Shown piece by piece: positions 1 through 64,000 of a stretch of 64,000 nucleotides of DNA. Positions within the stretch are counted from its first letter, which is position 1. Each line of letters opens with the position of its first letter. This stretch comes from Bacteroidota bacterium. GTDB taxonomy: Bacteria > Bacteroidota > Bacteroidia > Chitinophagales > Saprospiraceae. The translations under genes and the position numbers were made by a program. The stretch lies in the NCBI GenBank assembly GCA_020160935.1, contig JAIUPL010000008.1, forward strand, positions 124,001 to 188,000, in the 5' to 3' direction. The notes below the pieces were generated by a model, which searched no databases, had not been told where the DNA came from, and saw only the letters and a list, made by a program, of their open reading frames with translations.

Positions 1-473
1 TGGCGCTTACCCGTATTCTTTGCGAACAATATTGGCACATCCAGCCCGAACTGGTACATGCCACCGAAGGTTTTGAAAAAAGCATTTCCGGTGATACCGC
101 AGCGCTGATTATCGGCGACCGCACCATCGGCTTACACAAACGTTATCCCTTTATTTACGATTTGGGAGAAGCATGGACATCCTGGACGGGCCTTCCGTTT
201 GTGTACGCAGCCTGGGTGAGCACCCGGCCACTGGATACTGCCGTACTAACCAGATTTAACCAGGCGCTGGCCGGCGGACTGGGTCATTTGCCCGAACTCA
301 TCAAAATATTACCTACCATTCCCGGATTCAGCCTGGATGAATACTACAGGGAAAATATTAGTTATGACCTGGATGAGTCCAAATGGATTGCCCTCAATCG
401 TTTTCTGAAAATTTTGTCGCCGGAAAAGAACTATCACCTGGAACGGCAAAATGTTTTGGCGCCGACAATTTAG
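1..473 (+). CDS. mqnA: Chorismate dehydratase MqnA, C-terminal part
   Basis: This is the 3' end of a gene that starts before the window; the frame is open from the first bases (first full codon at 3) to the stop at 471-473. The family removes water from chorismate to give 3-[(1-carboxyvinyl)oxy]benzoate, the first step of the futalosine route to menaquinone. The visible part carries the family's second lobe: an IIGDRTIG-like strand, a YDLGEAW segment and the GLPFVYAAW motif, which is highly typical of MqnA. The C-terminal region has the usual length and ends in a conserved helix (SLDEYYRENISYDLD). The gene implies menaquinone-based respiration through futalosine rather than the classical Men pathway. 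No other mqn gene is in the window. Confidence 0.88.
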   Translation, partial: ALTRILCEQYWHIQPELVHATEGFEKSISGDTAALIIGDRTIGLHKRYPFIYDLGEAWTSWTGLPFVYAAWVSTRPLDTAVLTRFNQALAGGLGHLPELIKILPTIPGFSLDEYYRENISYDLDESKWIALNRFLKILSPEKNYHLERQNVLAPTI

Positions 474-541
474 ATTGACTTTAAGCAAGCCGAAAACCAA
501 ACAGGGGTGCGAGACGTTTATTGATGACAAAATAAACATCA

Positions 542-1204
542 ATGAAATACAACATTTTTCTGCTGGCCATGCTGATAACTTCCTGTCATTCAGCCCAGAA
601 TGTTTCTCCTGAAAAAAAAGACGCCATGATGACCACTGCCCAATCTGCAACTCCTGCTGTAACCACTCCTTCCGGACAAACTGAAATCGCCACGCTTGGT
701 GGTGGTTGTTTCTGGTGTGTGGAAGCCGTTTATCAGGATCTGCAAGGGGTACTGAAAGTGGAAAGCGGTTATTCGGGCGGACATATTGACAACCCGAGTT
801 ATCGGGAGGTTTGCTCCGGACTGACCGGGCACGCGGAAGTAATACAGGTGACTTTCGATCCTGCGGTTATTTCGTTTAAGGAAATTCTCGAGGTGTTTTT
901 TACCGTACATGACCCTACCACACTGAATCGGCAGGGCAATGACACCGGCACTCAATACCGCTCCGCTATTTTCTACCATTCTCCGCAGCAAAAAACCATT
1001 GCAGAAGAAGTGAAAGCGGCTTCCGCCGAAATCTGGGACGATCCGATTGTCACCGAAATAACCCCCTTCGACAAGTTTTACAAAGCCGAAGACTACCATC
1101 AGAACTACTACAAAGACAACCCCAATCAAGGGTACTGCTCTTTTGTGATTGCTCCCAAAGTGAAGAAATTCCGCCAGAAATGGGCGCATAAACTGAAGCA
1201 GTAA
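542..1204 (+). CDS. msrA: Peptide-methionine (S)-S-oxide reductase MsrA, lipoprotein form
   Basis: MsrA reduces methionine-S-sulfoxide in proteins back to methionine. The 220-residue protein has the catalytic motif GGGCFWCVEAVYQ with Cys56 as the nucleophile, the GYSGGH and GHAEVIQVTFDP blocks, and a C-terminal GYC that can serve as recycling cysteine. The N-terminus (MKYNIFLLAMLITSC) is a lipoprotein signal with the lipid-accepting cysteine at residue 15, followed by a Thr/Ser/Ala-rich linker to about residue 47. The enzyme is therefore probably anchored in the envelope and repairs periplasmic or surface proteins. It stands alone between mqnA and a NifU-like gene. No MsrB domain is fused to it. 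Confidence 0.95.
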   Translation: MKYNIFLLAMLITSCHSAQNVSPEKKDAMMTTAQSATPAVTTPSGQTEIATLGGGCFWCVEAVYQDLQGVLKVESGYSGGHIDNPSYREVCSGLTGHAEVIQVTFDPAVISFKEILEVFFTVHDPTTLNRQGNDTGTQYRSAIFYHSPQQKTIAEEVKAASAEIWDDPIVTEITPFDKFYKAEDYHQNYYKDNPNQGYCSFVIAPKVKKFRQKWAHKLKQ

Positions 1205-1251
1205 GCCCCCTTTTTTCTTTATAATCGATGAAAAGTGCCGCTAAAAAGTAG

Positions 1252-1276
1252 TTGCACACACTTTTTGTTATCTTTG
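1252..1276 (+). promoter_or_regulatory. Bacteroidota-type promoter for the NifU-like gene
   Basis: A TATCTTTG box at 1269-1276 fits the TAnnTTTG -7 consensus of Bacteroidota. A TTG lies at 1252-1254, but the 14-base spacing is shorter than usual, so the -33 assignment is weak. Transcription would begin near 1283, which supports translation from the ATG at 1292 and not from the upstream in-frame ATG at 1235. Confidence 0.55.
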
Positions 1277-1291
1277 CCGAAATTTTCGAAC

Positions 1292-1543
1292 ATGACCGAC
1301 CGACAGCAAATGCTTGACAAGATCGAGGATGCCCTCAGCACCATTCGCCCGCACCTGAATGTGGATGGCGGCGATGTGGAACTGGTGGAACTCACCGATG
1401 ATATGCACGTGAAAATCCGCTGGAAAGGCATGTGCGAATCCTGCTCCATGTCGGCCATGACCCTTCGCGCAGGTATTCAGGAAGCCATCCGTGGTAAAAT
1501 ACCCGAAATCGTCGGCGTCGAAGCCGTCAACGGCCTCTCCTGA
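1292..1543 (+). CDS. NifU C-terminal domain (Nfu-type Fe-S scaffold) protein
   Basis: The product is an 83-residue stand-alone NifU C-terminal domain. Such proteins carry a labile [4Fe-4S] cluster bound between two subunits and pass it to target enzymes. The signature is visible: RPHLNVDGGDVELVEL near the N-terminus, then GMCESCSMSAMTL with the CxxC pair at Cys48 and Cys51, and a C-terminal IPEIVGVEAVN strand. An in-frame ATG exists 19 codons upstream (1235), but a -7 promoter box lies inside that extension and the family starts just before the first helix, so 1292 is chosen. No suf or isc gene is near. Confidence 0.9.
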   Translation: MTDRQQMLDKIEDALSTIRPHLNVDGGDVELVELTDDMHVKIRWKGMCESCSMSAMTLRAGIQEAIRGKIPEIVGVEAVNGLS

Positions 1544-1569
1544 CTGATGACTGTCGACTGTCGACTCCT

Positions 1570-3618
1570 TTACCACCTCATCCTCACCTGGAATTTCCAG
1601 AATAGTTCCCTTCCGGTGAATCCGGAACTTGTTACGGCTCGAACCTGGTTCGTTTGTTCAACGCGCCCTTCGAGCCGTAACCATTTATTCACCCGCCAAC
1701 TCAGATTGAGGTACGCGCGTGAACCGCGGCCCGACAGGGCAGGAATGGAAACAGCAGAAAAAAGGTCGGTTTCAAAGGCATAAACACGGGTGTCGTAGCC
1801 ATCGGTATCAAAAATAGCATATCGGGCAGTGGCGGTCACAGGGAAACTAAGTGGTTTGACGGCAGCCTCCTGATAGGCAATGAAACCATGCGTAGTGCCC
1901 CCATTTTGAATGGAATACAGCGTCCATTCCACCCGGCTTCTCAGTTCCACACCGGGCCCGACCTTGTAGGCAGCATGCAGTCGAAAGCGGTCGCGTCTGT
2001 TTTCCAGCAACCCGTCGATGCCTTCGATGTCGCTGTCGCGTTCCTTGATTTCAGCCTGCCAGAGCACATATGCCGAAAAGGTTTTGCTTTTGGTCCAGAT
2101 CACCCGCGCCAGAAATTCTCGCCCGCGCGACGGCGAACTCACGCCGAATCGCAGCCACGGATGTTTCCACACATCGGCGTACAGGTTGATTTGCCAGCGC
2201 CGAATATATCGGATGTCGGCGCCCAGGTACATGCCCTGTTCATTGGATGCCCTCGACACTTCGGCAAAAGGAGCGCCGTAAATGCTCTGATAATCCTTGC
2301 CGAGGGCACGGTGCATGGCCGTCAGGGTAACATGCTGATCGGGCGACACCAGCAATCCGTTCACCGCTGCCATCCCGCCATTGTCGCTACGTGCTGTTTC
2401 GCCGAATAGCAGCCAGTTTCGATAGCGCCAGTTGTAGTCGACACTGCCTGCGGCCAGTGTTTTTCCCTGAAAAACGTACTTGCGATAGGCTGCCGGCTGT
2501 GGCGCCCAGGGTTTGTCGTATGCGATGTACAAGCCATTGGCGGTTACCTGTCCAGTCCGCCATTTGTATTCTGCGGAAACACCTCCGATGCGTTCATGCA
2601 GCGCTTTTTCATCCAAAATTTCTGGTGGTGTGCGGTGCAGACCCGATGTTTGCAAGGAAGAAAATTCTACTTCCGGCGCTTCCAGGTCAATAGAATCCGG
2701 CAGTACGATATTGCCGTCGCGGCGGCGATCGGAATACAGGGCGGTCACTTCTACATGTTCGCCCAATGCAATGGTAGCGGCGGCGCCCCGGAAAAAGAAG
2801 GCTTCTCCAAACGCGCCGTATGCATTGATTTTGCGCCCGCCGCGGCTGACTGACACTGTTTCGGCCGATTTGCCCGGCCAAAACCCGGTTTGTAGCAGGA
2901 CACCTTGCCCAAATCTTGCCGAATAATCGCCCAATGCCAGCACTTTAACCGTCGGGTTGAGGTTTTGGATAAACAAATGGGCGCTGTAAAAATCGAACCC
3001 GTTTCGATTACTCTTTCGGAAAAGGGCTTCTCCCGGATCGCTTTCTGCTGTAAAACCGAATCGAAGCCGGTTGTCGAAGGTATGCCTGTACCGAATACCC
3101 CGGTTGTAGGGGATACCCTCGGCATCGACCGGGAAATCGCCCGGACGCACCGAGCCAATGCGCATCAACAGTTCATTATCGCCTTCCAGCAAGCCGTTCC
3201 ACAGGCTGGTATTGCGTTGGTTGAGGCCGCTGCGTACCTGCGCAAACAGCAGCACACGTCGTATGTCTGATAATTCCCAGCCGGGGACAGCCTGGAGTTC
3301 GTATTCGTTCAAAAAAGGGCCCATTTGGGCGCGATAGGCTATGAATTGCTCAATTTGCAGGCTATTCAGCAGGTGCATTGCGTTGAGATCCTCTCTGCTC
3401 AGAGCATTCAGGTCGAGCGGTCGGTTGCGCCAGGTTTCCAGGTTTTCCAGAAATTGCTGGGCATCGGATTCGGAGGCCGTTTCATTGTCGCGGAAGAAAT
3501 TTTCCAGCAATTCTGCCGTCACCGGGTCGTCGGTTTGCGCCGATAAGCCACTCGTTAGCAGACACAAAATGCCTGAAATCAAGCAGATACGTAGCAAATT
3601 CCGAAGTTTCTCACTCAT
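1570..3618 (-). CDS. Helix-hairpin-helix outer-membrane protein
   Basis: The protein has 682 residues. A signal peptide (LLRICLISGILCLLTSGLSAQ, cleaved near residue 28) is followed by a helix-hairpin-helix region at about residues 65-130 (LDLNALSREDLNAMHLL, then YELQAVPGWELSDIRRV) like the ComEA DNA-binding fold. The remaining roughly 540 residues are rich in alternating aromatic/polar strands and end in Trp (KFQVRMRW), as expected of an outer-membrane beta-barrel. Proteins of this architecture are widespread in Bacteroidota but have no settled function; a role in DNA binding at the surface or uptake is inference from the HhH part. It lies 36 bases downstream of the FG-GAP gene on the same strand. 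Confidence 0.8.
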   Translation of the reverse strand: MSEKLRNLLRICLISGILCLLTSGLSAQTDDPVTAELLENFFRDNETASESDAQQFLENLETWRNRPLDLNALSREDLNAMHLLNSLQIEQFIAYRAQMGPFLNEYELQAVPGWELSDIRRVLLFAQVRSGLNQRNTSLWNGLLEGDNELLMRIGSVRPGDFPVDAEGIPYNRGIRYRHTFDNRLRFGFTAESDPGEALFRKSNRNGFDFYSAHLFIQNLNPTVKVLALGDYSARFGQGVLLQTGFWPGKSAETVSVSRGGRKINAYGAFGEAFFFRGAAATIALGEHVEVTALYSDRRRDGNIVLPDSIDLEAPEVEFSSLQTSGLHRTPPEILDEKALHERIGGVSAEYKWRTGQVTANGLYIAYDKPWAPQPAAYRKYVFQGKTLAAGSVDYNWRYRNWLLFGETARSDNGGMAAVNGLLVSPDQHVTLTAMHRALGKDYQSIYGAPFAEVSRASNEQGMYLGADIRYIRRWQINLYADVWKHPWLRFGVSSPSRGREFLARVIWTKSKTFSAYVLWQAEIKERDSDIEGIDGLLENRRDRFRLHAAYKVGPGVELRSRVEWTLYSIQNGGTTHGFIAYQEAAVKPLSFPVTATARYAIFDTDGYDTRVYAFETDLFSAVSIPALSGRGSRAYLNLSWRVNKWLRLEGRVEQTNQVRAVTSSGFTGRELFWKFQVRMRW

Positions 3619-3654
3619 AAACTGACCATTGAAAAGTGGGCAAATGCCTCCGGT

Positions 3655-6600
3655 TTATTCAACCCGAAACAGGCGCGGCTTTTGATTATTGATGGTTGTC
3701 AGCACATATGGCTGACCTTTGATGCGTATGGCTTTTAATGATTTTGTATCACCCCGAATAGACAGGCCAGATTGTCGGTTTTCCACGCGGGAGTAGGTTC
3801 CGTCGCCTTTGTTGAGCAATACGTGGCCGAAACTGGCGTCCAGTTTGGAAAACTGTGGAATAAATCCGTCGTCATTTCCAGCCAGGATGAGGTCGTTTTT
3901 TCCATCTTTGTTCAAATCGCCGCACCAGATGCCACATACACAGGAAAATTGTACTTCTTTGGGAAGCGGGATTACCCTGAATTGCCCGTTGCCGTCGTTG
4001 AGTGCTACTGCAGACTTGAAATAACTGCCTTCCATAGCAATGGCTCGTTTCATGGCTTCTGCCGGAAAAAGTTCCTGGATAGACTTCTGGGCATAATCGA
4101 CATGCTTGAGGTTTTGTTTTTTCAGGCTGGGTATTTGCCCGGTCAGGTCTTTTTTCATAGGTACAGGCATGTCTTTGCCATTGATACGCCGGGTAATGAT
4201 TTTTTCGACGGTACCGTTTTGATCAAAATCGCAGACCCAGAGTTTGGAAGGTTGCTCGTGGGTGCCGGAAAAGTAAAAATTCTCGCCCCGGTTGCCAAGT
4301 ATCAGGTCCTGATCGCCATCGCCATCCACATCGTCGGATTTTACGCAGCCCCACCAACCGGAGTAATCGTTGAGGTTAGAGGAAATGGAAACAAATTTCC
4401 TGTTCCTGATTTCAAAAATGATCGGATTTCGCCATTCTCCCACAATGACAAGTTCGGGTGTTTCGTCGCCGCTGACATTAGCAAGTGTGGCGTCGGTTAC
4501 CATTCCCAGGCGTTGCAAATCCGGTGAAACCTCATTAGAGACATTTCTGAAATTGCCTTTACCATCATTTTCTAACAGGAAATGCCGTGGAGGAATGCCG
4601 TATTTGCCGGGAACGCTCCTGTTGCCTATAAATAAATCGAGATTGCCATCCTGGTTGTAGTCGAGCGCTACAGCCACGGCCGTGTTAAATCCATTGGGTG
4701 GGAGGGCCTGGTCGTTGAGTTTGAAATGGCCTTTGCCATCGTTGAAATAAAGCCTGTTGGAAAGAAAGCGCGATTCCATGGGTTGTTCATTTCCACCCGA
4801 TCCGACAAACAAATCTGCGTCGCCATCCTTGTCGGCATCAAAGAACAAGACCGCTGTGTCTTCGTAAAGCGAATCGCGATCGAAAGTAGCCTGCTCGCTT
4901 CTGACAAAGGTTCCGGCGGGTGTTTGCACATAAAGTTGCCCGCCCTGATGCAAGGCGCCGCCAATAAAAACATCATCCCGCCCGTCACCATTCACATCTG
5001 CAATATCTGCTTTTGGGCCTTCGCGAGACAGCATTCGGAAATTGAGGTTTTCCTGATAAAAATCAACAAAATCAGTGTTTTCGCGGTGCGATTCCATGTT
5101 TGAAGGCACTTCCTGGAGCAGTTTTTTACCTGTAGCCATCAGATCGTACGGATTGCCAGCCATTTCTTTCCCGGCTTGCTCCCAGGAAATTAAAATGGTC
5201 GTGTCGATGGCCGATTGGCGCTGAACGGTTTTGGTACGGTCGGGCCAAACCACTACAATCGAGTCGATTATCGGGTTTTGACCAAGCCCGAATACCATTT
5301 TGTAATCGACAGAAGACTGGAATCCGCGAGAAGGAACCAGTTGGAATTTTTTCTGCTCTTGTCCTTGATATACAGACACTTGTGCGCCAATGGCAAATGT
5401 GTTTTGGCCCTTACCCTTGAGTTGAACAGTGAGGTGGTGGTTGCCGCTGCGATCGCTAGCGTGGTTTTTATAGAGCAGGGCTTCCTGATTGACGTTGTTG
5501 ATGACCAGGTCGAGGTCGCCATCGTTGTCGAGGTCGCCATAGGCTGCTCCATTGGAGAATGAGGGGGTGGTGAAGCCCCAGCGTTCGCCCATGTCCTCGA
5601 AGGTGAGGTCGCCCCGGTTGCGGAAGGCTTTGTTCACCAGCGGATTGGAAGGCATTCGGTTGAGCACCTCGTTGATTTGTTCTTTCTGGCCCGTGAGTGC
5701 CATTTTTTGTACCACTTCATCCGCAAAGAAGTCGATAAAATCCTGATCGGTCACATCCTTGTAAATGCCGTTGCAGACATAAATATCGCGGTAGCCGTCG
5801 TTGTCCATGTCGAACATGAGCGCGCCCCAACTCCAGTCGGTAGCAGCCACGCCTGCGTAGAAGGCTATTTCGCTGAATGTTTTGTCTTTATTGTTGAGTT
5901 GCAGGCAGTTCTGCATGTATTGGTGGTAGAAACCGCGCTCCTGTTTGAGTTGATAAACGTTGTAATTTTCAAACAGGGTAGTGGTTTTCAGGCGCGTTTC
6001 ATCGCCGGGGAGCATTTCGGTGGTAAATATTTCAGGGAATCCGTCATTGTTGATGTCGGCCATATCGGCGCCCATCGACGCATGGCTCATGTGGGAAATC
6101 CAGTTTTCGATTTCCTCCTTGAAAGTGCCATCTTTTTGGTTGATGTACAGGTAGTCGCGTTCAAAAAAGTCGTTGGATACATACAGGTCGGGCCAGTTGT
6201 CGCCGTTTACATCGCCCACGGTAATACCCAGACCAAACCCGATGAGGCTGCCATAGATATGGGCCTGGCGTGTGACGTCTGTAAATTTACCATTGTCGTT
6301 GCGAAACAGTTTGTCGCCACCGCCTTTCAAAAAATCACGCACAGGCCAGTCTTCTGCATACAGTTCGCGGTTGTTGCTGTAGTTCAGGGTATTAACGGGC
6401 ATGAAACTGTTGTTCAGAATGTAGCAGTCCAGATCGCCGTCGAGGTCGTAGTCAAAAAATGCTGCGTGGGTGGTATAGCCATCTTCTGCAAGTCCGTATT
6501 CAGCCGCTTTTTCTGCAAAAACAGGCACACCATTTTGAATGCCCTGGTTGATAAACAGTTCCTTGACGGGTTTTTTGTTTTTGTCATAACCAGCGTTGCA

Positions 6601-7005
6601 CACAAAAATATCCAGTAGTCCGTCGGCATTTATATCGACCATTACCACACCGGTACTCCAGAAGCCGGTACCGGCTACACCCGCTTTTTCTGTAATATCT
6701 TCAAACTGGAAGTTGCCTTTATTGAGGAACAACTTGTTATCGCCCATATTCGAGGTGAGGTAAATATCGCTTAGGCCGTCATTGTTTACGTCGCCAATGG
6801 CAGCGCCTCCGCCGTTGTAGAAATTGCGGTAACTGAAGATATTGAAGTCCTCCGTGTTCTCTACTTTATTGACGAAGCGAACACCCGAATCGTCAGCCGA
6901 AACCTGTTCAAAAAGTGCATCGGCATTTTTCTTTTTTCCACAGGACAGAAAAATGGAAAGCAGGGAAAACAGCAGGAATGTGATGGTTATGCGTAAATAC
7001 ATCAT
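3655..7005 (-). CDS. FG-GAP/VCBS repeat and ASPIC/UnbV lipoprotein
   Basis: This 1116-residue protein begins with a lipoprotein signal (LRITITFLLFSLLSIFLSC, lipid cysteine at 22). The body is built from FG-GAP/VCBS-type repeats with calcium-loop-like motifs (DVNNDGLSDIYL, DINADGLLDIFV, DYDLDGDLDCYI, DMDNDGYRDIYV and others), which fold into beta-propellers. An ASPIC/UnbV domain sits near the middle (GNHHLTVQLKG to VVVWPD), and a second propeller follows. Such proteins often accompany SusC/SusD pairs as surface accessory proteins; the ligand is unknown. Two adjacent ATGs (7005, 7002) fit the signal peptide; a longer reading from 7068 would put 21 charged residues before it and is not used. A terminator separates it from susD, so it is probably transcribed on its own. 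Confidence 0.88.
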   Translation of the reverse strand: MMYLRITITFLLFSLLSIFLSCGKKKNADALFEQVSADDSGVRFVNKVENTEDFNIFSYRNFYNGGGAAIGDVNNDGLSDIYLTSNMGDNKLFLNKGNFQFEDITEKAGVAGTGFWSTGVVMVDINADGLLDIFVCNAGYDKNKKPVKELFINQGIQNGVPVFAEKAAEYGLAEDGYTTHAAFFDYDLDGDLDCYILNNSFMPVNTLNYSNNRELYAEDWPVRDFLKGGGDKLFRNDNGKFTDVTRQAHIYGSLIGFGLGITVGDVNGDNWPDLYVSNDFFERDYLYINQKDGTFKEEIENWISHMSHASMGADMADINNDGFPEIFTTEMLPGDETRLKTTTLFENYNVYQLKQERGFYHQYMQNCLQLNNKDKTFSEIAFYAGVAATDWSWGALMFDMDNDGYRDIYVCNGIYKDVTDQDFIDFFADEVVQKMALTGQKEQINEVLNRMPSNPLVNKAFRNRGDLTFEDMGERWGFTTPSFSNGAAYGDLDNDGDLDLVINNVNQEALLYKNHASDRSGNHHLTVQLKGKGQNTFAIGAQVSVYQGQEQKKFQLVPSRGFQSSVDYKMVFGLGQNPIIDSIVVVWPDRTKTVQRQSAIDTTILISWEQAGKEMAGNPYDLMATGKKLLQEVPSNMESHRENTDFVDFYQENLNFRMLSREGPKADIADVNGDGRDDVFIGGALHQGGQLYVQTPAGTFVRSEQATFDRDSLYEDTAVLFFDADKDGDADLFVGSGGNEQPMESRFLSNRLYFNDGKGHFKLNDQALPPNGFNTAVAVALDYNQDGNLDLFIGNRSVPGKYGIPPRHFLLENDGKGNFRNVSNEVSPDLQRLGMVTDATLANVSGDETPELVIVGEWRNPIIFEIRNRKFVSISSNLNDYSGWWGCVKSDDVDGDGDQDLILGNRGENFYFSGTHEQPSKLWVCDFDQNGTVEKIITRRINGKDMPVPMKKDLTGQIPSLKKQNLKHVDYAQKSIQELFPAEAMKRAIAMEGSYFKSAVALNDGNGQFRVIPLPKEVQFSCVCGIWCGDLNKDGKNDLILAGNDDGFIPQFSKLDASFGHVLLNKGDGTYSRVENRQSGLSIRGDTKSLKAIRIKGQPYVLTTINNQKPRLFRVE

Positions 7006-7096
7006 GCGAAAAAGGGTGCGGCTCCTTGGGCCATGCCATTGCAAAAAAAGGAATGTCTTCTCCTGCAAAGATGATAAAAACGGTTGGGTTGGCCGG

Positions 7097-7130
7097 AAAA
7101 AAGATAGGCTGCCTTTTTGGGCAGCCTATC
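7097..7130 (-). terminator. Rho-independent terminator after SusD
   Basis: Read on the minus strand, GATAGGCTGCC and GGCAGCCTATC form a perfect 11-bp stem with a 6-base loop, followed directly by six T. It lies 38 bases past the SusD stop codon. It ends the SusC-SusD transcript ahead of the FG-GAP gene. Confidence 0.93.
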
Positions 7131-7167
7131 GATATTCCTTCTGATTTCCGTTGGAACGGAAAGGGAA

Positions 7168-8664
7168 TTAATAACCGTCGTTTTGCTTCAGGTTCGGGTT
7201 GGAGTCCAGAGCCTGTTGCGGGATCGGGAACAGTACACGAGCCGGGTCGGTAACTGTTTTGTACGACCATGTCGACGTCCAGGTACCGAAACGAATCTGG
7301 TCGGTACGGCGGTTGCCTTCCCAGTACAGTTCGCGGCCACGTTCGTCGAGCATATTGGCATCTGTCAGAGAAGACAGCGCCGATGCGCCACGGGTGCTGC
7401 GAAGAGTGTTCACCATATCCAGCGCGCTTACGCTGGCAGTACCGCCACGCATAATGGCTTCCGCTTTCATCAGGTAAACATCGGCATAACGCAGCAGGAT
7501 GTACTGACCTGCATCGGATGGGTGGTACTTGATTACGCGGATACCTTTTTCAGAACTTGCGCCGGCGAGTGGCACGTCGCGAGTGAACTGCAGCGGCAGA
7601 CCATTGCGGCTGTTGATGATGACATCACCGTTGTCTTTGTACTGCTGGCCTTCCAGGAAGCCACGGCCGATACCGGAGAAGGTAGCGCCATTGTGGGCAG
7701 CAGGAATACCTTTACGTTGGTCGCTGTTTTCGAATTTGTCGTAGAAATCAGCCAGCGTAGTGAAGCCATTCCAGCCGCTTGGGTTCTGGTCGTAGTGCAG
7801 CGTCATGAACCAGCGGTTCTGTGGAGAACCTTCTGCGCTGGTGAAGATCACTTCTGACGATGCGCTGGTGCTGAAGTTGGTGAAGTAGTTCGACTCCAGG
7901 CTGTAACCTGCAGCAGTCACAGCATCGCAGTAAGAAATCACCTTGTTCATATCTGCAGCATCAAACGTGTATGGTCCGGCCGGGTTAGCGGATTTGTACA
8001 CGGCTTTGTTCAGGTACAGACGAGCGAGCAGTGCGTTGGCAGCAGCCTTCGTTGCTTTGGAATTGGCAGCAACCGGGCCGGAGTTTGGCAGGTTGGGCAG
8101 TGCTTCTTCCAGGTCGCGGGTGATGAAGTCGAATGCTTCCGAACGTGTGTAAACTTTCGGATTTACCTCCACACCTTCGTCTACGTTACGGAATGGTACC
8201 TGACCAAACAGATCCATTACGTGGAACATGAAGAATGCGCGCAGGAACTTGGCTTCAGCCGCTTGCTGTGCATTCGGATTGGAAGCCAGTACCTGATTGC
8301 AACGATACACACGCTCGTTCAACTGGTTCCAGGAAGCCAGTACGTAAGAGTGTGTAGCATCCCAGGTGTGCTGGTGCAGTGTACGCCAAACGCCGTTGTC
8401 ACCCCAGTCGGTACCACGTGTTGGCGGAATCATCTCGTCAGACGTGTGGTCGAGCAGAGCATAGATATTGGCCTGGTCGGTGAATGCACCCAGGTCTTTG
8501 TAGGAAGTAACCAGGGCCTGTGCTGGGTCACCAGGGACGAATACGCCACCGGCGCCTTCCCGCACCTGAGAATCCCGGATCTCCGGTTCCAGATTGGTAC
8601 ATGCCGAGAATGCGAATGCTCCCAGCAGCGCTACCATGGAAAACTTAAGAGTTTTGTAATTCAT
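7168..8664 (-). CDS. SusD/RagB-family nutrient-binding lipoprotein
   Basis: The 498-residue protein begins with a lipoprotein signal (MVALLGAFAFSAC, lipid cysteine at 22). It shows SusD features: helical tetratricopeptide-like segments (AEAKFLRAFFMFHVMDLFGQVPFRN), the KATKAAANALLARLYLNKAVY block, the YILLRYADVYLMKAEAI motif, and a C-terminal FPIPQQALDSNPNLKQNDGY tail that defines the family. SusD proteins sit as lids on their SusC transporter at the cell surface. It starts 18 bases after the SusC gene, so the two form one operon. The substrate cannot be told; no glycoside hydrolase or protease gene is in the same transcription unit. Confidence 0.96.
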   Translation of the reverse strand: MNYKTLKFSMVALLGAFAFSACTNLEPEIRDSQVREGAGGVFVPGDPAQALVTSYKDLGAFTDQANIYALLDHTSDEMIPPTRGTDWGDNGVWRTLHQHTWDATHSYVLASWNQLNERVYRCNQVLASNPNAQQAAEAKFLRAFFMFHVMDLFGQVPFRNVDEGVEVNPKVYTRSEAFDFITRDLEEALPNLPNSGPVAANSKATKAAANALLARLYLNKAVYKSANPAGPYTFDAADMNKVISYCDAVTAAGYSLESNYFTNFSTSASSEVIFTSAEGSPQNRWFMTLHYDQNPSGWNGFTTLADFYDKFENSDQRKGIPAAHNGATFSGIGRGFLEGQQYKDNGDVIINSRNGLPLQFTRDVPLAGASSEKGIRVIKYHPSDAGQYILLRYADVYLMKAEAIMRGGTASVSALDMVNTLRSTRGASALSSLTDANMLDERGRELYWEGNRRTDQIRFGTWTSTWSYKTVTDPARVLFPIPQQALDSNPNLKQNDGY

Positions 8665-8682
8665 TGTTCGATTTTTTTAATA

Positions 8683-11679
8683 TTAGAAAGAGACGCTGGC
8701 ACCAAGCAAAATGGTTCTTGCACGCGGGTACGGGGTGTAGTCGATACCGAACGATGGAATGTCGTCGATGGCTTTGTTGATGTTTACCTCTGGGTCTTGT
8801 CCGCTATACTTCGTAAATACAGCCAGGTTCTGGCCGGTAACGAAGAAACGCAGAGAAGACACTGCGGTAGATTTCAGTTTAACACGGTAGCCCAGGGTTA
8901 CGTCCTGAATACGAACAAATGCACCGTCTTCGAGGAAGCGGGTAGAAACCTCAGGCGCATTCAGGCGAGCCTCGCCATTACCAGGAATGTCGGTAGTTGC
9001 GTTGCGGCCACCTGCCAGCGAACCGGCAGTGAAGTAGGCATTAGCCGTGTTGTTGTACACTTTATTGCCAAACTGGCTGTTCAGGAAGATGCTCAGGTCG
9101 AGGTTGCCGAATGTGAAAGAGTTCGTCAAACCTGCTGTTACCGTCGGCAGCGGGCTTCCGATAAACTGCTGGAAGTCGCCGTCGTTGTAGATCGAAATAC
9201 CTTCGCTGTCGTAGCCTGCAAAGTCGCGCACGAAGAATGCGAACAGCGGTTGGCCTTGAGCGATACGTTGTGCAAATGCACCGGAAAGACCCTGACCGTT
9301 GATAGCACCTGTGTTCAGCAGACCTGCGTAGCGTTTTACTTCGTTTTTGTTGTAAGCGCCGTTCAGCATCACATTCCAGCGGAAGTTTTGTTTGTCAACA
9401 GCAACAACATTCAAAGACAGTTCCACACCTGCGTTTTGTACGTCAGCGTCCAGGTTCGTAAAGAAGAAGGGCTGTGGAGCAGGCTGTGCGCTGGTTACTT
9501 TGATCAGCAGGTTGTCGGTATTCTTTTTGTACCAGTCCAACGAACCGGCAACGCGGCCGTCGAGGAATGCGAAATCAACACCTACACCGATAGATTTGGT
9601 AGATTCCCACTGCAGGTTCGGGTTGTTGAACGTAACGTCGCCGATACCACCACCATTGATGTCGTTACCACCGTCGTTGATATCCCAGTCATTGTAACGC
9701 TGACGCTGTTGGTACAGGTTGTATGGAATTTCCTGGTTACCTGTAACACCATAACCCAGGCGGAGGCCCAGATCAGAGAATGCATCCGGAACAAAACCTT
9801 CGTCGACCAGTCTCCATTTGAATGCAAACGCAGGGAAGTAGCCGTATTTGTTGTTGCCACCAAAACGGGTCGAACCGTCTGCACGCAGGGTAGCCGTAAA
9901 CAGGTACTTATCGGCGATACCTACGTTCACACGACCGAAGTAAGACTGCAGTTCGTCGAACGTATTGGAAGAGTTTTTACCAATAATGCTGGTTCCCAGA
10001 TCCTGATTTGCAGAAGCAAAGTTGTTGATCATGTTATCCAGGTCCGAGGTACGGAAGTTCGTCATCTCGATGTCGCGACGAGCGTAGTCGAAGCTCTGGT
10101 AGGAATAACCGAGTACAGCATTCAGGTTAACACGGTTGAACGATTTGTTGTATGTGAAGTAGTTCTCCCACAGGCGGTTGTCGGTTTCCACGTCGATCAG
10201 GAACAGGCGACCGATACCGTTGATAGAGTTGACAACCAGATCGCGCGAGTAGGCTGCTTTTCTGTTGGAAAGCGATTGGTCGAAGCCCAGTACAGTTTTG
10301 AACGAGAGATTTTTGGTCAGGCTCAGTTCGGCTGTCAGGTTACCCAGCGCACGCAGCGTTTTGGTAAAGTCTTTCGACAGTTCGAGCATGGCCACCGGAT
10401 TCGGCTCGTTTACGTTGCGTTGCAGCAGCGTATCGGTTTTGCCTTTGTAAACGGCATACGTCGGGTTTGCTTTTAGCGCGGCACCCAGCAGGTCGCCCTG
10501 GAAACCGGAGTTGTTGGAAATCGGAATGTTGTCGTCATGAACATTGGCAATAGTCACCTGCGTACCAACCGTAAGGCGGTCGTTGATGAACTTTTTGCTG
10601 CCATTGAAACGTGCGGTGTATTTTTTCAGACCGCTTTCCTTGATGATACCTTCCTGATCCTGATAACCGAACGAGAAACGGTAGTCGCCACCATTGCCGC
10701 TACCACCGTATGTGATGTTGTGGTTGTGCGAATAAGCAGTGCGGAAAATCTGGTCTTGCCAGTCGGTATTGCTACCGCCGTCTACTTCTGTAGTTGGAGC
10801 GCCAGGGTTGTACGTTTTCCAGGCAGCGAGGAAGTTCGGGCCGTCGAGCAGGTCATACTTTTTGGAAATGGTGCTGATACCCAGCGAGTAGTCGTAAGAC
10901 AAAGAACCTTTACCCGTTGCACCTTTTTTGGTGGTGATGATCACAACGCCGTTGGCGCCGCGCGAACCGTAAATAGCCGTTGCCGAAGCATCTTTCAGGA
11001 CGTCGATGCTGGCAATGTCAGACGGGTTCAGGAAGTTCAGCGGGTTGCGTGCTGCGCTGGTACCGAAACCGGCATCTGCACCGCCTGCGCTGGTTTCGCC
11101 GCCGGAGAGTGGAACACCATCCACTACGAACAGCGGGTTGTTGCCACTGCGCACAGACGACGTACCACGGATACGCACATTGATACCACCGCCCGGCTCA
11201 CCATTGGAATTGGTGATTTGTACACCGGCTACGCGGCCCTGCATCAATTGCTCCGGAGCAACGATCACGCCTTTGTTAAAATCTTTTTCAGTTACGGAGG
11301 CCACAGCACCTGTAGCGTCGGTTTTGCGAACCGCTCCATAACCGATTACGACCACCTCATCCAGCATGGTGCCGGGTTTCAGTGCAACGTCTACCATGTT
11401 GGAGGCGCCGAGGTCAACTACCTGCTCGGCATAGCCCGTGTAGGCAATGCGCAATTGAGTAGCACCATTGGGCACTTCTACCGAATAGTTGCCGTCGATG
11501 TCGGTATTACCACCACGGGTAGTACCTACGACCGAAACAGTTGCACCGATAAGGCCTTCGCCGGTCTCGGCATCCGAAACCTTACCTTTTACGGTGCGTT
11601 GCGCCAGTGCAAAGTTGCTGAGTAGCATCAGAAATGCCAACAGCGCTCCACCTTTGGTAACGGTGTTTAGAAACTTCAT
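8683..11679 (-). CDS. SusC/RagA-family TonB-linked outer-membrane transporter
   Basis: The 998-residue protein has a signal peptide (LLAFLMLLSNFALAQ), a carboxypeptidase-regulatory-like domain at about 27-110 (TVKGKVSDAETGEGLIGATVSVVG), the DEVVVIGYG segment that precedes the plug, and a plug with the SusC signature (VRIRGTSSVRSGNNPLFVVDGVP and IDVLKDASATAIYGSRGANGVV). The rest is a 22-strand barrel ending in Phe (ILLGASVSF). It imports the ligand captured by SusD, powered by TonB. No N-terminal STN domain is present, so unlike the second SusC in this window it should not signal to a FecR/ECF pair. Its promoter lies about 200 bases upstream, leaving a long leader. Confidence 0.97.
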   Translation of the reverse strand: MKFLNTVTKGGALLAFLMLLSNFALAQRTVKGKVSDAETGEGLIGATVSVVGTTRGGNTDIDGNYSVEVPNGATQLRIAYTGYAEQVVDLGASNMVDVALKPGTMLDEVVVIGYGAVRKTDATGAVASVTEKDFNKGVIVAPEQLMQGRVAGVQITNSNGEPGGGINVRIRGTSSVRSGNNPLFVVDGVPLSGGETSAGGADAGFGTSAARNPLNFLNPSDIASIDVLKDASATAIYGSRGANGVVIITTKKGATGKGSLSYDYSLGISTISKKYDLLDGPNFLAAWKTYNPGAPTTEVDGGSNTDWQDQIFRTAYSHNHNITYGGSGNGGDYRFSFGYQDQEGIIKESGLKKYTARFNGSKKFINDRLTVGTQVTIANVHDDNIPISNNSGFQGDLLGAALKANPTYAVYKGKTDTLLQRNVNEPNPVAMLELSKDFTKTLRALGNLTAELSLTKNLSFKTVLGFDQSLSNRKAAYSRDLVVNSINGIGRLFLIDVETDNRLWENYFTYNKSFNRVNLNAVLGYSYQSFDYARRDIEMTNFRTSDLDNMINNFASANQDLGTSIIGKNSSNTFDELQSYFGRVNVGIADKYLFTATLRADGSTRFGGNNKYGYFPAFAFKWRLVDEGFVPDAFSDLGLRLGYGVTGNQEIPYNLYQQRQRYNDWDINDGGNDINGGGIGDVTFNNPNLQWESTKSIGVGVDFAFLDGRVAGSLDWYKKNTDNLLIKVTSAQPAPQPFFFTNLDADVQNAGVELSLNVVAVDKQNFRWNVMLNGAYNKNEVKRYAGLLNTGAINGQGLSGAFAQRIAQGQPLFAFFVRDFAGYDSEGISIYNDGDFQQFIGSPLPTVTAGLTNSFTFGNLDLSIFLNSQFGNKVYNNTANAYFTAGSLAGGRNATTDIPGNGEARLNAPEVSTRFLEDGAFVRIQDVTLGYRVKLKSTAVSSLRFFVTGQNLAVFTKYSGQDPEVNINKAIDDIPSFGIDYTPYPRARTILLGASVSF

Positions 11680-12068
11680 ACGATAATAGTTTAGTTAAAG
11701 TGAAAAGAAATCCTTCACGGTGTGAAAGTCATTTGTCGGTGATTAGGATTAGGTACTAAAAATCAAGTTTTTACCTGGTAAGAATGTTCAAAGAACATTT
11801 ATCCTGTACAGGATATTATTTGGAAAAGGCAAGTCGAACAGGGTCGAGGATAAAAGGCGTGTGGTGTCCGCCTGTGGTGATGCGAAGGTATGATTCACTG
11901 CAATAAACAACAAAACCTTTTTCAAGTTTTTCCATGTTTGCTATTTTCAGAATTTTATTGTGAATTTTCTGATACATAATCTAATGCCATCATTATTAGG
12001 GAGTTACGTAAATTCAGAATAAAAGTCGGAATATTTCCGACGACATTTGTCGATGAATTCTACACTAT
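11680..12068. other. Divergent control region between susC and aguA, with palindromes
   Basis: No gene is seen here. On the susC side the leader holds two palindromes: AATGTTC-AAA-GAACATT at 11783-11799 and the perfect 14-mer ATCCTGTACAGGAT at 11801-11814. On the aguA side there are two more: GTCGGAA-TAT-TTCCGAC at 12025-12041, immediately followed by CGACA-TT-TGTCG at 12041-12052. The first pair lies downstream of the predicted susC start site and the second just upstream of the aguA -33 box. They could be operators or leader hairpins. Confidence 0.6.
11883..11913 (-). promoter_or_regulatory. Promoter for the SusC-SusD operon
   Basis: On the minus strand a TTG (11911-11913) and a TACCTTCG -7 box (11883-11890, one mismatch from TAnnTTTG) are spaced by 20 bases. 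The transcript would start near 11877 and carry a leader of about 200 bases. Confidence 0.55.
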
Positions 12069-12099
12069 TTGGCGCCCTATAGGAATTGGAGTACGTTTG
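12069..12099 (+). promoter_or_regulatory. Promoter for agmatine deiminase gene
   Basis: TTG at 12069-12071 and a consensus TACGTTTG -7 box at 12092-12099 are separated by 20 bases. The start codon at 12124 is 24 bases past the box, so the leader is short. Confidence 0.75.
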
Positions 12100-12123
12100 C
12101 ATTTGTAAAAACCTGCTATCAGA

Positions 12124-13152
12124 ATGCCGACAACGCCACACAGACGCTTGCCTGCGGAATGGGAACCGCAGAGCATGGTACAACTTACTTTCCCGCATGC
12201 CGATACCGATTGGGCCGATCACCTCGAAACCGTAATGCCTTGTTTTCTGGAAATCGCTGCTGCGATCAGTCGATTTCAATCCGTATTGATTGCATGCCGA
12301 AATGCTGCTGAAATACGCCCTTTGTTGCGCGGGAATACCGAACGAATCCATTTGCTGGAGGTAATGAGCAACGATACCTGGGCGCGCGACCACGGTGCTA
12401 TAACTATTATGGAGGATCAACGCCCGGTTTTGATCGACTTTGTATTCAACGGATGGGGCCTGAAATTTCCAGCACATTTAGACAACCTGATCACACGCAG
12501 TATTTTTCAATCCGGAATCTGGAATGCAGAAATACGCCACGGCGGCCTGGTGCTGGAGGGTGGAGGCATCGAAAGTGACGGAGTGGGCACTTTGCTGACC
12601 ACATCCGAATGCTTGCTCTCTCCCAATCGGAATCCGCATCTGACAAAAGCAGAAATCGAAGCGCAACTCAAAGATTTGTTTGGTGTGAAACAGGTGCTGT
12701 GGTTGAACCATGGATATCTGGCCGGAGACGATACCGACTCTCATATCGATACGCTGGCGCGGTTTTGTGACCCGCAAACCATCGCTTACGTCAAATGCGA
12801 CGATCCGGATGATGAACATTTTGAAGCCCTGGAGAAAATGGAAGCCGAACTTCAAACCTTTCGCGATCTCAACGGCAACCCTTACAAATTGGTGCCCTTG
12901 CCATGGCCCGACGCACATTTTGATGCAACAGGGCAGCGTTTGCCTGCGACATATGCCAATTTCCTAATCATCAACGGCGCTGTTTTGGTACCCACCTATG
13001 CCTCGCCACAGGATGAAACTGCACTGCAAATTTTCGGGCAGTTATTCCCGGACCGGCAAGTGATCGGCATCGATTGTAATCCGCTCATTTTACAGCACGG
13101 CTCGCTCCATTGCGTTACCATGCAATACCCTGCAGAAGTGAAAGTAGCCTGA
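12124..13152 (+). CDS. aguA: Agmatine deiminase (Porphyromonas-type PAD family)
   Basis: The enzyme converts agmatine to N-carbamoylputrescine plus ammonia. The 342-residue protein has the full family pattern: PAEWEPQSMVQLTFPH at the N-terminus, NDTWARDHGA with the substrate-binding Asp, GGLVLEGGGIESDG, GDDTDSHIDTLARF with the catalytic His, and the C-terminal GSLHCVTMQ with catalytic Cys330. Length is normal. There is no signal peptide, which argues against a secreted peptidyl-arginine deiminase. The N-carbamoylputrescine amidase gene follows one gene later, so the pair makes putrescine from agmatine. No arginine decarboxylase is in the window; agmatine must come from elsewhere in the genome or from outside. 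Confidence 0.94.
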   Translation: MPTTPHRRLPAEWEPQSMVQLTFPHADTDWADHLETVMPCFLEIAAAISRFQSVLIACRNAAEIRPLLRGNTERIHLLEVMSNDTWARDHGAITIMEDQRPVLIDFVFNGWGLKFPAHLDNLITRSIFQSGIWNAEIRHGGLVLEGGGIESDGVGTLLTTSECLLSPNRNPHLTKAEIEAQLKDLFGVKQVLWLNHGYLAGDDTDSHIDTLARFCDPQTIAYVKCDDPDDEHFEALEKMEAELQTFRDLNGNPYKLVPLPWPDAHFDATGQRLPATYANFLIINGAVLVPTYASPQDETALQIFGQLFPDRQVIGIDCNPLILQHGSLHCVTMQYPAEVKVA

Positions 13153-13243
13153 TGTCAAAGAACAATTTTATTTGAAGCAATAAAGGTATTCTGGCTGCTT
13201 GCACGGCGTATCGGGCACTGTTTGGAGATTTTCCCGCAAACAG

Positions 13244-13273
13244 TTGCGCAAACGTTTGCTGTTGGTAACTTTG
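13244..13273 (+). promoter_or_regulatory. Promoter with embedded LacI-type operator
   Basis: TTG at 13244-13246 and TAACTTTG at 13266-13273 are spaced by exactly 19 bases. Between them lies the perfect palindrome GCAAACGTTTGC (13248-13259) with a central CG step, the usual form of a LacI/GalR-family operator. It precedes the LacI-type gene at 13398 and probably allows that regulator to control itself and the amidase gene behind it. The leader is about 118 bases. Confidence 0.78.
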
Positions 13274-13397
13274 TGAAAATTGTGAATAAGTTTGTTCTTG
13301 CAAAAACAAATAAGAATTGGAAACCAGTCGGTTCAGATCACTAATATATGGTATTTCTCAAAAAATCAGTTGTTTTGTTTAGTAGCCTGAAATTGCC

Positions 13398-14435
13398 ATG
13401 AAAAGAACAACGATCAAAGACATTGCCCAACAGTTGGGAATCAACCCATCTACCGTATCGCGTGCGTTGAAAGACCACCCTGATATTGGCGCCGCTTTGC
13501 GTGCTGAAATCAAGCAATTGGCCGCTCAGATGCACTATCGTCCCAATCATATGGCGGTATATCTTCGGCAACGCAGCAGCAAATTGATCGGACTGATCGT
13601 GCCGGAAGTGACCATGTTTTTTTATCCCTCCGTGATGAAGGGAATCCAGAATGTTTTGCACGATGCAGGCTACAACCTGATCATGCTTCCTTCCAACGAA
13701 TCGCTGGAAAGGGAAGTGGAAAACATCCGCATTTGTTATGAAAACGATGTGGCTGGTATCATGCTGTCTTTTTCCCGTTATCGCCATACTTCCGAACAAC
13801 TCTCTACCCTGGAAGAAATGGGCGCCCCGGTAGTCATGTTTGATAAAATCATCGATGACCTGCCCTACGACGCGATTATTCTGGAAGATTTCCAGTCGGC
13901 TTATTCCGCTATCAGCCACCTCATCGCTACCGGGTGTAAAAAAATAGCAGGCATCTTTGGCAATCCCGACCTGCGAATCACACAATTACGACTAGATGGT
14001 TTCAAACAAGCCATCCGGGATGCCGGGCTGGAATGCAGGGATGAATACATTTGTTTTTCCAACAGTTCGTACGAAGCCGAACGCGATGCGCGCCATCTGA
14101 TGGCTTCTGCCGACCCTCCGGACGGGATATTTGCCATGACCGACGAAATTATCATTGGTTCCCTGCCTTCCATCGTACGGTCTGGAAAAAACATTCCGGA
14201 AGAATGTTCCATTATTTGCATCAGCGACGGATTTTTGCCCTACTGCCTTCATCCCAAGGTAACGTTTTTGCACCACGACGGCTATGAAGTGGGCAAACTA
14301 ACGGCTCAACGGATGTTGAAACTCATTGAAGAAGGCGTATTTCCCAACAAGAACTACAAAGGAACGGTGACGATGCTGAAGCCGCCACTCATTGAACTTG
14401 GTACAACCAAAACGCTGAAACCCAACACTAAATAA
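13398..14435 (+). CDS. LacI/GalR-family transcriptional regulator
   Basis: The 345-residue protein has an N-terminal LacI-type helix-turn-helix (TIKDIAQQLGINPSTVSRAL) with a hinge helix (YRPNHMAVYLRQRSS), followed by a periplasmic-binding-protein-like effector domain (KLIGLIVPEVTMFFYPSVMKG to the C-terminus). It sits between agmatine deiminase and N-carbamoylputrescine amidase and its stop codon is one base from the amidase start, so the two are co-transcribed. A matching palindromic operator lies in its own promoter. Most members sense sugars; control of agmatine use is suggested by position alone. The true effector is unknown. Confidence 0.93.
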   Translation: MKRTTIKDIAQQLGINPSTVSRALKDHPDIGAALRAEIKQLAAQMHYRPNHMAVYLRQRSSKLIGLIVPEVTMFFYPSVMKGIQNVLHDAGYNLIMLPSNESLEREVENIRICYENDVAGIMLSFSRYRHTSEQLSTLEEMGAPVVMFDKIIDDLPYDAIILEDFQSAYSAISHLIATGCKKIAGIFGNPDLRITQLRLDGFKQAIRDAGLECRDEYICFSNSSYEAERDARHLMASADPPDGIFAMTDEIIIGSLPSIVRSGKNIPEECSIICISDGFLPYCLHPKVTFLHHDGYEVGKLTAQRMLKLIEEGVFPNKNYKGTVTMLKPPLIELGTTKTLKPNTK

Positions 14436-14436
14436 G

Positions 14437-15327
14437 ATGTCTGTTTTACAAGTAGGCCTTGTACAGCAATCCTGTACGAACGATAAAAAAGCAAATATTG
14501 AAAAATCGCTTCGCGGCATTGCCGAGTGCGCATCCAAAGGCGCTCAACTCGTCGTGTTGCAGGAGTTACATTGCGGTATTTATTTCTGCCAGGCAGAAGA
14601 TACGGCTATGTTCGACATGGCCGAGCCCATTCCCGGACCCGATACGGAGGTGTTCGCTGCGGCTGCCCGCCAGCACGGAGTGGTACTGGTCAGTTCGTTG
14701 TTTGAAAAACGCGCTCCCGGTTTGTACCACAATACAGCGGTCGTGTTTGAAAAAGACGGGTCGATCGCCGGGAAATATCGAAAAATGCATATTCCGGACG
14801 ACCCGGCCTACTATGAAAAATTCTATTTCACGCCGGGCGACATGGGTTTTAAACCTATCAAAACCTCTGTCGGTATGCTGGGTGTGCTTGTTTGCTGGGA
14901 TCAATGGTACCCCGAAGCAGCACGTCTGATGGCCCTGGCCGGAGCGGAGGTGTTGATTTATCCAACCGCCATTGGTTGGGAAAGCAGCGACGAACAGTCG
15001 GAGAAAAACAGACAACACGATGCCTGGTACACCATCCAGCGCGGACATGCAGTAGCCAACGGACTACCCGTCATTACCGTAAACAGGGTAGGGCAGGAGC
15101 CGGACTGGACGGGCGTGACAGGAGGTATACAGTTCTGGGGGCAAAGTTTTGTTGCAGGCCCGCAGGGTGAAATACTACACCTGGGCGCCACCGACCGTGA
15201 AGAAAACGTGGTGGTAGCCATCGACAAAAAACGCACGGAAAATGTGCGCCGTATATGGCCGTTCTTCCGCGACCGGCGCATTGACTACTACGACGGACTG
15301 GTCAAGCGGTATCTGGACAACGATTAG
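14437..15327 (+). CDS. aguB: N-carbamoylputrescine amidase
   Basis: This 296-residue nitrilase-superfamily enzyme hydrolyses N-carbamoylputrescine to putrescine, CO2 and ammonia. The Glu-Lys-Cys triad is visible: Glu43 in VVLQELHC, Lys116 in GKYRKMHIP, and Cys153 in GVLVCWDQWYPEAARL. The segments FYFTPGD and GQSFVAGPQGEI are typical of the AguB branch. It directly follows the LacI-type gene by one base and completes the two-step agmatine to putrescine path begun by the agmatine deiminase 1.3 kb upstream. It ends 3 bases before the convergent stress-protein gene. Confidence 0.94.
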   Translation: MSVLQVGLVQQSCTNDKKANIEKSLRGIAECASKGAQLVVLQELHCGIYFCQAEDTAMFDMAEPIPGPDTEVFAAAARQHGVVLVSSLFEKRAPGLYHNTAVVFEKDGSIAGKYRKMHIPDDPAYYEKFYFTPGDMGFKPIKTSVGMLGVLVCWDQWYPEAARLMALAGAEVLIYPTAIGWESSDEQSEKNRQHDAWYTIQRGHAVANGLPVITVNRVGQEPDWTGVTGGIQFWGQSFVAGPQGEILHLGATDREENVVVAIDKKRTENVRRIWPFFRDRRIDYYDGLVKRYLDND

Positions 15328-15330
15328 CGC

Positions 15331-16164
15331 TTACCCTTTTTCAGAATCGTGGAGCACCAGGAGAGGCACATTCGTGTGGTGTGCCAGTTTTCTGGAAATG
15401 CTGTCTGCAAAGAGTTTGTGCAGCAGCGAGTGTTCGTGTGCCACCGCCACTACACCGTTGGCGTTGGTCGATTCCACAAAGTCGCTGATAGCCTGTGCAA
15501 TATGCGTGCTGTGCAGGTAATGGAAATTGTGCGGGATGCTGCTCAGTTTTTTGCTCAGCACTTCTTCGTCGCGCTTATTGGGCTCGGCATTGGGTTTGGT
15601 AAATACGTGTACCACATCGAGTCCGGTATGCTGCACATTTAGAGTAGACTTCAGCACTTGCTGAGTCGCGGGGCTCAGGTGCATCCTGAAATCGGTAGCC
15701 AGTACAAAACGGGCATGGTTGCGGAAAACGGCTTTGGGCGGCACTACCATCACCGGTATTTTACTCCCGGTAATAACATTTCCTGCTACGCTCCCCAGCA
15801 ACACACCCTTCAGACCGGTGGCGCCGGTGGTACCCATGACAATCATATCTGCTTTCATGTCTTCAGCAGCCTGCACGATAGATGAAGCCGGAAAACCGAC
15901 GCGGCATTCTGTTTCAACCGGGATATTCTGTAGATGAGGGCTTTTAATAAAGCGCTTTGCCCAGGATGCCATGCTTTTGTTGCGCTGTTTGATATAATCG
16001 TCGATCCAGAAAGCGTCGTACACATTGTTGTCGACCCCTTCGCTGGGGTACACAACATAAATGGCAACGATTTTGGCGTCGATTCTTTGTGCCATTTCCA
16101 ATGCATACATCATCGCATTGTTGGCGCATTTTGAAAAGTCGGTGGGAACTATGATCGTTTTCAT
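15331..16164 (-). CDS. Tandem-domain universal stress protein
   Basis: The 277-residue cytoplasmic protein contains two UspA-like domains. The first (about 1-145) begins MKTIIVPTDFSKCANNAM and holds the ATP-binding loop MGTTGATGLKGVLLGS. The second half (about 150-277) is more diverged and lacks a clear copy of that loop. Translation from the ATG at 16164 gives the standard N-terminus; a TTG two codons upstream is not needed. Such proteins are induced by stress and bind nucleotides; the precise role is not known. A small unknown gene lies upstream on the same strand across a repeat. Confidence 0.9.
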   Translation of the reverse strand: MKTIIVPTDFSKCANNAMMYALEMAQRIDAKIVAIYVVYPSEGVDNNVYDAFWIDDYIKQRNKSMASWAKRFIKSPHLQNIPVETECRVGFPASSIVQAAEDMKADMIVMGTTGATGLKGVLLGSVAGNVITGSKIPVMVVPPKAVFRNHARFVLATDFRMHLSPATQQVLKSTLNVQHTGLDVVHVFTKPNAEPNKRDEEVLSKKLSSIPHNFHYLHSTHIAQAISDFVESTNANGVVAVAHEHSLLHKLFADSISRKLAHHTNVPLLVLHDSEKG

Positions 16165-16195
16165 AATCAATATGTTGTGTTACTTTTTTTTAAAT

Positions 16196-16251
16196 CTCTC
16201 ACCCTCTCACCCTCTCACCCTCTCACCCTCTCACTGTCTCACTCTCTCACC
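16196..16251. repeat. Octamer tandem repeat (CTCTCACC)n
   Basis: Seven near-identical 8-base units of CTCTCACC lie head to tail between the stress-protein gene and the small gene upstream of it. The first four are perfect. It resembles, in composition, the C/T-rich repeats at 51300-51396 and 55197-55340. Confidence 0.9.
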
Positions 16252-16256
16252 TCTAT

Positions 16257-16670
16257 CTAGTCCTGCTCCCTGTAATCCATCGGATCCCCAAACTCTGTAT
16301 GGATATGATCGCTGTCCTGGGCTTTCAATTCCTGTTCGGCAAGCGTGAGGTGGTCAGTTTTGGAAGTTTCCAGCCATATTTTTCCCGAACGCCTGAAGAC
16401 CTGAACGTGCAAACCAAATTGCTCTTTAAACAACTTTTCCACTTCCATGACTTTCATGTGCGCCTGGATATCGATCTCACAGGGACTGGCAAGCCGATCC
16501 GTGAGCGCGCCCAATAATTTGTCTTTTTCCTGAATCAAAAACTTGGCTGCGCTGCTTTTGAAGTCATCATGCGGCTTGCTGAAAAAAGCCAGTTTCAGGT
16601 TGGGGAAAAAAGCATTGAACTGGGCTTGCAATGCTCCCATAGTAGTGTCGGATGCAAGATGAATGTTCAT
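16257..16670 (-). CDS. Hypothetical protein with two similar halves
   Basis: The 137-residue protein has no signal peptide and no recognised enzyme motif. It seems to consist of two related halves: MNIHLASDTTMGALQAQF near the N-terminus, and IDIQAHMKVMEVEKLFKEQF starting near residue 64. Each is a strand followed by a helix and then a strand with aromatic residues. The second half ends in LTLAEQELKAQ. The ATG at 16670 is used; a GTG 16 codons upstream would add a hydrophobic tail without support. It is on the same strand as the stress protein, separated by the octamer repeat, so joint expression is possible. I do not recognise the family. Confidence 0.6.
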   Translation of the reverse strand: MNIHLASDTTMGALQAQFNAFFPNLKLAFFSKPHDDFKSSAAKFLIQEKDKLLGALTDRLASPCEIDIQAHMKVMEVEKLFKEQFGLHVQVFRRSGKIWLETSKTDHLTLAEQELKAQDSDHIHTEFGDPMDYREQD

Positions 16671-16751
16671 AACCTGGCTTATTTTATACTGCAAAACAAG
16701 TTCCTGTACGACAAACACTCAATGACTACGGTCATCAGCAGGGGTGATAAA

Positions 16752-16833
16752 GTATCCGATACCTGTTAGATGGTGTTTTGATTTCAGTAATTCGGCACAG
16801 AAATTAAAACACGCTCTAACAGGTATCGGGTAT
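16752..16833. repeat. Palindromic element 1 (imperfect 34-bp arms)
   Basis: Arms at 16752-16785 and 16800-16833 pair with about five mismatches around a 14-base loop; the outer core CCGATACCTGTTAGA / TCTAACAGGTATCGG is perfect. Read from the right arm the sequence contains TTAGAGCGTGTT, which is shared with the elements at 25784 and 34822. It begins 5 bases past the stop of the subtilase gene and could also end that transcript. Confidence 0.8.
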
Positions 16834-16838
16834 TACGC

Positions 16839-19800
16839 TTATTGTACTACCACTTTGTAGGTCCTTGATGCAGTATTCGAGCGAACGACCAACTGATAAA
16901 CTCCTTTCGCCAGCGATGGTTGTTCAAAATGCACGGTATTAATAGTGTGGGACAATACAGTTTCTTCTTCCTGAAGCCGCCTTCCCTGCATATCAAGTAA
17001 AGACAAGGTGACGCGTTCATGTTCAATTCCTTTTAGTTCCACATCGAATTGGCCGGCATTCGGATTGGGTAAAATTCTTATGCCAGGAAGCGCTGATAAT
17101 TCCTCCGTAGCGCTTGTCAGGATTACAACAGACACTTTTTCAGTAGAACCGCATTCATTGCTCGCAACGAGCCGAACGATGTAGTTTCCTGGCGCCGGAT
17201 ACAGGTGTACGGGATTGGCTGCCGTGCTGCTGTCTCCATCCCCGAAAATCCAGAGATAGGTTCCGGCATTTGTTGAGGTATTGTTGAATGTTACGTTTAA
17301 ATCAGAGGAAGAAAACGTGAAAGTGGTGGCAGGAAATGGTTTCACCAGTATATCCTGTGTTACGGTATCGGAGCCCACCGTATTGCTTACGATCAAACTG
17401 GGTGCCTTCAGACCCGGCAGAACAAATCGGATGGCATGAGGGCCCGGGCCTGTTGCCGATTGAGGAGATGCACCTATGCCGAATTGCCAGGCATATGTAG
17501 AGGAAGGGTTGAATGGAGTCAAAGACTGGAAAATGACTGTATCGCCCCTGCAAATCGTATCCAGTGAAGCAGAGAAGGTAGCATCCGGCAATTCCTGGTC
17601 GAATTCGTAGAAACTGATATTATCGATATAAATGTCATTCCCATAACCGTTTTCAGAAACGAACCGCACGAAAATAGACTGCCCTGTAAAGTTTTGTAAG
17701 TCAATGTATTCGGTTCGCCAGTCAGCCGCTGCATCCGGCACGAAATGAGTTGTTGCATTGGCAGTGGTAGCAAGTTGTGGGTCTGTTTTCCGCCATATTA
17801 CCGTGGGTGTCGACTCAGGATTACAATTGCCGAACACTTCCACGCGCAGCCCTTCGGTGAATCCGCTGCTATAACGGGCATGTGCCAGATCAAATTTCAT
17901 TCCCGGATGAACCTGATTGTGAAGATCCAGCGGTGGGAGGTACAGGTAGTCTTCCTGGCTGTTATCCTGGTAACTGAAACAATTTAAATACACCGCATTG
18001 GTGGATGATCCGTCGGGGCCGGTCACCGGTTCGGGTGTCAGGCTCCAGGTAATATTCTGATCTGGATTGGAAACCTGCCAGCCCTGGGGAAGTACAGCAC
18101 CGCTGAAACCCTGGGTGAAATAATTTTCCAGCGGATCAGTGGCACACACCAGATCATACCGCACCGTATCATTGTACACATAATTGTCTTGTGCGTACGA
18201 CACCCATATTTGTACTGGGAAGGACTGGTTGACATTCAGAACGACAGGTTGCGGGAAAGCGAAATCAAGCGTAGTGCCGATAGCGATATCCGGCAATGGT
18301 ACCGTCACAATCGGGTCATTACCAAGGCGATAATTGGCCGAAGCGCCTGTGATGATGTTTTGGCCGCTGTTTTTAAACTGTGCCTGAACGATATAATCCA
18401 CCGGAGTACAGGCGCGTATCGTGTCAGCCTGGGCAGCACCAGACACTGTTACAGATGCATCGTTGGGCGCCGGGCAATTGAGCAAACCTCCCGCTGTATG
18501 GAATGCCAGCGCCCTTCTTCCGGTCACTCCGCCCGGTGTAACGGCCCGTACAGACAACCATTTTCCATTTTGAGGTGCATCGATCGGGAAGGTGGCAGAA
18601 TTGCTGGTCGTCGATTGTACGACTTCCATGTATTTATTGCCAAGCATATACACCTCGTACGACAAAGTATCCTGAATATCCGTCCAGGAAAGGGTGATAG
18701 AATCCAGACAAGCCTTTTCAATGACAAAATTCTTGGGCACCGGTACAATACTGAAAGGTTCGTCACTGGTATCCATAAAAGCGCCTCTCTGGATGCGCAC
18801 ACGGACTTTGCCGGAAATGGTATTCGGCACTGCCCAATCGTACATGCGTGCAGTGGCTGCGGCTGTAGTCAGGGTTTGCCAGTTGCCGCCATCGTCGGTA
18901 GAATATTCGAGCACAAAATTATTTGTCACGCCAAATGCATCCCAGTGAATGCGCTCTGTTTCTCCCGGAACAAACCCTTCTCCGCCATTAGGATAAGTAA
19001 TTTGAATGTCGTCGGTAAGAAATTCCCAGGTCACATAAAACGGCTGCGGGCCCAGCGGGACTGAAGTGCCATGAATGGTAATGGTGTATGTACCAGGTAC
19101 AGGATCGTCGATGGCCACTTGTTCCACATTGTTGAGGGAGTCGCGGCCTTTCCCGGCAGGTGTGTTCAGAATAATCGGGTCGGGAGTGGCATCGAGTTTC
19201 CAGGGCAAAAATTCGGTGGCGCCTCCATCATTCAGCGTAATGTCCAGGTCGTTGACCAATGCCTGTGGGGCCATTTCGAAAGCGGGAATTTCCTGCCAGT
19301 ACAGCATGATTTTTGCTTGTTTTACTCCATCCGGAATGCTCAGGGTTTGGGTAAATGTCGCTTCATGATCGACTGAACCCTGCACCCATTGGCCCGATTC
19401 CATAGATTTCAGGGCACGCGCAGCATTGACATGCCCCCAGCCAAATTTGAAATCAGGCCCTGTGTTACCCAAATCATTGGCGGTATTGAGTATCAGGGCT
19501 TTCAGAAAAGCCGCTTCAGGTTCCTGCCCGTTGTGCAGAGATTTGTAGGCGTGGGTGAGTTGGGCCAGGCAGCCTGCTATACCCGGTGCTGCTCCGGAAG
19601 TGCCGCCGAAGGTCTGATAGGTATTGTCGATGGAATTGGAAATTTGAGCCGTTCCGTTGGCAGAAATGTCAGGTTTGATGCGGCCATCATAGGCCGGGCC
19701 ACGGCTCGATGTGTTATCGAGTACCCCGGCTGCGTTCAGGTTGGCAACTGCGATGCTGTTTTTGCCTTGTTTGTGGCCGCCGGTAATATTGGCCCATTCA

Positions 19801-20918
19801 CTTCCAGCACCATAATTATCCGTTCCGCAGTCATCACCGTTGGCATTTCCGGCGGAGAAAACGTGTACAAGGGTAGGGTAGTTGTACATCTGGCCATCTA
19901 CGATTTCGGTGGACAGGGTGTAGCCACTGTTGCAGCCGTTGGCATACGAGGAGTTGGTGATGTTCACATTTTCATCCAAAAAAAGGTCGAGTGTTTCATC
20001 CTGAAAATCGCTGGTGTAGTCGACGACATACAGTTCGGCGCCTGGGGCCATGCCTTTGTTTCGGGGGTCGAGATTGCCGGAAGCAGTGACGATGCCCGAA
20101 ACGCCGTCGCCGTGGGTTCCATTATCTGCCCGAGTTTGGGTCAGGTTATGTATTCTGCCTTGAAAATCGATGTGCGGGCCTACTATGCCATCGTCACGCA
20201 CCAGTACTTTAACGCCGTCGCCATTGTATTTTTTTCCGCCGGGCGCATCGCTGTCTAGCAGGTTGGCGCGGTGCAGGGATCGGCCTCTGGTATCTTCCGG
20301 GATGGCTGGCGGAGGAATCAATTCCATGTATTGCACAAAAGGTAGCGCTGCCACGTTTTCCAGTTGCTCGTCGGGCACCAGCAATTGCAGGAAGGAGGTA
20401 TTTTTTCCTTTCTTTATTATTTCCCAGCCGGATTTATTGCAAAATTCAGCGGCTGATGCAAGCGATAGATGGGGGTAAACCACTACATTTACGGCAATTC
20501 GCGTTCCGTTCATTGCCCATTCTCCGAAAGGCCGTTCGCGAAGATTGCGGGCCATTTTCCATTCCGGCTGTACCGGCATGATGCTCAACACCCCGGCGCG
20601 TTCGAGTTGTTCGAGGTCATAATATTCAGGTATGGAAATCAGGTAGACATTGGAAGGCACATAGCCGATGATTTCCACGCCCGAAGCAGTCATTTGCGCA
20701 CGCTGAGGCGATGAGATGAGATTTTTGGTACGAATATAGCGCACATAGTGCCCGCCGGAAATTTCGCTTTTATCAGGAAGCAGGAATTTCAGGCGCTCGA
20801 AATTTTCAGGGAAAGTTTCCATGCCGAAGTTAAATCTGACTGAAGTATCGGATTGGGCGGAAAGCAAGCAATGAAACAAAATCAGTGTAGTAGCAGTGCA
20901 GAGGATTCGTCTGATCAT
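16839..20918 (-). CDS. Secreted subtilisin-like protease with type IX secretion tail
   Basis: The 1359-residue protein starts with a signal peptide (ILCTATTLILFHCLLSAQ). The S8 catalytic domain spans about residues 230-510: Asp in VRDDGIVGPHID (near 242-243), His269 in GTHGDGVSGIV, and Ser441 in GGTSGAAPGIAG. Pro-domain-like sequence precedes it. Then follow a jelly-roll/P-domain-like region (TFTQTLSIPDGVKQAKIMLYW), several Ig/FN3-like segments, a region with a carbohydrate-binding look near 950-1100, and a PKD domain (AGTYLWIFGDGDSSTAANPVHLY). The last 80 residues (ILPNPNAGQFDVEL to YKVVVQ) are a type A T9SS sorting domain. It is therefore exported by the gliding/T9SS machinery and probably cell-surface attached or released for protein degradation. 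Confidence 0.93.
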   Translation of the reverse strand: MIRRILCTATTLILFHCLLSAQSDTSVRFNFGMETFPENFERLKFLLPDKSEISGGHYVRYIRTKNLISSPQRAQMTASGVEIIGYVPSNVYLISIPEYYDLEQLERAGVLSIMPVQPEWKMARNLRERPFGEWAMNGTRIAVNVVVYPHLSLASAAEFCNKSGWEIIKKGKNTSFLQLLVPDEQLENVAALPFVQYMELIPPPAIPEDTRGRSLHRANLLDSDAPGGKKYNGDGVKVLVRDDGIVGPHIDFQGRIHNLTQTRADNGTHGDGVSGIVTASGNLDPRNKGMAPGAELYVVDYTSDFQDETLDLFLDENVNITNSSYANGCNSGYTLSTEIVDGQMYNYPTLVHVFSAGNANGDDCGTDNYGAGSEWANITGGHKQGKNSIAVANLNAAGVLDNTSSRGPAYDGRIKPDISANGTAQISNSIDNTYQTFGGTSGAAPGIAGCLAQLTHAYKSLHNGQEPEAAFLKALILNTANDLGNTGPDFKFGWGHVNAARALKSMESGQWVQGSVDHEATFTQTLSIPDGVKQAKIMLYWQEIPAFEMAPQALVNDLDITLNDGGATEFLPWKLDATPDPIILNTPAGKGRDSLNNVEQVAIDDPVPGTYTITIHGTSVPLGPQPFYVTWEFLTDDIQITYPNGGEGFVPGETERIHWDAFGVTNNFVLEYSTDDGGNWQTLTTAAATARMYDWAVPNTISGKVRVRIQRGAFMDTSDEPFSIVPVPKNFVIEKACLDSITLSWTDIQDTLSYEVYMLGNKYMEVVQSTTSNSATFPIDAPQNGKWLSVRAVTPGGVTGRRALAFHTAGGLLNCPAPNDASVTVSGAAQADTIRACTPVDYIVQAQFKNSGQNIITGASANYRLGNDPIVTVPLPDIAIGTTLDFAFPQPVVLNVNQSFPVQIWVSYAQDNYVYNDTVRYDLVCATDPLENYFTQGFSGAVLPQGWQVSNPDQNITWSLTPEPVTGPDGSSTNAVYLNCFSYQDNSQEDYLYLPPLDLHNQVHPGMKFDLAHARYSSGFTEGLRVEVFGNCNPESTPTVIWRKTDPQLATTANATTHFVPDAAADWRTEYIDLQNFTGQSIFVRFVSENGYGNDIYIDNISFYEFDQELPDATFSASLDTICRGDTVIFQSLTPFNPSSTYAWQFGIGASPQSATGPGPHAIRFVLPGLKAPSLIVSNTVGSDTVTQDILVKPFPATTFTFSSSDLNVTFNNTSTNAGTYLWIFGDGDSSTAANPVHLYPAPGNYIVRLVASNECGSTEKVSVVILTSATEELSALPGIRILPNPNAGQFDVELKGIEHERVTLSLLDMQGRRLQEEETVLSHTINTVHFEQPSLAKGVYQLVVRSNTASRTYKVVVQ

Positions 20919-21129
20919 ATACAGGGAGCAAGGTTTGATCTACAGGAATATTGATTTGGTCGGTAATTTGAAGCCATCGACAACCAAAATGGTGTATTGC
21001 AGTTGCATACACTTCAAATAATGCCTCAAAGAAAGCCGCTTTCCTTCAAAAACTTTATATCATATTCTGTCATATTCCGGCAAATGCAACTGCGTTTGGG
21101 CCGGTGTCGCATAAATACGAACCCACATC

Positions 21130-22125
21130 ATGATTGAACCGATAGTATGGATTGGATTTATAGTAATGGTATTTTTTTTGATGGCCATAGATCTCGGGCT
21201 ATTGAACAAAAAAGCCCATACGCCATCTTCCAAAGAAGCGCTTTTCAGCACCCTTGGATGGGTATTGCTGGCATTGGTATTTAATGTCTGGATTTACTTT
21301 GCTTACGAAAACCACTGGTTGAATCTCGGAACGTATATTCACGAGCCAATGGACGGGAAGGATGCCGCACTCAAATTCCTGACCGGTTATTTGCTGGAGG
21401 AATCCTTGAGTATCGACAACCTTTTTGTCATGGCGCTGGTGTTCGCGCGCTTTCAGGTACCAAAACAATATCAGCATCGCATCCTGTTCTGGGGTATCCT
21501 GGGCGTACTCGTTTTCCGGGGGATTTTGATTGGTACCGGGGTTTGGCTGGTACATTATTTTACATGGCTGTTCTACTTTTTCGGCGCCTTGTTGCTGTAT
21601 TCCGCCTATCGCATGTTTCACCACGAAGAAGAAAGCGCCGATGTAGATATGGAGCGGTACTGGATTGTACGGATCATCAGTCGTTTTTATCCGGTTAGCA
21701 ATTCGTACGACCAAGGGCACTTTTTTGTGATGGAGAACGGCCGAAAAGCCGTGACACCCATGATGATTGCGCTGTTGGTGATTGAAACCACCGATATTCT
21801 CTTTGCATTCGATTCAGTGCCAGCCGTATTTTCCATTACTACAGATCCTTTCCTCGTATTCTCTTCCAATATTTTTGCCATTATGGGGCTACGTTCCCTG
21901 TATTTTGTACTGGCCGATATGTTGAGCCGTTTTGAATACCTGCGATACAGTCTCATTGGTATTCTCGTATTTATCGGAATTAAAATGATTCTAATCCCAT
22001 TGAAAGTGCATATTCCGATCGGGCTTTCACTGGGCGTAATCGGATTGTTAATGGCTGCCGGGGTGTTGGTTTCATTGTCACAACAAAGAAAAAACAGGCT
22101 CACCGACGACGATGGTGCACATTGA
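21130..22125 (+). CDS. terC: TerC/Alx-family integral membrane protein
   Basis: This 331-residue protein has about nine membrane helices. TerC signatures are clear: FLMAIDLGLLNKKAH at the first helix, GYLLEESLSIDNLFVMALVFARF with the conserved acidic residues, and VIETTDILFAFDSVPAVFSIT. Family members export manganese or other divalent metals, in some bacteria loading secreted enzymes, and were first linked to tellurite resistance. No ter operon partners are near. I looked for a manganese (yybP-ykoY) riboswitch in the 210 bases upstream and saw none. It is transcribed away from the subtilase gene. Confidence 0.95.
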   Translation: MIEPIVWIGFIVMVFFLMAIDLGLLNKKAHTPSSKEALFSTLGWVLLALVFNVWIYFAYENHWLNLGTYIHEPMDGKDAALKFLTGYLLEESLSIDNLFVMALVFARFQVPKQYQHRILFWGILGVLVFRGILIGTGVWLVHYFTWLFYFFGALLLYSAYRMFHHEEESADVDMERYWIVRIISRFYPVSNSYDQGHFFVMENGRKAVTPMMIALLVIETTDILFAFDSVPAVFSITTDPFLVFSSNIFAIMGLRSLYFVLADMLSRFEYLRYSLIGILVFIGIKMILIPLKVHIPIGLSLGVIGLLMAAGVLVSLSQQRKNRLTDDDGAH

Positions 22126-22194
22126 TCCCCTCTTTTTCTTGTGCTGAAAAAAGACGGCATTTTGACCAAATGGAAATTTTAACAAGTGCGCATC

Positions 22195-22224
22195 TTGACA
22201 AATTGAAAATGCAGGTTATTTTTG
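22195..22224 (+). promoter_or_regulatory. Consensus promoter upstream of the 46-residue protein
   Basis: TTG at 22195-22197 and TATTTTTG at 22217-22224 are spaced by 19 bases, a full match to the Bacteroidota housekeeping promoter. Transcription would start near 22231 and produce a leader of about 138 bases before the ATG at 22369. Confidence 0.75.
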
Positions 22225-22368
22225 TAACTGAAATCAGCCCAATGACAGGTGTTTTGTGCTTGTGTTCGGGTGTTTTTCAAAACATTAATTCACCTTATTC
22301 ATTCACCGCAACTTCCGTAAAAAATCAGCAGATTCCCGGAAGTACCAATCTAAAACTCAACTTTTGCC

Positions 22369-22509
22369 ATGAAACACTGGGAGAAGAAAAAAGATAACCG
22401 CCGCCCGGACGAATCGTCCTACCAACAACAAGACCACAAAAAGAAAAAACTCAAACCTTTAGAAAAAATAAAATACCGCCTCCGCGGACCCTCCGAAGAA
22501 GAAGAATAG
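22369..22509 (+). CDS. Small highly charged protein (46 residues)
   Basis: The reading frame encodes 46 residues with a Lys/Arg-rich body (MKHWEKKKDNRRPDES, then a KKKKLKPLEKIKYRLRG segment) and an all-acidic end (SEEEE). It has no hydrophobic segment, so it is cytoplasmic and possibly nucleic-acid or ribosome bound; that is inference. A consensus promoter 145 bases upstream and a strong terminator 21 bases downstream frame it as a single-gene transcription unit, which is the main reason to call it real. I do not recognise the family. Confidence 0.7.
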   Translation: MKHWEKKKDNRRPDESSYQQQDHKKKKLKPLEKIKYRLRGPSEEEE

Positions 22510-22529
22510 CAGAAATACAGCATTTTACC

Positions 22530-22562
22530 AGCGGAAAGGACTTGTTCCTTTCCGCTTTTTTT
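22530..22562 (+). terminator. Rho-independent terminator of the small charged protein gene
   Basis: AGCGGAAAGGA and TCCTTTCCGCT form an 11-bp perfect stem with a short loop, followed by a run of seven T. It lies 21 bases past the stop at 22509. Confidence 0.93.
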
Positions 22563-22565
22563 ATC

Positions 22566-23654
22566 TCAAAAAATTGGAAATGGCGCGTCTACTGCATTGT
22601 TCAGGTAGTAGGAGGCGTTTTCGCGCACAATGATGTCGAGCGGGAGGTACTGTTGCGGCGGAATTTCCTTGCGCAGGATCAGGTGCCGCGCCAGCGAGTG
22701 AATGCCCAGGTATCCCTGCCGCCAGGCATTCTGGTTGATGAGAAAACGAATTTTGTTGGATTCCAGAAGCCGTAGATTGGGCTCGATCAAGTCGAAGCCC
22801 ACAATTTTGATCTCGCCTGCAATGCGCTCATCCAGTGCTTCCACCAATTTATAGGCGCGGGAGTTGGTAACGAAAAAACCTTTCAGGCGGGGTTGAGCCA
22901 GCAGTTGTTCATTTGCCCAGGCTTTCATCAAGGCAGGGTTGTCAAAATTTTCAAACACTGCCGTGTGGATACCGATAATTTTATCGGCACGGCTATCGAA
23001 AAAGTCCTTGAACCCCTGCTGTTTGGCTTGCAGGTGGGGCGCGCCGGGCACTTCCCGGTCGAGGTTGAGTACCATGGCATGATCGCCGTCATTCAACCCG
23101 AAGTTGAGCAAACGGCCAGCCAGCACACCGCTTTGATAGGAGTCCTGACCAATGTAACTCAAGGCATCCGTACCCTCGATCTGTGTATTGATCATCACTT
23201 TGGGAATGCCCAGGCGGGTAGTTTCCTCAATCAGCCACAAGGATTCATCGTGAAACAAGGGCGCAATCAGCACCCCGTCGGGCGCAGTAGCCAGCACGTT
23301 TTTTAGTATTTCCAGGTAACTTTTGGGCTCGAATAAAGGGAAAAAGTAAAATTCAGTTTTTGCGCCGTAATGGCTTACGGCCTCGGCTGCCCATTCTGCG
23401 CCTTCTTTGGGTTGTTCCCAATAGGGGTCGATTCTGTAATCAGGCAGAATGACAGCAATGCGATATGCCTTTTTGTTGTTGGCCAACGATCGCGCCATGA
23501 TATTCGGTTCATAGCCCATTTCTTCCATGACCTTCAACACCCTTGCACGTACGTCGGGAGAAACATGCCCCCGATTGTGCAACACCCGGTCGACTGTTCC
23601 GATGGAAACACCCGTTTGCGCCGCAATGTCTTTTATTCTGATCTTTTGCTGCAT
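22566..23654 (-). CDS. LacI/GalR-family regulator of the adjacent NagB-like gene
   Basis: The 362-residue protein begins MQQKIRIKDIAAQTGVSIGT, a LacI-type helix-turn-helix, with the hinge at about 45-62 (GYEPNIMARSLANNKKAYRI). The rest is a sugar-binding effector domain of the type I periplasmic-binding-protein fold (RIAVILPDYRIDPYWEQPKEG, then VLIAPLFHDES and VKIVGFDLIEPNLRLL-like segments). It is divergent from the NagB-like/PIG-L gene. Two palindromic sites lie between the two genes, one overlapping the -33 region of the target. An amino sugar or its phosphate is the likely effector, by context. Confidence 0.93.
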   Translation of the reverse strand: MQQKIRIKDIAAQTGVSIGTVDRVLHNRGHVSPDVRARVLKVMEEMGYEPNIMARSLANNKKAYRIAVILPDYRIDPYWEQPKEGAEWAAEAVSHYGAKTEFYFFPLFEPKSYLEILKNVLATAPDGVLIAPLFHDESLWLIEETTRLGIPKVMINTQIEGTDALSYIGQDSYQSGVLAGRLLNFGLNDGDHAMVLNLDREVPGAPHLQAKQQGFKDFFDSRADKIIGIHTAVFENFDNPALMKAWANEQLLAQPRLKGFFVTNSRAYKLVEALDERIAGEIKIVGFDLIEPNLRLLESNKIRFLINQNAWRQGYLGIHSLARHLILRKEIPPQQYLPLDIIVRENASYYLNNAVDAPFPIF

Positions 23655-23696
23655 GAACTGCCTTTTTCAAAAACAAATATCCATACATTATGCTTA

Positions 23697-23743
23697 CCGT
23701 GTACGCACACATGCTAAAAAAAATATGCCGTGTGCGCACACGG
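23697..23743. promoter_or_regulatory. Paired LacI-type operators
   Basis: The site at 23728-23743 is a perfect 16-bp palindrome, CCGTGTGCGCACACGG, with a central GC step. A second, imperfect copy at 23697-23712 reads CCGTGTACGCACACAT. Their centres are 31 bases apart, about three turns of the helix, so a regulator bound to both would face the same side. The perfect site covers the place where the -33 box of the NagB-like gene should be. Confidence 0.88.
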
Positions 23744-23759
23744 TCTGAATAATATGCCG

Positions 23760-23767
23760 TACTTTTG
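23760..23767 (+). promoter_or_regulatory. -7 box of the NagB-like/PIG-L gene
   Basis: TACTTTTG fits TAnnTTTG. No TTG occurs at the expected -33 position, which instead falls within the palindromic operator. This suggests a weak or regulated promoter directly blocked by the LacI-type protein. Confidence 0.65.
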
Positions 23768-23833
23768 TCCTGAAAAGAAATTCATTTTATCATAAAAGTC
23801 CTTTCTCGCTCCACTGATTTTTTGGATAACATT

Positions 23834-25771
23834 ATGAAAATCAAGGAAAAAACTTCCACAGGCTACCTCAAATACGAACTCAAAAACTTTGAAAAGATGC
23901 CGGTGAAAATCTGGGAAGACTCTCAGGAGGCATCTCGCCATGTAGCCCGTTCGATCGCCCTGGCCATTCGCCAAAAACAGCAGGACGGCGAGCATATCGT
24001 GCTGGGACTAGCCACAGGCAGCACACCTATCAAAGTATATGAGGAACTGGTACGCATGCACAAGGAGGAAGGGCTGAGTTTTCACAATGTGATCACTTTC
24101 AACCTCGACGAATATTACCCCATGCCCCGCGAAGCGCAGCAGAGTTACTGGCGCTTCATGCATGAATACTTGTTTGATCATGTGGATGTGCTTCCGGAAA
24201 ATGTACACATACCCAATGGTACTCTGCCTATGGAAGAAGTGGCCGGGTATTGCGAGTTTTATGAAAAACAGATCGACCTGGCTGGTGGAATAGATATTCA
24301 ATTGCTGGGTATCGGCCGAACAGGCCACATCGGCTTCAACGAGCCCGGTGCATGGGAAACCTCTCCGACACGGATGGTGCGCCTCGACCACCTTACCCGC
24401 CATGATGCATCCCGCGATTTTCAAAGCAGCGACGATGTGCCATATCGTGCCATCACGATGGGCGTAGGCAGTATTTTTAAGGCGCGTACGGTGTACCTCA
24501 TGGCCTGGGGCCAGCACAAGGCTTCTATCATTCAGCAAGCCATCGAGGGAGAAATCAGCACTTCCGTACCGGCTTCTTTCCTGCAAAAACACCCGAATGT
24601 GAAGGTGGTGCTCGACAAAAGCGCATCCGAAGAACTCACCAAAATGAAATCGCCCTGGCTGGCCGGTATCTGCAACTGGTCCGACGATCTCATTTGCAAA
24701 GCGGTGGTGTGGCTGTCGCAAAAAGCCGGAAAGCCCATTCTCAAACTCACCGACGAAGACTACAACGAACATGGCCTGAGCGATCTGATCATCGAACACG
24801 CCAACTCTTACGAACTCAATATCCAGATATTCAATCGCTTACAGCGCACAATTACCGGCTGGCCGGGCGGCAAACCACATGCAGATGATACCAACCGCCC
24901 CGAACGCGCCAAACCGGCCAAAAAACGTGTCATTCTGTTCAGCCCGCACCCCGACGACGATGTGATTTCCATGGGTGGCACTTTCCAGCGCCTCGTCGAT
25001 CAGGGCCATGAAGTGCACGTCGCCTATCAAACGTCGGGCAATATTGCCGTGCACGACTACGATGCGCTGCGCTATGCCGAATTTATGCGCGAGTTCAAAG
25101 CCAGCCACGGCACGCTCGATGAAAAGGACGCCGCATTCTACGACAAGATCATTCACTTTTTGAATACAAAAGATTCCGGTACGCCGGATATTCCCGAGGT
25201 GCGTAGCATCAAAGGCCTGATCCGGAGAGGCGAGGCGCGTGGTGGCGCCCGCTTCACCGGGTTGCAGGATAAGCAAATCCACTTCCTGGATATGCCGTTC
25301 TACGAAACCGGAAAAACCCGCAAAATGCCATTGAGTGATGCCGACATCCAGATCATCGTCGATCTGATGGAGCGCGTAAAACCGCATCAGGTGTATGCCG
25401 CTGGCGACCTTGCCGACCCACACGGCACGCACCGCGTTTGTCTGGATGCTATTTTTGAAGCATTCCGCCGCCTGGACAATGAAACCTGGATGAAAGATTG
25501 CTGGCTATGGATGTACCGGGGTGCCTGGCACGAATGGGCAGTGCATGAAATTGAAATGGCGGTGCCCATGAGCCCCGAGCAATTGCGCAAAAAGCGCCAG
25601 GCCATTTTTATGCACCAGAGCCAGAAAGACCGCGCGCCTTTCCCGGGCGACGATAGCCGTGAATTCTGGCAACGTGCAGAAGACCGAAACCGCGGAACGG
25701 CGCAAACCTATCGCGACCTCGGCCTGGCCGAGTATGAGGCTATGGAGGCATTTGTAAGGTGGAAAGGTTAG
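23834..25771 (+). CDS. NagB-like deaminase fused to PIG-L/LmbE-type deacetylase
   Basis: The 645-residue protein joins two domains. Residues 1-300 resemble glucosamine-6-phosphate deaminase: ATGSTPIKVYEELV phosphate loop, ITFNLDEYYPM with Asp92, and GIGRTGHIGFNEPG with His165 and Glu170. Residues 364-645 are a PIG-L/LmbE zinc deacetylase with the VILFSPHPDDDV motif (His372, Asp374, Asp375) and a C-terminal AGDLADPHGTHR segment. Long NagB-like proteins of this design are common in Bacteroidota. In canonical NagB the GH is preceded by Asp (NDGHIAFNE), an important catalytic residue; here it is Thr163, so ordinary deaminase activity is doubtful. The fusion suggests deacetylation and deamination (or isomerisation) of an amino sugar phosphate by one polypeptide. 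The ATG is used; a TTG four codons earlier is not. A divergent LacI regulator controls it. Confidence 0.9.
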   Translation: MKIKEKTSTGYLKYELKNFEKMPVKIWEDSQEASRHVARSIALAIRQKQQDGEHIVLGLATGSTPIKVYEELVRMHKEEGLSFHNVITFNLDEYYPMPREAQQSYWRFMHEYLFDHVDVLPENVHIPNGTLPMEEVAGYCEFYEKQIDLAGGIDIQLLGIGRTGHIGFNEPGAWETSPTRMVRLDHLTRHDASRDFQSSDDVPYRAITMGVGSIFKARTVYLMAWGQHKASIIQQAIEGEISTSVPASFLQKHPNVKVVLDKSASEELTKMKSPWLAGICNWSDDLICKAVVWLSQKAGKPILKLTDEDYNEHGLSDLIIEHANSYELNIQIFNRLQRTITGWPGGKPHADDTNRPERAKPAKKRVILFSPHPDDDVISMGGTFQRLVDQGHEVHVAYQTSGNIAVHDYDALRYAEFMREFKASHGTLDEKDAAFYDKIIHFLNTKDSGTPDIPEVRSIKGLIRRGEARGGARFTGLQDKQIHFLDMPFYETGKTRKMPLSDADIQIIVDLMERVKPHQVYAAGDLADPHGTHRVCLDAIFEAFRRLDNETWMKDCWLWMYRGAWHEWAVHEIEMAVPMSPEQLRKKRQAIFMHQSQKDRAPFPGDDSREFWQRAEDRNRGTAQTYRDLGLAEYEAMEAFVRWKG

Positions 25772-25783
25772 GGGGAGAGATTT

Positions 25784-25944
25784 AGAGCGTGTTCGGGAAT
25801 TTATTCTGAGCCGAAAGCAGACAAATTTTATTTTATACTGCGTTAATTTTTCCGCCGAATTGTCCGCATACGACTGTAAAATTTGCCTTATATAAAATAA
25901 AATTTGCCTGCTTTCGGCTCAGAATAAATTCCCGAACACGCTCT
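25784..25944. repeat. Palindromic element 2 (54-bp near-perfect arms)
   Basis: Arms at 25784-25837 and 25891-25944 match at 53 of 54 positions when one is reverse-complemented, around a 53-base spacer. The ends read AGAGCGTGTTCGGGAATTT and its complement. If the ends are taken as GAGCG...CGCTC, the flanking trinucleotides are TTA on both sides, which could be a target duplication. It lies 12 bases after the NagB-like gene and ahead of an A+T-rich gene. I see no reading frame inside it. Confidence 0.92.
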
Positions 25945-26108
25945 TATACTTTAGAAATTTGAACTAATTCTATTATTTAAGACTTGGGCTTTTCAAAATT
26001 GCTCCAATTTAGGTCATTTAATTTTGATGACTACCTTTGAGAATATGTAATTTTTAAATTTGTGCCTGCAATAAGTTCTATCTGGAAAAATGAAATTAAT
26101 CAATTAAT
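25945..26108. other. A+T-rich spacer between palindromic element 2 and the insert gene
   Basis: Besides the palindromic element, the 337-base gap between the genes holds only A+T-rich sequence and one -7 box (26055-26062). No further gene or hairpin is seen. Confidence 0.6.
26055..26062 (+). promoter_or_regulatory. -7 box of the GNAT-tailed membrane protein gene
   Basis: TAAATTTG fits TAnnTTTG and stands 46 bases before the ATG at 26109. No well-spaced TTG is seen upstream. Confidence 0.45.
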
Positions 26109-27140
26109 ATGGAACCAACATGGACTGATATCGGATCTGCAGTAGGGCAAATAGCAAGTGCAATAATTTCACTTGTCGGATTTATTTTTGTTTACTTACA
26201 AATCAGACAAACTAATGAAAATTTGAGACAGAGTAATCATACTGCAATTTATTCTATAAACACTGAATTATATAAATTCTTTGCAGAAAATAGCACTTTG
26301 AGGCCTTTTTTTCATGATGGTGTGATGCCAACTGAAAAAGATATGAATAAGGTATTGAGTGTTTCAGAACTATTTGCAGATTTTTTTGAATTTATTCTTG
26401 TAGAGAGAGATTCATTGGCTCCAGAGATAAGGCAGCCTTGGCTTAACTACATGAAAAAAATATTTGCAAATAGCCCGGGATTTAGAATATTTATTCATAA
26501 AAATAAAGATCAATACTGTGAAGAACTTCTCAATCTCTTTGCAAATGTTGCTCCGTCTATTCCTGATCAGGTTGCTACATGCGAAGATGTGAAGACTGAA
26601 AAAGATTTTTTTGAAGTAGATTCAATTTATCAAGAATGCTTTGGTAAATCAAGTGTACCTACAGATTTGCAACATTCATGGTGGCTCAAGCAACCCGGTG
26701 GCATCATTGCTTTGAAAGAGAATCAAGTTACTATTGGGGCGGTAAGTTTTTGGGATATTTCAAAAAAATGCTTTGAATTACTAATGCATGGAAAAATTAA
26801 GGAAAGGGAAATTTCTGCTGATGATCTTACAGTAGAAAACAGTGGCTATTTATATATTAGTGAAGCCGCAATTAAAGATGATTACAGAAATAAAAAACTT
26901 TCTTTTTTGTTACTTAGAAAAACAATCCTCTCAATTGAGGAAAAATTCAAACAACTAAAAGGGAAAAGAAATTTACAAATATTGGCCTTAGGATTTTCAT
27001 CAGAAGGAGAAATTATACTACGAAAATTAGGATTTCAAAAGATTCTTGATGCTACACAAACTGCCGATAATCAGCCTTTATTTCATCTAAAGATAGAAAG
27101 TATGGAAAGCGTCTTGGAAATAAAAAAAGCGTTACTCTAA
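26109..27140 (+). CDS. Membrane-anchored protein with C-terminal GNAT-like domain
   Basis: The 343-residue protein has one N-terminal membrane segment (IASAIISLVGFIFVYLQI, about 15-32), with the rest probably cytoplasmic. Residues 35-150 form a helical region rich in aromatic residues, similar in layout to small membrane-anchored helical proteins found near accessory genes. Residues 160-343 look like a GNAT acetyltransferase fold: GGIIALKENQVTIGAVSFWD, a YLYISEAAIKDDYRNKKLS strand-loop at the acetyl-CoA position, and a C-terminal ILALGFSSEGEIILRKLGF motif. The gene is clearly richer in A and T than its neighbours and adjoins a long palindromic element, both signs of lateral gain. It overlaps the convergent GDPD gene by 4 bases. 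Substrate and role are unknown. Confidence 0.7.
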   Translation: MEPTWTDIGSAVGQIASAIISLVGFIFVYLQIRQTNENLRQSNHTAIYSINTELYKFFAENSTLRPFFHDGVMPTEKDMNKVLSVSELFADFFEFILVERDSLAPEIRQPWLNYMKKIFANSPGFRIFIHKNKDQYCEELLNLFANVAPSIPDQVATCEDVKTEKDFFEVDSIYQECFGKSSVPTDLQHSWWLKQPGGIIALKENQVTIGAVSFWDISKKCFELLMHGKIKEREISADDLTVENSGYLYISEAAIKDDYRNKKLSFLLLRKTILSIEEKFKQLKGKRNLQILALGFSSEGEIILRKLGFQKILDATQTADNQPLFHLKIESMESVLEIKKALL

Positions 27141-27940
27141 TTCTTGATTTTTTCCCATAAGTCCAGTGCCATTTCCGGCTCATTGGTCGTGATATAGTCG
27201 AACCCTGCGTTCATCAGCCATTCCATGTCTGATTTTTCATTTACCGTCCAGGCATTGAGCAGGATATGGTTTTGCTGTGCTATGCTTACCCAGTCTGGGT
27301 GATCCCGATACACGGAATGATGGAAATCGGCGCCGCGTACGCCATCCGCTTTTAATTGTGCCGGATTGCGGTCGCCTTCGAGGTATTGCGTATGCACCTG
27401 CGGAGCCAGTTCCAGTATTTTTTTCAGGATATCGTAGTCGAAACTGATATAAACGACTCTTTTTTCCAGGTGAAGTTCGTGCACCAGGGCAAGCACACGG
27501 GCTGCAATGCGTTGTCCGCGTTCCTTGCTGGTTTCCGATGGTTTTATTTCACAAACCAGATAGGTATGAGGGTTTTGGTGTGCGCCTGCCAGCAGGTATT
27601 CCCGGAGTGTAGGAAGTTTTTCGCCATTGGAAAGCGGAAATTGTGTGATTTCTGCGTACCTGCTTTTTTCGATCGACAGGTTATGCCATGCAGGGTCGTG
27701 GTTGATGATGAGCGAATCGTCGGCCGTCATGCGCACGTCGAATTCGGAGCCGACACATCCAAGAGTGATGGCGGCCCGCAGCGATGCGATCGAATTTTCC
27801 GGTAGCCCTTTCGTTTTCCAGGCGCCCCGGTGTGCGACGACGGGATTGGTGGCGGCTTTGAAACGCTTGTTTTGAACGTTTTTTAAGCAGGCGGGAAACA
27901 CCATGCTGGTGAAAAGCAACAGGCAAATTGTATAGCGCAT
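27137..27940 (-). CDS. Glycerophosphodiester phosphodiesterase family lipoprotein
   Basis: The 267-residue protein has a lipoprotein signal (MRYTICLLLFTSMVFPAC) and a complete GDPD domain: VVAHRGAWKTKGLPENSIAS (catalytic His, Arg and PEN), GSEFDVRMTADDSLIINHDP (metal-binding Glu/Asp and second catalytic His), YLVCEIKPS, and a C-terminal LLNAWTVNEKSDMEWLMNAG motif. GDPD enzymes cleave glycerophosphodiesters into an alcohol and glycerol 3-phosphate. It lies downstream of the second SusC/SusD pair on the same strand behind a terminator, so surface uptake and hydrolysis of phospholipid head groups or teichoic-like polymers is a plausible joint task. The ATG at 27940 is chosen over a TTG three codons upstream. 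Confidence 0.92.
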   Translation of the reverse strand: MRYTICLLLFTSMVFPACLKNVQNKRFKAATNPVVAHRGAWKTKGLPENSIASLRAAITLGCVGSEFDVRMTADDSLIINHDPAWHNLSIEKSRYAEITQFPLSNGEKLPTLREYLLAGAHQNPHTYLVCEIKPSETSKERGQRIAARVLALVHELHLEKRVVYISFDYDILKKILELAPQVHTQYLEGDRNPAQLKADGVRGADFHHSVYRDHPDWVSIAQQNHILLNAWTVNEKSDMEWLMNAGFDYITTNEPEMALDLWEKIKN

Positions 27941-27974
27941 GTTCAGCAAAAACCTTTGAAAGCGTGCAAATTAC

Positions 27975-28007
27975 CAAAAAAATCAGCCCACCCGAGGGCA
28001 GGCTGAT
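27975..28007 (-). terminator. Terminator after the second SusD
   Basis: On the minus strand ATCAGCC and GGCTGAT form the base of a hairpin with an inner CCC/GGG stem, followed by a run of seven T. It is 20 bases past the SusD stop and separates it from the GDPD gene. Confidence 0.82.
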
Positions 28008-28027
28008 CATTTTGGTGGTGGTAAAAA

Positions 28028-29563
28028 TCAATACCCTGCATTCTGGGTAAGATTCGGATTGGCGTCGATTTCCAGTTGCGGGATTGGCATGATCCAGCGC
28101 GCTTGTGAACAGTGCGAGTAGTCCATTTTTACAGCAGGACCTACCACGCCGTTGTTGCAGGTGTAGGTATATTCTTCCAGTGCCTGCATCACATTGGTCG
28201 CCTCACCGGCGCGCACCAGGTCATCCCAGCGTTGTGCTTCGAATGCCAGTTCGAGGCGGCGTTCGTTGAGAATGGCTTTTTTCATTTCTGCTTTGGAGAG
28301 GCCGTTGGCCACAGGGCCGAGCCCTGCTCTGCTGCGAACGAGGTTGAGCGTGATAGCAGCATCGGCAGTGCTTCCCAGTTCGTTTTGGGCTTCGGCTTTC
28401 AGTAGTATGATGTCGGCCAGGCGCAGCAGGTAGTAGTCGTCGCCACTGGCCCAGCCGGCAGCGTGTTTCTGCTTGTAGTTGAATGGAATAGCCGTAGATG
28501 GATCCGCGCAAGGGTTCCAGTTTTCGTCTGCCCAACTGATCGGATCGCCATTGCCGTCGGTATTCCAGAATACGATATTGGCACTTTTACGCACCACATC
28601 GCCTGCAGCATCGTAGGCGGCCACCAGGTCTTTGGACGGAACGCAGTATTTCTGCCAGCCATCTTCGGGCGCCAGATACAATTCGATGCCCCAGCAGGAA
28701 GCCGACCAGTTGCCGGTTTCAAACGGGATTTCCAGGATGGATTCCGAATTCATATAGTGCAAACCATCGAACAAGTCAGCATAATTAGCCATCATGGAGT
28801 AGCCGGCCGGGCTGGTAATTACGGCATTGCAGTGTTCGAGTACATGGTTGTAGTCGCGGTCGCTGCGTTGTGCCCATACTTTGGCCAGCAGGGCATTGGC
28901 AGCACCTTTTGTTGCACGCACTTTGTTCACATTGGCGCCACCGGCGTACGTATCGGGCAGGTATTTCACCGCCACATCGAGGTCGGCCACTATCTGTGTG
29001 TACACTTCTGTTTCCGAAGCCCGCGCCTTGCGGGTGAGATCGGGGTCTGCCGTGTTCGACTGGAGTTCGAGCGGAACGCCGCCGTACATTTTCACCAGTT
29101 GGAAGTAGTTGAAAGCACGCAGGAAACTGGCCTCGCCGATGATCTGGTTGCGGCGCTCTTCTGTAAGCGCAGGGTCGTCGATACTGCCGATTTTGTCCAG
29201 CAGGATATTGCTACGGCCGATACCACGGTACAAGGCACGCCAGTTGGCAAAGTTGTGGTCATTGCTGGGTGGAAGAATAAAGCGATCGTAGTCGAGGAAT
29301 GTTTCCTCATTGTTGCCACCCGGATAGGCATTGTCAGAACGCACATCGCTCAGCATCACGTTCTCCCACTGATAGTAGTCGGAGCCGTAAAAAATATTGT
29401 AACAACCTGTCAGGGCGCTTTCGATATCTTTTGCGGTCACATAGGCATTACCCGTTGTCAGAGAAGTCTTGGGTGTATCGTCCAGAAATTTGGTACAGGA
29501 ATGCAATACCATGACGGACAAAAACAGCAGGGCTGTCTTCAGGTAAAAAGCATTTTTTTTCAT
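28028..29563 (-). CDS. SusD/RagB-family lipoprotein (second pair)
   Basis: The 511-residue protein has a lipoprotein signal (LLFLSVMVLHSC, lipid cysteine 23) and the SusD layout: EASFLRAFNYFQLVKMYGGVPL, KGAANALLAKVWAQ, the YYLLRLADIILLKAEAQNELG block, ILNERRLELAFEAQRWDDLVR, and the terminal IPQLEIDANPNLTQNAGY. It starts 20 bases after its SusC partner. It would capture ligand at the surface and hand it to the transporter. Regulation should come from the upstream sigma/anti-sigma pair. The substrate is not evident. Confidence 0.96.
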   Translation of the reverse strand: MKKNAFYLKTALLFLSVMVLHSCTKFLDDTPKTSLTTGNAYVTAKDIESALTGCYNIFYGSDYYQWENVMLSDVRSDNAYPGGNNEETFLDYDRFILPPSNDHNFANWRALYRGIGRSNILLDKIGSIDDPALTEERRNQIIGEASFLRAFNYFQLVKMYGGVPLELQSNTADPDLTRKARASETEVYTQIVADLDVAVKYLPDTYAGGANVNKVRATKGAANALLAKVWAQRSDRDYNHVLEHCNAVITSPAGYSMMANYADLFDGLHYMNSESILEIPFETGNWSASCWGIELYLAPEDGWQKYCVPSKDLVAAYDAAGDVVRKSANIVFWNTDGNGDPISWADENWNPCADPSTAIPFNYKQKHAAGWASGDDYYLLRLADIILLKAEAQNELGSTADAAITLNLVRSRAGLGPVANGLSKAEMKKAILNERRLELAFEAQRWDDLVRAGEATNVMQALEEYTYTCNNGVVGPAVKMDYSHCSQARWIMPIPQLEIDANPNLTQNAGY

Positions 29564-29583
29564 ATTTCTTGAGAAATGGAAGT

Positions 29584-32500
29584 TTAGAAACTAAGGTTGA
29601 GGCCGAGGATAATGTCGCGGGCGTGGGGGTAGGTTCCAAAATCCACACCGGGTGCTGTATTTTGGTTGGTAGCGCTTTGACTGTTGGTGCTGAATGCGCT
29701 TACTTCCGGGTCGAAGCCGGTGTATTTGGTGAATGTGAGCAGGTTTTCTACCGTGCAGTACACCATAAAGCGGCTCATTTTTAACTTTTTCAGTTTTTCA
29801 GCCGGAATGTTGTAACCCAGCGTCAGTGCTTTCAAACGGATGTAGGAACCGTTTTCCACGTAACGCGTCGAAACCGCCGAATTGTCCCAGTTGGAGGGCG
29901 AAACGCCCGGAATATCGGTCACATCACCCGGGTTTTTCCAGCGATCCAGCACGGTGGCCGACTGATTCATCGGCAACACCATCGACTCAGTCAGGATACG
30001 GGTGGCATTGAGAATGTCGTTGCCCTGAACGCCCTGGAAGAAGAAATCGAGGGTGAAGTTTTTGATGGTGAAAGAGTTGCTGAATCCGAAGATAAATTTC
30101 GGGTTGGCATTACCGATGATACCTACGCTGTCGGCGCTGTCGTCGGCAGTTCTCAGGAATTTGATTTTGCCGGTAGCCGGATCAACGCCCTGCGAGTATT
30201 TGCCATAGAAAGAACCAAGCGGCGAACCGGCCTGTACGATGGCCGTGTTCAGGCTGGTACCTGCGGGGTTCACCTCGCCAGTGTGCAGGGTGGTACCTAC
30301 GATGTCGAGCACCTTGCCTTTATTGAAGGAAATATTGAAGTCGGTGGCCCAGCGGAAGTTATCGCGTACGAAATTTTTGGAGCCGATCTGGAATTCAAAA
30401 CCTTTGTTCTCGATGCTGCCTGCATTTTGCAGGGCACTGGAGAAGCCAGTACTGGTAGGCTGGGTTACTTCGAGGAGCAGGTCGGTCGTTTTTTTCGTGT
30501 AGTAATCTGTGGTGATCGTCAGGCGGCCATTCAGGACCGTCAGGTCGATACCCACGTCGACCTGTGAGGTTTTTTCCCAGCGCAAGTCCTTGTTTTCCAG
30601 CGTGGTAGCAATGAAAGCCGGTTGTGCCTGACCGCCAATCAGGTATTTCTGCAGGGTGTCTACCAGTCCGTACCAGGCGTACGGACGTGAGCGGTCGTTG
30701 CCCACGATACCCCAACCTGCGCGCAGTTTCAGTTCGTTGATACCTGCTACTTTAAAGAAATCTTCTTCAGAGAGTTTCCAGCCTGCCGAGAAGGACGGGA
30801 AATATCCCCATTTGTGTTCGGGCGAAAACTGTCCGGAACCGTCCGCTCTGAAATTGGAAGTCAGGTAATACTTGTCGTCGTAGGAGTAATTCAACCTGCC
30901 GATAATGGCTGCGTGCGACAGACGGGCATAATCGGAATATGGAGTGGCCTTTACGTTGCCCGATTCTACAGAATTGTCGGGTGCACCGGTGAAGTCGTGA
31001 GAAGATTTGTAAAGATTGTCATTCACCTGGCGCGAAGCAATGAAACCGCCCATCAGCGCTACATTGTGTTTGTCGACTTGCGTATTAAAATTGGCAGTAT
31101 TTTCGGAAATCCAGTACTTGTATTCGTACGTGTTTTCAGCAGCCAGGCCTTTCAGCGACTGGCCGTAACGGGTCTGTACGGAGTCCTGGAAAGACGTAAA
31201 CAGGCCATTCGATTTTTCGAAGCCCAGGAGGCTTTTCACTTTCAGGCCGGTGGCTACTTCTGCTTCTGCATACACGTTGCCATGTACGCGGCTGTTGGAA
31301 AACTTGTGATCTGGCTGATACACTGTGGAAACCGGGTTTTCCAGGTCATTGATAAACGGGCTGCGCGCATATTCCTCCGGTTTATCCGGGTTGCGGATAC
31401 CAATGTTGGGCAGGGTAGTGTACAGACGAGCAATAACGCCATTGCGCTGATTTTCAGGCACATCGCGGTCCGTCCACTTGTCGTAGGCCAGGGCCGTTCC
31501 CACTTTCAGGAATTTGACCAACTGGTGGTCGAGGTTCAATTTGACGGTACCGCGTTTCAGGCTGTTGTTCAGTACGATACCGTTTTGATCGATAAAGGAG
31601 CCCGAAGCATAGTACGATGTTTTGGCTGTGCCGCCGGTGGCTGCCAGGTGGTAGTTCTGGGAAATACCGGTGCGGAAAATTTCATCCTGCCAGTTGGTAT
31701 TGGCGTTGTACTTGTTCCAGTCGGTCGATTCACCCATTTCCGTCATCAACTCGCGGAATTGATCGCCGTTCAGCATATCCATCCGTTTCCAGGGTTTGGA
31801 GAACGTAGCGGAAGTATTGAAATTGAGTTTGAGTTTCTGGTTTTTACCGCGTTTGGTGGTAATGATTACTACACCATTGGCGCCACTACTGCCAAAAACA
31901 GCGGCAGAAGAAGCGTCTTTCAACACGGTAATACTTTCAATGTCGGCCGGGTTGATTTCGTTCGTGTTATATGTTGGAACGCCATCCACTATATACAATG
32001 GGTCGCTGCCGGATGTAATAGAAGAAGTACCGCGCACGCGGATGGAAAAACCTGCCTGCGGCTGTCCGGACGAACGGATAACCTGCACACCGGCTGCTTT
32101 GCCTTCCATAGCGTAACCAAACTGGGTGTTGGAGCGGTTTTCCATGTCTTTGGAAGAAAGCGTGGCAACCGAACCCGTGAGGTCTTTTTTCTTCTGCGTG
32201 CCATAACCAACGACCACGATTTCACCGAGATTGGTATTGACTTCCTGCATGACGACGGTCAGCGTGTTTTTCCCATCCAGAGATACTTCACGTGTCTCGA
32301 AGCCGGTAAATGAAAATACCAACACTGCAAAATCGGGTGCTTCAAGGCGAAAACTGCCACTTGCATCGGTGGTGGTGCCCACATTCGTGCCTTTCACACG
32401 AATGGTCACCCCTACGAGCGGTTCATTCTTTTCGCTGAGCACCTTGCCAGTTACAATTTGCGACAACACATCTGCCGCCCCGGCTTTTTCGGTGATCACG

Positions 32501-32853
32501 ATCAGGCCACTGTTGAGTCTTTTGTAGTTCAATTCCGATCCTGCCAGCACTTCGTCCAGAACGGCTTCCACGGGTTCGTTTTGGCTGCTTACGTCCACCT
32601 TGTTTTTCAACGCCGGCAGTTCGTAATTGTATAAAAAACGCAGGGTCGTTTGTTTTTCAATGGCCCGGAACACTTTTTTGAGTTCCGTTTGTTTCAGGTT
32701 GAGGGTAACATTTTGAGCATCTGTGGTGCCTTTTGCGAGCACCTGAAAAGATGCCAGCGCCACGAGGACGGCTGTTATTTTCATAACGCGAAACGATTTT
32801 GCAGCATAACTTTGCCAAGAAAGCCATGTTGCGATAGGTACTTTTTGCTTCAT
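29584..32853 (-). CDS. SusC-type TonB-linked transducer with STN domain
   Basis: The 1089-residue protein carries a long N-terminus with a signal (VMKITAVLVALASFQVLAKG), then an STN domain at about 50-120 (VTLNLKQTELKKVFRAIEKQ and following), a carboxypeptidase-like domain (VTGKVLSEKNEPLVGVTIRV), the GEIVVVGYGTQKKKDLTGSV segment, the plug (SIRVRGTSSITSGSDPLYIV and ITVLKDASSAAVFGSSGANG) and a barrel ending in Phe (DIILGLNLSF). The STN domain is the contact for a FecR anti-sigma factor, whose gene is just upstream, so binding of ligand outside should activate the ECF sigma factor. The ATG at 32853 is chosen; a longer frame from 32949 has no signal-peptide logic. Confidence 0.96.
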   Translation of the reverse strand: MKQKVPIATWLSWQSYAAKSFRVMKITAVLVALASFQVLAKGTTDAQNVTLNLKQTELKKVFRAIEKQTTLRFLYNYELPALKNKVDVSSQNEPVEAVLDEVLAGSELNYKRLNSGLIVITEKAGAADVLSQIVTGKVLSEKNEPLVGVTIRVKGTNVGTTTDASGSFRLEAPDFAVLVFSFTGFETREVSLDGKNTLTVVMQEVNTNLGEIVVVGYGTQKKKDLTGSVATLSSKDMENRSNTQFGYAMEGKAAGVQVIRSSGQPQAGFSIRVRGTSSITSGSDPLYIVDGVPTYNTNEINPADIESITVLKDASSAAVFGSSGANGVVIITTKRGKNQKLKLNFNTSATFSKPWKRMDMLNGDQFRELMTEMGESTDWNKYNANTNWQDEIFRTGISQNYHLAATGGTAKTSYYASGSFIDQNGIVLNNSLKRGTVKLNLDHQLVKFLKVGTALAYDKWTDRDVPENQRNGVIARLYTTLPNIGIRNPDKPEEYARSPFINDLENPVSTVYQPDHKFSNSRVHGNVYAEAEVATGLKVKSLLGFEKSNGLFTSFQDSVQTRYGQSLKGLAAENTYEYKYWISENTANFNTQVDKHNVALMGGFIASRQVNDNLYKSSHDFTGAPDNSVESGNVKATPYSDYARLSHAAIIGRLNYSYDDKYYLTSNFRADGSGQFSPEHKWGYFPSFSAGWKLSEEDFFKVAGINELKLRAGWGIVGNDRSRPYAWYGLVDTLQKYLIGGQAQPAFIATTLENKDLRWEKTSQVDVGIDLTVLNGRLTITTDYYTKKTTDLLLEVTQPTSTGFSSALQNAGSIENKGFEFQIGSKNFVRDNFRWATDFNISFNKGKVLDIVGTTLHTGEVNPAGTSLNTAIVQAGSPLGSFYGKYSQGVDPATGKIKFLRTADDSADSVGIIGNANPKFIFGFSNSFTIKNFTLDFFFQGVQGNDILNATRILTESMVLPMNQSATVLDRWKNPGDVTDIPGVSPSNWDNSAVSTRYVENGSYIRLKALTLGYNIPAEKLKKLKMSRFMVYCTVENLLTFTKYTGFDPEVSAFSTNSQSATNQNTAPGVDFGTYPHARDIILGLNLSF

Positions 32854-33002
32854 ACTATTAAAAATAAAGGTTGAACAATAGGGAGCCTTACGGACGATCC
32901 TCTTCGTGAAAGGTTCCCGGTTTGATTTTGCCGGGGAATGTTGGCGCATTTCCCGGTTTTTTTATGTTACAGCCCACTGAAGTGAGCCTGCATCATCATG
33001 TG

Positions 33003-34097
33003 TTACGGCTTGTCGATATAGACCTGATTGCCGTCTATGCGGAAGCGGAAGGAAGCGGTGAGTTGCAGGGCGTGCAATGCTTCTTCCAGGGTTTCATTCT
33101 CTAACATTCCTGTAAATCGGTATTGGGCTACCTTTTCATCTCTGATCGTAATTTTCAAATTATACCAGCGTTCCATTTTCACCGCCAGTTCGTTGAAGTG
33201 GTCTCCTTCAAATACAAGCCTTCCATACACCCATGAAGTTTCGGTTCGTGTGCTGTCGGGCACAAGTTGAGACAGGCGGGTTACAGAAAGCAAGGGGGCT
33301 ATTTCTGAACTTTTTTCAGAAGGCGTGGACTTATTGTCTTCGGGCGCACCGGATGCCGATGTCTGTAAAACTGTATTTTTTTTCCGAATGACCAATTTTT
33401 CATGCGGGCGCAACATGATGCGGGCCGCATCCGTCGCATTGCGTTTTTCGACAGCGATCGAACCTTGCAGCAGGGTCGTTTCTACGGCATCCTCATCTGC
33501 ATAGGATTTCACGTTGAATACCGTGCCGATGACATGAATATCTATTTCACTGGTATGTAAAACAAAAGGATGGTCGGGGTTTTTCGCTACAATGAAATAG
33601 CCTTCGCCTTCGAGGGTAACTTCTCGCAGGGTATCGTTAAATACATCGGGGTACTTCAGTTTGCTGTCCGAATTGAGCCACACCTGCGTTCCGTCCGGGA
33701 GCGTAACTTTGGACTTTGCACCGCGTTCAATGACAATTTCATTGATATGTGCTTCTTTTTGTTCGGTTTTCAGAAAAGCGGGCCAGAAGCGCAAGGCGAC
33801 CAGGCCGAGCAGTAAAACCGCTGCGGCGGCAATTACACGGCGTGAAATGAAGGAAGTCCACACCGCGCGTTCGGGTCTGGAGGCTTTTTGCAGTATTTCC
33901 TGAAAACGGGTATCTGCATCCGTAGGCAAAGAACCGCCCGATTTGGCTCCTGCAGCCCAGAATGTATGAAGGATTTCGGCCCAAAACCGGTCATTTGCGT
34001 TCCATTGCAGGTAATCCTGCAATTCGCGCTCTTCTTCCGGAGTGGCTTCTCCGGCCATTTTTTTTGCCAGCAAGGCGGAAAGTCGGTTGTTGTCCAT
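33003..34097 (-). CDS. FecR-family anti-sigma factor
   Basis: The 364-residue protein has an N-terminal cytoplasmic sigma-binding domain (LLAKKMAGEATPEEERELQDYL), one membrane helix at about 86-104 (VIAAAAVLLLGLVALRF) and a periplasmic FecR domain (RGAKSKVTLPDGTQVWLNSDSKLKYP, GEGYFIVAKNPDHPFVL, IHVIGTVFNVKSY), then a C-terminal DUF4974/STN-like region (LVFEGDHFNELAVKMERWYN to ITIRDEKVAQYRFTGML). It holds the adjacent ECF sigma factor until signalled by the STN-bearing SusC. It lies 13 bases after the sigma gene and about 150 bases before the susC gene. Confidence 0.95.
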   Translation of the reverse strand: MDNNRLSALLAKKMAGEATPEEERELQDYLQWNANDRFWAEILHTFWAAGAKSGGSLPTDADTRFQEILQKASRPERAVWTSFISRRVIAAAAVLLLGLVALRFWPAFLKTEQKEAHINEIVIERGAKSKVTLPDGTQVWLNSDSKLKYPDVFNDTLREVTLEGEGYFIVAKNPDHPFVLHTSEIDIHVIGTVFNVKSYADEDAVETTLLQGSIAVEKRNATDAARIMLRPHEKLVIRKKNTVLQTSASGAPEDNKSTPSEKSSEIAPLLSVTRLSQLVPDSTRTETSWVYGRLVFEGDHFNELAVKMERWYNLKITIRDEKVAQYRFTGMLENETLEEALHALQLTASFRFRIDGNQVYIDKP

Positions 34098-34110
34098 ATG
34101 TTGAGAGAAC

Positions 34111-34761
34111 TCACTTACATAAGACAGCCTCCAGCAGAATTGACCCTAAAAGGAACATGGATTTTTTTTGAGAATTTGTTCGGCCGGCCCGCTGGATGTA
34201 TTCTTTCATGTGTTCACGAATGCGGCCAACAGCGATAACCATTTGAGCGTCAACGGTATTGACGGAAATGTGCAGAATGTCGGCCACTTCCTTGTACTTG
34301 AGTCCGTCTTCCCTGACCATGTTAAAAATAATCCTGCATTTGGGCGGAAGCGTTCCTACAGCTTCTTCCATGCGGGCCATCATCTCGGTCATAATAAGAA
34401 TTTGTTCGGGGCTGGGACTTGATGCGCTGTCTCCTATGTAATCTGCTGCTTCCAGGGGCGGTTTTTTGCCACTTTTTTGTGTGGCGAGGTAGTTCAGGGC
34501 GTTGTTTTTGATAGCAGCATACAGATAAATGCGGAGGTTTTTGATGTCGGGAAGGGCGTGTTTGTTGCGCCAGAGTTTTACAAAAACATCATCGGTAATG
34601 TCCACGGCACCCTCTTCTGATTTGACGATCGAGTAGGCAAAGCGCTGAAGCCGCTCAAAAAACAAAAGAAAGATTTGGCGGAAAGCAGCCGTGTCGCCTG
34701 CAGCCGCTTGTTCCTGTAAAAGAGGTAAATGCTGTTCGTCGCCAGGCGCCACAAACTTCAT
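34111..34761 (-). CDS. ECF-type RNA polymerase sigma factor
   Basis: The 216-residue protein has sigma region 2 (FRQIFLLFFERLQRFAYSIV and ITDDVFVKLWRNK) and region 4 (LPPKCRIIFNMVREDGLKYK and VADILHISVNTVDAQMVIAV), as in the Bacteroidota family of ECF factors that serve SusC/SusD loci. Its C-terminus carries an extra hydrophobic tail of about 20 residues (KKSMFLLGSILLEAVLCK), which is not usual and might be a frame-end extension or a membrane-touching segment. It is the first gene of the sigma, anti-sigma, SusC, SusD series. Confidence 0.94.
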   Translation of the reverse strand: MKFVAPGDEQHLPLLQEQAAAGDTAAFRQIFLLFFERLQRFAYSIVKSEEGAVDITDDVFVKLWRNKHALPDIKNLRIYLYAAIKNNALNYLATQKSGKKPPLEAADYIGDSASSPSPEQILIMTEMMARMEEAVGTLPPKCRIIFNMVREDGLKYKEVADILHISVNTVDAQMVIAVGRIREHMKEYIQRAGRTNSQKKSMFLLGSILLEAVLCK

Positions 34762-34821
34762 GGGTTAGGATCGGTGGTTGTTGGAAACCACCCCGCAAAT
34801 TTTGAAAAAAAAACGGAGAAA

Positions 34822-34878
34822 TTAGAGCGAGTTCGCAATTTTCAGTCTGTGGCAAAAAATCACGAACTCGCTCTTTAA
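34822..34878. repeat. Palindromic element 3 (12-bp core arms)
   Basis: AGAGCGAGTTCG (34824-34835) and CGAACTCGCTCT (34863-34874) are perfect complements around a 27-base spacer. The end sequence TTAGAGCG(A/T)GTT is shared with elements 1 and 2. It lies between the sigma factor gene and the end of cheB, both on the minus strand, and may also end the chemotaxis-like transcript. Confidence 0.8.
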
Positions 34879-34914
34879 CAGATGGAAAGGTGCTCAAAAT
34901 CTGGAAGATTAAAT

Positions 34915-35499
34915 TCAAGCATTCAGCAATTCCTTGAATGAAGAAATTAGAGCAATTTCGTCCAGTACCATCCCTGCCGCGCCCAAATCGATAGCCTGCT
35001 GCGGCATGTAGCCTACCTCTGCCGAAACAGGGTCTTGAGCAATCGTCGTACCTCCGGCTTTCCTGATTTTCAGAAGCCCGGCGGCACCGTCGGCATTGGC
35101 GCCCGACAACAAAATGCCGATAGATCTTTGCCGAAATACATTGGCCACGGATTCGAAAGTAACATCGATACTGGGCTTGCTAAAATGTACCTTTTCCGAA
35201 CTGTCGAGCGAAAAAGTGCGTTCGTCCTCAATCAGCAGGTGGTAATCGGGTGGGGCGATGTAGATATTACCCGGCTGTATTTCATCCTTATCTTCCACTT
35301 CCCTGACAGGTACCTGGGTTTTGTAAGACAAAAGATTTTCCAGGATAGACTCGGGGTCATTTTTTCGATGCAGCACAATAATAATAACTGCCTGCATTTG
35401 TGCTGGTAGCGCTTGCGCCATGGCAAGTACGGTTTCAAGACTCCCCGCAGATCCGCCGATGACCACCACTTGAAATGTGTTCAACTGGTTTTCCGCCAT
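34915..35499 (-). CDS. cheB: CheB-type protein-glutamate methylesterase domain protein
   Basis: The 194-residue protein is a bare CheB catalytic domain without the usual receiver. The triad is visible: Ser17 in VIGGSAGSLE, His44 in IVLHRKND, and Asp137 in LLSGANADGAAG. It overlaps the end of cheR by 19 bases. CheB removes methyl groups from receptor glutamates, but no receptor or CheA gene is present here; the pair together with sensor kinases forms a signalling module common in Bacteroidota whose methylated partner is not known. Confidence 0.93.
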   Translation of the reverse strand: MAENQLNTFQVVVIGGSAGSLETVLAMAQALPAQMQAVIIIVLHRKNDPESILENLLSYKTQVPVREVEDKDEIQPGNIYIAPPDYHLLIEDERTFSLDSSEKVHFSKPSIDVTFESVANVFRQRSIGILLSGANADGAAGLLKIRKAGGTTIAQDPVSAEVGYMPQQAIDLGAAGMVLDEIALISSFKELLNA

Positions 35500-36302
35500 A
35501 TTTTATCTTTTATTGAAAATGGCGAGTAGTTTCCGGCAATACTGGTAAATCGCAAGTTCTCTTTGGTACCCAGCACCAGGAACCCCAATTGATCGAGGCT
35601 TTCATCAAAGAGCGTCAACACCCTGTCCTGTAGTTCCTTATCAAAATAAATCAGCACGTTGCGGCAAAAAATAATCTGAAACTCGTTGAAAGAACGGTCG
35701 GAAACCAGGTTGTGCGTGCTGACGATCATCCTGGATTTCAGGCGTTCGTCAAATTTTGCCCAGTTATATTTGGCTGTGTAGTAGGAAGAAAAATCCTTTT
35801 TCCCACCCGACAGAATATAGTTTTCAGAATAGTTTTTCATCTGACTCATCGGGAAAATGCCATTCTTGATCTGTTCAATCACGACTGGGTTGAGGTCGGT
35901 GGCATACAACAGCGAACGATGCAGTAAATTGGCTTCTTCGAGCAAAATAGCCATTGAATACACTTCTTCTCCCGTTGAACAGCCCGCATGCCAGATGCGT
36001 ATAAAAGGGTGTGTGGCCAGTACGGGCAATACTGTTTCCCGGATGGTTTTGAACACAGCAGGGTCGCGAAACATTTCCGTAACGTTTACCGTAAGCCCTT
36101 GCACTACCTGCGGCAGGTAGGAAGGTTCTGTTTTCACCTTGTGCAGCAGTTCGGCAAAACTGGGCACTCGATCGATTGTCATCAGCCGCATTACCCTCCT
36201 TTTCAGGGAGGCACGGGCATAGTGATTGAAATCGTAGCCGTACAAGTCGTACAGTACAGTAGTAAGATGTTCAATTTCTTCGTCGTGAAGCATGACACCC
36301 AT
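35481..36302 (-). CDS. cheR: CheR-type protein-glutamate methyltransferase
   Basis: The 273-residue protein has the small N-terminal helical domain (YDLYGYDFNHYARASLKRRVMR) and the SAM-dependent methyltransferase domain: RIWHAGCSTGEEVYSMAILL (SAM-binding loop), LLYATDLNPVVIEQ, and FQIIFCRNVLIYFDKELQ. It lacks the receptor-tethering extensions. It ends inside the cheB start and begins directly at the end of the hybrid kinase gene (stop codon at 36303), so the three are translated from one message. Confidence 0.94.
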   Translation of the reverse strand: MGVMLHDEEIEHLTTVLYDLYGYDFNHYARASLKRRVMRLMTIDRVPSFAELLHKVKTEPSYLPQVVQGLTVNVTEMFRDPAVFKTIRETVLPVLATHPFIRIWHAGCSTGEEVYSMAILLEEANLLHRSLLYATDLNPVVIEQIKNGIFPMSQMKNYSENYILSGGKKDFSSYYTAKYNWAKFDERLKSRMIVSTHNLVSDRSFNEFQIIFCRNVLIYFDKELQDRVLTLFDESLDQLGFLVLGTKENLRFTSIAGNYSPFSIKDKIWRKTS

Positions 36303-39300
36303 TTATTGGTACAACCACACACGCAGGAGTGAAATCAACTGATCCACATCTACAGGTTTGGTAATGTAATCGGACGCTCCGGCTTCGATGCATTTGATAC
36401 GGTCGCCTGCCATCGCTTTGGCCGTTACGGCGATGATAGGAAGTTTTTTAAATTTCGACATAGCCCGAATATTTTTGATCGCATCGTATCCATCCATTTC
36501 TGGCATCATCATATCCATCAGAATCAGGTCGACCTTTTTGTGTTCCCGCAGTTGCTGAAGGGCTTCCTTGCCATCGATGGCTGAAATGACGTTGATGCCA
36601 TAGTTTTCCAGCGATTTGGTCAGGGAGAAAATATTGCGCACATCATCGTCGGCTACCAGGATATTTTTCCCTTTTAGTACTTCTTCCAGTTCGCCGAGGC
36701 GTTTGTAATGTGCCGAACGGTTGCCTTTTTTATTTTCCTCGACCAGGTGCAGGAAAAGCGACACTTCATCGAGGATGCGCTGGTAGGAATTGGCTGTTTT
36801 GATAACAATGGTATCGGCGTATTGCTTGATTTTCAGTTCTTCCGCCTGTGAAAGGAATTTGCCAGTGAATATGATAATGGGTATGTTTTCCAGCCCGGGC
36901 GTTTTTTTCACTTCTTCCAGCGGAACATAGTTGCGTTGCTCGGGAATTCCCATGTCCAGAATAACACAATCGACTTCTTTTTGCTGCAAGGCTTCGATGC
37001 CATCGCCGACAGAATTTTTTATTTCCGATACCACCTGGTGTTGTTGCAGGAAATATGCCAAAGCCTGGGCATGTTTGGCATTTTCCTCGACGATCATCAC
37101 CTTCCTGGGGGCTTTGCTAAGGGCTTCCTCAATACAGGTGAATATCTCCGCGAGTTTGTCAAACGCAACAGGTTTGTTGATAAAATCAACGGCGCCTTTC
37201 GACAAACTTTTGGTGCGCACCTGGAACGACGACATCATATGAACGGGAATCGGGCGGGTGACAGGGTTTGATTTTAGTTCGTCCATCACCTGCCAGCCAC
37301 TTTTCACAGGAAGTTGCACGTCGAGCAGGATACCGGCGGGCAGGTATTTTTTGGCCAGTTCGACGGCTTCGTCACCACGCACGGCCACAATACCTTTATA
37401 GCCATTTTGCCGGGTATATTCAAGCAAGGAACGCGCAAAAGCGGTATCGTCTTCCACAATCAGCACGACCTTGTCGCCGGCTTCTATTGCATGGCGGTCG
37501 TCCTCCACAGCCTCTGGAATGGTGTTGAGAATAAATTTACTGTCTTCGTCCTTGCCTGTTTTTCCTTTTGAGGGCGTATCATCCTGGATTACCGCAGGCT
37601 GTGCAGTGCTTTCCGGGATATGTAATCTGTACCCTTTTTGATCCGGAATGGTAAGCGTAAATGTGCTTCCTTTCCCTTCCACGCTTTCGAGGGTGATTTC
37701 GCCACCCAGCAAACGCGCCAGTTCTCGACTGATCGAGAGCCCCAGTCCCGTTCCTCCGTATTGCCTTCTGGTAGAACCATCGGCTTGTTGAAATGCCTCG
37801 AAAATCGTTTCGTGTTTGTCGGCCGGGATGCCTATGCCAGTGTCTTTTACAGCAAAATGAATAGCATGACCTTCCGTTCTGATGTGGAGGCTAACGGAGC
37901 CTGCCTTGGTAAATTTGATCGCATTGGAGATCAAATTGCGCAAAATCTGATCGAGGCGAAGCCGGTCTGTTTCAATCGAGGCAGGAACCTGTTCGGCCTG
38001 GGTAATGTCAAACGAGATGTTTTTATCTTTGGCGATCGGGACGAACAGAGACTTCAGATCAGCGGACAAACCTTCGAGCCGGACGGCGCTGTATTCCAGT
38101 TCCATTTTTCCCGACTCAATTTTTGTCAGGTCCAGGATTTCATCGATCAGCGTAAGCAGGCCTTTCCCGGAAGTCTGTATCACCTGGGCATATTCCACCT
38201 GCTCGTCGGAGAGGTTGCGCGGGTGATTTTCAGACAGGAGGCGCGACAGCAGGAGGATGGAATTGAGGGGTGTGCGCAGTTCGTGCGACATATTGGCCAG
38301 AAACTCCGATTTGTAGCGGGTACTCTGTTCGAGGTCTTCCGCTTTTCGCTGAATTTCGAGGTTGCGTTCGAGGATAACTTCGTTTTTTTCTTCCAGCAGG
38401 CGACTGCGTTCTTCGAGTTCGATATTGGCCTGCTGGAGTTCTTCCTGTTGCACTTTCAGTTCTTCTTCCGATGCCTGAAGTTTCTCCGCCTGTGCTTCGA
38501 GTTCGGCATTAATATTCTCCAGTTCGCTTTGTTGTGCTTGCAGTTCTTCCGTTTGCGACTGGGTTTCTTCCAGCAGTTCCTGCACGCGCTGTCGGTTTTG
38601 GGCCGTATTGATGGCAATTGCGATGTTATCTGCTGCTAATCGCAGGAAGTTTTTCTGTATTTCGGTAAATCCGGAAATGGAAACGAGTTCTACGATGCCC
38701 TTTACCTGTTTATTGTACACGAGCGGTAGTGCAAAAATGGCGCGCGGTTTTACTTCCCCCGGCAAATACGTCATAGTGTACAATTCGTCGTTCAGGCCCT
38801 CGATCAACAACGGCCGTGCAGAAGAGGCTGCTTGTCCTGCCAAGCCTTCACCCAGTGCGATACTTTTTTTCTGATGGGCAGGCACAATGGCATAGCCGCT
38901 TTTCAACTGGAGTGTGCCAAAATCGTCGAGCAGGTAAAAAGCGCCTGCCTGGCAATTAGCATATTCCACCACAAAATTCAATACGGACTTGGCAAGGGTT
39001 GGAATGTCAAGGTCGACGATGACATTTTCACTGAGTTTGGCCAGGCCAGTCTGCAACCATTCTCGCTCCGATAGTTGGGTAAACGAGACATCCAGCGCGC
39101 CGGCCATGTTATTGAGCGACTCGGCTATCGATCCGAGCGCATCTTTGCCGTCGTCATCTACCCTGATCTGGTAATTTCCATCTGAAATTTGCTCGGCAAT
39201 GTTTTCCACCGCCGCAAGCCTGCGCGTAATTTCCTGGTCCTTCAATTGCAACGCGCGTTGTAATTCCAGGCGTTTTTCAAAATCGTTCATCATCCGGATG

Positions 39301-39896
39301 ACAGAGATGATCGTAATTAAAATGCCCAGGAGGGATGCGATGAGAATAACGACAGGCGTTCTTCGGGTAAATTGCTCGAGTTGAATGGTTCTTTCCTTCA
39401 ACAAAGCCTGCTCTTCCACCCGCATGGAATCCACAACATTTCTGGCTGCATCCATGAGCAGTTTGCCTTGCAGTAAAAAACTGTCGGGTACTGCCTCGCC
39501 TGATTTTTGGAGTTTGATACCTGTACTGAGTGAATTGAATCGCTTCTGAGCCAGGCTTTTTAACAAATCTGCATGCACCTGTTGAGCAGGATTATCATGT
39601 GTCAGATTTTTTACCTCGTTGATACGTTCCATGGTGGAATCATATGCCCCGTAATACGGCTTCAAAAACGATTCATTGTTGGTAAGCAAAAAACCGCGTT
39701 GACCTGTTTCAGCATCTTTCATCAGGGAAATTACCTGTTCCACTTTCATGCTTACTTCATGGGTGTGGTTCACCCATTTCGTGCTGTCGAGCAACTTTGA
39801 AATGCTGATGTAGGAAACGATTGCGCTGACGAGCAAGAGCAAAAGGGATAGTCCATAACCAGTATATAAATTGCGTTTAAATTTTTCCATAAGCAT
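36303..39896 (-). CDS. CHASE3-HAMP-GAF hybrid histidine kinase with three receivers
   Basis: The 1197-residue kinase reads, in order: membrane helix (12-34), CHASE3 sensor (about 40-175, with DAETGQRGFLLTNNESFL), second membrane helix (180-200), HAMP (205-275), GAF (290-430), a long Gln/Glu-rich coiled coil (430-530), HisKA with phosphorylated His538 in ANMSHELRTP, HATPase (about 645-752; NLISNAIKF, DTGIGIP, GGTGLGLS), then receivers with acceptor Asp859, Asp981 and Asp1128. The middle receiver has an EEN in place of the usual acidic pocket (VMIVEENAKHA), so it may be poorly phosphorylated. It belongs to an operon of response regulator, receiver-kinase, this kinase, cheR and cheB. Confidence 0.95.
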   Translation of the reverse strand: MLMEKFKRNLYTGYGLSLLLLLVSAIVSYISISKLLDSTKWVNHTHEVSMKVEQVISLMKDAETGQRGFLLTNNESFLKPYYGAYDSTMERINEVKNLTHDNPAQQVHADLLKSLAQKRFNSLSTGIKLQKSGEAVPDSFLLQGKLLMDAARNVVDSMRVEEQALLKERTIQLEQFTRRTPVVILIASLLGILITIISVIRMMNDFEKRLELQRALQLKDQEITRRLAAVENIAEQISDGNYQIRVDDDGKDALGSIAESLNNMAGALDVSFTQLSEREWLQTGLAKLSENVIVDLDIPTLAKSVLNFVVEYANCQAGAFYLLDDFGTLQLKSGYAIVPAHQKKSIALGEGLAGQAASSARPLLIEGLNDELYTMTYLPGEVKPRAIFALPLVYNKQVKGIVELVSISGFTEIQKNFLRLAADNIAIAINTAQNRQRVQELLEETQSQTEELQAQQSELENINAELEAQAEKLQASEEELKVQQEELQQANIELEERSRLLEEKNEVILERNLEIQRKAEDLEQSTRYKSEFLANMSHELRTPLNSILLLSRLLSENHPRNLSDEQVEYAQVIQTSGKGLLTLIDEILDLTKIESGKMELEYSAVRLEGLSADLKSLFVPIAKDKNISFDITQAEQVPASIETDRLRLDQILRNLISNAIKFTKAGSVSLHIRTEGHAIHFAVKDTGIGIPADKHETIFEAFQQADGSTRRQYGGTGLGLSISRELARLLGGEITLESVEGKGSTFTLTIPDQKGYRLHIPESTAQPAVIQDDTPSKGKTGKDEDSKFILNTIPEAVEDDRHAIEAGDKVVLIVEDDTAFARSLLEYTRQNGYKGIVAVRGDEAVELAKKYLPAGILLDVQLPVKSGWQVMDELKSNPVTRPIPVHMMSSFQVRTKSLSKGAVDFINKPVAFDKLAEIFTCIEEALSKAPRKVMIVEENAKHAQALAYFLQQHQVVSEIKNSVGDGIEALQQKEVDCVILDMGIPEQRNYVPLEEVKKTPGLENIPIIIFTGKFLSQAEELKIKQYADTIVIKTANSYQRILDEVSLFLHLVEENKKGNRSAHYKRLGELEEVLKGKNILVADDDVRNIFSLTKSLENYGINVISAIDGKEALQQLREHKKVDLILMDMMMPEMDGYDAIKNIRAMSKFKKLPIIAVTAKAMAGDRIKCIEAGASDYITKPVDVDQLISLLRVWLYQ

Positions 39897-39899
39897 TTG

Positions 39900-41156
39900 T
39901 CATTCAGGGCGTTGCAAAGAGGTGGTTTGATGCAAGGGTAAAATAATAGTAAATGCGGCGCCTTCTCCTTCCCGGCTTTTTGCGCCGATCAGGCCATTGT
40001 GTTTTTCCACAATTTTTTTGACGATCGCCAGCCCAATCCCGGTGCCCTCATATTCACTGCGGCCATGCAGTCGTTGAAAAATAGTAAAAATTTTATCTCT
40101 GTAGGCCTCATCAAAACCAATCCCGTTGTCGATCACCTGAATCCGGGCATACTCTCCTCGCGGATCAGGTGTCGCATCGATGTCCTTGGAAGCGATGAGT
40201 TCACTCTTCATAAGAATTTCGGGCGCCGAGTCGGGTTTTGAAAATTTCAGGGCATTGCTAATGAGGTTTTGAAACAGTTGCCGCATCTGACCGGGTACTG
40301 CTTCCAGTACGGGCATTTTTTCAAGCGAAATACGGGCGTTTTTTTCGTGCAGGGCTACTTCGAGGTCGGAAAGGGTATTTTCGATTACTTCGGAAAGATC
40401 AACTTTTGTAAAAGGCGAGGTGCCGGAAAGATTCGAATGGCTGAGCAAGTCCTGAATCAGGTCGCGCATCCGTTCGGTAGAGGCAATCACTTTGTTGATC
40501 TGGGTTTTTGCATCTTGTGTTTCTGCCAGGTGCTTTTCGCGTATCACTTTGCAGAAAAGCAGGATTTTGCGCAAGGGTTCCTGCAAATCATGGGAAGCAA
40601 GGTAGGCATACTGAGCCAGTTCCGTATTTCTGTTTTCAAGGTCCTGGTTGCTGTATATCAACTCGCGAGTGCGCTGGGTAATCTTTTCTTCCAAAGAAAG
40701 ATTCATGGATTCCACCTCCGCCTGAGCCCGTTTGCGCGATTCAATCTCCTTGTGAAGCATATCCTGCACTTGCTTCAACTCACGGGTCTGTTCGTACAGA
40801 CGTACGAAGGTTTTTACTTTCAGCAGCAGCAAATCGGGATCGAAAGGCTTGGACAGGTAATCGACTCCTCCAGACTGGTAGCCGCGATTTACAAATCGTT
40901 TGTCAGTATTTACGGCGGAGAGGAAAATGATGGGAATATCGCGCGTTTTATTCAGGCTGTTGACGGCTTCAGCCACTTCGTATCCATCCATTTCCGGCAT
41001 CTGGACATCCAGAATGATCAGCGAATATTCCTTGCGCAATAGTTTTTTCAAGGCTTCTTCTCCAGAGGAAGCCGTGTCAACCTCATATGCATGGTGCTGC
41101 AACAGGGTTTTTAAGGAAAACAGATTTTCTGCAAGATCATCAACAATCAGTATCAT
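39900..41156 (-). CDS. Receiver-histidine kinase fusion
   Basis: The 418-residue cytoplasmic protein has an N-terminal receiver (MILIVDDLAENLFSLK, acceptor Asp50 in LIILDVQMPEMDG), a coiled coil (about 120-175), HisKA with His189 in YLASHDLQEPLRK (the phytochrome-like HDLQEPLR variant), and HATPase (QNLISNALKFSK, DNGIGFDE, YEGTGIGLAI). It lacks membrane helices, so it takes its signal through the receiver. Only 3 bases separate it from the large hybrid kinase gene. It may relay phosphate between that kinase and the response regulator upstream. Confidence 0.95.
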   Translation of the reverse strand: MILIVDDLAENLFSLKTLLQHHAYEVDTASSGEEALKKLLRKEYSLIILDVQMPEMDGYEVAEAVNSLNKTRDIPIIFLSAVNTDKRFVNRGYQSGGVDYLSKPFDPDLLLLKVKTFVRLYEQTRELKQVQDMLHKEIESRKRAQAEVESMNLSLEEKITQRTRELIYSNQDLENRNTELAQYAYLASHDLQEPLRKILLFCKVIREKHLAETQDAKTQINKVIASTERMRDLIQDLLSHSNLSGTSPFTKVDLSEVIENTLSDLEVALHEKNARISLEKMPVLEAVPGQMRQLFQNLISNALKFSKPDSAPEILMKSELIASKDIDATPDPRGEYARIQVIDNGIGFDEAYRDKIFTIFQRLHGRSEYEGTGIGLAIVKKIVEKHNGLIGAKSREGEGAAFTIILPLHQTTSLQRPE

Positions 41157-41202
41157 ACGCAGCGATTATGTAGAATAGGAATATAAAAATACCGTTCCAG
41201 CG

Positions 41203-41658
41203 TCAACTAGTTACAAAGGTGCCGGTATTGCTGCGGAGTTGTTGCAAGGCAGTGTCGAGGTGGCAAGGGAGGTTTTCAGCAATAGTCAGCACAATTTTTT
41301 CAAGGTCTGACATGTCGCTGGGTTTGGTAATAAAGCCGTTAGCGCCCAGCGCAAAACAATCATCTATATCGCGTTGGTGAGAAGAGGTGGTATAAATGAC
41401 AACCGGGATGTTGGAAAGGAGGATGTCGGATCTTATCTCGCGCAGGCATTCCTTGCCGTCCATTCGGGGCATATTGAGGTCCAGAAATAAAACATCGGGC
41501 AATGGCCCTTCCATTTCCCGAAGCATTATGAGCGCTTCTTTTCCATCTGAAGCAGTATCCAGGCGGATAGGGAAGGGACAATCACCGACTATTTCCTCAA
41601 ACAGGAGCGTATCATCCGGATCATCGTCTGCAAGGAAAAAGAACGCAGTTCTATTCAT
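41203..41658 (-). CDS. Single-domain response regulator (Rcp1-like)
   Basis: The 151-residue protein is a receiver only: acidic triplet LADDDPDD, acceptor Asp60 in VLFLDLNMPRMDGKE, Thr/Ser switch in VVIYTTSSHQ, and Lys in FITKPSDM. This subclass partners with kinases bearing the HDLQEPLR-type H-box, as in the next gene. It has no output domain, so it acts by protein contact or as a phosphate sink. It is the first gene of the five-gene signalling operon and has a -7 box about 50 bases upstream. Confidence 0.95.
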   Translation of the reverse strand: MNRTAFFFLADDDPDDTLLFEEIVGDCPFPIRLDTASDGKEALIMLREMEGPLPDVLFLDLNMPRMDGKECLREIRSDILLSNIPVVIYTTSSHQRDIDDCFALGANGFITKPSDMSDLEKIVLTIAENLPCHLDTALQQLRSNTGTFVTS

Positions 41659-41708
41659 GGTGTTGCAAGAGAATGTTTATCAAAATGGTTGTTTCCAGAT
41701 GGGTTAAA

Positions 41709-41716
41709 CAAAGATA
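41709..41716 (-). promoter_or_regulatory. -7 box of the signalling operon
   Basis: On the minus strand TATCTTTG fits TAnnTTTG. Just upstream lies CTGTT-TT-AACAG (41720-41731), a small palindrome that may be an operator. No TTG is seen at the usual distance. Confidence 0.5.
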
Positions 41717-41731
41717 ACGCTGTTTTAACAG

Positions 41732-42276
41732 GCTCTTAAACCTGCATTTACATAACGGTTTTGGTATGCGTCGGGTATCTCATTTGCAGCAAATGTATTT
41801 TTTTCCGGGTTATCCCCTAGGAAAAATAATGGATGGATGTGTAGATTCCTGGGTATAAACAACCAGCATTTGCCTGGTAATTTTGGGGATTTTTTTGCCC
41901 AAATCCGGATTGTGATCTTCATGTATTCAGGAATAAAGATAACAATGTTCATGCAGCAGAGTTGAAAAAAAATTATGCCCGGGCAAACATACATTTGTCG
42001 CTTGTTGAGTTGTGTACAAAACAGCAGCAATATGAAAGTTTGATGGTTCACAAAAAGTTTTGAATGATGCCTGTTTCTCTAAATCTGATTAAGCAAGGGA
42101 GTATGTTGGTCTTGTTGTTTCCCTTTTTATCCCTTTCTGCCCAGACTTTCCAAGATCGAAGTGCGCCGCGCTGAGTAGAAAGAGAAACCATGCTCTAACA
42201 TCAACACTTGAATTGATACCAGTCATTTGATTCCGCATAAACAATCTGGCAAATTGTTGCATCAAATCCTCGGATT
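41732..42276. other. Gene-poor spacer
   Basis: About 540 bases without a convincing full gene. It holds a short frame with a signal peptide (42067-42174, listed separately) and, at its end, a hairpin that overlaps the start codon of the next gene (GTTGCAT at 42256-42262 with ATGCAAC at 42277-42283, and AATCC/GGATT inside). Confidence 0.6.
42067..42174 (+). pseudogene. Possible gene remnant: signal peptide only
   Basis: An ATG at 42067 opens 35 codons. They read as a signal peptide (SMLVLLFPFLSLSAQ) followed by only about ten residues before TGA. A secreted protein of this size is unlikely, so this may be the 5' end of a lost gene, or chance. No matching downstream part is found in the other frames before 42277. 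Confidence 0.3.
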
Positions 42277-42897
42277 ATGCAACATATCAAATTGATTTCC
42301 AAACGTGGCTTGATGGCAATTATTCTGCCGTTCTTTTTGTTGCCTGTAGCACAAGCACAAAAAGATACGTCGACACATTGCCCACAATGGCTGGTTTCTG
42401 TGTTCAACACAGCCACCTTGCTACCTGGCCATATTTTTTCTAAGCCGGTGCACCCGGGTATCACCCTCGGCGCCGAATTTCGTTACAACCATCACCCTCG
42501 TAACCAGTGGTTGCAAACTGCCAAACTGGGATTTTCGTACCACCAGTACGCACAGTCTGTGGTTCAATTGTATTCAGAATTTGGATACAGACGCGATATC
42601 TGGAAAGGCATAGGCGCTGAACTTCGCATTGGCGCCGGCTACCTGCATGCTTTTCCTGCTACGGAAATTTTCAAATTCAAGGACGGACAGTATGTGAAGA
42701 AAACCAAGCTCGGACGACCCCAGTTTATGGGCGGCGCAGCACTTGCCCTCGGCTACCAGTTGCCCGGTAATTTCTGGGTAAAACGCATCTATGTTGAAGA
42801 CCAGTTCTACCTGCAAATGCCGTTTGTGAAAAACTATGTACCACTGCTCCCCAATTCAGTGCTGCATGTGGGAGTGGGGATAAGTCTAAAGTCCTGA
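42277..42897 (+). CDS. Predicted outer-membrane beta-barrel protein, function unknown
   Basis: The 206-residue protein has a signal peptide (GLMAIILPFFLLPVAQAQ). The mature part is made of alternating amphipathic strands with many Tyr, Trp and Phe (LGAEFRYNHHPRNQWLQTAK, LGFSYHQYAQSVVQLYSEF, GIGAELRIGAGYLHAFPATE) and ends VLHVGVGISLKS, consistent with a small outer-membrane barrel. No enzyme motif is seen. It precedes the serine hydrolase gene by 44 bases on the same strand and could be co-transcribed. The start codon lies within the stem of a predicted hairpin. Confidence 0.72.
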   Translation: MQHIKLISKRGLMAIILPFFLLPVAQAQKDTSTHCPQWLVSVFNTATLLPGHIFSKPVHPGITLGAEFRYNHHPRNQWLQTAKLGFSYHQYAQSVVQLYSEFGYRRDIWKGIGAELRIGAGYLHAFPATEIFKFKDGQYVKKTKLGRPQFMGGAALALGYQLPGNFWVKRIYVEDQFYLQMPFVKNYVPLLPNSVLHVGVGISLKS

Positions 42898-42941
42898 GTC
42901 CTAAGACCTGAGTCGACAGTCATCAGTCAACAAGCATTACT

Positions 42942-44123
42942 ATGAAAAATCGAACCAGAATATCCATATTATGGGTGGGAATGGCACTTTTAATGCCATT
43001 GTCCTGCCAGAAAATAGATGTCGGGCATACCACGTCCTGCACGTACACGCCCGGCGCTGTTCACCCGCACAGCCAGGAATTCCAGGCGGTGCTCGACAAA
43101 TACGTTGCCAAAGGCTTGCCGGGAATTGTAGCCCTTGTGCGCGATTCCAGTGGCATCTGGGCTGGTTCTGCCGGCCTGGCCGACATTTCAGAAGGCATTC
43201 CCATGTCGCCCTGTATCGTATCCAAGGCAGCCAGCCTTACCAAACCATTTGTCGGTACGCTCGCCTTGAAATTGGTGGAAGAAGGCGCGTTCGGACTCGA
43301 CGATCCGCTGACTCGCTGGTTGTCGGCCGATGTACTAGATCACGTCAAAAATGCGCGAGAAAGCACCGTGCGGCAATTGCTGAATCACACGACGGGCATC
43401 GCCGATGTCATTGACGACAACGCTTTTTACCTGTCGGTGCTCAACAACCCGGCCCGCAAATGGAAGCCTGATGAATTGATCAAATTCGTGTACGACGACG
43501 ATCCGGAATTCGCGCCCGGACAAGGGATTTCCTATTCCAATACCAATTTTCTGCTGCTGGTTATGGTGATCGAATCGGCCACAGGAAAAGACCACAGCCA
43601 ATTGCTGCGTGAAAAGGTGCTCGACCCACTTGGCCTTGACAATACCTACTACTACTGGCACGAATCGCTACCTGCGCAAGTGGCACAAGGCTATTTCGAC
43701 CTCTACAACAACAACACAATCATCAATGTGACCAATTACAACACGGGCAGCGGCAATGGCTACGGAGGCATGTACTCTACGGTTTTCGACCTGAAAACGT
43801 TTATTGAAGCGCTGGTACGCGAAAAACGCGTGTTGGGACCTGCCATGCTCGATCAAATGCTCACATTTACAGCAGAGGAAGGCGAGTCGAACCGCGCCAA
43901 TGGTCTGGCTATTTTCAAGGATTTCCTCGATCGCGGACCGGAAGGCTTTTCCTACGGACACCGCGGCCGCGACCTGGGCTACACCGCCGATATGAACTGG
44001 TTTGTAGCAAAAGACCGCACGCTGGTGTACCTGATCAACTATGGCACCGACGGCAAAAGCAACCTGCGCCAGACTTTCTATGATTTTCGGGATGAAATAG
44101 CCAATACGGTGATCGGGTATTAA
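42942..44123 (+). CDS. Serine hydrolase of the class C beta-lactamase/DD-peptidase fold
   Basis: The 393-residue lipoprotein (signal MALLMPLSC, lipid cysteine 22) has the SxxK motif SLTK with Ser98 and Lys101, the YSNTNF motif, and a late HxG-like segment (SYGHRGRDLGY). PF00144 members include D-aminopeptidases, esterases and penicillin-binding-like enzymes; sequence alone does not tell which. It is likely envelope-anchored. The stop lies 11 bases from the convergent mpgP gene. Resistance to beta-lactams should not be inferred from the fold. Confidence 0.9.
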   Translation: MKNRTRISILWVGMALLMPLSCQKIDVGHTTSCTYTPGAVHPHSQEFQAVLDKYVAKGLPGIVALVRDSSGIWAGSAGLADISEGIPMSPCIVSKAASLTKPFVGTLALKLVEEGAFGLDDPLTRWLSADVLDHVKNARESTVRQLLNHTTGIADVIDDNAFYLSVLNNPARKWKPDELIKFVYDDDPEFAPGQGISYSNTNFLLLVMVIESATGKDHSQLLREKVLDPLGLDNTYYYWHESLPAQVAQGYFDLYNNNTIINVTNYNTGSGNGYGGMYSTVFDLKTFIEALVREKRVLGPAMLDQMLTFTAEEGESNRANGLAIFKDFLDRGPEGFSYGHRGRDLGYTADMNWFVAKDRTLVYLINYGTDGKSNLRQTFYDFRDEIANTVIGY

Positions 44124-44134
44124 AGTGGCTGGTG

Positions 44135-44977
44135 TTATTTCAAACGGCTGTGCAACAAACTTTGAACCGCTTCTTCAAAACCGGCCGGGCCTGTACCCGA
44201 TGTTCTTCGTAAACCGTCCAGTTCTATTTGTGCATAGTTTCCATCTGCCCTGCGTACCTGGAATGCGATATCTGCACAATTTAACATCGGCAGATCATTC
44301 GGACTGTCGCCAATAGCGGCAAATACGGGAGAGGACGTGGTTTGTCTGAAAATTGACATAAGGTGTCGTACGGCAACCCCTTTATTCGTCGATGCCGATT
44401 GAATTGTCAGAAAACGCCCACCCTGGCTGGTTGAAAAACCCGACACTGCAAGGGCATTCAGAAATTCGGGAGTGTTTTTGGCTTCCGGCGTTTCTACAAG
44501 TGTCTCCGTGAACCAGCGATCCCGGGCGCGCAGAAGCGCTTCCCCATGCAGGCCTGTATGCAACGACAGTTCAGCGTCCGACACATCAGAAAAGCCACGC
44601 ACCGCTGGAAACCGCTTAATAATCTGATGCAGCGCGCTTGTATCCGTATGCGCCAAGGCAAATACCTCGTGTTTTTCCGTATCGATATACCTGGGTAAAA
44701 CAGGAAGTATTTCGGACGGAAAATAACCTTTCGGGATAACAAGCGCGCTGCCGTTTTCAATGATGAAAGGGGCATCAACACTCATTTGTTGTTGCAAATA
44801 CACCTGTTCGGAGTATGTTTTGGAGGAACAAAACACCAATGGAACATGATGGATTTCAAGTTCTTTCAGCGCTTGCTCTGACCGCCGGTAGGAATAGGTA
44901 TGATGGTCAATCAAAGTGCCATCAAGATCGGTAAACAGCACCAGCGACTGATCGTTTCGGACGGGTAGTGTGATCAT
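44135..44977 (-). CDS. mpgP: Mannosyl-3-phosphoglycerate phosphatase
   Basis: The 280-residue HAD-superfamily (type IIB cap) enzyme dephosphorylates mannosyl-3-phosphoglycerate to mannosylglycerate, a compatible solute. HAD motifs: LFTDLDGTLIDHHTYSYRRS (nucleophile and acid Asp), PLVFCSSKTYSEQVYLQ (motif II region with the MPGP-typical SSKT), and AAIGDSPNDLPML (motif IV). The start overlaps the stop of the synthase gene by 4 bases (ATGA), so the two are translationally coupled. Together they form the two-step synthesis route. Confidence 0.93.
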   Translation of the reverse strand: MITLPVRNDQSLVLFTDLDGTLIDHHTYSYRRSEQALKELEIHHVPLVFCSSKTYSEQVYLQQQMSVDAPFIIENGSALVIPKGYFPSEILPVLPRYIDTEKHEVFALAHTDTSALHQIIKRFPAVRGFSDVSDAELSLHTGLHGEALLRARDRWFTETLVETPEAKNTPEFLNALAVSGFSTSQGGRFLTIQSASTNKGVAVRHLMSIFRQTTSSPVFAAIGDSPNDLPMLNCADIAFQVRRADGNYAQIELDGLRRTSGTGPAGFEEAVQSLLHSRLK

Positions 44978-46170
44978 GCCGGAACGAAATTGCTGTGTTT
45001 AGCCCAGTCTGCCACCCGATTGGCGGCATCAAAATTCATGTTAATCAGGGCTGGATATCGATGTGCAATGACCGGAGTCGCGCCTTTTCCAATAATTTTT
45101 TGTCGTTTCAGTTCCAGGAGTATTTCTTTCTGGGCATTTGCCGGGCACAATTTGGAATGATACAAAGCCGCGAGAGAATATTCGATCATTTCACGAATAT
45201 GGTCGTTGCCTTTGCTGGCTTCATGCAGGTGAGGATTGCGCGATTCTACCTGAAAAATTTCCACACCTGCTTTCAATACTTCCGGATAGGGGCAATCCAG
45301 AATACCTCCGAATTTTTCCATCATATTGACGAAATGGTAGGTTTCTATGGAGAACCCTGTGGTGTAATCCAGCAATAGTGCCAGCGGCATGGAAAGTGCA
45401 TGTTCTCCTGCGTTTCCTGTTCTTACAAGTTCCGTTTCAAAACCGGTATAATGACTTAGCAGCATGTTCAGGTAATGATTGGTAATGCGCGAGACACGTC
45501 CCCATTTGGCAAAAAACAGATCGGAACCTACAACCTTGGGCTTGCTATGCCACTGTATTCGAGTCATGGAATAGGGCGTTTTGCTTTGTGCAAAGCCGGC
45601 AGCATAGATGCTTGAATATTCGAAGACAGAACCGGGAAAGAAGTTGTCAGCATCGATAAAACCTACATATTTTTTCCCAAGAAGTTTGGCAAGTACAATG
45701 CCGGCCAACATGCCTTCTGCTTTTCCGTTGCGCACCAGTCCTTCTTCATCGAGCAGGTGCGGATAGTCACCCTGCCTGAATAATTCTGCAAGTTCCAAAG
45801 ACCGCTGGTGAGCGATCACATACTTTTTTTTGGCATACCTGCAGAAAGTGTCGATCATATTACGCTCCATAGCATACCGGTCGACATGTTCCCTTTTGCT
45901 ATTGGAAACAATAATAGGCATGCAGGCGTGTGGAATGCCGCACAAAACGCCTTCGAGCAAGCGCAAGCGCTCGTCTTTCACAGGTATGACAATGGCCATA
46001 TCCTGTTCTATTTCGTGTAATTTGTCTTGAGGAATTTGCTGAATAACATGAAAAGGGCTGGAAAATTCGTCGTCCAAATGCAGCCCACCATCCAGTTCGT
46101 AAATCTTCTGTACCTGATAAAACAGGTTTGCGCCGAAACGCTCGGCGCGTGCCGGTAGTTCTAATCTCAT
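44974..46170 (-). CDS. mpgS: Mannosyl-3-phosphoglycerate synthase (GT78)
   Basis: The 398-residue glycosyltransferase joins GDP-mannose and 3-phosphoglycerate. It begins MRLELPARAERFGANLFYQV, very like the family N-terminus, then AIVIPVKDERLRLLEGVLCG, PIIVSNSKREHVDRYAM, and the metal-binding FIDADNFFPGSVFEY. A longer reading from 46266 would include the promoter at 46207-46236, so the ATG at 46170 is right. The pathway is best known from thermophiles and salt-tolerant bacteria such as Rhodothermus, where mannosylglycerate protects against salt and heat. A promoter close to the start implies transcription independent of neighbours. Confidence 0.95.
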   Translation of the reverse strand: MRLELPARAERFGANLFYQVQKIYELDGGLHLDDEFSSPFHVIQQIPQDKLHEIEQDMAIVIPVKDERLRLLEGVLCGIPHACMPIIVSNSKREHVDRYAMERNMIDTFCRYAKKKYVIAHQRSLELAELFRQGDYPHLLDEEGLVRNGKAEGMLAGIVLAKLLGKKYVGFIDADNFFPGSVFEYSSIYAAGFAQSKTPYSMTRIQWHSKPKVVGSDLFFAKWGRVSRITNHYLNMLLSHYTGFETELVRTGNAGEHALSMPLALLLDYTTGFSIETYHFVNMMEKFGGILDCPYPEVLKAGVEIFQVESRNPHLHEASKGNDHIREMIEYSLAALYHSKLCPANAQKEILLELKRQKIIGKGATPVIAHRYPALINMNFDAANRVADWAKHSNFVPA

Positions 46171-46206
46171 TTCTAAACGATTTGGTGATAAAAGTGGTGA
46201 GGTAAA

Positions 46207-46236
46207 CGAAGGTAGCATTTTTCGGGAGGGCGGCAA
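46207..46236 (-). promoter_or_regulatory. Promoter of the mannosylglycerate operon
   Basis: On the minus strand TTG (46234-46236) and TACCTTCG (46207-46214, one mismatch from TAnnTTTG) are spaced by 19 bases. The start codon at 46170 is 36 bases further on. The position decides the start of mpgS. Confidence 0.68.
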
Positions 46237-46407
46237 AGAAAAACGCCTGATTTTCGGACTGCTCAATAGGGTATAAGGATGTCTGACCGGGATGTTTGCC
46301 TTCTTTTTTTCCTCTTTTGCCGAATCAACTCAGGGTCTGACCGAAGTTTGGGCGGTTGCCCGTTTCCTTACAACACATTTGCAGTATTGTAAAAAACAAA
46401 TGCTGTT

Positions 46408-47979
46408 ATGAAAAAGATATTTCTTGTTGTCATTGGGGGCAGTTGCCTGTTGTTGGGGGCTTTATCAAGTGTCATTTATGAAAATTCCCCGCCACCGGGT
46501 TCTGCCCTTCTACCTCTTCAAACAAAGGATAGTATCCCTCAAAACCTGGCCTCGCCCCCAGAAAAAATCACCTGGAAAATCGACGATATCCCTCATCGTA
46601 CCCTTCATTTTTCGCCGGTAGGCGCTGTTTCGCTGTATGGCAATATGACCCGCCCGACATCGGTATCGTTGTTCATCAGTGGGGATGGAGGCTGGGATGC
46701 TGGCGTCGACGGCATGGCAAAAACACTGGCGCAGGACGGACAGGCCTTGGTGGCGGGCATCGATATTGTCCAGTACTACAAAAAATTACATGCCAACAAT
46801 AGCGCCTGCCTGTATCCTGCCGGTGACATGGAAAATCTGGCCGAGTTTATTCAAAAGGAACTGCACTTGCCAGATTACCATAAACCAGTACTCGTAGGCT
46901 ATTCATCGGGCGCAACGCTGGTGTACACATTGCTTTGTCAGGCGCCAGCAGGCACTTTCAGAGGTGGTATTGCCCTGGGTTTTTGCCCCGAAATCGAGAT
47001 TGACAAGCCGCTCTGCGAGGGATCGGGTACGCTTGAAATGAAGCGCCGAATAAAGGGCCGAGGGTTCGATTTTGTAGATCAACCCGCTCCTTTTTCACCA
47101 CTGGAAGTGTTGCAAGGCGAACGCGATGCAGTGTGCGATTGTACCAGTGCCTGCAATTTTTTTGATCAGGTGAAGCAGGTTCATGTGACGCGACTGCCGG
47201 AGGCCGGGCATGGGTTTTCCGTGAAAGAAAGTTGGTTGCCGCAATTTAAAACGGCGTATAACCGCATTTTATCCGAAACCCCACAGTCAACAGGTATGTT
47301 ACTACCCAATGGAGCATCAGCCGTACCCGTTGCAATGGCTGCTGCTGGCTATTCCGGGCGCGACGTTCAGGAACTTCCTTTGAATATTACATCTGCTCCT
47401 GTCGATGACAAACGCCCTTTGGTGGTATTCCTGAGTGGCGACGGTGGCTGGACGGGGTTTGACCAGCAAATTTGTGGCGAACTTGCTGCCCAACACTATC
47501 CCAGTCTAGGTCTCAATTGTCAGTCCTATTTTTGGAAAAGAAAAACACCCGAACAGGCGACAGCTGATCTGACGCCGGTATTGCGCAAGTACCTGCAAGA
47601 CTGGGGAAAAACAGGAATTATCCTGGTGGGCTACAGTTTCGGCGCCAACGTAGCGCCTTTTGTTGAAAACAGGCTGCCCGACGATTTGCGCAGCAAAATC
47701 AAGAGCATCGTACTGCTGTCGCCCGATACTAAAGGCGATTTTGAAATACACGTAGCCGGTATGCTTGGAAAAAGCGGCGGCCCATATGATGTGATTGCCG
47801 AAATACGTAGCATCCAAAACGCGCCGGTGCTTTGTGTGCGTGGCGAACAGGAAAACACAGAGGTTCAAACGGCACTCCAAGGCGCGGCGCATGTGCAGTT
47901 TATGCATTTGCCCGGTTCGCACCATTACGACAACAACGCGACAAAGGTAGCGGCAGTTATCGAAACCACAATTAAATAA
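46408..47979 (+). CDS. acvB: AcvB/VirJ-family hydrolase with two VirJ-like halves
   Basis: The 523-residue protein has an N-terminal signal or anchor (IFLVVIGGSCLLLGALSSVI) and two alpha/beta-hydrolase halves. Each half has the VirJ hallmark SGDGGW (residues 91-96 and 343-348) and a nucleophile elbow: GYSSGA with Ser166 and GYSFGA with Ser410. Candidate histidines are EAGHGFS and GSHHYDNN. In Agrobacterium and Rhizobium tropici the related AcvB/AtvA hydrolyses lysyl-phosphatidylglycerol in the periplasm and is encoded with lpiA, an MprF homologue. Here too an mprF gene follows, with an odd tRNA-Lys gene between. The role in controlling lysyl-lipid level follows from that family knowledge and this context. 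Confidence 0.88.
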   Translation: MKKIFLVVIGGSCLLLGALSSVIYENSPPPGSALLPLQTKDSIPQNLASPPEKITWKIDDIPHRTLHFSPVGAVSLYGNMTRPTSVSLFISGDGGWDAGVDGMAKTLAQDGQALVAGIDIVQYYKKLHANNSACLYPAGDMENLAEFIQKELHLPDYHKPVLVGYSSGATLVYTLLCQAPAGTFRGGIALGFCPEIEIDKPLCEGSGTLEMKRRIKGRGFDFVDQPAPFSPLEVLQGERDAVCDCTSACNFFDQVKQVHVTRLPEAGHGFSVKESWLPQFKTAYNRILSETPQSTGMLLPNGASAVPVAMAAAGYSGRDVQELPLNITSAPVDDKRPLVVFLSGDGGWTGFDQQICGELAAQHYPSLGLNCQSYFWKRKTPEQATADLTPVLRKYLQDWGKTGIILVGYSFGANVAPFVENRLPDDLRSKIKSIVLLSPDTKGDFEIHVAGMLGKSGGPYDVIAEIRSIQNAPVLCVRGEQENTEVQTALQGAAHVQFMHLPGSHHYDNNATKVAAVIETTIK

Positions 47980-48093
47980 CCTTGACCGATGTGATTGCCA
48001 GACTCACCGAAGCAGGATTGGCTTTGCCCGAACTTTTCATTAATACAGTATTGTAGGAAGCCACATTTGTCCTGTCAACGCAGTTGCAACGCC

Positions 48094-48166
48094 GACCGCA
48101 TATCTCAGTGGCAGAGTACCCGGCTCTTTACCGGGGCTACGGAGTGTTCGATTCCTCCTGCGGTCA
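48094..48166 (+). tRNA. Unusual tRNA-Lys(CTT)-like gene upstream of mprF
   Basis: A full cloverleaf can be drawn. The acceptor stem GACCGCA (48094-48100) pairs perfectly with TGCGGTC (48159-48165) and the discriminator is A (48166). T8, A14, G18, G19 and A21 are in place. The anticodon stem CCCGG/CCGGG (48119-48123, 48131-48135) is perfect and the loop CTCTTTA gives anticodon CTT (48126-48128), that is lysine. The T-loop TTCGATT is canonical. Oddities: T10-T25 is a mismatch in the D-stem; the T-stem GGAG-G/CCTCC pairs fully only if T48145 is bulged out; position 37 is T where lysine tRNAs have A (the t6A site); CCA is not encoded. LysRS identity bases (A73, U35, U36) remain. It lies 114 bases after acvB and 79 bases before mprF, whose product uses Lys-tRNA. 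It could instead be a decayed tRNA copy. Confidence 0.82.
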
Positions 48167-48245
48167 CTGGAAGAAAGATTGTTTCATTATCGGCCGGGGG
48201 GCGGAAGCGATGCCCGGCTTATCTTTTCCTCAAATGCATACTTCC

Positions 48246-50825
48246 ATGAAACTTTCCCTGCGGGGTTCTGCAAAAAGTACCCTTGTTTCTGCTTTTATCG
48301 CCCTTTTAATGATCGCCTGGGGGCTCCATTTTATTCTGAACGAAGGCGTTCACCTGAAAGAAGTAAATGATGCCCTGGGTGCTGCCGACCGCCAGTGGTT
48401 GTATTTGGGAGCCGCACTGGGGTTGGTATATGCCTGGCTGCATGGGAAGATGTATCAAATGAGTTTCCGCGCCCTTGGTATTCGGGTTCGTGCTGAAAAC
48501 ATGGCTCGGCTGTTTCTCAAGCGCAACCTGTTCAGTGTGTTTCTTCCGGCGGGTTTTTTATCGAGTCAGGCCTTGTTTACAGGAGAAACGGCTCGCCTGG
48601 AACGCATACGCGAACGCGATGTCGCCATCGCTTCCGGCATTTTTTCTGCTTCGGCATTGTTGTCCATGATTGTGGTGGTAGCGCCGGCACTGGGCTGGTT
48701 GTTGGCGCAACAGGTATTGCCGGGTAGCGCCATCCTGGCATTTTTATCCGTGAGCATCCTTTTTTCTTTGCTCTTGTTGTGCCTCATGAATTTTGTACGA
48801 CGCGGAAAAGTGTTTCACTGGTGCAGCCGGTATTTTCCAGCGCTGACGAGTCGAATGCAGGAAATGGACTGGCTCCATTTTGAAACGCGTTATTTCATTC
48901 AAGCCATTCTATACTCCTGTCTTGTGGAGTTGGTGGGGATTTTGCATGTGTTCATTTCCATCAAAGCATTGGGAATTGAGCCCACGTGGGGTATGGCAGT
49001 AGCCGGCTATATGGCAGTATTAGTGGTGCTGATGACCTCCCCGTTTTTGCGCGGTATGGGTGCTGTGGAAGCGATGTTGAGCATGGTGCTCATCCGTTTG
49101 GGCGTACCCGCCATAGAAGCCCTTACGGCGGCTATCCTGTTCCGTTTTTTCGAATTCTGGCTGATCCTGGTTTTGACAGCGCCTGTATTTTTGTTTCGCC
49201 CCGGCAGTTTGCTGTTGCGTGTATCACCCTCCATTCTGTTGTTTGTGCTGGGCGTTATCAATATTCTATCAGGCCTTACGCCCTCTTTGCATGGACGTAT
49301 GCAGACCTTGCGGAATTACCTTCCTCTGAGCGCCATACACGCCTCTGTCGCTTTGACGATTGTCATTGGTTTTTTTCTGTTGATCACTGCATTTTACCTG
49401 TTTCAGGGCTGGCGAAGTGCCTGGTATGTGGCAATCGGTTTGAGCGCTGTGTCGCTTCTGAGCCACCTGGCCAAAGGATTCGACTATGAAGAATCTACGC
49501 TGGCGCTGCTCGTTATGGGTTCTTTGCTGTACCAACGAAACCAATATTGTGTAAAGGCCGACTTCCGTATAGGCCGGCGCCGGTGGTTGCCTGCCCTGAC
49601 CGTGGTAGCAACGGTGTGGCTGTTGGGTGCAGCAGGGTTTTACGGACTTGATCACCGGCATTTTGGCCAGGATTTCACCTGGAATGCGTCGATCCGTTAT
49701 GCCATACTCACCTTTTTACTCCAGCAACCTGAAGAATTGCATCCTTTGACACATTTCGGGGCAGAGTTTTTGAACACTATGTACCTGTTGGGTGGGATTA
49801 CCTTGTTGTATGCAGCATTTACCTTGTTCAGGCCCTTGTTTCCGCAATTTGAAAATACAGACCGGGCACGGGAAACAGCAATTTCCATGGTGCAACAATT
49901 CGGCCGCTCCTCTCTGGATTATTTTAAAACCTATTCCGATAAACAGTATTTTTTTTCCCAAAACGCCCAGTCGTTTGTATCCTATAAAAACACCCGACGT
50001 TATGCACTGGTGCTTGAAGACCCCGTTGCAGCCAATGAAAAAGATATGGTAGAGAGTATCACGGAATTTGATCGATATTGTCACAGAAATGGGCTGCGCA
50101 GCATTTATTATCGCATTCCGGAGGCCTCGGCAGCCATGTATCGACAAATGGGGAAATCACTTTTGCCGTTGGGACAGGAAGCCGTTGTGAACCTCACGCA
50201 GTTTTCCATGGATGGAAAAGATCGAAAGGCCATGCGCAATACGATTCATAAAATGGAGCGCGAGGGCTTTGTATTTCGGGTACATGATGCCCCGCTCGAC
50301 GGGCGCATATTGCAACAGTTGCGTGCTGTAAGCGATGCCTGGCTACGGATGCTACACCGCTCCGAACTGAATTTCTCACAGGGCGTTTTTGATGAAAACG
50401 AATTGAAAAATCAGACCGTTCTGACCATGGAAGATGGCGATGGGAAAATACTCGCATTCATCAACCTGATACCGGGTGCTTGTTCGTCGGAAGCCAATTT
50501 CGACATGATGCGCAGGGTAGAAGAAGCGCCGCATGGTACAATGGACTTTATGTTTGTCAATATGTTCCTTTATCTGCAAGCCAAAGGCTTTGACACTTGC
50601 AACCTCGGGCTGGTACCCATGTCAGGGCTGCAACGCACTTCCAGTTTGCCCGAAAACCTCATCAAAATGGCCTACGAGCGCATACCAAGATTTGCCGCCT
50701 ATAAATCGCTGCGTTATTTCAAGGAAAAATTCGACCCCGTGTGGGAAACAAAATACGTGGCTTTTGACAGCCAGATGGATATGGTTAACCTGCCCGCTGC
50801 ACTGGCACAGGTGCTGCGCTCGTAG
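48246..50825 (+). CDS. mprF: MprF-type lysylphosphatidylglycerol synthase/flippase
   Basis: The 859-residue membrane protein has an N-terminal region of about 14 helices (from STLVSAFIALLMIAWGLHFI on; flippase domain of the UPF0104 type to about residue 320, then further helices to about 540) and a C-terminal cytoplasmic GNAT-like transferase domain (about 545-859; RRYALVLEDPVAANEKDMVE, FSMDGKDRKAMRNTIHKMER, then NLGLVPMSGLQ and MAYERIPRFAAYKSLRYFKE). It moves lysine from Lys-tRNA to phosphatidylglycerol, making the membrane less negative and protecting against cationic peptides. The substrate amino acid (Lys rather than Ala or Arg) is suggested by the adjoining tRNA-Lys. In-frame ATGs at 48210 and 48234 are alternatives; 48246 gives the normal short tail before helix 1. 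An open frame further upstream runs across the tRNA and is rejected. Confidence 0.94.
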   Translation: MKLSLRGSAKSTLVSAFIALLMIAWGLHFILNEGVHLKEVNDALGAADRQWLYLGAALGLVYAWLHGKMYQMSFRALGIRVRAENMARLFLKRNLFSVFLPAGFLSSQALFTGETARLERIRERDVAIASGIFSASALLSMIVVVAPALGWLLAQQVLPGSAILAFLSVSILFSLLLLCLMNFVRRGKVFHWCSRYFPALTSRMQEMDWLHFETRYFIQAILYSCLVELVGILHVFISIKALGIEPTWGMAVAGYMAVLVVLMTSPFLRGMGAVEAMLSMVLIRLGVPAIEALTAAILFRFFEFWLILVLTAPVFLFRPGSLLLRVSPSILLFVLGVINILSGLTPSLHGRMQTLRNYLPLSAIHASVALTIVIGFFLLITAFYLFQGWRSAWYVAIGLSAVSLLSHLAKGFDYEESTLALLVMGSLLYQRNQYCVKADFRIGRRRWLPALTVVATVWLLGAAGFYGLDHRHFGQDFTWNASIRYAILTFLLQQPEELHPLTHFGAEFLNTMYLLGGITLLYAAFTLFRPLFPQFENTDRARETAISMVQQFGRSSLDYFKTYSDKQYFFSQNAQSFVSYKNTRRYALVLEDPVAANEKDMVESITEFDRYCHRNGLRSIYYRIPEASAAMYRQMGKSLLPLGQEAVVNLTQFSMDGKDRKAMRNTIHKMEREGFVFRVHDAPLDGRILQQLRAVSDAWLRMLHRSELNFSQGVFDENELKNQTVLTMEDGDGKILAFINLIPGACSSEANFDMMRRVEEAPHGTMDFMFVNMFLYLQAKGFDTCNLGLVPMSGLQRTSSLPENLIKMAYERIPRFAAYKSLRYFKEKFDPVWETKYVAFDSQMDMVNLPAALAQVLRS

Positions 50826-50880
50826 TGCGTGCGAATTCACAGTCTTTAGTTTGAAGAAATACAAATGACTGACAGAGCAT

Positions 50881-50888
50881 TATTTTTG
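50881..50888 (+). promoter_or_regulatory. -7 box before the NTF2-like gene
   Basis: TATTTTTG fits TAnnTTTG and lies 4 bases before the ATG at 50893, which would give an almost leaderless message. No correctly spaced TTG is seen. Confidence 0.4.
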
Positions 50889-50892
50889 CCCC

Positions 50893-51294
50893 ATGAACGC
50901 ACTCGACATCGTACAACAATACTACCAGCATTTCAACAACCAGCACTGGGAAGGAATGCTCTCGCTTTTGAGCGAAGATATTCGCCATGAAGTCAACCAG
51001 GGCGAACCACGCATCGGCCTCACATTATACCGCGAATTTCTCCGGCACATGGATGAATGCTACCACGAACAACTGAGCGATATGGTGTTTTTCAGCGAAC
51101 CGACTGACAAACGCATCGCTGTTGAATTTGTGGTAAATGGCATTTACAAAAAAACGGACGGCGACCTCATTGCCGCCAATGGACAGCGCTACGTGCTGCC
51201 CGCCGGCGCATTTCTGGAATTAAAGGATGGTAAAATCAGCAGGGTCACCACCTACTACAACCTGCCACTCTGGATCAAACTGGTCTCCCAATAA
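50893..51294 (+). CDS. NTF2/SnoaL-like protein (ketosteroid isomerase-related)
   Basis: The 133-residue protein has the cone-shaped SnoaL/NTF2 fold: first helix LDIVQQYYQHFNNQHWEGML, then SEDIRHEVNQGEPRIGL, a central strand RIAVEFVVNGIYKKTDGDL and a C-terminal AGAFLELKDGKISRVTTYYN. It matches the small group annotated as ketosteroid isomerase-related, often near GNAT and nitrilase genes, as here. No catalytic assignment is possible. It may form one transcript with the next two genes across a 111-base repeat-bearing gap. Confidence 0.85.
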   Translation: MNALDIVQQYYQHFNNQHWEGMLSLLSEDIRHEVNQGEPRIGLTLYREFLRHMDECYHEQLSDMVFFSEPTDKRIAVEFVVNGIYKKTDGDLIAANGQRYVLPAGAFLELKDGKISRVTTYYNLPLWIKLVSQ

Positions 51295-51299
51295 CCACC

Positions 51300-51396
51300 T
51301 TGCCTTTTGCTTCTTGCCTTTTGCCCTTTGCTTCTTGCCTTTTGCCCTTTGCTTCTTGCCTTTTGCCCTTTGCTCCTTGCTCCTTGCTCCTTGCCT
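51300..51396. repeat. 21-bp tandem repeat and satellite tail
   Basis: Three perfect or near-perfect copies of the 21-base unit CTTGCCTTTTGCCCTTTGCT(T) occupy 51313-51375, preceded by a partial copy and followed by CTTGCTC heptamers. The unit is seven codons long and keeps the downstream GNAT frame open, giving a hypothetical Leu-Leu-Ala-Phe-Cys-Pro-Leu repeat if read. Confidence 0.9.
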
Positions 51397-51405
51397 CTTA
51401 AAAAA

Positions 51406-51993
51406 ATGCACTTCCAACACTACCACGGCGCTTCCATTGCCGACGTTTTCGAGCCGCTGGCAGCACTTCGAATTGCCGTATTTCACGATTATCCCTATCT
51501 CTATGAGGGGACGGTGGAATATGAAAAAGAATACCTCGGTACGTATGCGCGCTCTGAAGGCGCTTTGCTTTTTGCAGCGTTTGACGGCGAACAAATGGTA
51601 GGCGCTACCACCTGTATCCCGCTGGCCGATGAAACGGAAGAGGTGCAGACGCCGTTTCTGAAAGCAGGATTTGAACTGTCGGAGGTGTTCTATTTTGGTG
51701 AGAGCATCTTGTTGCCTGCCTATCGTGGCCTTGGTCTGGGACATCGTTTTTTTGACGAACGAGAAAAGCATGCTGCACAATTTGGCACGTTTCGATACAC
51801 GTCATTTTGTGCTGTACAGCGGCCTGATGGCCATCCTTTGCGCCCGGCAGAATACCGCCCACTCGATGAATTCTGGACAAAACGCGGATATCGCAAGGAG
51901 CCGACGCTGCAAACGGAATTTTCCTGGCCCGACCTTGGCGAAACCCATTCCACTCCCAAAACGATGATCTACTGGATTCGTCCCATCCCATGA
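51406..51993 (+). CDS. GNAT-family N-acetyltransferase
   Basis: The 195-residue protein has a GNAT fold: GALLFAAFDGEQMVGATTCI as strand 2-4, FYFGESILLPAYRGLGLGHR as the acetyl-CoA-binding motif A, then FFDEREKHAAQFGTFRYTSF. It starts at the first ATG after the tandem repeat; the open frame through the repeat is not counted. The stop overlaps the start of the nitrilase gene by 4 bases (ATGA). In other bacteria a GNAT domain and this nitrilase type are fused in one protein, so the two very likely act on the same substrate. Confidence 0.88.
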   Translation: MHFQHYHGASIADVFEPLAALRIAVFHDYPYLYEGTVEYEKEYLGTYARSEGALLFAAFDGEQMVGATTCIPLADETEEVQTPFLKAGFELSEVFYFGESILLPAYRGLGLGHRFFDEREKHAAQFGTFRYTSFCAVQRPDGHPLRPAEYRPLDEFWTKRGYRKEPTLQTEFSWPDLGETHSTPKTMIYWIRPIP

Positions 51994-52883
51994 ACGTCAC
52001 GATTGCATCTGCCCAATATCCAGTCACTTACCACAACAGTTTTGCCGACTGGGCCCAACACACCGAAACCTGGGTGCGCGAGGCTGTGCGCCACCATGCA
52101 CAACTGTTGTTGTTTCCGGAATACGCTTCCATGGAATTGGTAAGCCTTTTTTCGCTGGAAATCCAGTCGGATCTCGCCTTGCAATTGTTGGAAATGGAAG
52201 GCCTGCGCAACGACTTTTGCAACGTGTTTGCCGACCTGGCCGAACGCTACGAAGTGACCATTGTCGCGCCCAGTTTTCCGGTGCAGGTAGATGACAAAAC
52301 CGTAAATCGCTGCTACGTATTTGGCCCGCAAGGCCGAAGCGGTTATCAGGACAAGTATTTTATGACGCGCTTCGAACAGGAATCCTGGAATGTGCAGTCG
52401 GGCGGGCCGCGCCTTTGTGTGTTTGAGGCCGACTGGGGGAAATTCGGCATTCAAATTTGTTACGATGTGGAATTTCCGATCGGCGCAGCGAAATTATGCG
52501 CGGCGGGCGCCCAGGTTTTGCTGGCGCCCAGTTGTACCGAAACCATTCGGGGCGCCACGCGGGTGCATGTAGGCGCACGGGCCCGTGCGCTGGAGCAACA
52601 GTGCTACACCGTGGTGAGTCCGCTCATCGGCAATGCCCCCTGGTCGCCCGCTGTGGACATCAATTACGGGCATGCAGCGGTGTATTCCACGCCTGACAAA
52701 GGTTTTCATCCCGAAGGCATTTTGCAAACCATGGAAGCGCAAAAACCGGGATGGCTCACCCACACGCTCGATTTGAGGCTGCTGGAAGAAGTGCGCACAG
52801 ATGGGCAAACGCTGAATTTTCGGGATCAGAGCGGGGTAGGGTATGAGGCAAAAGGGTGGGTGGTGGAACGGGTGGCGGTGTAG
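51990..52883 (+). CDS. Carbon-nitrogen hydrolase (nitrilase superfamily)
   Basis: The 297-residue protein has the Glu-Lys-Cys triad: Glu in LLLFPEYASMEL (near 44), Lys in GYQDKYFMTRFE (near 116), and Cys in FGIQICYDVEFPIG (near 156). It belongs to the branch that occurs next to or fused with GNAT domains (Nit-GNAT type), not to the AguB branch represented earlier in this window. It is translationally coupled to the GNAT gene. The substrate is unknown; an amide formed or released in concert with acetyl transfer is likely. Confidence 0.9.
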   Translation: MNVTIASAQYPVTYHNSFADWAQHTETWVREAVRHHAQLLLFPEYASMELVSLFSLEIQSDLALQLLEMEGLRNDFCNVFADLAERYEVTIVAPSFPVQVDDKTVNRCYVFGPQGRSGYQDKYFMTRFEQESWNVQSGGPRLCVFEADWGKFGIQICYDVEFPIGAAKLCAAGAQVLLAPSCTETIRGATRVHVGARARALEQQCYTVVSPLIGNAPWSPAVDINYGHAAVYSTPDKGFHPEGILQTMEAQKPGWLTHTLDLRLLEEVRTDGQTLNFRDQSGVGYEAKGWVVERVAV

Positions 52884-52945
52884 AATTACGATTGCCGATT
52901 ACATGATTTACGATTTCCGATTTGTGCAACCTTCAAAATACACTA
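52884..52945. other. Short direct repeats before the Cys-rich gene
   Basis: Two partial copies of a TTACGATTnCCGATT-like unit (ATTACGATTGCCGATTAC and TTTACGATTTCCGATTTG) lie directly after the nitrilase stop. They are of unknown meaning; similar stutters follow the barrel gene at 42893-42930 (GAGTCCTAAGACCTGAGTC). Confidence 0.5.
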
Positions 52946-52976
52946 TTGTCAATTTCCCTGTGTAGCGCTACTTTTG
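52946..52976 (+). promoter_or_regulatory. Promoter of the Cys-rich protein gene
   Basis: TTG at 52946-52948 and TACTTTTG at 52969-52976 are separated by 20 bases. The ATG at 52987 follows the box by 10 bases. Confidence 0.72.
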
Positions 52977-52986
52977 AACCCGACAG

Positions 52987-53406
52987 ATGGCGCACATCAT
53001 GCATCACATGCACCAACTTTTTACCTACACCATCATTTGTATTGTATTGGCCTGCGATATTGCCATCTGGAAACCGGTGCAATGTGGAGAGTCGGCGTGC
53101 AAAATGGAGGTGCAAAAAAAATGTTGTGATGAATCTGCCCCTGTAAAATCCACTTGTTCAAAAAACGACGGTTGCAGCCGCGACAAAGACGCCAACACAA
53201 ATTGCTGTTGTGTATGTCGTGTCAATTGTTGTTACTACCTGGTGCCGGTTTTCGATTACCGGCTTCGCTTGCCGGAAGAGGAATCGGTGAAAAAGCCATT
53301 CTACCAGGAACAATTTACCCTGCAATCGTTTAACGCATCTATTTGGCGCCCGCCTTCAGAAAAGGTCAACCTGACAACCATGCAGGACGCAGGGGTTTTA
53401 ATGTGA
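52987..53406 (+). CDS. Cysteine-rich small exported protein, unknown function
   Basis: The 139-residue protein has an N-terminal hydrophobic segment (LFTYTIICIVLACDIAIW, about 11-28) and then 14 or so cysteines within about 50 residues, including KKCCDES, a CSKNDGCSRDKD stretch and TNCCCVCRVNCCYY. The C-terminal third is free of Cys. Pattern and spacing suggest a metal- or arsenical-binding or disulfide-rich envelope protein. It lies close upstream of the arsenic cluster but has its own promoter and terminator, so the link is only positional. ATGs at 52987, 52996 and 52999 all fit. I do not recognise the family. Confidence 0.68.
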   Translation: MAHIMHHMHQLFTYTIICIVLACDIAIWKPVQCGESACKMEVQKKCCDESAPVKSTCSKNDGCSRDKDANTNCCCVCRVNCCYYLVPVFDYRLRLPEEESVKKPFYQEQFTLQSFNASIWRPPSEKVNLTTMQDAGVLM

Positions 53407-53434
53407 CGTTTGACCCTGCGTCCTGCTTTTTTTT
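53382..53434 (+). terminator. Terminator overlapping the end of the Cys-rich gene
   Basis: GCAGGACGCAGGG (53382-53394) and CCCTGCGTCCTGC (53414-53426) form a perfect 13-bp stem followed by eight T. The left arm lies within the last codons of the reading frame and the stop codon is in the loop. Confidence 0.93.
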
Positions 53435-53466
53435 GCGGGAAATGATCGGGATAAATGTTTTTCAAA

Positions 53467-53474
53467 TAACTTTG
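53467..53474 (+). promoter_or_regulatory. -7 box of the OmpA-family gene
   Basis: TAACTTTG fits TAnnTTTG and lies 22 bases before the ATG at 53497. A TTG at the expected spacing is missing. Confidence 0.5.
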
Positions 53475-53496
53475 TGTTTCAAAGTAAATTTGAAAT

Positions 53497-54651
53497 ATGT
53501 TTTTCCCGCACACACCCTCTATGTTCGCATTGTTTTTCCGAATACTGTGTATCACAGTTATCCCGGCAGGTATTTTCTTTCCTTCTACTGCCTTTTCCCA
53601 AACCACACTGACCATCGTTACCGACCCGTCCTGGGAGGTCAGCAGCCGGAAAACGCATTTTGGCGAATACCCTTTGTCTGCAGAACAAATTACTGCGGCG
53701 TTTCGAAGCGGTATTCAAAAAGCCGTTCCAGCCGAAACCAACGAGCGTTCAAAAATCGTCCCCGGCGCCATGCCTGTTTGGCGCAACCACACAGCCGATG
53801 GGGAAGGGGAGGCGTATCAGTTTCGCAAAACAGTGCCTTTGGGCGCACAACGCATCAAAAAAGCCACCCTCGAAATCAACTGCGACGATGTGGCAAGGGT
53901 GTATATCAACCAGCGCCTCGCCAGCGTCGACAAACGCGATGGAAAACTCAAAGACGGCTACGACGACTGGTTTTTGTTCCGCAGCGTCAGCGGATTTATG
54001 TACGACCGTATTTACACCTATGATGTGACGGATTATTTTTTTACCAACGTAACCAATACGATTGTGGTGGAAGCCGTCAGTCTGGCGTTCGACGGCAGCC
54101 ATGCCTATATCAGTGCTAAAATAGTACTGGAACTGGAAGAGGCACCTCCTCCTGCGCCAAAGCCTCTGGCAAAAACAAAAACCTCTACAGGGCAGAAAAA
54201 AAGAAATCCAAATGCTGTTCAGATCAAAACAACACCCATACCAGTAAAGGCCGAAAGTGCCATTTTTGAAGCCGGTCACGAGCCAGGCATCGATCAACTT
54301 TCCATTGGAAACATTCTTGAACTCGGTCACGTATCTTTCAAAGCCAACGACTACAAACTCGACACGACATCATACCGTACCCTGCTTGCCCTGGCGGCGT
54401 ACCTGAAAAAACACCCGAGCCTGAAAATCGAAGTTGGAGGGCATACCAATCTGAGGCCCACCGACGCATTTGCTGCCACCTTATCTGCCAATCGGGCGCG
54501 GACGGTCGCTCAATTCCTGAAAGACAACGGCGTTGCTGCCAAGCAGGTGGTGCACAAGGGTTATGGCAAAACGCGGCCTCGCATCGCACAGGTAGGCAAA
54601 GAGGCTGATAAAGCCAATCAGCGTGTGGAAGTAACAGTGCTGGCCAAATGA
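53497..54651 (+). CDS. OmpA-family protein with N-terminal beta-sandwich domain
   Basis: The 384-residue protein has a signal peptide (ILCITVIPAGIFFPSTAFSQ; ATG at 53497 or 53521 both fit), then a domain resembling a jelly-roll lectin-like fold (about 35-215; AYQFRKTVPLGAQ-type strands, INCDDVARVYINQRLA, ITNTIVVEAVSLAF-like segment), a Pro/Lys-rich linker (about 215-265), and a C-terminal OmpA peptidoglycan-binding domain (about 275-384; LGHVSFKANDYKLDTTSYRT, VGGHTNLRPTD, LSANRARTVAQFL, GYGKTRPRIAQ, NQRVEVTVL). It should tether the outer membrane or a surface structure to the cell wall. It is followed by the arsenic regulator under a separate promoter. Confidence 0.9.
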   Translation: MFFPHTPSMFALFFRILCITVIPAGIFFPSTAFSQTTLTIVTDPSWEVSSRKTHFGEYPLSAEQITAAFRSGIQKAVPAETNERSKIVPGAMPVWRNHTADGEGEAYQFRKTVPLGAQRIKKATLEINCDDVARVYINQRLASVDKRDGKLKDGYDDWFLFRSVSGFMYDRIYTYDVTDYFFTNVTNTIVVEAVSLAFDGSHAYISAKIVLELEEAPPPAPKPLAKTKTSTGQKKRNPNAVQIKTTPIPVKAESAIFEAGHEPGIDQLSIGNILELGHVSFKANDYKLDTTSYRTLLALAAYLKKHPSLKIEVGGHTNLRPTDAFAATLSANRARTVAQFLKDNGVAAKQVVHKGYGKTRPRIAQVGKEADKANQRVEVTVLAK

Positions 54652-54672
54652 TCGGGGAACCTCGCAAATGTT

Positions 54673-54748
54673 AATTTATCGTATTTTTACGATAAATTTT
54701 TGGGGAGGTATTGCACCTTTAAATATTCATCGTATTTTTGCGATGAAT
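54673..54748. promoter_or_regulatory. Twin ArsR-type operators
   Basis: Site 1 (54673-54698) is the perfect inverted repeat AATTTATCGTA-TTTT-TACGATAAATT. Site 2 (54725-54748) is ATTCATCG-8 bases-CGATGAAT. Both share ATCGTATTTTT(A/G)CGAT. Site 2 straddles the -7 box of arsR, so bound ArsR should block the promoter. Centres are 51 bases apart. Site 1, with trailing T, could in addition end the ompA transcript. Confidence 0.88.
54711..54740 (+). promoter_or_regulatory. Promoter of the arsenic operon
   Basis: TTG at 54711-54713 and TATTTTTG at 54733-54740 are spaced by 19 bases, a full consensus match. The -7 box forms the centre of operator 2. The arsR start at 54765 is 24 bases on. Confidence 0.85.
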
Positions 54749-54764
54749 TTAACCATAACCTTCT

Positions 54765-55091
54765 ATGGCAGCACCCAAATCTGACGCATTTTCACCGGAA
54801 GAAAATCAACTTGCCGAAATGGCGAAAGCGCTGGGCCATCCGGCTCGCATTGCCATTCTCAAGGAACTCGCCCGCCGCAATTCTTGTGTTTGCGGCGAGA
54901 TTGTCGAGGTGCTACCATTGGCACAAAGCACTGTTTCTCAGCATCTTAAAGAACTGAAAGCCGCCGGATTGATACAGGGTACTGTAGAAGGCGCCAAGTC
55001 CTGCTATTGTATCAACTGGAATACCATGCGGCATTTGCAGGAATTGATTGCCTCGTTTTTGCCGTGCGGCGACGGAAGCAAATGTTGCTGA
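54765..55091 (+). CDS. arsR: ArsR-family arsenite-sensing repressor
   Basis: The 108-residue winged-helix protein has the ArsR layout: AKALGHPARIAILKELARRN, the metal-binding SCVCGEIVEVL (Cys41, Cys43), the recognition helix AQSTVSQHLKELKAAGLI, and the wing VEGAKSCYCIN. The ELCVCDL-type CxC in the alpha-3 helix is the classic As(III)/Sb(III) site. Further cysteines cluster at the end (LPCGDGSKCC), which could complete a second site. It is the first gene of the arsenic cluster and is expected to bind the two inverted repeats upstream. Confidence 0.95.
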   Translation: MAAPKSDAFSPEENQLAEMAKALGHPARIAILKELARRNSCVCGEIVEVLPLAQSTVSQHLKELKAAGLIQGTVEGAKSCYCINWNTMRHLQELIASFLPCGDGSKCC

Positions 55092-55092
55092 T

Positions 55093-55341
55093 TGGGGTTG
55101 ATGAGGGTTGAGACGTTGAGAAGTTGAAGGGTTGAGCCAATGCACTCAGCATATTATGATAAGGAACCGGCTATTATGTCAAGGAAAAAGCCACAATCCA
55201 CTCTCAACCCCTCAACCCCCTCAACACTCTCAACCCCTCAACACTCTCAACCCCTCAACACTCTCAACCTCTCAACCTCTCAACCCCTCAACACTCTCAA
55301 CTCTCCACTCTCCACTCTCAACCACTCAACCTCCTCAACTC
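55093..55341. repeat. GGTTGAG / CTCAACC repeat pair between arsR and arsM
   Basis: A short block of G/T-rich units (GGGTTGAG, GTTGAGA, GTTGAAG; 55095-55137) is followed after about 60 bases by a long block of the complementary C/A-rich units (CTCAACCCCTCAACAC and variants; 55197-55340). The first block can fold back on the second, and the long block can pair with it in many registers. No gene is seen here; an open frame that crosses it is repeat-derived. Confidence 0.88.
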
Positions 55342-56253
55342 ATGAACACCACACAAACAATCAAAGACTCTGTTCGCGAGCAATACTCAAAAATCGCCCT
55401 GCAAGACAAAACCGTCAACGCTGCCTCTTGCTGCGGGGTAGGGGCGCCCGGCACTTGCGACATCATGGCCGACTCCTACGCACACCTGAATGGCTACGAA
55501 CCCGATGCCGATTTGGGCCTGGGCTGCGGATTGCCCACCGAATTCGCACGCATTCAAGCGGGCGATGTCGTGCTCGATCTGGGCTCCGGTGCTGGCAACG
55601 ATTGCTTCGTAGCACGTGCCGAAACGGGCGCAGCAGGCAAAGTCATCGGCGTGGATTTCACACCGGCTATGATCGAACTCGCCCGGAAAAACGCCGAAAA
55701 ACTGGGCTTTCACAATGTGGAATTCCGACAGGGCGACATTGAGGACTTGCCGGTAAACGACCAGACCGTGGATGTTGTCGTGAGCAATTGCGTGTTGAAT
55801 CTCGTTCCGGATAAAAAGAAAGTGTTCGATCAGATCCGCCGCGTATTGCGCCCGGGTGGCCACTTCAGCATTTCCGATGTGGTATTGATGGGCGAATTGC
55901 CGGCCGACCTCCTTCAAAGTGCCGAAATGTATGCCGGTTGTGTAGCCGGCGCCATCCAGATGGACGATTACCTGGGCATGATCCGGGAAGCCGGTTTTGA
56001 AAACCTGACCGTACAAAAACAAAAACCCATCCTGATTCCCGACCATATTTTGCTCGAACACCTGAGCGCCGAACAACTGCAGCAATTCCTGGCTTCCGGA
56101 ACCGGTATTTTCAGCATCACCGTGTATGCAGAAGCGCCGGGCGGCAATCCGGAGCAGAAGCAACAGGTGGCTGAAAAAAGAAAGGTAGAACTCCGAAACC
56201 TGGCATCCGAGGCTGGCAAGGCTTGTTGCGCGCCGGGGAGCGGGTGTTGTTGA
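55342..56253 (+). CDS. arsM: Arsenite S-adenosylmethionine methyltransferase
   Basis: The 303-residue protein methylates As(III) with SAM. It has the Rossmann SAM loop VVLDLGSGAGNDCFVA, GVDFTPAMIELARKNAE, the GDIEDLPVNDQTVDVVVSNC strand, and PGGHFSISDVVL. The three cysteines expected to bind arsenite are in GLGCG (Cys62), SNCVLNL (Cys150) and MYAGCVAGA (Cys200). The N-terminus has an AASCCGVG pair and the C-terminus a GKACCAPGSGCC tail, both common in ArsM. The ATG at 55342 lies right after the repeat; upstream starts would encode repeats. Product arsenicals (MMA, DMA) are more toxic in the trivalent state and are dealt with by export or oxidation. Confidence 0.96.
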   Translation: MNTTQTIKDSVREQYSKIALQDKTVNAASCCGVGAPGTCDIMADSYAHLNGYEPDADLGLGCGLPTEFARIQAGDVVLDLGSGAGNDCFVARAETGAAGKVIGVDFTPAMIELARKNAEKLGFHNVEFRQGDIEDLPVNDQTVDVVVSNCVLNLVPDKKKVFDQIRRVLRPGGHFSISDVVLMGELPADLLQSAEMYAGCVAGAIQMDDYLGMIREAGFENLTVQKQKPILIPDHILLEHLSAEQLQQFLASGTGIFSITVYAEAPGGNPEQKQQVAEKRKVELRNLASEAGKACCAPGSGCC

Positions 56254-56455
56254 AACACGGATTGCACGGATTTTTGGGGCGGATTTGCACGGATTACCTG
56301 AGTGGATAAGGGTATAATGAATTTTTTCTGGAGAACACCATTTCCATTATTCGGATTATGTGGGTGAAAAGGGGGATTAGGAAAATGTTCAAATATTACC
56401 TTCCCACTCAGGTAATCTGTGAAAATCCGTCCCTTAATCCGCGTAATCCGTGTTT
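56253..56455. repeat. 52-bp inverted repeat between arsM and arsN2
   Basis: Arms at 56253-56305 and 56404-56455 are imperfect complements. Each has repeating CACGGATT units (AAACACGGATTGCACGGATT on the left; complement of AAACACGGATTACGCGGATT on the right) and ends ATTACCTGAGTGG. They flank 98 bases with no clear gene. The left arm begins in the arsM stop codon. Similar CACGGATT palindromes occur widely in Bacteroidota genomes; this one is probably a small non-autonomous element. Confidence 0.85.
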
Positions 56456-56472
56456 CAATTATTTATCAACGT

Positions 56473-56907
56473 ATGGATATCACTTATTACAAAGCATTGC
56501 CCGAAAACCGGCCCGCGCTCGAGTCTCTTTTGAAGTCTTTGTCGCTGCCCACAGAAGATTTACCTGCCGACCTTTCCGGTTTTACCCTGGCATTTGATGG
56601 CCCGGTGCTGGTAGGTTCGGCAGGCGTAGAACAGGTGGGAAAAGTGGGTTTGCTGCGCTCGGTAGCCGTGGCTGCATCGCATAGAAGCCTTGGTGTAGCG
56701 GCGCATGTATTTCAATCGGCCATTGACAATGCGCGGAAAACGGGCATCGACGATATCTGGCTGATTACTAATACCGCTGATCATTATTTCGAACGACACG
56801 GATTTGAACGCGTTCCGCGCGAAAACGCTCCGGCTGACATATCCGGTACGGCTCAATTTGCTGGATTGTGCCCTTCCAGTGCCGTTGTTATGTATAAAAA
56901 GGTGTAG
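56473..56907 (+). CDS. arsN2: Arsenic resistance GNAT acetyltransferase (ArsN2-type)
   Basis: The 144-residue GNAT protein has the motif A region VGLLRSVAVAASHRSLGVAA, and the late family signature WLITNTADHYFERHGFERVP plus TAQFAGLCPSSAVVMYKKV, which matches the ArsN2 group found in ars operons. Related ArsN1 acetylates phosphinothricin-like arsenical antibiotics; the ArsN2 substrate is less certain. The ATG at 56473 is chosen, since the repeat covers the upstream in-frame start. It lies 8 bases before the TonB receptor gene. Confidence 0.88.
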   Translation: MDITYYKALPENRPALESLLKSLSLPTEDLPADLSGFTLAFDGPVLVGSAGVEQVGKVGLLRSVAVAASHRSLGVAAHVFQSAIDNARKTGIDDIWLITNTADHYFERHGFERVPRENAPADISGTAQFAGLCPSSAVVMYKKV

Positions 56908-56915
56908 CCAAAAGA

Positions 56916-59186
56916 ATGAAAGCAAGATACTTTTCCCTGCTGATGCTGGTGCTGACCGGCTCCATCCAATCCATATCTGCACAAATGCTTTACGGTCAGG
57001 TAACGGATACTAAAAACCAGCCTGTGGCAGGCGCCGTGGTGTACTGGGTGGGAACGAGTATTGGCGCTCGCGCTGACGTCAATGGCGAGTTTGGAATTCC
57101 CTTGCCGCCGGATACATTGAATAAACCCCGCCAACTGGGCGCCAATTTCCAAGAGTCGCGAGACACTTTTCTGATCGACGATTTTTCCAGTTACTGGACG
57201 GTACAAATTTCAGCCACGCTTACCCTGGCAGAGGTAACGGTGCGCGATGAAGCCACCGGCGCCTATATTTCCATTTTGCAACCGGTGAAAGTGGAAATCA
57301 TCAACCGCGCCGAATTGCGCAAAGCGCCTTGTTGCGACCTTGCCGGGTGTTTTGAAACACAAAGTACCGTGCAGCCCACCACAACCAATGTCCTGACGAA
57401 TGCCAGGGAGTTGCGTATTCTGGGACTCAGCGGCGTGTACAATCAGGTGCTCGTAGATGGCTTGCCTGCCATTCAGGGGCTTACGTACACCTATGGCACC
57501 GGCACGATTCCTGGCAGCATGCTGGAGAATATCTGGGTGGTAAAGGGCGCCAATAGCGTACTGCAAGGATATGAAGGAATGGTGGGGCAGATCACGATTT
57601 TTCCGCGCGAAGGCGGGACGGCAGAGCCCTTAACTGCCGATGTACTGGTAAACAGTTTTGGCGAAAAACACCTGAATGCAGCCATTGCTACGGATAAAAA
57701 ACGATGGACCAACTACCTCGCGCTGCACACCTCGTTACCCGGTGGTAAATGGGATCGTGATGACGACGGATTTCTGGATTTGCCGCTGATAAAACGGTAT
57801 GTAGTGCACGATAAATGGCGCTTTCGCAAGGAAAATGAAAACGGGTTCAGTACCATGCTGGGCGCCCGCTTTGTGAATGAAGACCGCGTGGGTGGACAGA
57901 AACAATTTGATCCGGAAACCAGCCAGGGCAAAACAGATGCTTACGGCCAAACGGTGCATTTCTACCAACCGGAGGTGTACACCAAAACCGGCTTTCGATT
58001 TGATGCCAACCGAAAAATTACACTGCTGGCTTCGCTGGTGGTGCAAGATCAGGAATCGTGGTTTGGCCTTACACACTACAACGCCACGCAACGCCATGCC
58101 TATGGCAACCTGCAATACGAACTGTTCTGGGGCAACAAAAAGGCCCATGAGTTAAAAACAGGCGTCAGTTTCAGGCACTTTATTTTGAATGAGCAAATCG
58201 GCTTCTCGGCTGCGGATACGCTCCAGCGCAGTTTTGCCGGAACCTACCGGCGAGAAGAAAACATTCCGGGCCTGTTTGCGGAAAACACCTTTCATTTTCA
58301 GGACGAGCGCTGGGTATGGATTGTGGGGCTGCGGGCCGATCGGCACAATGCCTTCGGTTGGTACGCTACACCGCGTACCATGTTGAGGTTTAATCCTTCT
58401 CCCGATTGGGACCTTCGGGCGAGTGCCGGAACAGGATGGCGTACGGTCAACCTGTTTCCCGAGAATATTGCCTTGCTGGCCGGCAATCGTGATATTGTTT
58501 TTGCGGAACCTCTGCGCCCGGAGAAGGCATGGAATGCAGGCATAAATGCAACCCGCAGATTTTCCATCAGGAAAGCGCGCCTCACAGTTACGGCCGACTT
58601 TTACCATACCTCTTTCCAGAATCAGGTATTCCCCGACTATGACAGCGATCCAACCCAGGCCATCATTGCCAATTTTATGGGCAAATCAGCCAGCAATGGC
58701 CTGCAAATAGAGTGTAGTGCCGCCTGGAACCGGCGCGTTGAACTACGGACAGCCTATAATTTCCTCGATGTATACCGCAATCAGAATGGTTCTAAATTCA
58801 CCTTGCCATTCAACCCGCACCATAAAATACTGACGGTTGCCACCTATCGTACTGCAAGTGATCGCTGGCAGTTCGATGCCAACGTGCACTGGTACGGAAA
58901 ACAGCGCCTGCCCGATACCCGCAACAATCCGGACGACTTGCGCCGCCCTGATTATTCTCAACCATTTGCCATCGTCAGTTCCCAGGTACGCCGGGCTTTC
59001 AAATGGATTGAGTTGTTTGCAGGTTGTGAAAACCTGTTTGGATTTCGTCAGTCTCGCCCATTATTGGGTTGGGAACATCCTTTCGGACGCGGTTTTGACC
59101 CTTCCTTTGCCTGGGGGCCAACGCGGGGCAGAGAGTTTTATGTGGGTTTTAATTTCAAATTGAATAAGAAAGACAAAACGGAATGA
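56916..59186 (+). CDS. TonB-dependent receptor in arsenic operon
   Basis: The 756-residue outer-membrane receptor has a signal peptide ([15 protein letters not shown]), a carboxypeptidase-regulatory-like domain ([19 protein letters not shown]), a plug (about 125-230) holding an unusual Cys cluster, [14 protein letters not shown], and a barrel ending in [10 protein letters not shown]. Its stop overlaps the ACR3 start by 4 bases, so it is part of the ars operon. TonB receptors normally import; a receptor in an export operon might take up an arsenical-chelating or counter-ligand compound, or act in the opposite direction with ACR3 moving As(III) to the periplasm. The true ligand is unknown. The plug cysteines could respond to soft metals. 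Confidence 0.9.
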
Positions 59187-60250
59187 ACCATTTTACAAAT
59201 GCACCCAGGCGGCTTGGCTTTCTGGATCGATATCTAACCTTGTGGATATTCGCAGCCATGTTTACAGGAGTAGCATGCGGGTATTTTGTACCTGAAACGG
59301 CTGAATTTATCAACCAGTTTCAGCGTGGCACTACAAATATTCCCATTGCCATCGGCCTTATTCTGATGATGTACCCACCATTGGCAAAGGTGAAATATGA
59401 AGAACTGCCCAATGTATTTAAAAATGTACGGGTATTGGGGCTATCGCTTGTACAGAACTGGCTGATAGGGCCTCTGTTCATGTTCTTCCTGGCCATTCTT
59501 TTCTTGCGGGATCAACCGGAATACATGATCGGCCTAATCATGATCGGTATTGCCCGGTGTATTGCCATGGTGATTGTATGGAACGACCTGGCCAAAGGCG
59601 ACACTGAATACGTAGCCGGATTAGTTGCCCTTAACAGTGTATTTCAGGTGTTTTTTTACAGCGTGTACGCCTGGTTTTTTGTAACCGTCCTTCCACCGCT
59701 TTTTGGAATACAGGGTGTGGCTGTCGAGGTCAGCATTGCACAGATCGCAGAAAGCGTCCTGATCTACCTCGGTATCCCATTTATTGCGGGCATCATCACT
59801 CGGTACACATTGATAAAGGCCAGGGGTAAAGAATGGTATCAGCAGGTGTTTATTCCGAAAATTAGCCCGATTACGCTGGTTTCATTGTTGTTTACCATTG
59901 TGATCATGTTTAGTTATAAAGGTAATCTGATCGTTCAGATACCGATGGATGTTGTACGCATTGCTGTTCCGCTGATTATTTACTTCGTTGTAATGTTTTT
60001 CAGTGCTTTTTTTCTTGCCAAACGTGCAGGCGTGGACTACGCGAAAAGTACTTCCCTCGCATTTACCGCAGCCGGTAATAATTTTGAATTGGGCATTGCC
60101 GTAGCCATTGCGGTTTTCGGTATTGATTCCGGAGTGGCCTTTGCCGCTGTCATAGGCCCACTGATTGAGGTGCCTGTATTAATCCTGCTAGTGCGGGTAG
60201 CCTTGAAACAACAAAACAAATTCTCTTCCAACAATTCTTCTGCAATATGA
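59183..60250 (+). CDS. acr3: ACR3-family arsenite efflux permease
   Basis: The 355-residue membrane protein has ten predicted helices and the ACR3 hallmarks: [33 protein letters not shown] with the essential Cys126, and [18 protein letters not shown] with the essential Glu. It exports As(OH)3 by proton antiport across the inner membrane. It is flanked by the TonB receptor (4-base overlap) and the phosphoesterase (4-base overlap), so translation is coupled. It should keep methylated and inorganic arsenite low alongside ArsM. Confidence 0.96.
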
Positions 60251-61011
60251 CCATCGCCCTTTTCTCAGATATACACGCCAACCTGCCCGCCCTTGAAGCC
60301 ATGTTTGCCGATCTGGAGCCGCGAAAACCCGACGCCATTTTTTGCCTCGGCGACCTGGTCGGCTACAACATCTGGCCGAATGAAGTAGTGCGAGAAATAC
60401 GCCGCCGTGGTATTCCCACCATCGCCGGCAATTACGACTTTGGCATCGGCCGAAACATCGACGACTGCGGCTGCGCCTACAAAACGGATGAAGAAAAGGC
60501 CAATGGCGCCGTAAGCATTCGCTACACCAATGAAGTAGTGCAGGACGATGAACGCCGCTACCTGCGCAGTTTGCCTCGACACATTCGCCTCGAATTTGAT
60601 ATGGCCGAGGGCGACCCGTTCCAATTGCTGCTGGTACATGGCAGCCCCAGAAAAATCAACGAATACCTTTTTGAAGACCGCGAAGAAAAAAGCCTACTGC
60701 GCATCCTCGAAGGCGCCCAGGCCGATATCCTGTGCTTTGGTCATACGCACAAACCTTACCACCGTGTGCTGGAAAGCAGTGAAGGTTTTCGCCATGCCAT
60801 CAACATCGGCTCTGTCGGGAAGCCCAAAGACGGCGATCCGCGTGGCTGTTATGTGCTGCTGCACTTCGATGCGGAGAGCAGCCGACAACGTGCCGAAAGC
60901 ATCCGCGTTGAGTTTGTGCGGTTCGAATATGATGTGGAAAAGGCCGCCAAAGCGGTAGAAGAAAGTGTGCTGCCCGACGCGTATGCAGTGGCACTACGAA
61001 ACGCGAAATGA
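60247..61011 (+). CDS. Metallophosphoesterase (YfcE/MJ0936-like)
   Basis: The 254-residue calcineurin-like phosphoesterase has the metal motifs in order: [13 protein letters not shown] (D-x-H), FCLGDLVGY (GD), IAGNYD (GN-D), LLLVHGSPR (H), and CFGHTHKPY (GHTH). The ACGCAY-like region at 70-80 ([10 protein letters not shown]) holds a Cys-x-Cys. It is coupled to ACR3 by a 4-base overlap, so it is in the ars operon, which is not usual for this family. A role in phosphate or phosphonate handling, or on arsenate esters, is inference. Confidence 0.88.
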
Positions 61012-61206
61012 GGATTTGTGATCTTGGAAGCACACAAGGTGGCCCAAGTACAATGCCGACCTTATTCAGAATTGGGTTTGCTAATACCCAGATTTTCATT
61101 TTTGTGCCGTTCCTGTTCTACCACAATTTACAGTTAGAGATTTCCTGTAACCTGGTGGTCAATAAATATTGAATAGTGGCGTGAAAAGTGAGGTTTTGTT
61201 CGCTTT
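61012..61206. other. Spacer at the end of the arsenic operon
   Basis: No gene, hairpin or promoter box is seen in these 195 bases. The stop codons of the ars operon and of the small minus-strand gene face each other across it. Confidence 0.5.
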
Positions 61207-61473
61207 TCAGGCGGCTTCTCCCAATTTCTCTTTCACAATCGCTACCAGAATAGCGCGAACATCGTCGGAGCGCTTTACCAGATCATAAGGTACCCGGATA
61301 ATAAAATTATGGCTGCCGTCCTCGTCAATCCATTCGTCTTCTTCCTGGTCATTTTCATCTTGCGTACAGAGAAAGACGATACCGACGTTCTGCACATGTG
61401 AAAACTGAGCAGCAACGTACTGCGTGTCAATCTTATCAGAAATGGCTTCTTCTACAATTTTTACTACTTCCAC
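61207..61473 (-). CDS. Putative immunity protein, copy 1 of an 88-residue family
   Basis: The 88-residue acidic protein has no signal peptide. It reads MEVVKIVEEAISDKIDTQYV at the start, a very acidic middle (DENDQEEDEWIDEDG) and a closing strand-helix IRVPYDLVKRSDDVRAILVA. Two relatives lie on the same strand at 63489 (broken) and 63778. It sits 50 bases downstream of the GIY-YIG-like gene, the usual place for an immunity gene, and has its own TTG-N20-TAACTTTG promoter. It starts with GTG, a choice supported by the matching ATG of copy 2 and by the promoter. Function by context only; the acidic loop could mimic nucleic acid. Confidence 0.75.
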   Translation of the reverse strand: MEVVKIVEEAISDKIDTQYVAAQFSHVQNVGIVFLCTQDENDQEEDEWIDEDGSHNFIIRVPYDLVKRSDDVRAILVAIVKEKLGEAA

Positions 61474-61489
61474 AGGCTAGAAATTTTGT

Positions 61490-61520
61490 CAAAGTTAGGA
61501 ATGGCATTCAAATGCTGCAA
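61490..61520 (-). promoter_or_regulatory. Promoter of the putative immunity gene
   Basis: On the minus strand TTG (61518-61520) and TAACTTTG (61490-61497) are spaced by 20 bases. The GTG start at 61473 follows 16 bases after the box. An independent promoter would keep immunity expressed without the toxin. Confidence 0.7.
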
Positions 61521-61523
61521 GTC

Positions 61524-62042
61524 TTATTTGAAAACCGGGTTGTATGGTGGGCGTAATAGTCGGTCATTTTCAGGCCGGGCGAGATTTTCAGGGAGGAGCG
61601 GGTAAGAAAAAAGTTGGATTTGTTCCCGTTGAAGGCATTCGGAAAGCGTGCCTTTATATTGTACGGAGTATGAAACGGAATTTTTAAGCATGAATTGACC
61701 TGTGTAACGGCCCCGTTCTCCTTTCGTGGTCACGCCATATTTCCAGACTTCGCCAATATGGAGAAAATATAAAGCGTGGCCACTATGTAGGCAAGGATAG
61801 TACCCTTCCTTTGATGCTATCAGCGCATACTGCTCCGCTTCTTCCAGTTCATTCAGTTTCTTTTGTAACTGATTTTGATGTTTGGCAGTCAGTCGCGGTT
61901 CTCCGTCGATATACTCTATTACATCGCTCCATTCGAGCGCGCACATGATCAGAAAAGCGATCACCGCAATAAAAAAAGGGGAAAATCCACCAGGTTTTGT
62001 TTCCTGAGAAGAAACAGGCGGGCGAGGAGAGTTGGCTCCCAT
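61524..62042 (-). CDS. Membrane-anchored GIY-YIG-like putative toxin
   Basis: The 172-residue protein has a short Pro-rich start, one membrane segment (FFIAVIAFLIMCALEW, about 24-39), a short coiled coil (LQKKLNELEEAEQYALIA) and a domain with the pattern GYYPCLHSGHALYFLHIGEV, then WKYGVTTKGERGRYTG, then SECLQREQIQLFSYPLLPEN and RPPYNP at the end. This domain appears as a stand-alone protein and as the tail of polymorphic toxins in Bacteroidota, and has the look of a GIY-YIG-like nuclease. Here an immunity-like gene follows directly. The membrane segment is unusual for a nuclease and could be a delivery signal. The assignment to the fold is by motif recognition, not alignment. Confidence 0.62.
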   Translation of the reverse strand: MGANSPRPPVSSQETKPGGFSPFFIAVIAFLIMCALEWSDVIEYIDGEPRLTAKHQNQLQKKLNELEEAEQYALIASKEGYYPCLHSGHALYFLHIGEVWKYGVTTKGERGRYTGQFMLKNSVSYSVQYKGTLSECLQREQIQLFSYPLLPENLARPENDRLLRPPYNPVFK

Positions 62043-62110
62043 GACATAAAATTGAACGTGTTGAAAAAGGGATTATGGAAAAAGTGGGCCAAGATACAAA
62101 AAAGCACAAA

Positions 62111-62146
62111 ACAAAAAGCCAATTGCCCGAAGAACGAACAATTGGC
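62111..62146 (-). terminator. Terminator after the small membrane protein
   Basis: On the minus strand GCCAATTG and CAATTGGC form an 8-bp stem with a 13-base loop, followed by TTTTTGTTTTG. It lies about 150 bases past the stop at 62295. An A+T-rich hairpin (GTAAAATATT at 62184-62193, AATATTTTAC at 62201-62210) precedes it. Confidence 0.7.
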
Positions 62147-62294
62147 CTGACTTGTGGGGCTGGCGGCACTATCATCTAAATTTGTAAAATATTGAATTTT
62201 AATATTTTACAGATATTTCTCTAAATGGTGGTGTAAAAAGTGGTGCATAAAACAAGGGTTTGCTGGTTTGAGATTTGCTTATCTTGCCTTATAA

Positions 62295-62495
62295 TCACAC
62301 GTTAGAATGAAACTTCTTAAGAAGAATTGGAATGATCAAAATGATAAAAACCGCGCATGATAGGCCCCAGATCAAATCTCTGGCTAAAGTTTCTGTGGTG
62401 TAAACAGAGTTATGAAGGAGACTGAACAAAACTTTGCCTGAAAACATAAAAAACGTAAGCAGGACAATTCCGCTTATTTTTCTGAAAGTAGTCAT
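62295..62495 (-). CDS. Small two-helix membrane protein
   Basis: From the ATG at 62495 the frame gives 66 residues with two membrane segments (ISGIVLLTFFMFSGKVLFSL and LIWGLSCAVFIILIIPILL) joined by a short loop, with a charged end (KKFHSNV). The terminator 150 bases downstream supports a transcript. No family is recognised. Position between putative toxin and lipoprotein suggests an accessory-region gene. Confidence 0.5.
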   Translation of the reverse strand: MTTFRKISGIVLLTFFMFSGKVLFSLLHNSVYTTETLARDLIWGLSCAVFIILIIPILLKKFHSNV

Positions 62496-62596
62496 TTGAA
62501 TCGCATTTAAACTATATGAACCACAAATTTTAAAAGTCTCAAAACCTGACATTGGGTAAAGGTCGCTTCATCCAACGATAGGTTTGAAATTAAATT

Positions 62597-63361
62597 TTAT
62601 TTATGTGCCATAGCTGTCACTGAACTAAAGCCGGCAGAATATGCAATGCTGATTGCAATCGCAGCATTAGTGCCAGGCACAGCCAACCCAAATCCATAAG
62701 CAAAAAAAGCGCTTGCCGCACCCCACAAATCGGCTTCTGCAACATTTCTCCAATTTATTCGATATTGAACAGCACCCATTAGTTCTAACTTTTCTTCAAT
62801 ATCGTCATAATAACCAGAACCTCCTATAGAAACTGGGGCCCACAGGCTGGATGAATTTCTTGCAACTGAGATACAAACTAATAGGAAATCTCGATCTGTG
62901 CATTCCAAATCTTCAATAATTGATTCTTCTAACTTATCAAGTTCCTCATTTAATTCAGAAATGGTGCTAAAATTATTTAACAAATCACAAATATCATCGT
63001 AGTAGGAATATACCAGTGGATCATTAATGCTGGCAGTATGATCATTAATGTCAAAAGTTGAAGTAGCAACATTAATGATGTTAGTAACTTGATTGTAAGT
63101 CAGAGATGAGTATGCTGAAGCAAAGTTTGTTCTTAACTCAAGATCAATGTTCGTCGTTTCAAAATCATAGTTTTCAAATACATCCATAACTACTGTATTA
63201 TGCATAGTCCCGATTGATTGAATCTCCAGTGACGAGAACTCGCCTGAACATGCACCGCCGCGTTCTTGCAACTGTTTGATTTCTTTAGGAGAACTTTCCT
63301 TTATACAACCAGATGAGATAAAAAGGAGTAATGCTGAAATTGGAAATAAAACTTTTTTCAT
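62597..63361 (-). CDS. A+T-rich lipoprotein with Gly/Ala-rich hydrophobic tail
   Basis: The 254-residue protein has a lipoprotein signal (VLFPISALLLFISSGC, lipid cysteine 19). The middle (about 40-200) is largely helical and Asn/Asp/Ser rich. The last 45 residues form a hydrophobic tail (DLWGAASAFFAYGFGLAVPG, then AAIAISIAYSAGFSSVTAMA), which resembles the glycine-rich tails of a class of Bacteroidota lipoproteins of unknown role and, more loosely, pore-forming bacteriocins. The gene is much richer in A and T than the housekeeping genes of the window. A -7 box lies 42 bases upstream. Function unknown. Confidence 0.7.
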   Translation of the reverse strand: MKKVLFPISALLLFISSGCIKESSPKEIKQLQERGGACSGEFSSLEIQSIGTMHNTVVMDVFENYDFETTNIDLELRTNFASAYSSLTYNQVTNIINVATSTFDINDHTASINDPLVYSYYDDICDLLNNFSTISELNEELDKLEESIIEDLECTDRDFLLVCISVARNSSSLWAPVSIGGSGYYDDIEEKLELMGAVQYRINWRNVAEADLWGAASAFFAYGFGLAVPGTNAAIAISIAYSAGFSSVTAMAHK

Positions 63362-63402
63362 CTTATGAATATGTTTAATTAGTTAAAAATCAAATATTTT
63401 GA

Positions 63403-63410
63403 CAAAAATA
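63403..63410 (-). promoter_or_regulatory. -7 box of the lipoprotein gene
   Basis: On the minus strand TATTTTTG fits TAnnTTTG, 42 bases before the ATG at 63361. No TTG is seen at the standard distance. Confidence 0.45.
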
Positions 63411-63488
63411 GCCGTTGAGATTGAAGGCGGTTGTCTTGAATATAATTTTAACACATATAAATATTATAGTTTGCTATTAATGGCAAGA

Positions 63489-63755
63489 TTAGGCTACTTC
63501 CCCCAAAAATTCTTTTACAATCGCTACCATGAAATCGCGAACATCGGCAGACCGTTTTATCAGATCATACGGCAGCCGGATAATAAATTGGTGTCGTCCC
63601 TTTTCATCGACCCATTCATCCTCGTCTTAATCGGTTTCGTCTTCCGTAAACAAGAATGTGATACCTATATTCGGCAAGTGCGGGAATTGTGCAGCGACAT
63701 ATTGCGTATCTACTTTGTCGGCAATTTCCTGTTCGACAATTGTTGTAACTTCCAT
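63489..63755 (-). pseudogene. Putative immunity protein, copy 2, broken by a TAA codon
   Basis: Read on the minus strand the frame aligns with copy 1 over its full 88 codons (MEVTTIVEQEIADKVDTQYV at the start, LPYDLIKRSADVRDFMVAIV near the end) but codon 43 is TAA (63627-63629) where copies 1 and 3 have CAG or an equivalent Gln. A single base change would explain it. The rest of the frame is intact, so the loss is recent, or the two halves are made separately. It lies 22 bases after copy 3. Confidence 0.85.
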
Positions 63756-63777
63756 ACTGGGGAATTTTTTTCAAAAG

Positions 63778-64000
63778 TTAGGACTCGCCCAATCGTTTTT
63801 TTACAATCGCTACCATAAGATCACGAATATCTGGAGCGTTTTTAACCAGATCATACGGAAGGCAAATAATAAACTGGCGTTTACCTTGACTATCGAACCA
63901 TTCGTCTTCTTCCTGATCATCGTCATCCAGGCATAAGAACGTAACGCCTACGTCTTCGCGGTGTGGGAATTGGGCGGAAACATATTGTGTATCAATTTTG
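63778..64000 (-). CDS. Putative immunity protein, copy 3 (5' end outside the window)
   Basis: The last 73 codons of a third copy are present: KIDTQYVSAQFPHREDVGVT, an acidic stretch (LDDDDQEEDEWFDSQG), and the closing LPYDLVKNAPDIRDLMVAIV. The start lies beyond the window edge. The stop codon TAA is followed by CTTTTGA, nearly the same as the CTTTGA that follows the TAA in the promoter of copy 1, so the repeat unit includes the intergenic segment. Confidence 0.85.
   Translation of the reverse strand, partial: KIDTQYVSAQFPHREDVGVTFLCLDDDDQEEDEWFDSQGKRQFIICLPYDLVKNAPDIRDLMVAIVKKRLGES

Follow-up and report, generated by a model that had tools for sequence, protein, structure and literature searches.

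A tRNA-Lys(CTT) gene with a bulged T-stem is linked to mprF within one Chitinophagales genus and may serve as a lysine donor

An irregular tRNA-Lys(CTT) gene lies between acvB and mprF

The window, i.e. the whole stretch of 64,000 nucleotides that we analysed, carries an irregular tRNA-Lys(CTT) gene on the same strand as its neighbours, 114 bases after acvB and 79 bases ahead of the mprF start codon ATG. The features of the locus are given below, together with the corresponding bases of two further genomes of the same genus, G003 and G063 (G000 being the source genome of the window).

46408..47979, plus strand: acvB/virJ, periplasmic Lys-PG hydrolase family (PF06057, 5.6e-58)
48094..48166, plus strand: irregular tRNA-Lys(CTT) gene (ARAGORN; RF00005, 42.4 bits; covariation over three copies)
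48103..48117, plus strand: D-arm with unpaired U10-U25 (48103 and 48117), read from the sequence; U-U in G003, G-A in G063
48129, plus strand: T at tRNA position 37, read from the sequence; T in G003, A in G063, a purine in all 34 other tRNAs of the genome that were compared
48145, plus strand: extra T bulging out between positions 52 and 53, on the 5′ side of the T-stem, read from the sequence; also T in G003, with a one-base C located one step earlier as its counterpart in G063
48246..50825, plus strand: mprF/lpiA, lysyl-phosphatidylglycerol synthase and flippase family (PF09924, 5.6e-64; PF03706, 4.5e-21)

Both domains of MprF/LpiA proteins, the LPG_synthase transmembrane domain (PF03706) and the C-terminal domain (PF09924), are present in the window MprF. 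The protein matched the PDB entry of LpiA (6lvf) at 1.9e-51 and scored 172 bits against the lysyl-PG synthase 4v36 versus 131 bits against the alanyl-PG synthase 4v34. The window AcvB matched AcvB 9xhm at 4e-52 with its GYSFG motif aligned, and from these MprF and AcvB comparisons the locus looks lysine-specific. According to the accessible text of PMC13197417, the lpiA-acvB operon of A. tumefaciens makes and removes Lys-PG, thereby setting its level, and LpiA in E. coli yields Lys-PG. Since LpiA works in E. coli, a special tRNA is not essential for an MprF. A terminator-like hairpin (48199-48215) lies between the tRNA gene and mprF; promoter and terminator scans gave nothing convincing, with one sigma-70-like site (11/12) on the minus strand. 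Upstream of acvB, the minus strand carries at 44135-46266 a mannosyl-3-phosphoglycerate synthase gene (PF09488, 2.6e-142), next to a gene for a HAD-type hydrolase; the two perhaps form a mannosylglycerate solute pathway.

ARAGORN called a tRNA-Lys(ctt) at 48094-48167 on the plus strand. Likewise, a search of the local stretch with RF00005 gave 42.4 bits against a gathering score of 29, so that the gene proposed by the first-pass annotation was recovered by both tools and scores above the family level as a cloverleaf. It was missing from the RF00005 gathering scan of the whole window and from the RF00005 scan of the whole genome; given the local score, the scan filters lose the gene. As ARAGORN found no tRNA at L099, a locus described below that bears the same faults as the window tRNA, annotation may overlook such genes.

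The acceptor stem (GACCGCA/TGCGGTC, 7/7 pairs) and the anticodon stem (CCCGG/CCGGG, 5/5 pairs) are complete, the anticodon loop is CTCTTTA with the anticodon CTT at 48126-48128, and A73 is located at 48166 with CCA not encoded. The first-pass annotation had described these stems together with three faults, the bulged T of the T-stem (GGAG-T-G against C-CTCC), T37 and the U10-U25 mismatch, and a distance of 79 bases to the mprF ATG at 48246; all of this was confirmed. The minimum-energy fold (ViennaRNA) kept the acceptor and anticodon stems and lost the D-arm, with a z-score of -2.51 and 4 of 200 shuffles folding equally well.

The irregular tRNA differs from the other tRNAs of its genome

We then compared the window copy with tRNAs of its own genome (5.84 Mb in 51 contigs). 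Among the 35 tRNAs compared, which are part of the full set (34 others and the window copy), it is the only one with a pyrimidine at position 37. Without a bulge, the T-stem pairs at 5/5 in 31 of the 34 other tRNAs and at 4/5 in the remaining three, versus 3/5 in the window copy. A second copy of the odd tRNA was not detected in this genome, the sole other match being 14 bases long.

A normal tRNA-Lys elsewhere had been anticipated and was found, as a regular tRNA-Lys(TTT) in G000 and as a normal tRNA-Lys(CTT), in addition to the odd one, in G063. Neither our model R1 nor a Lys(CTT) pattern detected any other Lys(CTT) in G000 or G003. The pattern, which misses copies with other letters, had no match in 38 of the 42 genomes of the genus, which suggests that AAG is probably read there without a tRNA-Lys(CTT). 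Lysine codons in eight ORFs of the window are AAA (116) and AAG (30).

The T-stem bulge is kept in relatives while pairs covary

The copy of G003, the nearest relative, is 88% identical to the window tRNA. The two differ in 9 of 74 columns, none of them in loops: eight of the nine differences form four double changes that preserve pairs, and the ninth turns a C-G into a U-G pair. The bulge, U37, U10-U25 and the loops are the same. The G063 copy carries A37, G10-A25 and a one-sided one-base bulge (GGG-C-GG against CCCCC). Common to all three copies are thus the one-sided one-base T-stem bulge, in place of the regular five-pair T-stem of an elongator tRNA, the broken 10-25 pair, the acceptor start GACCG and the CTT anticodon. 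The LysRS identity elements U35, U36 and A73, which the first-pass annotation had noted in the window, are also retained in all three. The purine 37 of elongator tRNAs is replaced by U37 in the window and G003, and G063 has A37. Persistence of the faults held in both relatives for the bulge and the broken 10-25 pair, and in G003 only for U37.

Over the three copies, five pairs were changed on both sides and the covariation score was reached in 1 of 500 shuffles (2 of 500 with the bulge moved one step); three related sequences are a small sample, and with the window and G003 copies alone 37 of 500 shuffles did equally well. Paired cells amounted to 98.3% versus 44-48% when the structure was slid, a difference partly due to the structure having been read from these same sequences. 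Loss of pairing without compensation, the mark of a tRNA pseudogene, was not what we observed: the changes preserve pairs. The three copies fit selection for the fold, faults included.

The irregular tRNA is found with mprF in the genus

We detected mprF in 4 of the 42 genus genomes (G000, G003, G004 and G063) and the odd tRNA in three of these four (G000, G003 and G063). By model R1 and the pattern, it was found in none of the 38 genomes without detected mprF. Among those 38, the Lys(CTT) pattern matched in G009 only, whose copy is regular; R1 matches reached at most 61.6 bits and, where identified, corresponded to tRNA-Lys(TTT), Val, Thr, Arg and the regular G009 copy, those below about 53 bits being mostly not assigned individually. 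Fisher's exact test of 3/4 versus 0/38 gives 4/11480 = 3.5e-4 (calculated by hand and uncorrected for relatedness).

In the three genus genomes where the stretch is assembled, the odd tRNA always lies upstream of mprF, adjacent in two and 2.8 kb away in one. The latter is G003, where tRNA and mprF share contig and strand with two ORFs between them and acvB lies 2.7 kb away on the other side of the tRNA. In G063 (a MAG, contamination 7%), the contig with the tRNA, C542, breaks off in the N-terminus of mprF, with 203 of 208 bases matching the beginning of contig C376, where the remainder of the gene lies; the tRNA precedes the possible mprF starts by 351-414 bases with no ORF of 100 aa between. 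The acvB gene of G063 is on another contig, where R1 found no tRNA. In G004, one contig stops within acvB and the mprF contig opens inside the ORF preceding mprF, so that this genome counts neither for nor against the link. Identity between the MprF of G063 and that of the window is only 39%, and the association of tRNA and mprF may thus be old.

Outside the genus, mprF was matched in 9 of 394 other genomes of the class (in G526 by the membrane half only), and neither ARAGORN nor R1 found a tRNA beside mprF in any of the nine, over distances of up to 1.5 kb. The recurrence of a bulged tRNA-Lys(CTT) upstream of mprF proposed by the first-pass annotation thus extended to G003 and G063 but not to these class genomes, and its position directly beside mprF was seen in two genomes but not in G003. 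The gene, its faults, their conservation and its genomic link to mprF within one genus are direct observations.

Near the odd tRNA, G003 (L041, 4899-5522) and G063 (L081, 4746-5357) carry Lys/Ala/Pro-rich ORFs with a signal-like start, close to ORFs named by eye as a LytTR-type regulator and histidine-kinase-like. Elsewhere in the genus, G007 and G009 (L048, L049) harbour tightly packed tRNA arrays, with 11-12 genes and many identities. A Streptosporangiaceae MAG (L092) was also observed to carry the following within 6 kb:

2362-2436, on the strand opposite to the two genes below: tRNA-Lys(CTT) with an irregular T-arm
4008-7148: MprF-like gene (tblastn, 2e-27)
6982-7998: LysRS-like ORF (named by eye)

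Bulged tRNA-Lys genes also accompany a phage fusion gene

We searched 84,980 genomes, not counting that of the window, for Lys(CTT) tRNAs carrying a single additional base between the anticodon stem and the T-loop, and this pattern matched 21 stretches. Seven of the 21 pair at 5/5 only with a bulge: G003, G063, L099, L109, and L092, L097 and L102, the last three having other readings or flaws. L099 (Anaerovibrio; bulged, with U37) and L109 (Oscillospiraceae; bulged) lie amid phage-type genes named by eye. The same pattern gave 21 matches in viral contigs, of which 15 pair at 5/5 only with a T-stem bulge. Fourteen of these 15 are beside a gene fusing a DAM-like (PF22555) and a GNAT-like (PF22559) domain, 12 of the 14 also having a weakly DUF488-like gene, 9 a ParB-like gene and 8 a match to an L099 ORF (putative small terminase); the 14 represent about eight different tRNA sequences and are therefore not independent. 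A viral tRNA-Lys(CTT) in L133 (2103-2145, plus strand) reaches full pairing only with the bulge and has none of the cassette genes sought. L116, L120, L127 and L129 pair at 4/5 with and 3/5 without a bulge, and the cassette genes sought are absent.

Conversely, the fusion protein led to 76 viral loci. ARAGORN found a tRNA within 900 bases upstream of the fusion gene in 41 of them (25 Lys, 8 Arg, 6 Gly, 1 Pro and 1 without assigned identity), and Rfam recovered one in 6 of 15 loci where ARAGORN had found none. A flexible cloverleaf score of at least 17 was reached in 56/72 loci versus 6/216 shuffled and 1/72 in-gene controls (65, 17 and 11, respectively, at 16.5), and an acceptor arch CCG...(C/T)GG-N-CNA in 63/71 loci versus 8/71 in-gene; the cut-offs and the arch were chosen post hoc and many loci are near copies. 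The cassette loci comprise L161-L236, L099, L095, L109, L113-L132 (minus L116, L117, L120, L127 and L129), L134, L137, L138 and L237-L239. Their tRNAs or tRNA-like elements are of Lys, Gly, Arg or Pro identity, perhaps Trp in L194, with a mostly CCG...CGG acceptor.

A match to the fusion protein occurs in 14 phage records, of which seven were examined. In four related Mycobacterium phages, the match has 22% identity and an annotated tRNA-Gly lies directly upstream of it. FP_Brigit carries a tRNA-Lys(CTT) that its record does not annotate, and ValentiniPuff a tRNA without assigned identity at the record end, before gene 1; ARAGORN found no tRNA in Soos. No relatives of the Taptic protein were confirmed in viral contigs.

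The model of the phage GNAT domain (pLDDT 90.1) retrieved generic GNAT acetyltransferases in a fold search, with a best E-value of 9.4e-4 and TM-scores of 0.45 or less to the model; as modelled, the domain is a GNAT fold. For Mom-type GNATs, a published view names acyl-CoA as the donor (PMC7824862, accessible text). A tRNA-dependent phage GNAT was not found among the matches listed in the open-licence literature. The arrangement suggests that the phage tRNA is the source of an amino acid transferred by the GNAT domain, perhaps to DNA, and the cassette is possibly a system of tRNA-dependent DNA modification. If this parallel is true, some phages modify DNA with amino acids carried by their own tRNAs.

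In phage cassettes as in the window, a bulged tRNA-Lys(CTT), often with U37, lies upstream of a gene whose product includes a GNAT-fold domain; in MprF this is the C-terminal domain. They differ in the acceptor, mostly CCG (C1-G72) in the phages whereas the window tRNA starts with GAC, in the other tRNA identities that occur in the cassettes, and in the enzyme, there a DNA-methylase fusion. In a tree of 26 tRNAs, the window copy fell among bacterial tRNA-Lys, with weak support and a long-branch warning. Model R1 gave 46-70 bits on phage cassette tRNAs, and nine of its best matches in other Bacteroidota (64-69 bits) were ordinary tRNA-Lys(TTT), two of them (L247, L248) with a GACCGCG acceptor. 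We considered a phage origin of the window tRNA and rejected it as the likelier reading, as the tree sets the phage copies apart. Since acceptor starts differ and the tree separates phage and window tRNAs, the bulge and U37 that they have in common are more likely convergent. Convergence, in turn, would support the pairing of such a tRNA with a GNAT-fold transferase. In a general and still tentative form, which we hold possible without favouring it, tRNAs with a bulged T-arm and averse to translation would be dedicated donors for GNAT-fold transferases and would have arisen at least twice: for lipid lysylation by MprF in this Chitinophagales genus, and for amino-acid modification of phage DNA by the DAM-like/GNAT fusion, with Lys, Gly, Arg or Pro set by the cassette tRNA.

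A proposed dedicated lysine donor and its alternatives

MprF draws on Lys-tRNA that ribosomes also use, which raises the question of how the two uses are separated. LysRS reads U35, U36 and A73, EF-Tu grips the T-stem, and position 37 carries t6A in normal tRNA-Lys, a modification that U37 makes impossible in two of the three copies. We consider it somewhat more probable than not (about 0.55) that the locus encodes a specialised but working tRNA-Lys(CTT) that is paralogous to the host tRNA-Lys and kept as lysine donor for the neighbouring MprF. LysRS would charge the odd tRNA, whose CTT anticodon and A73 are kept; the T-stem bulge, plus U37 in two species, would make it a poor substrate of EF-Tu and the ribosome. 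The Lys-tRNA left free would then be used by MprF for Lys-PG, whose level AcvB would reset. Excluded from translation, the charged tRNA would constitute a private lysine supply for MprF. Charging and avoidance of EF-Tu we infer from the known behaviour of LysRS and EF-Tu, and the use of this specific tRNA by MprF is an inference only. The dedicated-donor interpretation of the first-pass annotation is partly supported and is the best of those considered.

A tRNA-Lys(CTT) with a minor but working role in reading AAG, whose faults are tolerated and whose place in the mprF neighbourhood is due to chance, would account for the CTT anticodon in all three copies, for its being the sole Lys(CTT) found in G000 and in G003, and for A37 in G063. 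It is nevertheless rather unlikely: G063 has a normal Lys(CTT) too, 38 of the 42 genus genomes are without a Lys(CTT) pattern match, the bulge and the broken 10-25 pair persist while other bases vary, and the gene is linked to mprF. Because tRNA-Lys is a known target of anticodon nucleases (PrrC, RloC and AriB types), we also considered a tRNA that withstands or baits such an enzyme, the more so as the loop CTCTTTA and the T-stem bulge occur in phage tRNA-Lys as well. However, the phage copies accompany one enzyme gene, beside which tRNAs for Gly, Arg and Pro occur in the same place, and the bacterial copies accompany mprF, so this is very unlikely.

Location on the same strand, 79 bases upstream of mprF with the terminator-like hairpin in between, would also suit a tRNA-like leader that regulates mprF in cis or is excised from the mprF mRNA. 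The probability of such a leader is very low given the 2.8 kb and two ORFs that separate the pair in G003, a hairpin scan at chance (1 found versus 0.9 in shuffles), and an acceptor and A73 retained as for a charged tRNA. Finally, a decayed copy had been named as an alternative from the outset, and a functionless tRNA fragment, decaying or mobile, would agree with the poor T-stem and D-stem and with the absence from two Rfam scans. Covariation disfavours it, since the changes keep pairs and the element is conserved in three species, and we regard it as most improbable. Under the dedicated-donor reading, a tRNA whose gene is kept close to mprF and whose EF-Tu-binding arm bears a conserved fault would make the separation question directly testable.

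Comparison with known systems

A tRNA gene linked to mprF was not found among the matches listed in the open-licence literature; nor, within the same matches, was a lineage-restricted tRNA-lipid cassette as we describe it here. The staphylococcal tRNA-Gly paralogues that serve cell-wall synthesis are similar in being extra tRNAs thought to escape EF-Tu and to feed a non-ribosomal, aminoacyl-tRNA-dependent transferase. They differ in using glycine and FemXAB, whereas the present case involves lysine, a bulged T-stem and a gene physically linked to mprF. LysX of Actinobacteria, a LysRS joined to MprF, likewise ties a lysine-supply gene to MprF, the supplier being a synthetase there and a tRNA here. 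As in known pairs of MprF/LpiA with AcvB, both enzymes are encoded side by side and the window MprF is nearer to the lysine type. The accessible text on the lpiA-acvB operon (PMC13197417) mentions no tRNA gene, whereas in the window a tRNA gene lies between the two.
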